Shown piece after piece: positions 1-5,100 of a DNA stretch of 5,100 nucleotides. Source of the stretch: Caldilineaceae bacterium (GTDB lineage: Bacteria; Chloroflexota; Anaerolineae; Caldilineales; Caldilineaceae); NCBI GenBank assembly GCA_012032975.1, contig JAAUPU010000317.1:1-5100 (forward strand). The letters run 5' to 3'. The notes under the pieces are model-generated. The model was not told the origin of the DNA and ran no database searches. It saw only the letters and a list, made by a program, of their open reading frames with translations. Position numbers and translations under genes: made by a program. How positions within the stretch are numbered: the stretch's first letter is position 1; every line of letters starts with the position of its first letter.

Positions 1-2
1 TC

Positions 3-794
3 GAATATGTTCACGCGATGCGCGTGGCGGTGCGGCGGATGCGCAGCGCAGGCCTGCTTTTTGGCGGCTTTTTTCAGCGGTCCGCGGTGCGCACCTATCT
101 GAAGGAGCTGAGGAAGCTCACCCGTCAACTCGGCGCCGTGCGCGACCTGGATGTGCTGGAGCGGCACCGGGCCAGTTTCGTGCATCACCAGGGGCAGTTT
201 ATGGGTGGCAAAGGGCTGGCCCGGCAGTGGCGGAACTCCCGCAAGGGCCACCATGCCGCCCTGCTGACTTGGCTGGACAGCGAAGAATACAGCCAGTTCG
301 TCGCCTCGTTTGCCGACTTCTGCCAATCGCCTGGCGTCGGGACGGCGCCAAATGAGAAGGCGGGCGCTCTCCTGGAGCCGACCCAGGTCCGCCATGTTTT
401 GCCCGGCATGATCGTCGCCCGCTTCGAGCGGGTGCGCGCATACGAAGCGCTATTCGATACGGGAGCGGACGTGAGCATCGATCACCTGCATGGATTGCGG
501 ATCGAGTGCAAGCATCTGCGCTATCTGTTGGAGTTTTTCCGTCATCTTCTCGGCGAAGAAGGCGCGCTGTTGATCGCCCAACTCAAGAAGCTTCAGGACC
601 ACCTGGGTGACCTGAATGACGCTGCCGTGCGTCAAGAACGGGTTACGCTGGCCAGCGGCAAAGTGGCCAAAGCGTTCAAATCTGAACCGGACGCGACCGT
701 TGACCGCCTGCGGCAGACCTTCCCAGAGGTCTTTCGCACCTTCGTCGGGGTGGAAAACCGAGAAGCATTGGCGCGCGCGATGGCTCGTCTGTAG
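3..794 (+). CDS. CHAD-domain protein, 5' end cut by window edge
   Basis: CHAD domains are all-helical, rich in conserved histidines and basic residues, and are known to bind inorganic polyphosphate and to localise to polyphosphate granules. The visible reading frame is open from base 3 and opens with VHAMRVAVRRMR, the typical first CHAD helix (VHxxRVxxRRxR). The second, related helix, LHGLRIECKHLRYLLEFF, lies at about 486-539, followed by LKKLQDHLGDLNDA near 582-623, another typical CHAD segment. The first ATG at base 18 falls inside the first conserved helix, after its key histidine at 12-14, so the true start must lie upstream of the window. About 263 residues are visible, close to a whole CHAD domain. 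An N-terminal partner such as a CYTH domain could lie outside and cannot be judged. The gene converges on the pst-phoU operon, which fits a role in phosphate storage. The domain call is secure; the precise cellular role is inferred from the family. Confidence 0.9.
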   Translation, partial: EYVHAMRVAVRRMRSAGLLFGGFFQRSAVRTYLKELRKLTRQLGAVRDLDVLERHRASFVHHQGQFMGGKGLARQWRNSRKGHHAALLTWLDSEEYSQFVASFADFCQSPGVGTAPNEKAGALLEPTQVRHVLPGMIVARFERVRAYEALFDTGADVSIDHLHGLRIECKHLRYLLEFFRHLLGEEGALLIAQLKKLQDHLGDLNDAAVRQERVTLASGKVAKAFKSEPDATVDRLRQTFPEVFRTFVGVENREALARAMARL

Positions 795-818
795 GCAGAT
801 CCCTGCGATTCGATGACC

Positions 819-861
819 CTTAACATTGATCTTAAAGACTCGTTAACGGTGGTCATATACC
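819..861 (+). promoter_or_regulatory. Pho-box-like triple direct repeat with a -10 element
   Basis: Three related hexamers stand in direct repeat on the plus strand: CTTAAC (819-824), CTTAAA (831-836) and GTTAAC (842-847), with start-to-start steps of 12 and 11 bp. This resembles the TTAACA-type PhoP boxes of Firmicutes and the CTTAACCT repeats of cyanobacterial Pho boxes, both built on an 11-bp step. A TATACC at 856-861 could be the -10. The best -35 at 18-bp spacing, TTAAAG, is poor and lies inside the repeats, as expected of an activator-dependent promoter. No protein gene follows, so the transcript would be non-coding. The repeat pattern is seen directly; PhoB/PhoP binding is inferred from the pattern and from the pst genes nearby. 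Confidence 0.5.
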
Positions 862-865
862 GTAG

Positions 866-990
866 AAGACGAGGAATAAACCTGTCTGGGAAGCAAAGTA
901 GTACACCTCTATTCCTCAGTTCCTCTGTGTCCTTCTTCAGGACCTCGAAACGGGTTCGTGCGCAACCGCATGAACCCGTTTCACTTTTCC
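866..990 (+). ncRNA. Candidate Pho-controlled small RNA
   Basis: A transcript starting just after the TATACC at 856-861 and ending at the hairpin at 947-982 would be about 125 nt. It contains no ATG before base 970, so it is unlikely to encode a peptide. It can fold: GAGGAATA (871-878) pairs perfectly with TATTCCTC (910-917), and AGAAG (864-868) can pair with CTTCT (932-936) outside it. Between the two hairpins lies a pyrimidine-rich stretch (905-936) with repeated TTCCTC/TCCTT motifs, complementary to GGAG-type ribosome-binding sites. It matches no RNA family I recognise. The call rests on promoter, structure and terminator in the right order; expression is not shown. The alternative is a simple terminator for the CHAD gene plus chance repeats. 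Confidence 0.4.
947..990 (+). terminator. Strong intrinsic-terminator-like hairpin
   Basis: GAAACGGGTTCGTGCG (947-962) and CGCATGAACCCGTTTC (967-982) form a 16-bp stem with one G-U pair and a CAAC tetraloop. ACTTTTCCC follows, giving a short T run on the plus strand. The opposite strand has no T run after the stem, so plus-strand termination is favoured. It would end either read-through from the CHAD gene, whose stop is 152 bp upstream, or a separate small RNA begun at about 866. The T run is only four bases, so some doubt remains. Confidence 0.7.
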
Positions 991-1020
991 CGATAGATTG
1001 GCCCATCGCAAAAGATGGCC

Positions 1021-1100
1021 CGCGAAGGGGCACAAAGCTTCACGAAGTCTCACGAAGACGGCGATTCCATCTTGGTGTTTCTTGGTGACGCTTCGCCGAT
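1021..1100. repeat. Decamer-periodic inverted repeat element
   Basis: The left arm is four consecutive 10-mers: CGCGAAGGGG, CACAAAGCTT, CACGAAGTCT and CACGAAGACG (1021-1060). After a 10-base centre come three 10-mers of the opposite sense: CTTGGTGTTT, CTTGGTGACG and CTTCGCCGAT (1071-1100). The core CACRAAG is thus repeated at a 10-bp step and mirrored as CTTGGTG, with GCGAAG (1022-1027) and CTTCGC (1091-1096) at the outer ends. It resembles the degenerate CTTCGTG/CACGAAG intergenic repeats scattered through some environmental bacterial genomes, which I recall without a formal family name. It has no coding content, and its function is unknown. Confidence 0.6.
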
Positions 1101-1174
1101 AATCTGTTTTGGGAAATCCTGGTCGCGTGCGGAGGGTCGTGCAGAGAAGGATCCTGGGGCAGGGCGTGGTCCCC

Positions 1175-1222
1175 AAAAATGAAACTGGGGCCATCGCTAC
1201 AATCTTCTCATGTAGCTGCCCC
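1175..1222 (-). terminator. Possible distal terminator of the pst-phoU operon
   Basis: Read on the minus strand, GGGGC (1222-1218) and TGTAGC's partner arms form an 11-bp interrupted stem: GCCCC (1218-1222) pairs with GGGGC (1187-1191), and GCTACA (1196-1201) pairs with TGTAGC (1211-1216), with a 9-nt loop. A run of five Ts (1179-1175 on the minus strand) follows seven bases beyond the stem. It lies 174 bp past the phoU stop. The gap between stem and T run is longer than in a classic intrinsic terminator, and an overlapping alternative hairpin exists, so this is only a candidate. Confidence 0.35.
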
Positions 1223-1338
1223 GGCTTCACCTCTGTTTGGCTGCTGTTCTATTGTTGCTCGAGGAAGGCAGGTGGCAATCTTCCCATGCAACCGCCCCAA
1301 TCCAACCAGCATCGAGAGCATACCTGGCGCAGATTTCC

Positions 1339-1390
1339 GTCTCGTTCGCAGGCTGTTATGGGGCGATTAACAGTGCGGATCAGGCGAGAC
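1339..1390 (-). terminator. Long interrupted hairpin directly after phoU
   Basis: Three arm pairs nest around one loop. GTCTCG (1339-1344) pairs with CGAGAC (1385-1390); TTCGCA (1345-1350) pairs with TGCGGA (1374-1379) through one wobble; and CTGTTA (1353-1358) pairs with TAACAG (1368-1373). Bulges are only GG on the left and TCAGG on the right, giving 18 bp in total around a 9-nt loop. It begins 5 bases after the phoU stop codon on the minus strand. No T run follows, so it is either a factor-dependent terminator or a 3'-end hairpin protecting the operon mRNA. The structure is seen in the sequence; its role is inferred. Confidence 0.5.
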
Positions 1391-1395
1391 AAGCT

Positions 1396-2076
1396 TCAGC
1401 CGAAATCGGCCATCGGTTCTGTGACGTCAAATTCGACCAAGGTTCCCGTTGCCATGTAGATGACTCGCTCACAGATGTTGGTTACGCGGTCGCCGGCACG
1501 CTCCAGGTTGTGCGCTGCCCAGGAGAGGTTGTTGACGTGGTCCAAGCGGGTTGGGTTCACCAGGATCACCTGGAGCAGTTCGCGGTTGACAAGATTGTAG
1601 AGACGATCCACCTCGTCATCCTCCTGCGGGATCGCGCGTGCACTTTCCACATCTTCGTGAATAAAGGCGTCCAGGCTGCGGCCCAGCATACTGATCACCT
1701 TGTCGCACATCTGCGGGATATGGACCATCGGAATCAGAAGTGGTTCTGGTCCCAGATAGAGGATGATCCGGCCAATCCCCTTGGCATAGTCGCCAATTCG
1801 CTCCAGTTCGGTGGAGATCTCCAGCACGCCGGCGAGAAAGCGCAGGTCGTGGGCCATCGGCTGCTGGGTGGCGATCAGGGTGAGGCAACGGTCTTCCAGG
1901 TCGTAGCGGCGGGAATTGATCGCCCGATCCTCATCGATCAGCCGGAGGGCCGTATCGCGGTCGCGCTTTTTCAGCGCCTTGACTGAATCGGCCAAGGCAT
2001 GGCTGACCATGCTGCCCATGACAAGCAGTTCGTCCTGAAGGTTGCGCAGGGATTGTGTATAGTGATCACGTGGCAT
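1396..2076 (-). CDS. phoU: Phosphate transport/signalling regulator PhoU
   Basis: PhoU is a cytoplasmic two-repeat helical-bundle protein. It couples the Pst transporter to the PhoR-type sensor kinase, restrains phosphate uptake and dampens the Pho response. The 226-residue product has the usual PhoU length and both repeat signatures: ELERIGDYAKGI at residues 90-101 and NLERAGDRVTNI at 190-201. These carry the E/D-rich metal-binding motifs, and each repeat begins with a helix of the type seen in SLRNLQDELLVMGSMVSHA. The ATG at 2076 is chosen because MPRDHYTQSL is the normal PhoU beginning and an AGGAG lies 10 bases upstream. A longer frame reaching back to 2166 would run inside pstB and has no family support. 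The start is 13 bases after the pstB stop, so the genes are almost certainly co-transcribed and probably translationally coupled. It is the last gene of the operon. Confidence 0.96.
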   Translation of the reverse strand: MPRDHYTQSLRNLQDELLVMGSMVSHALADSVKALKKRDRDTALRLIDEDRAINSRRYDLEDRCLTLIATQQPMAHDLRFLAGVLEISTELERIGDYAKGIGRIILYLGPEPLLIPMVHIPQMCDKVISMLGRSLDAFIHEDVESARAIPQEDDEVDRLYNLVNRELLQVILVNPTRLDHVNNLSWAAHNLERAGDRVTNICERVIYMATGTLVEFDVTEPMADFG

Positions 2077-2096
2077 GAAGTGGATGCTCCTATCCA
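2077..2096 (-). promoter_or_regulatory. phoU ribosome-binding site inside a small hairpin loop
   Basis: On the minus strand TGGATAGGAGCATCCA (2096-2081) forms a perfect 5-bp stem, TGGAT with ATCCA, whose 6-base loop AGGAGC is the Shine-Dalgarno sequence of phoU. The pstB stop codon TAG (2092-2090) overlaps the start of the loop, so a ribosome finishing pstB would sit on and open this hairpin. The spacing from AGGAG to the ATG is 10 bases. The arrangement suggests coupling of phoU translation to pstB; the stem is short, so the effect may be weak. Confidence 0.55.
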
Positions 2097-2914
2097 AAAC
2101 GACCGGTGATGTAGTCTTCTGTGCTCTTGTGCTTCGGATTGGTGAAGATCTGCTTGGTCGCGCCATATTCGGCCAGGTGGCCTGTGCGGTTCTGGTCGAC
2201 CATGAAGAAAGCTGTGTAGTCGGAGACCCTTGCGGCCTGTTGCATGTTGTGGGTCACGATGATGATGGTGTAGTTGACCACGAGTTCCTTCATCAGATCC
2301 TCGACAGCCAGTGTGGCGATGGGGTCGAGCGCAGAACACGGCTCATCCATCAGGATGATCTCTGGCTTGGTCGCGATCGCGCGCGCGATGCACAGCCGCT
2401 GTTGCTGGCCGCCCGAAAGACCGTACGCACTCTGCGATAGCTTGTCCTTGACTTCATCCCAGAGCGCCGCGCCCCGCAGCGAGCTTTCCACCAGCTCATC
2501 CATGTTGCCGCGATAGCCGTTTACCTTTGCTCCCCAGGCGATGTTGTCATAGATCGACTTTGGAAAAGGGTTCGGCTTTTGAAAGACCATCCCAATCCGA
2601 CGCCGCACCTCGACTGGGTCTACGCCGTCAGCATAGATGTTCTGCCCCATAAAGTAGACCTCGCCGGTCACCCGTGCGATGGGGACCAGGTCATTCATGC
2701 GATTGAAGGAGCGCAGCACGGTACTCTTGCCGCAACCGGAAGGACCGATCAGCGCCGTGATCTTGCGCGGGGCGACGCCAAGGTTGATCTCCTTGACCGC
2801 ATGAAACTTGCCATAGTAGACGTGCATGTCGAGCGCCTCGATCACAGATGCGCTGTTTTCTGGGGCGACGGTCACGCCGGCGCTATCGGTAGCCAATCTC
2901 GTCTGAACGCTCAT
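2090..2914 (-). CDS. pstB: Phosphate ABC transporter ATP-binding protein PstB
   Basis: PstB is the ATPase that powers PstSCAB high-affinity phosphate import from the cytoplasmic face. All ABC motifs are intact in the 274-residue product: Walker [10 protein letters not shown] at 57-65, Q-loop glutamine at 112 in VFQKPNPFP, signature LSGGQQQR at 166-173, Walker B IILMDEP at 186-192, D-loop SALD at 194-197 and H-loop histidine at 222. QKPNPFP and [10 protein letters not shown] are characteristic of PstB among ABC ATPases. There is a poorly conserved N-terminal leader of about 23 residues before the nucleotide-binding domain, slightly longer than usual. The ATG at 2914 is preceded by an in-frame TAG six bases upstream, so no earlier start is possible. 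AGGAG lies 14 bases upstream (2929-2933), a rather long spacing. The gap to pstA is 77 bp, and the stop overlaps the phoU ribosome-binding site. Confidence 0.98.
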
Positions 2915-2991
2915 GGTCTATCGGTTAACTCCTATCGAGATGTTGCAGAGTCAGCACGGCTCGGTGAATTGTCATCAATCGCTTCCCACGT

Positions 2992-3855
2992 CTAGGCGCG
3001 CTTGCTAAAGTGGTTGCGCAGATAGATCGCCGTGGCGTTGAGCGCGAAGAGCATGACCAGCAGGACAATGCTTGCCGCGGCTGCAATGTGTTGGAACTCC
3101 GGTTGCGGACGTGTGGTCCACTGATAGATCTGCATGGGGAGCACCGTGAACTTGGAGAAGGGTCCATCGGGGTCCACCGTGATGAAGGTCGAGGCGCCGA
3201 TCACGATCAGCGGCGCGGTCTCGCCGACGGCCCTCGACATGGCCAGGATGGTGCCGGTCAGGATGCCGGGCAGCGCATTGGCAAGGACGTGCGAGCGAAT
3301 CACCTGCCATTTGGTGGCGCCCAACCCGTAGCCTGCCTCGCGCAGCGAACTGGGCACGGCGCGAATGGCTTCCTGTGAATTGATGATCACCAGCGGCAAA
3401 ACCAGCAGGCCAAGCGTCAGGCCGGCCGAGACGATGGTGCGCCCGTTGGCCGTGGTTGGGTCGGATAGGCCCAGCGCCGCGCCACTTGTCATCATCTCCA
3501 GCGCCCGCACGAAGATCGCCAACCCCAAGATGCCGTAGATGATGGAGGGCACACCGGCCAGGTTGTCGATGTTGGTCTGGAGCAAGCGTTGAAAACTTCC
3601 GTGGGTGGCGTATTCTTCGAGATAGATCGCTGCGCCGATCCCTGTGGGCACGGCAAAAAGCACGGTGATTGCGATGACCCACAGCGAGCCGAGAATCGCG
3701 GTTCGTACACCCGCCTGTTCCGGCACGCTCGATTGACTGCCGGTCAGGAACTGTCGATTGATCCAGCTATGAAAGTTCAAGACCGCATCGGGATATTTCT
3801 CCAGCGTTTCGACTTCGATCTCTGTGCGCTGAAAAAGCGATGGCATGAGATCCAA
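2992..3855 (-). CDS. pstA: Phosphate permease PstA, five-helix core (C-terminal part)
   Basis: PstA and PstC form the membrane channel of the Pst importer. This 287-residue frame has five hydrophobic segments, at about 51-76, 97-119, 139-158, 194-221 and 257-279. Its EAA coupling loop lies at about 162-198 and includes EAIRAVPSSLREAGYGLGA, which docks on PstB. RTAILGSLWVIAIT and GAAIYLEEYA are typical PstA. PstA normally has six helices; the missing first one is encoded in the overlapping upstream frame (3777-5075). The sequence just before the start, read one base back, joins smoothly: ...VVASW then DLMPSLFQR. So this is probably the C-terminal half of a single PstA separated by a one-base frameshift near 3852. 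As an independent gene it would start at TTG 3855, or ATG 3846, with GAGGTGG 7 bases before the TTG. Identity is certain; whether it is a separate gene is not. Confidence 0.93.
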   Translation of the reverse strand: MDLMPSLFQRTEIEVETLEKYPDAVLNFHSWINRQFLTGSQSSVPEQAGVRTAILGSLWVIAITVLFAVPTGIGAAIYLEEYATHGSFQRLLQTNIDNLAGVPSIIYGILGLAIFVRALEMMTSGAALGLSDPTTANGRTIVSAGLTLGLLVLPLVIINSQEAIRAVPSSLREAGYGLGATKWQVIRSHVLANALPGILTGTILAMSRAVGETAPLIVIGASTFITVDPDGPFSKFTVLPMQIYQWTTRPQPEFQHIAAAASIVLLVMLFALNATAIYLRNHFSKRA

Positions 3856-5075
3856 CTGGCAACCACCTCAGGCTGAACCACCCGCTCCTGCACCAGGTCG
3901 AAGATCTCACCATGAGCGCGCTCGGCAAGCGGACCTTCGCTCTCGAAGCGGCGCAACACGCCGGCGGAAACATTCGATTCCAGGATACCTTGCAGTGTCG
4001 GCGCTGCCAGGTCGGCCAACGTCACATCGTCAAAAACATGGCTGACAAAAAACTCAAGCGTGCCGCTCTCTATCGAGGGGATGTAGCGGCGAATTGGTTC
4101 GTTTGGCCAGGCAGAGTTGACATCCGACCAGCGTTCTGCGGTCGTGAAGATGGCCTGGAGTTCTTCCCGGCTTGCTTCGTTGAGAAAGGTGTTCTGCTGG
4201 CTGACGACGACCGCGATGGCATCGTTGGCCACCTTGATCTCGGCGGGAACCCGCTTGGCTTTGTTGCAGGCTGCCGATTCTTGACGAGAGATGGCCCGGC
4301 TGGCATCGGCGATGTCCGCGTCTTTGTCTACGCACAAACTGGTAAAGCCCGCGCGCGTGCCTGTGCTTTCAGCCGTAATCGTGCCCACGAAGCCGGCTTC
4401 CACAAACATCTCGATCATGCGCTCGGTGAGTGGGAAGACGGTCGAACTGCCCATGATGGCGATGTCGCCGGTCATGCCGGTGGAGAGCAACGCACCGCCA
4501 GTCAGCGAGCGAACGGCATTCAATTGGCGCTCGATTGTGTCCTGGTCAACAGGAAAGTATCCCACCTCGTCGATCACGCTGTTGACGTTGGAGAGGTAGA
4601 AGTCGGCAAAGGCTGCCACCTCTTGCTTCGCCGCCAACACGGACTCGACCGTGTAGAGATAGAGCGGACGGGAGAGCGGATAATCGCCGGAATCGACCGT
4701 TGCCGCATTGGGTTCAATGTTGTCGACAGTCAGCGCGCGCAGTTCATCGTTTCGATTCTGATAGTAGGCGTAACCGAAGAAACCGACCGCATAAGGATCC
4801 TCGGCGATGGCGTTGGCCAGGGCTGTATCGTCTTCACTGCTGACCGTGTTGGGTGCGGTCACCATCTCTTTGCTGATGCTCAGCGTCACAAGCTGGTCGG
4901 GGTCAATTGCATTCTCGACAGCGATCAGACCAAACGTCTGATTGACGATGTTGAAGATCAGCGCCGCCAGCACAATGATGGCAACGATCAGCGAGAGCTG
5001 GAAGGTCGCCAGCCAGATTTTGCCCCGCCGATGGCGCGACGAGATCTGCTTGAGGAGATCGTCGCCCTCTGGCAT
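3777..5075 (-). CDS. pstA: PstA N-terminal part with inserted PstS-like phosphate-binding domain
   Basis: Residues 1-19 are polar and basic (SSRHRRGK), a cytoplasmic N-terminus. Residues 20-44 are one membrane helix, which would be PstA TM1, leading to the outside. Residues 62-350 resemble a PstS-type phosphate-binding domain with swapped halves. Residues 351-408 (LQGILESNVSAG ... DLVQERVVQPEVVASW) resemble the native PstA loop that precedes the permease core. The last 24 residues after W408 read the permease DNA in the wrong frame and look like junk, ending at a stop inside the next ORF (79-base overlap). A missing base at about 3852 would explain this. The frame stays open from ATG 5075 to the right edge without a stop and no clear Shine-Dalgarno precedes that ATG, so the real start may be upstream. 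It could alternatively be a membrane-anchored binding protein in its own right. Confidence 0.8.
   Translation of the reverse strand: MPEGDDLLKQISSRHRRGKIWLATFQLSLIVAIIVLAALIFNIVNQTFGLIAVENAIDPDQLVTLSISKEMVTAPNTVSSEDDTALANAIAEDPYAVGFFGYAYYQNRNDELRALTVDNIEPNAATVDSGDYPLSRPLYLYTVESVLAAKQEVAAFADFYLSNVNSVIDEVGYFPVDQDTIERQLNAVRSLTGGALLSTGMTGDIAIMGSSTVFPLTERMIEMFVEAGFVGTITAESTGTRAGFTSLCVDKDADIADASRAISRQESAACNKAKRVPAEIKVANDAIAVVVSQQNTFLNEASREELQAIFTTAERWSDVNSAWPNEPIRRYIPSIESGTLEFFVSHVFDDVTLADLAAPTLQGILESNVSAGVLRRFESEGPLAERAHGEIFDLVQERVVQPEVVASWISCHRFFSAQRSKSKRWRNIPMRS
3856..3869 (-). promoter_or_regulatory. Possible internal ribosome-binding site for the PstA core
   Basis: GAGGTGG (3869-3863 on the minus strand) lies inside the codons for PEVV of the upstream frame, 7 bases before the TTG at 3855 that opens the PstA-core frame. 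It matches part of GGAGGTG at a good spacing and could allow re-initiation if the two halves are truly separate genes. GAG GTG GTT are also ordinary codons for EVV, so the match may be chance. Confidence 0.3.
4026..4892 (-). other. Circularly permuted PstS-like domain within the PstA loop
   Basis: Residues are numbered from ATG 5075. The first part, residues 76-176 (4850-4548), looks like the C-terminal half of PstS: SSEDDTALANAI, VGFFGYAYYQN, YPLSRPLYLY and EVGYFPVD. The second part, residues 203-348 (4469-4032), looks like the N-terminal half: GSSTVFPLTE at 209-218, a TGTRAGF loop at 239-244, DIADASRAIS at 254-263, VANDAIAVVVS at 282-292 and ESGTLEFF at 336-343. In ordinary PstS proteins the order is reversed, with the SGT segment leading into SEDD. 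The likely phosphate-binding positions (SST near 210-212, D257, SGT at 337-339) are retained. About 26 residues (177-202) would link the original C- and N-termini. Following TM1, the domain should be outside the membrane. The half-domain matches are recognised from memory of the family. Confidence 0.72.
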
Positions 5076-5100
5076 CCCCGTTTTTTGGCTGGTCGATCGT

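Follow-up and report, generated by a model that had tools for sequence, protein, structure and literature searches.

A PstS-type domain in circularly permuted order within the first external PstA loop of Chloroflexota: a candidate tethered phosphate receptor

The window analysed here, a stretch of 5,100 nucleotides from a Caldilineaceae bacterium (contig JAAUPU010000317.1), carries on its minus strand the end of a pst operon, in which pstA, pstB and phoU were recognised from the list of open reading frames and from profile searches (Table 1). In Pst importers, PstS binds phosphate outside the membrane and hands it to PstC/PstA, and PstB drives the process. The pst operon context of PstA is confirmed by pstB and phoU in the window and by pstS and pstC upstream in relatives, and the open reading frame that encodes the PstA membrane domain scores above the curated TIGR00974 cut-off of 193.45 bits. 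The plus strand holds a CHAD-domain protein near the operon (3-794; PF05235, 159.5 bits), CHAD proteins being linked with polyphosphate, and an open frame of 396 aa opposite the insert described below (3912-5099), which is probably a shadow ORF.

In the window, the reading frame of pstA holds as far as the W of VVASW (codon 3852-3854) and is then lost; PstA continues in another frame. This corrects the sequence-only reading on one point: the 432-aa product of 3777-5075 does not include the rest of PstA, which is encoded in ORF 3855-2992. A single continuous frame for PstA, absent in the window, is present in nine relatives of 704-711 aa that are 52-62% identical (P0001, P0002, P0003, P0006, P0011, P0014, P0017, P0032, and P0118). 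Since these relatives begin 11-14 residues before the MPEG of the window at 5075, the true start of pstA probably lies outside the window, beyond base 5100. Another frame-broken fused pstA (L027:1337-3492) was observed, with its break at a different place. Programmed frameshifting at 3852 was set aside because the nine relatives read through in one frame and L027 breaks elsewhere. The window copy alone could be a pseudogene.

Along the minus-strand ORF, the order is TM1, the motifs of the PstS C-half, a linker of about 30 residues and the motifs of the PstS N-half. The ordinary layout of PstS, with the N-half before the C-half in a separate exported protein, is thus not the one found, because the C-half comes first and shares one ORF with PstA TM1. 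The permutation opens PstS in the loop that links the SGT helix to SEDD. A basic segment before TM1 would place the loop that carries the insert on the outer side of the membrane. With the old termini joined by the linker and the cut in the SGT-SEDD loop, the new termini would suit insertion in a surface loop. The insert had been placed at 4026..4892; it is real, and comparison with unfused PstA moves its limits to about 4020-4889.

Table 1. Features of the pstA, pstB and phoU region of the window, in the order in which the minus strand is read
Feature	Position	Strand	Basis or remark
pstA 5' part	ORF 5075-3777	-	432 aa from ATG 5075
PstA TM1 (LATFQLSLIVAIIVLAALIFNIV), basic segment before TM1	4944..5012	-	Sequence; common to fused and unfused PstA
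Left anchor DPDQL of unfused PstA loop	4890..4904	-	Alignment with unfused PstA
Complete insert (PstS-type domain in circularly permuted order), residues 63-352 counted from ATG 5075	about 4020..4889	-	Profiles, 4jwo_A, fold model, unfused PstA
PstS C-half, SSEDD ... GYFPV	4548..4841	-	TIGR02136 second stretch; 4jwo chain 220-330
SSEDD motif, C-half	4827-4841	-	Sequence
GYFPV motif, C-half	4548-4562	-	Sequence
Linker joining old C and N termini of PstS	4464..4547	-	Sequence
PstS N-half, IAIMGSSTVFP ... ESGTLEFFVSHVFDDV	4023..4463	-	PF12849 residues 203-350; 4jwo chain 49-205
GSSTVFP motif, N-half	4431-4451	-	Sequence
Ligands equivalent to S32, S33, T34 of 9JWY	4440..4448	-	Alignment with 9JWY
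Ligand equivalent to T61 of 9JWY	4356..4358	-	Alignment with 9JWY
Ligand equivalent to S83 of 9JWY	4299..4301	-	Alignment with 9JWY
ESGT motif, N-half	4059-4070	-	Sequence
Ligands equivalent to G174 and T175 of 9JWY	4059..4064	-	Alignment with 9JWY
Right anchor LADLAAP of native loop	3999-4019	-	Alignment with unfused PstA
Rest of native PstA external loop, LADLAAP to VVASW, frame lost after W	3852..4019	-	Alignment with unfused PstA
Remaining PstA membrane domain, other reading frame	2992..3855	-	TIGR00974, 256.7 bits
pstB	2090..2914	-	PF00005; operon position matches relatives
phoU	1396..2166	-	PF01895; adjoins pstB

Both PstS halves were matched in sequence by PF12849, TIGR02136 and the solved structure 4jwo_A. 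The Pfam profile PF12849 scored 95.8 bits over two stretches (cut-off 27), the N-half (residues 203-350) covering profile positions 10-155. The NCBIfam profile TIGR02136 gave 193.8 bits (E 3.7e-57), also in two stretches; this is below its curated cut-off of 206.6, so the insert is not filed as an ordinary PstS. The structure 4jwo_A was matched in swapped order, query residues 131-284 corresponding to chain residues 49-205 and query residues 18-121 to chain residues 220-330. Chance matching was judged by the profile E-values and by the conserved relatives. Fold prediction of the insert was confident and gave a predicted two-lobed periplasmic-binding fold, and a solved structure with the same order of halves was found; on this prediction the insert has the same fold with moved termini, as naturally permuted binding proteins do. 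A full-length model of the intact relative P0001 had a mean pLDDT of 74.6 and a pTM of 0.57, and its membrane part is weak, which puts the placement of the insert over the pore, and its docking, beyond that model.

The insertion site can be read from relatives that have no insert. In unfused PstA, about six residues separate DPxxL from the next loop segment, compared with about 290 in the fused proteins. Six of seven unfused PstA proteins aligned cleanly at the site, sharing TM1 and the following loop with the fused ones (L023, L032, L049, L059, L061, and L076), and the seventh, L039, is unaligned at TM1. The profiles, the confident model, the structure with the same order, 43 homologous inserts and the relatives with an empty site therefore bear out the sequence-only reading that the first external loop of PstA contains a circularly permuted PstS-like domain. 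Its two proposed segments match PstS families, as halves, and the motifs and the swapped 4jwo_A stretches confirm that the C-half precedes the N-half between TM1 and the rest of PstA.

The distribution of the fusion was followed with a query of 194 residues comprising PstA TM1 and the C-half, for which a fused protein gives one match over about 2-180 and free PstS a match over about 68-186. With this query, 22 of 26 locus genomes were fused; among 396 genomes sampled from the same Chloroflexota class, at least 30 had the fused span, with no stop inside the part that matched. In a sample of 400 genomes of the phylum, searched at E <= 1e-30, the fused span was found only in the centre genome G001, and a contig scan with the window ORF alone gave 41 pattern stretches with no relative confirmed. 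All 22 fused loci have a free PstS upstream of pstC, either complete or truncated where the contig ends; L005, L010, L013, L018, and L027 show no more than its end, and it is also cut in L015 and L017. In three fused loci (L007, L008, and L016) the free PstS is a tandem double PstS. The search for a free pstS beyond the permease, suggested with the original reading, was thus answered in the relatives, and that reading's 'self-contained or two-site phosphate importer' has to be divided. Free PstS in 22/22 fused loci means that the importer is not self-contained and rules out an importer without PstS; a two-site importer fits, its function being a proposal. Four loci (L007, L012, L016, and L067) also have, on the opposite strand, a second pst operon with two pstB genes.

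A search of Chloroflexota PstA and PstC proteins for the same insert had also been proposed, and in addition to the PstA insert it yielded a different PstS permutant in PstC, found with a fused query in at least 13 of the 396 genomes of the class. In L024:10958-13036, L025:10769-12967, L026:10894-12978, and L030:1104-3212, the first external loop of PstC contains the N-half from position 23-29 to its end, then the C-half, and then N-half positions 1-35 or so; in L024 these pieces are N-half 28-154, the C-half and N-half 2-35. Judged by this order, the PstC insert is a second kind of circular permutant, in which the cut follows the first N-half helix. Like the PstA insert, the PstC insert (L024, L025, L026, L030; L111-L123) is a circularly permuted PstS in a Pst permease, where it occupies the first external loop; it differs in lying in the other subunit, having another cut and forming a separate group in the tree. 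Among the matches listed, none of the 13 genomes with a PstC insert was within the 30 with a PstA insert. The PstA proteins of three PstC-insert operons have other long loop inserts (L024:12937-14826, L025:12838-14826, and L026:12879-14927). These match neither PstS half, and a scan of the one in L024 gave no Pfam family there.

A tree of 154 PstS domains arranged in canonical order, obtained by a quick search, unrooted and with long branches such as L100, placed the 43 PstA inserts on one side of a branch (SH-aLRT 98) and 12 PstC inserts on one side of another (SH-aLRT 98). The 43 distinct PstA inserts come from 33 loci, the window and the nine P proteins, and do not include the frame-broken L027, L031 at a contig end or the remnants L065 and L078. 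The PstC set omits L119 and L123, in which the short last piece was undetected, and repeats of the same gene. Because each group falls on one side of a branch, the tree fits one origin for the PstA inserts and one for the PstC inserts.

According to PMC12421899, the phosphate ligands of CpPstS (9JWY) are seven: S32, S33, T34, T61, S83, G174, and T175. All seven positions are kept in the window insert. Counted on the same rows as the tree, with S or T accepted at T61 and T175, all seven are kept in 41 of 43 PstA inserts, in 11 of 12 PstC inserts and in all 99 free or tandem PstS domains. The claim that key binding residues are preserved was therefore upheld in the window and in most inserts, and this conservation argues for phosphate binding by the insert. 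The exceptions are L121 and two PstA inserts, L020 and L100, which have lost all seven positions and one position, respectively. Over the same rows, free PstS has 69 positions with a conservation of 97% or more; 39 of them stay at or above 90% in the PstA inserts and 11 fall below 60%. Since 11 of these 69 near-invariant positions have drifted so far, the PstA insert may not dock as free PstS does.

Two PstA proteins (L065:4416-6128 and L078:10845-12461) retain an approximately one-lobed remnant of PstS, which starts where the C-half does, extends into the last 68-69 positions of the N-half and has lost SGT. PMC12421899 gives the lobe borders of 9JWY as NTD 24-111 plus 279-324 and CTD 112-278. 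A hand reading through the alignments and these borders indicated that the missing part is the first lobe, made contiguous by the permutation, together with about 15 residues. This deletion fits a two-lobed reading of the insert. Because L020 and L100 have lost ligands and L065 and L078 keep about one lobe, these cases show an insert that, in some lineages, would no longer be a phosphate receptor.

The reading that we favour, and consider rather probable, is that the insert acts as an additional phosphate receptor, permanently tethered, which serves the PstC/PstA pore together with free PstS and originated from a PstS dimer repeat. The tethered insert would take up phosphate outside the membrane and pass it to the pore alongside free PstS. 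Phosphate binding by the insert, its orientation, its delivery to the pore and its route of origin are points that we infer. The insert might instead be a phosphate sensor or gate that reports to the transporter or to Pho signalling while free PstS delivers, a reading we regard as unlikely even though free PstS accompanies the fusion in 22/22 loci, phoU adjoins pstB in the window, and the ligand site is kept in 41/43 inserts in which 11/69 near-invariant PstS positions have drifted. Delivery would be the simplest use for a domain on the permease itself, although sensing and delivery are not separated by the present results.

Loss of all seven ligand positions in L020 and of one in L100, together with the loss of SGT and of about one lobe in L065 and L078, would agree with a structural or docking role in which phosphate is no longer required, the insert serving for instance as a platform for free PstS. 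As a general account this seems quite improbable, because the 41 of 43 PstA inserts that keep all seven ligands, that of the window included, suggest selection for binding in most lineages. That an artefact or gene decay, in the form of an assembly join or a pseudogene, explains the feature might be thought from the frame lost near 3852 and from L027, broken elsewhere, but is very hard to credit in view of the nine intact one-frame relatives and the fused span in at least 30/396 genomes, which rule out an assembly artefact as the source of the architecture.

The tandem PstS genes of these operons suggest a route for both inserts. A tandem double PstS with N-halves 88-100% identical was found in 13 loci (L007, L008, L016, L021-L026, L028, L029, L125, and L129), of which L028 and L125 look like one gene, and this identity suggests homogenisation within the tandem gene. 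Like the insert, the tandem protein (e.g., P0009, L007, L016) contains an inner C1-N2 stretch in the same order, which aligned with the insert in a comparison of 32 inserts, including that of the window, with 10 tandem stretches; unlike the insert, it is a free double-domain protein outside the permease. The head of mature PstS ([VILAM][DN]P before the first strand) occurs at the joint of 20 of 43 PstA inserts (21 regex hits, P0014 discounted) versus 91 of 95 free PstS, and the window joint lacks it. The source copy of the insert is not traceable in tandem PstS, as the two copies are too alike. As the anatomy suggests, a single period of the repeat in a PstS dimer gene arranged head to tail would have been copied into pstA, and different registers of the repeat would give the PstA and the PstC permutant; fission and refusion is the alternative to such copying. 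That in Chloroflexota Pst systems a PstS dimer gene became a built-in permease receptor at least two independent times, in different registers in PstA and PstC, giving two-receptor importers with tethered and free PstS on one pore, is a broader proposal to which we give even chances. Tandem PstS gene, permuted insert, ligand-dead insert and one-lobe remnant would form a natural series for studying the origin of circular permutants. With a receptor fixed to its transporter, one could also ask if phosphate uptake is limited by capture or by docking.

Receptor-permease fusions and naturally permuted binding proteins, including PstS, are each already known. PstS2 of Streptococcus pneumoniae (SP_2084, PDB 4H1X) is cut at another place, with the SGT segment near the start of the chain, and is a free solute-binding protein. 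PMC4990184 describes TpMglB-2 of Treponema pallidum, an ABC ligand-binding protein in which circular permutation has arisen naturally and ligand binding is retained; it differs from the insert in being a free lipoprotein of the glucose-binding class. Both 4H1X and TpMglB-2 are free exported proteins, whereas the insert is part of PstA. The literature searched, in a library that covers a minority of subscription journals, gave no example of a permease with a permuted receptor in a loop, as found here for two subunits with two registers. In importers of the GlnPQ kind, the receptor domain reportedly stands at a terminus. For GlnPQ, PMC8025302 describes an ABC importer whose transmembrane part is covalently joined to more than one substrate-binding domain. 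The PstS-type insert likewise places a receptor domain covalently in the permease, as read in the intact relatives (the window copy being frame-broken). Unlike importers of that kind, it is permuted, it lies between TM1 and the rest of PstA, and a free PstS is also present.
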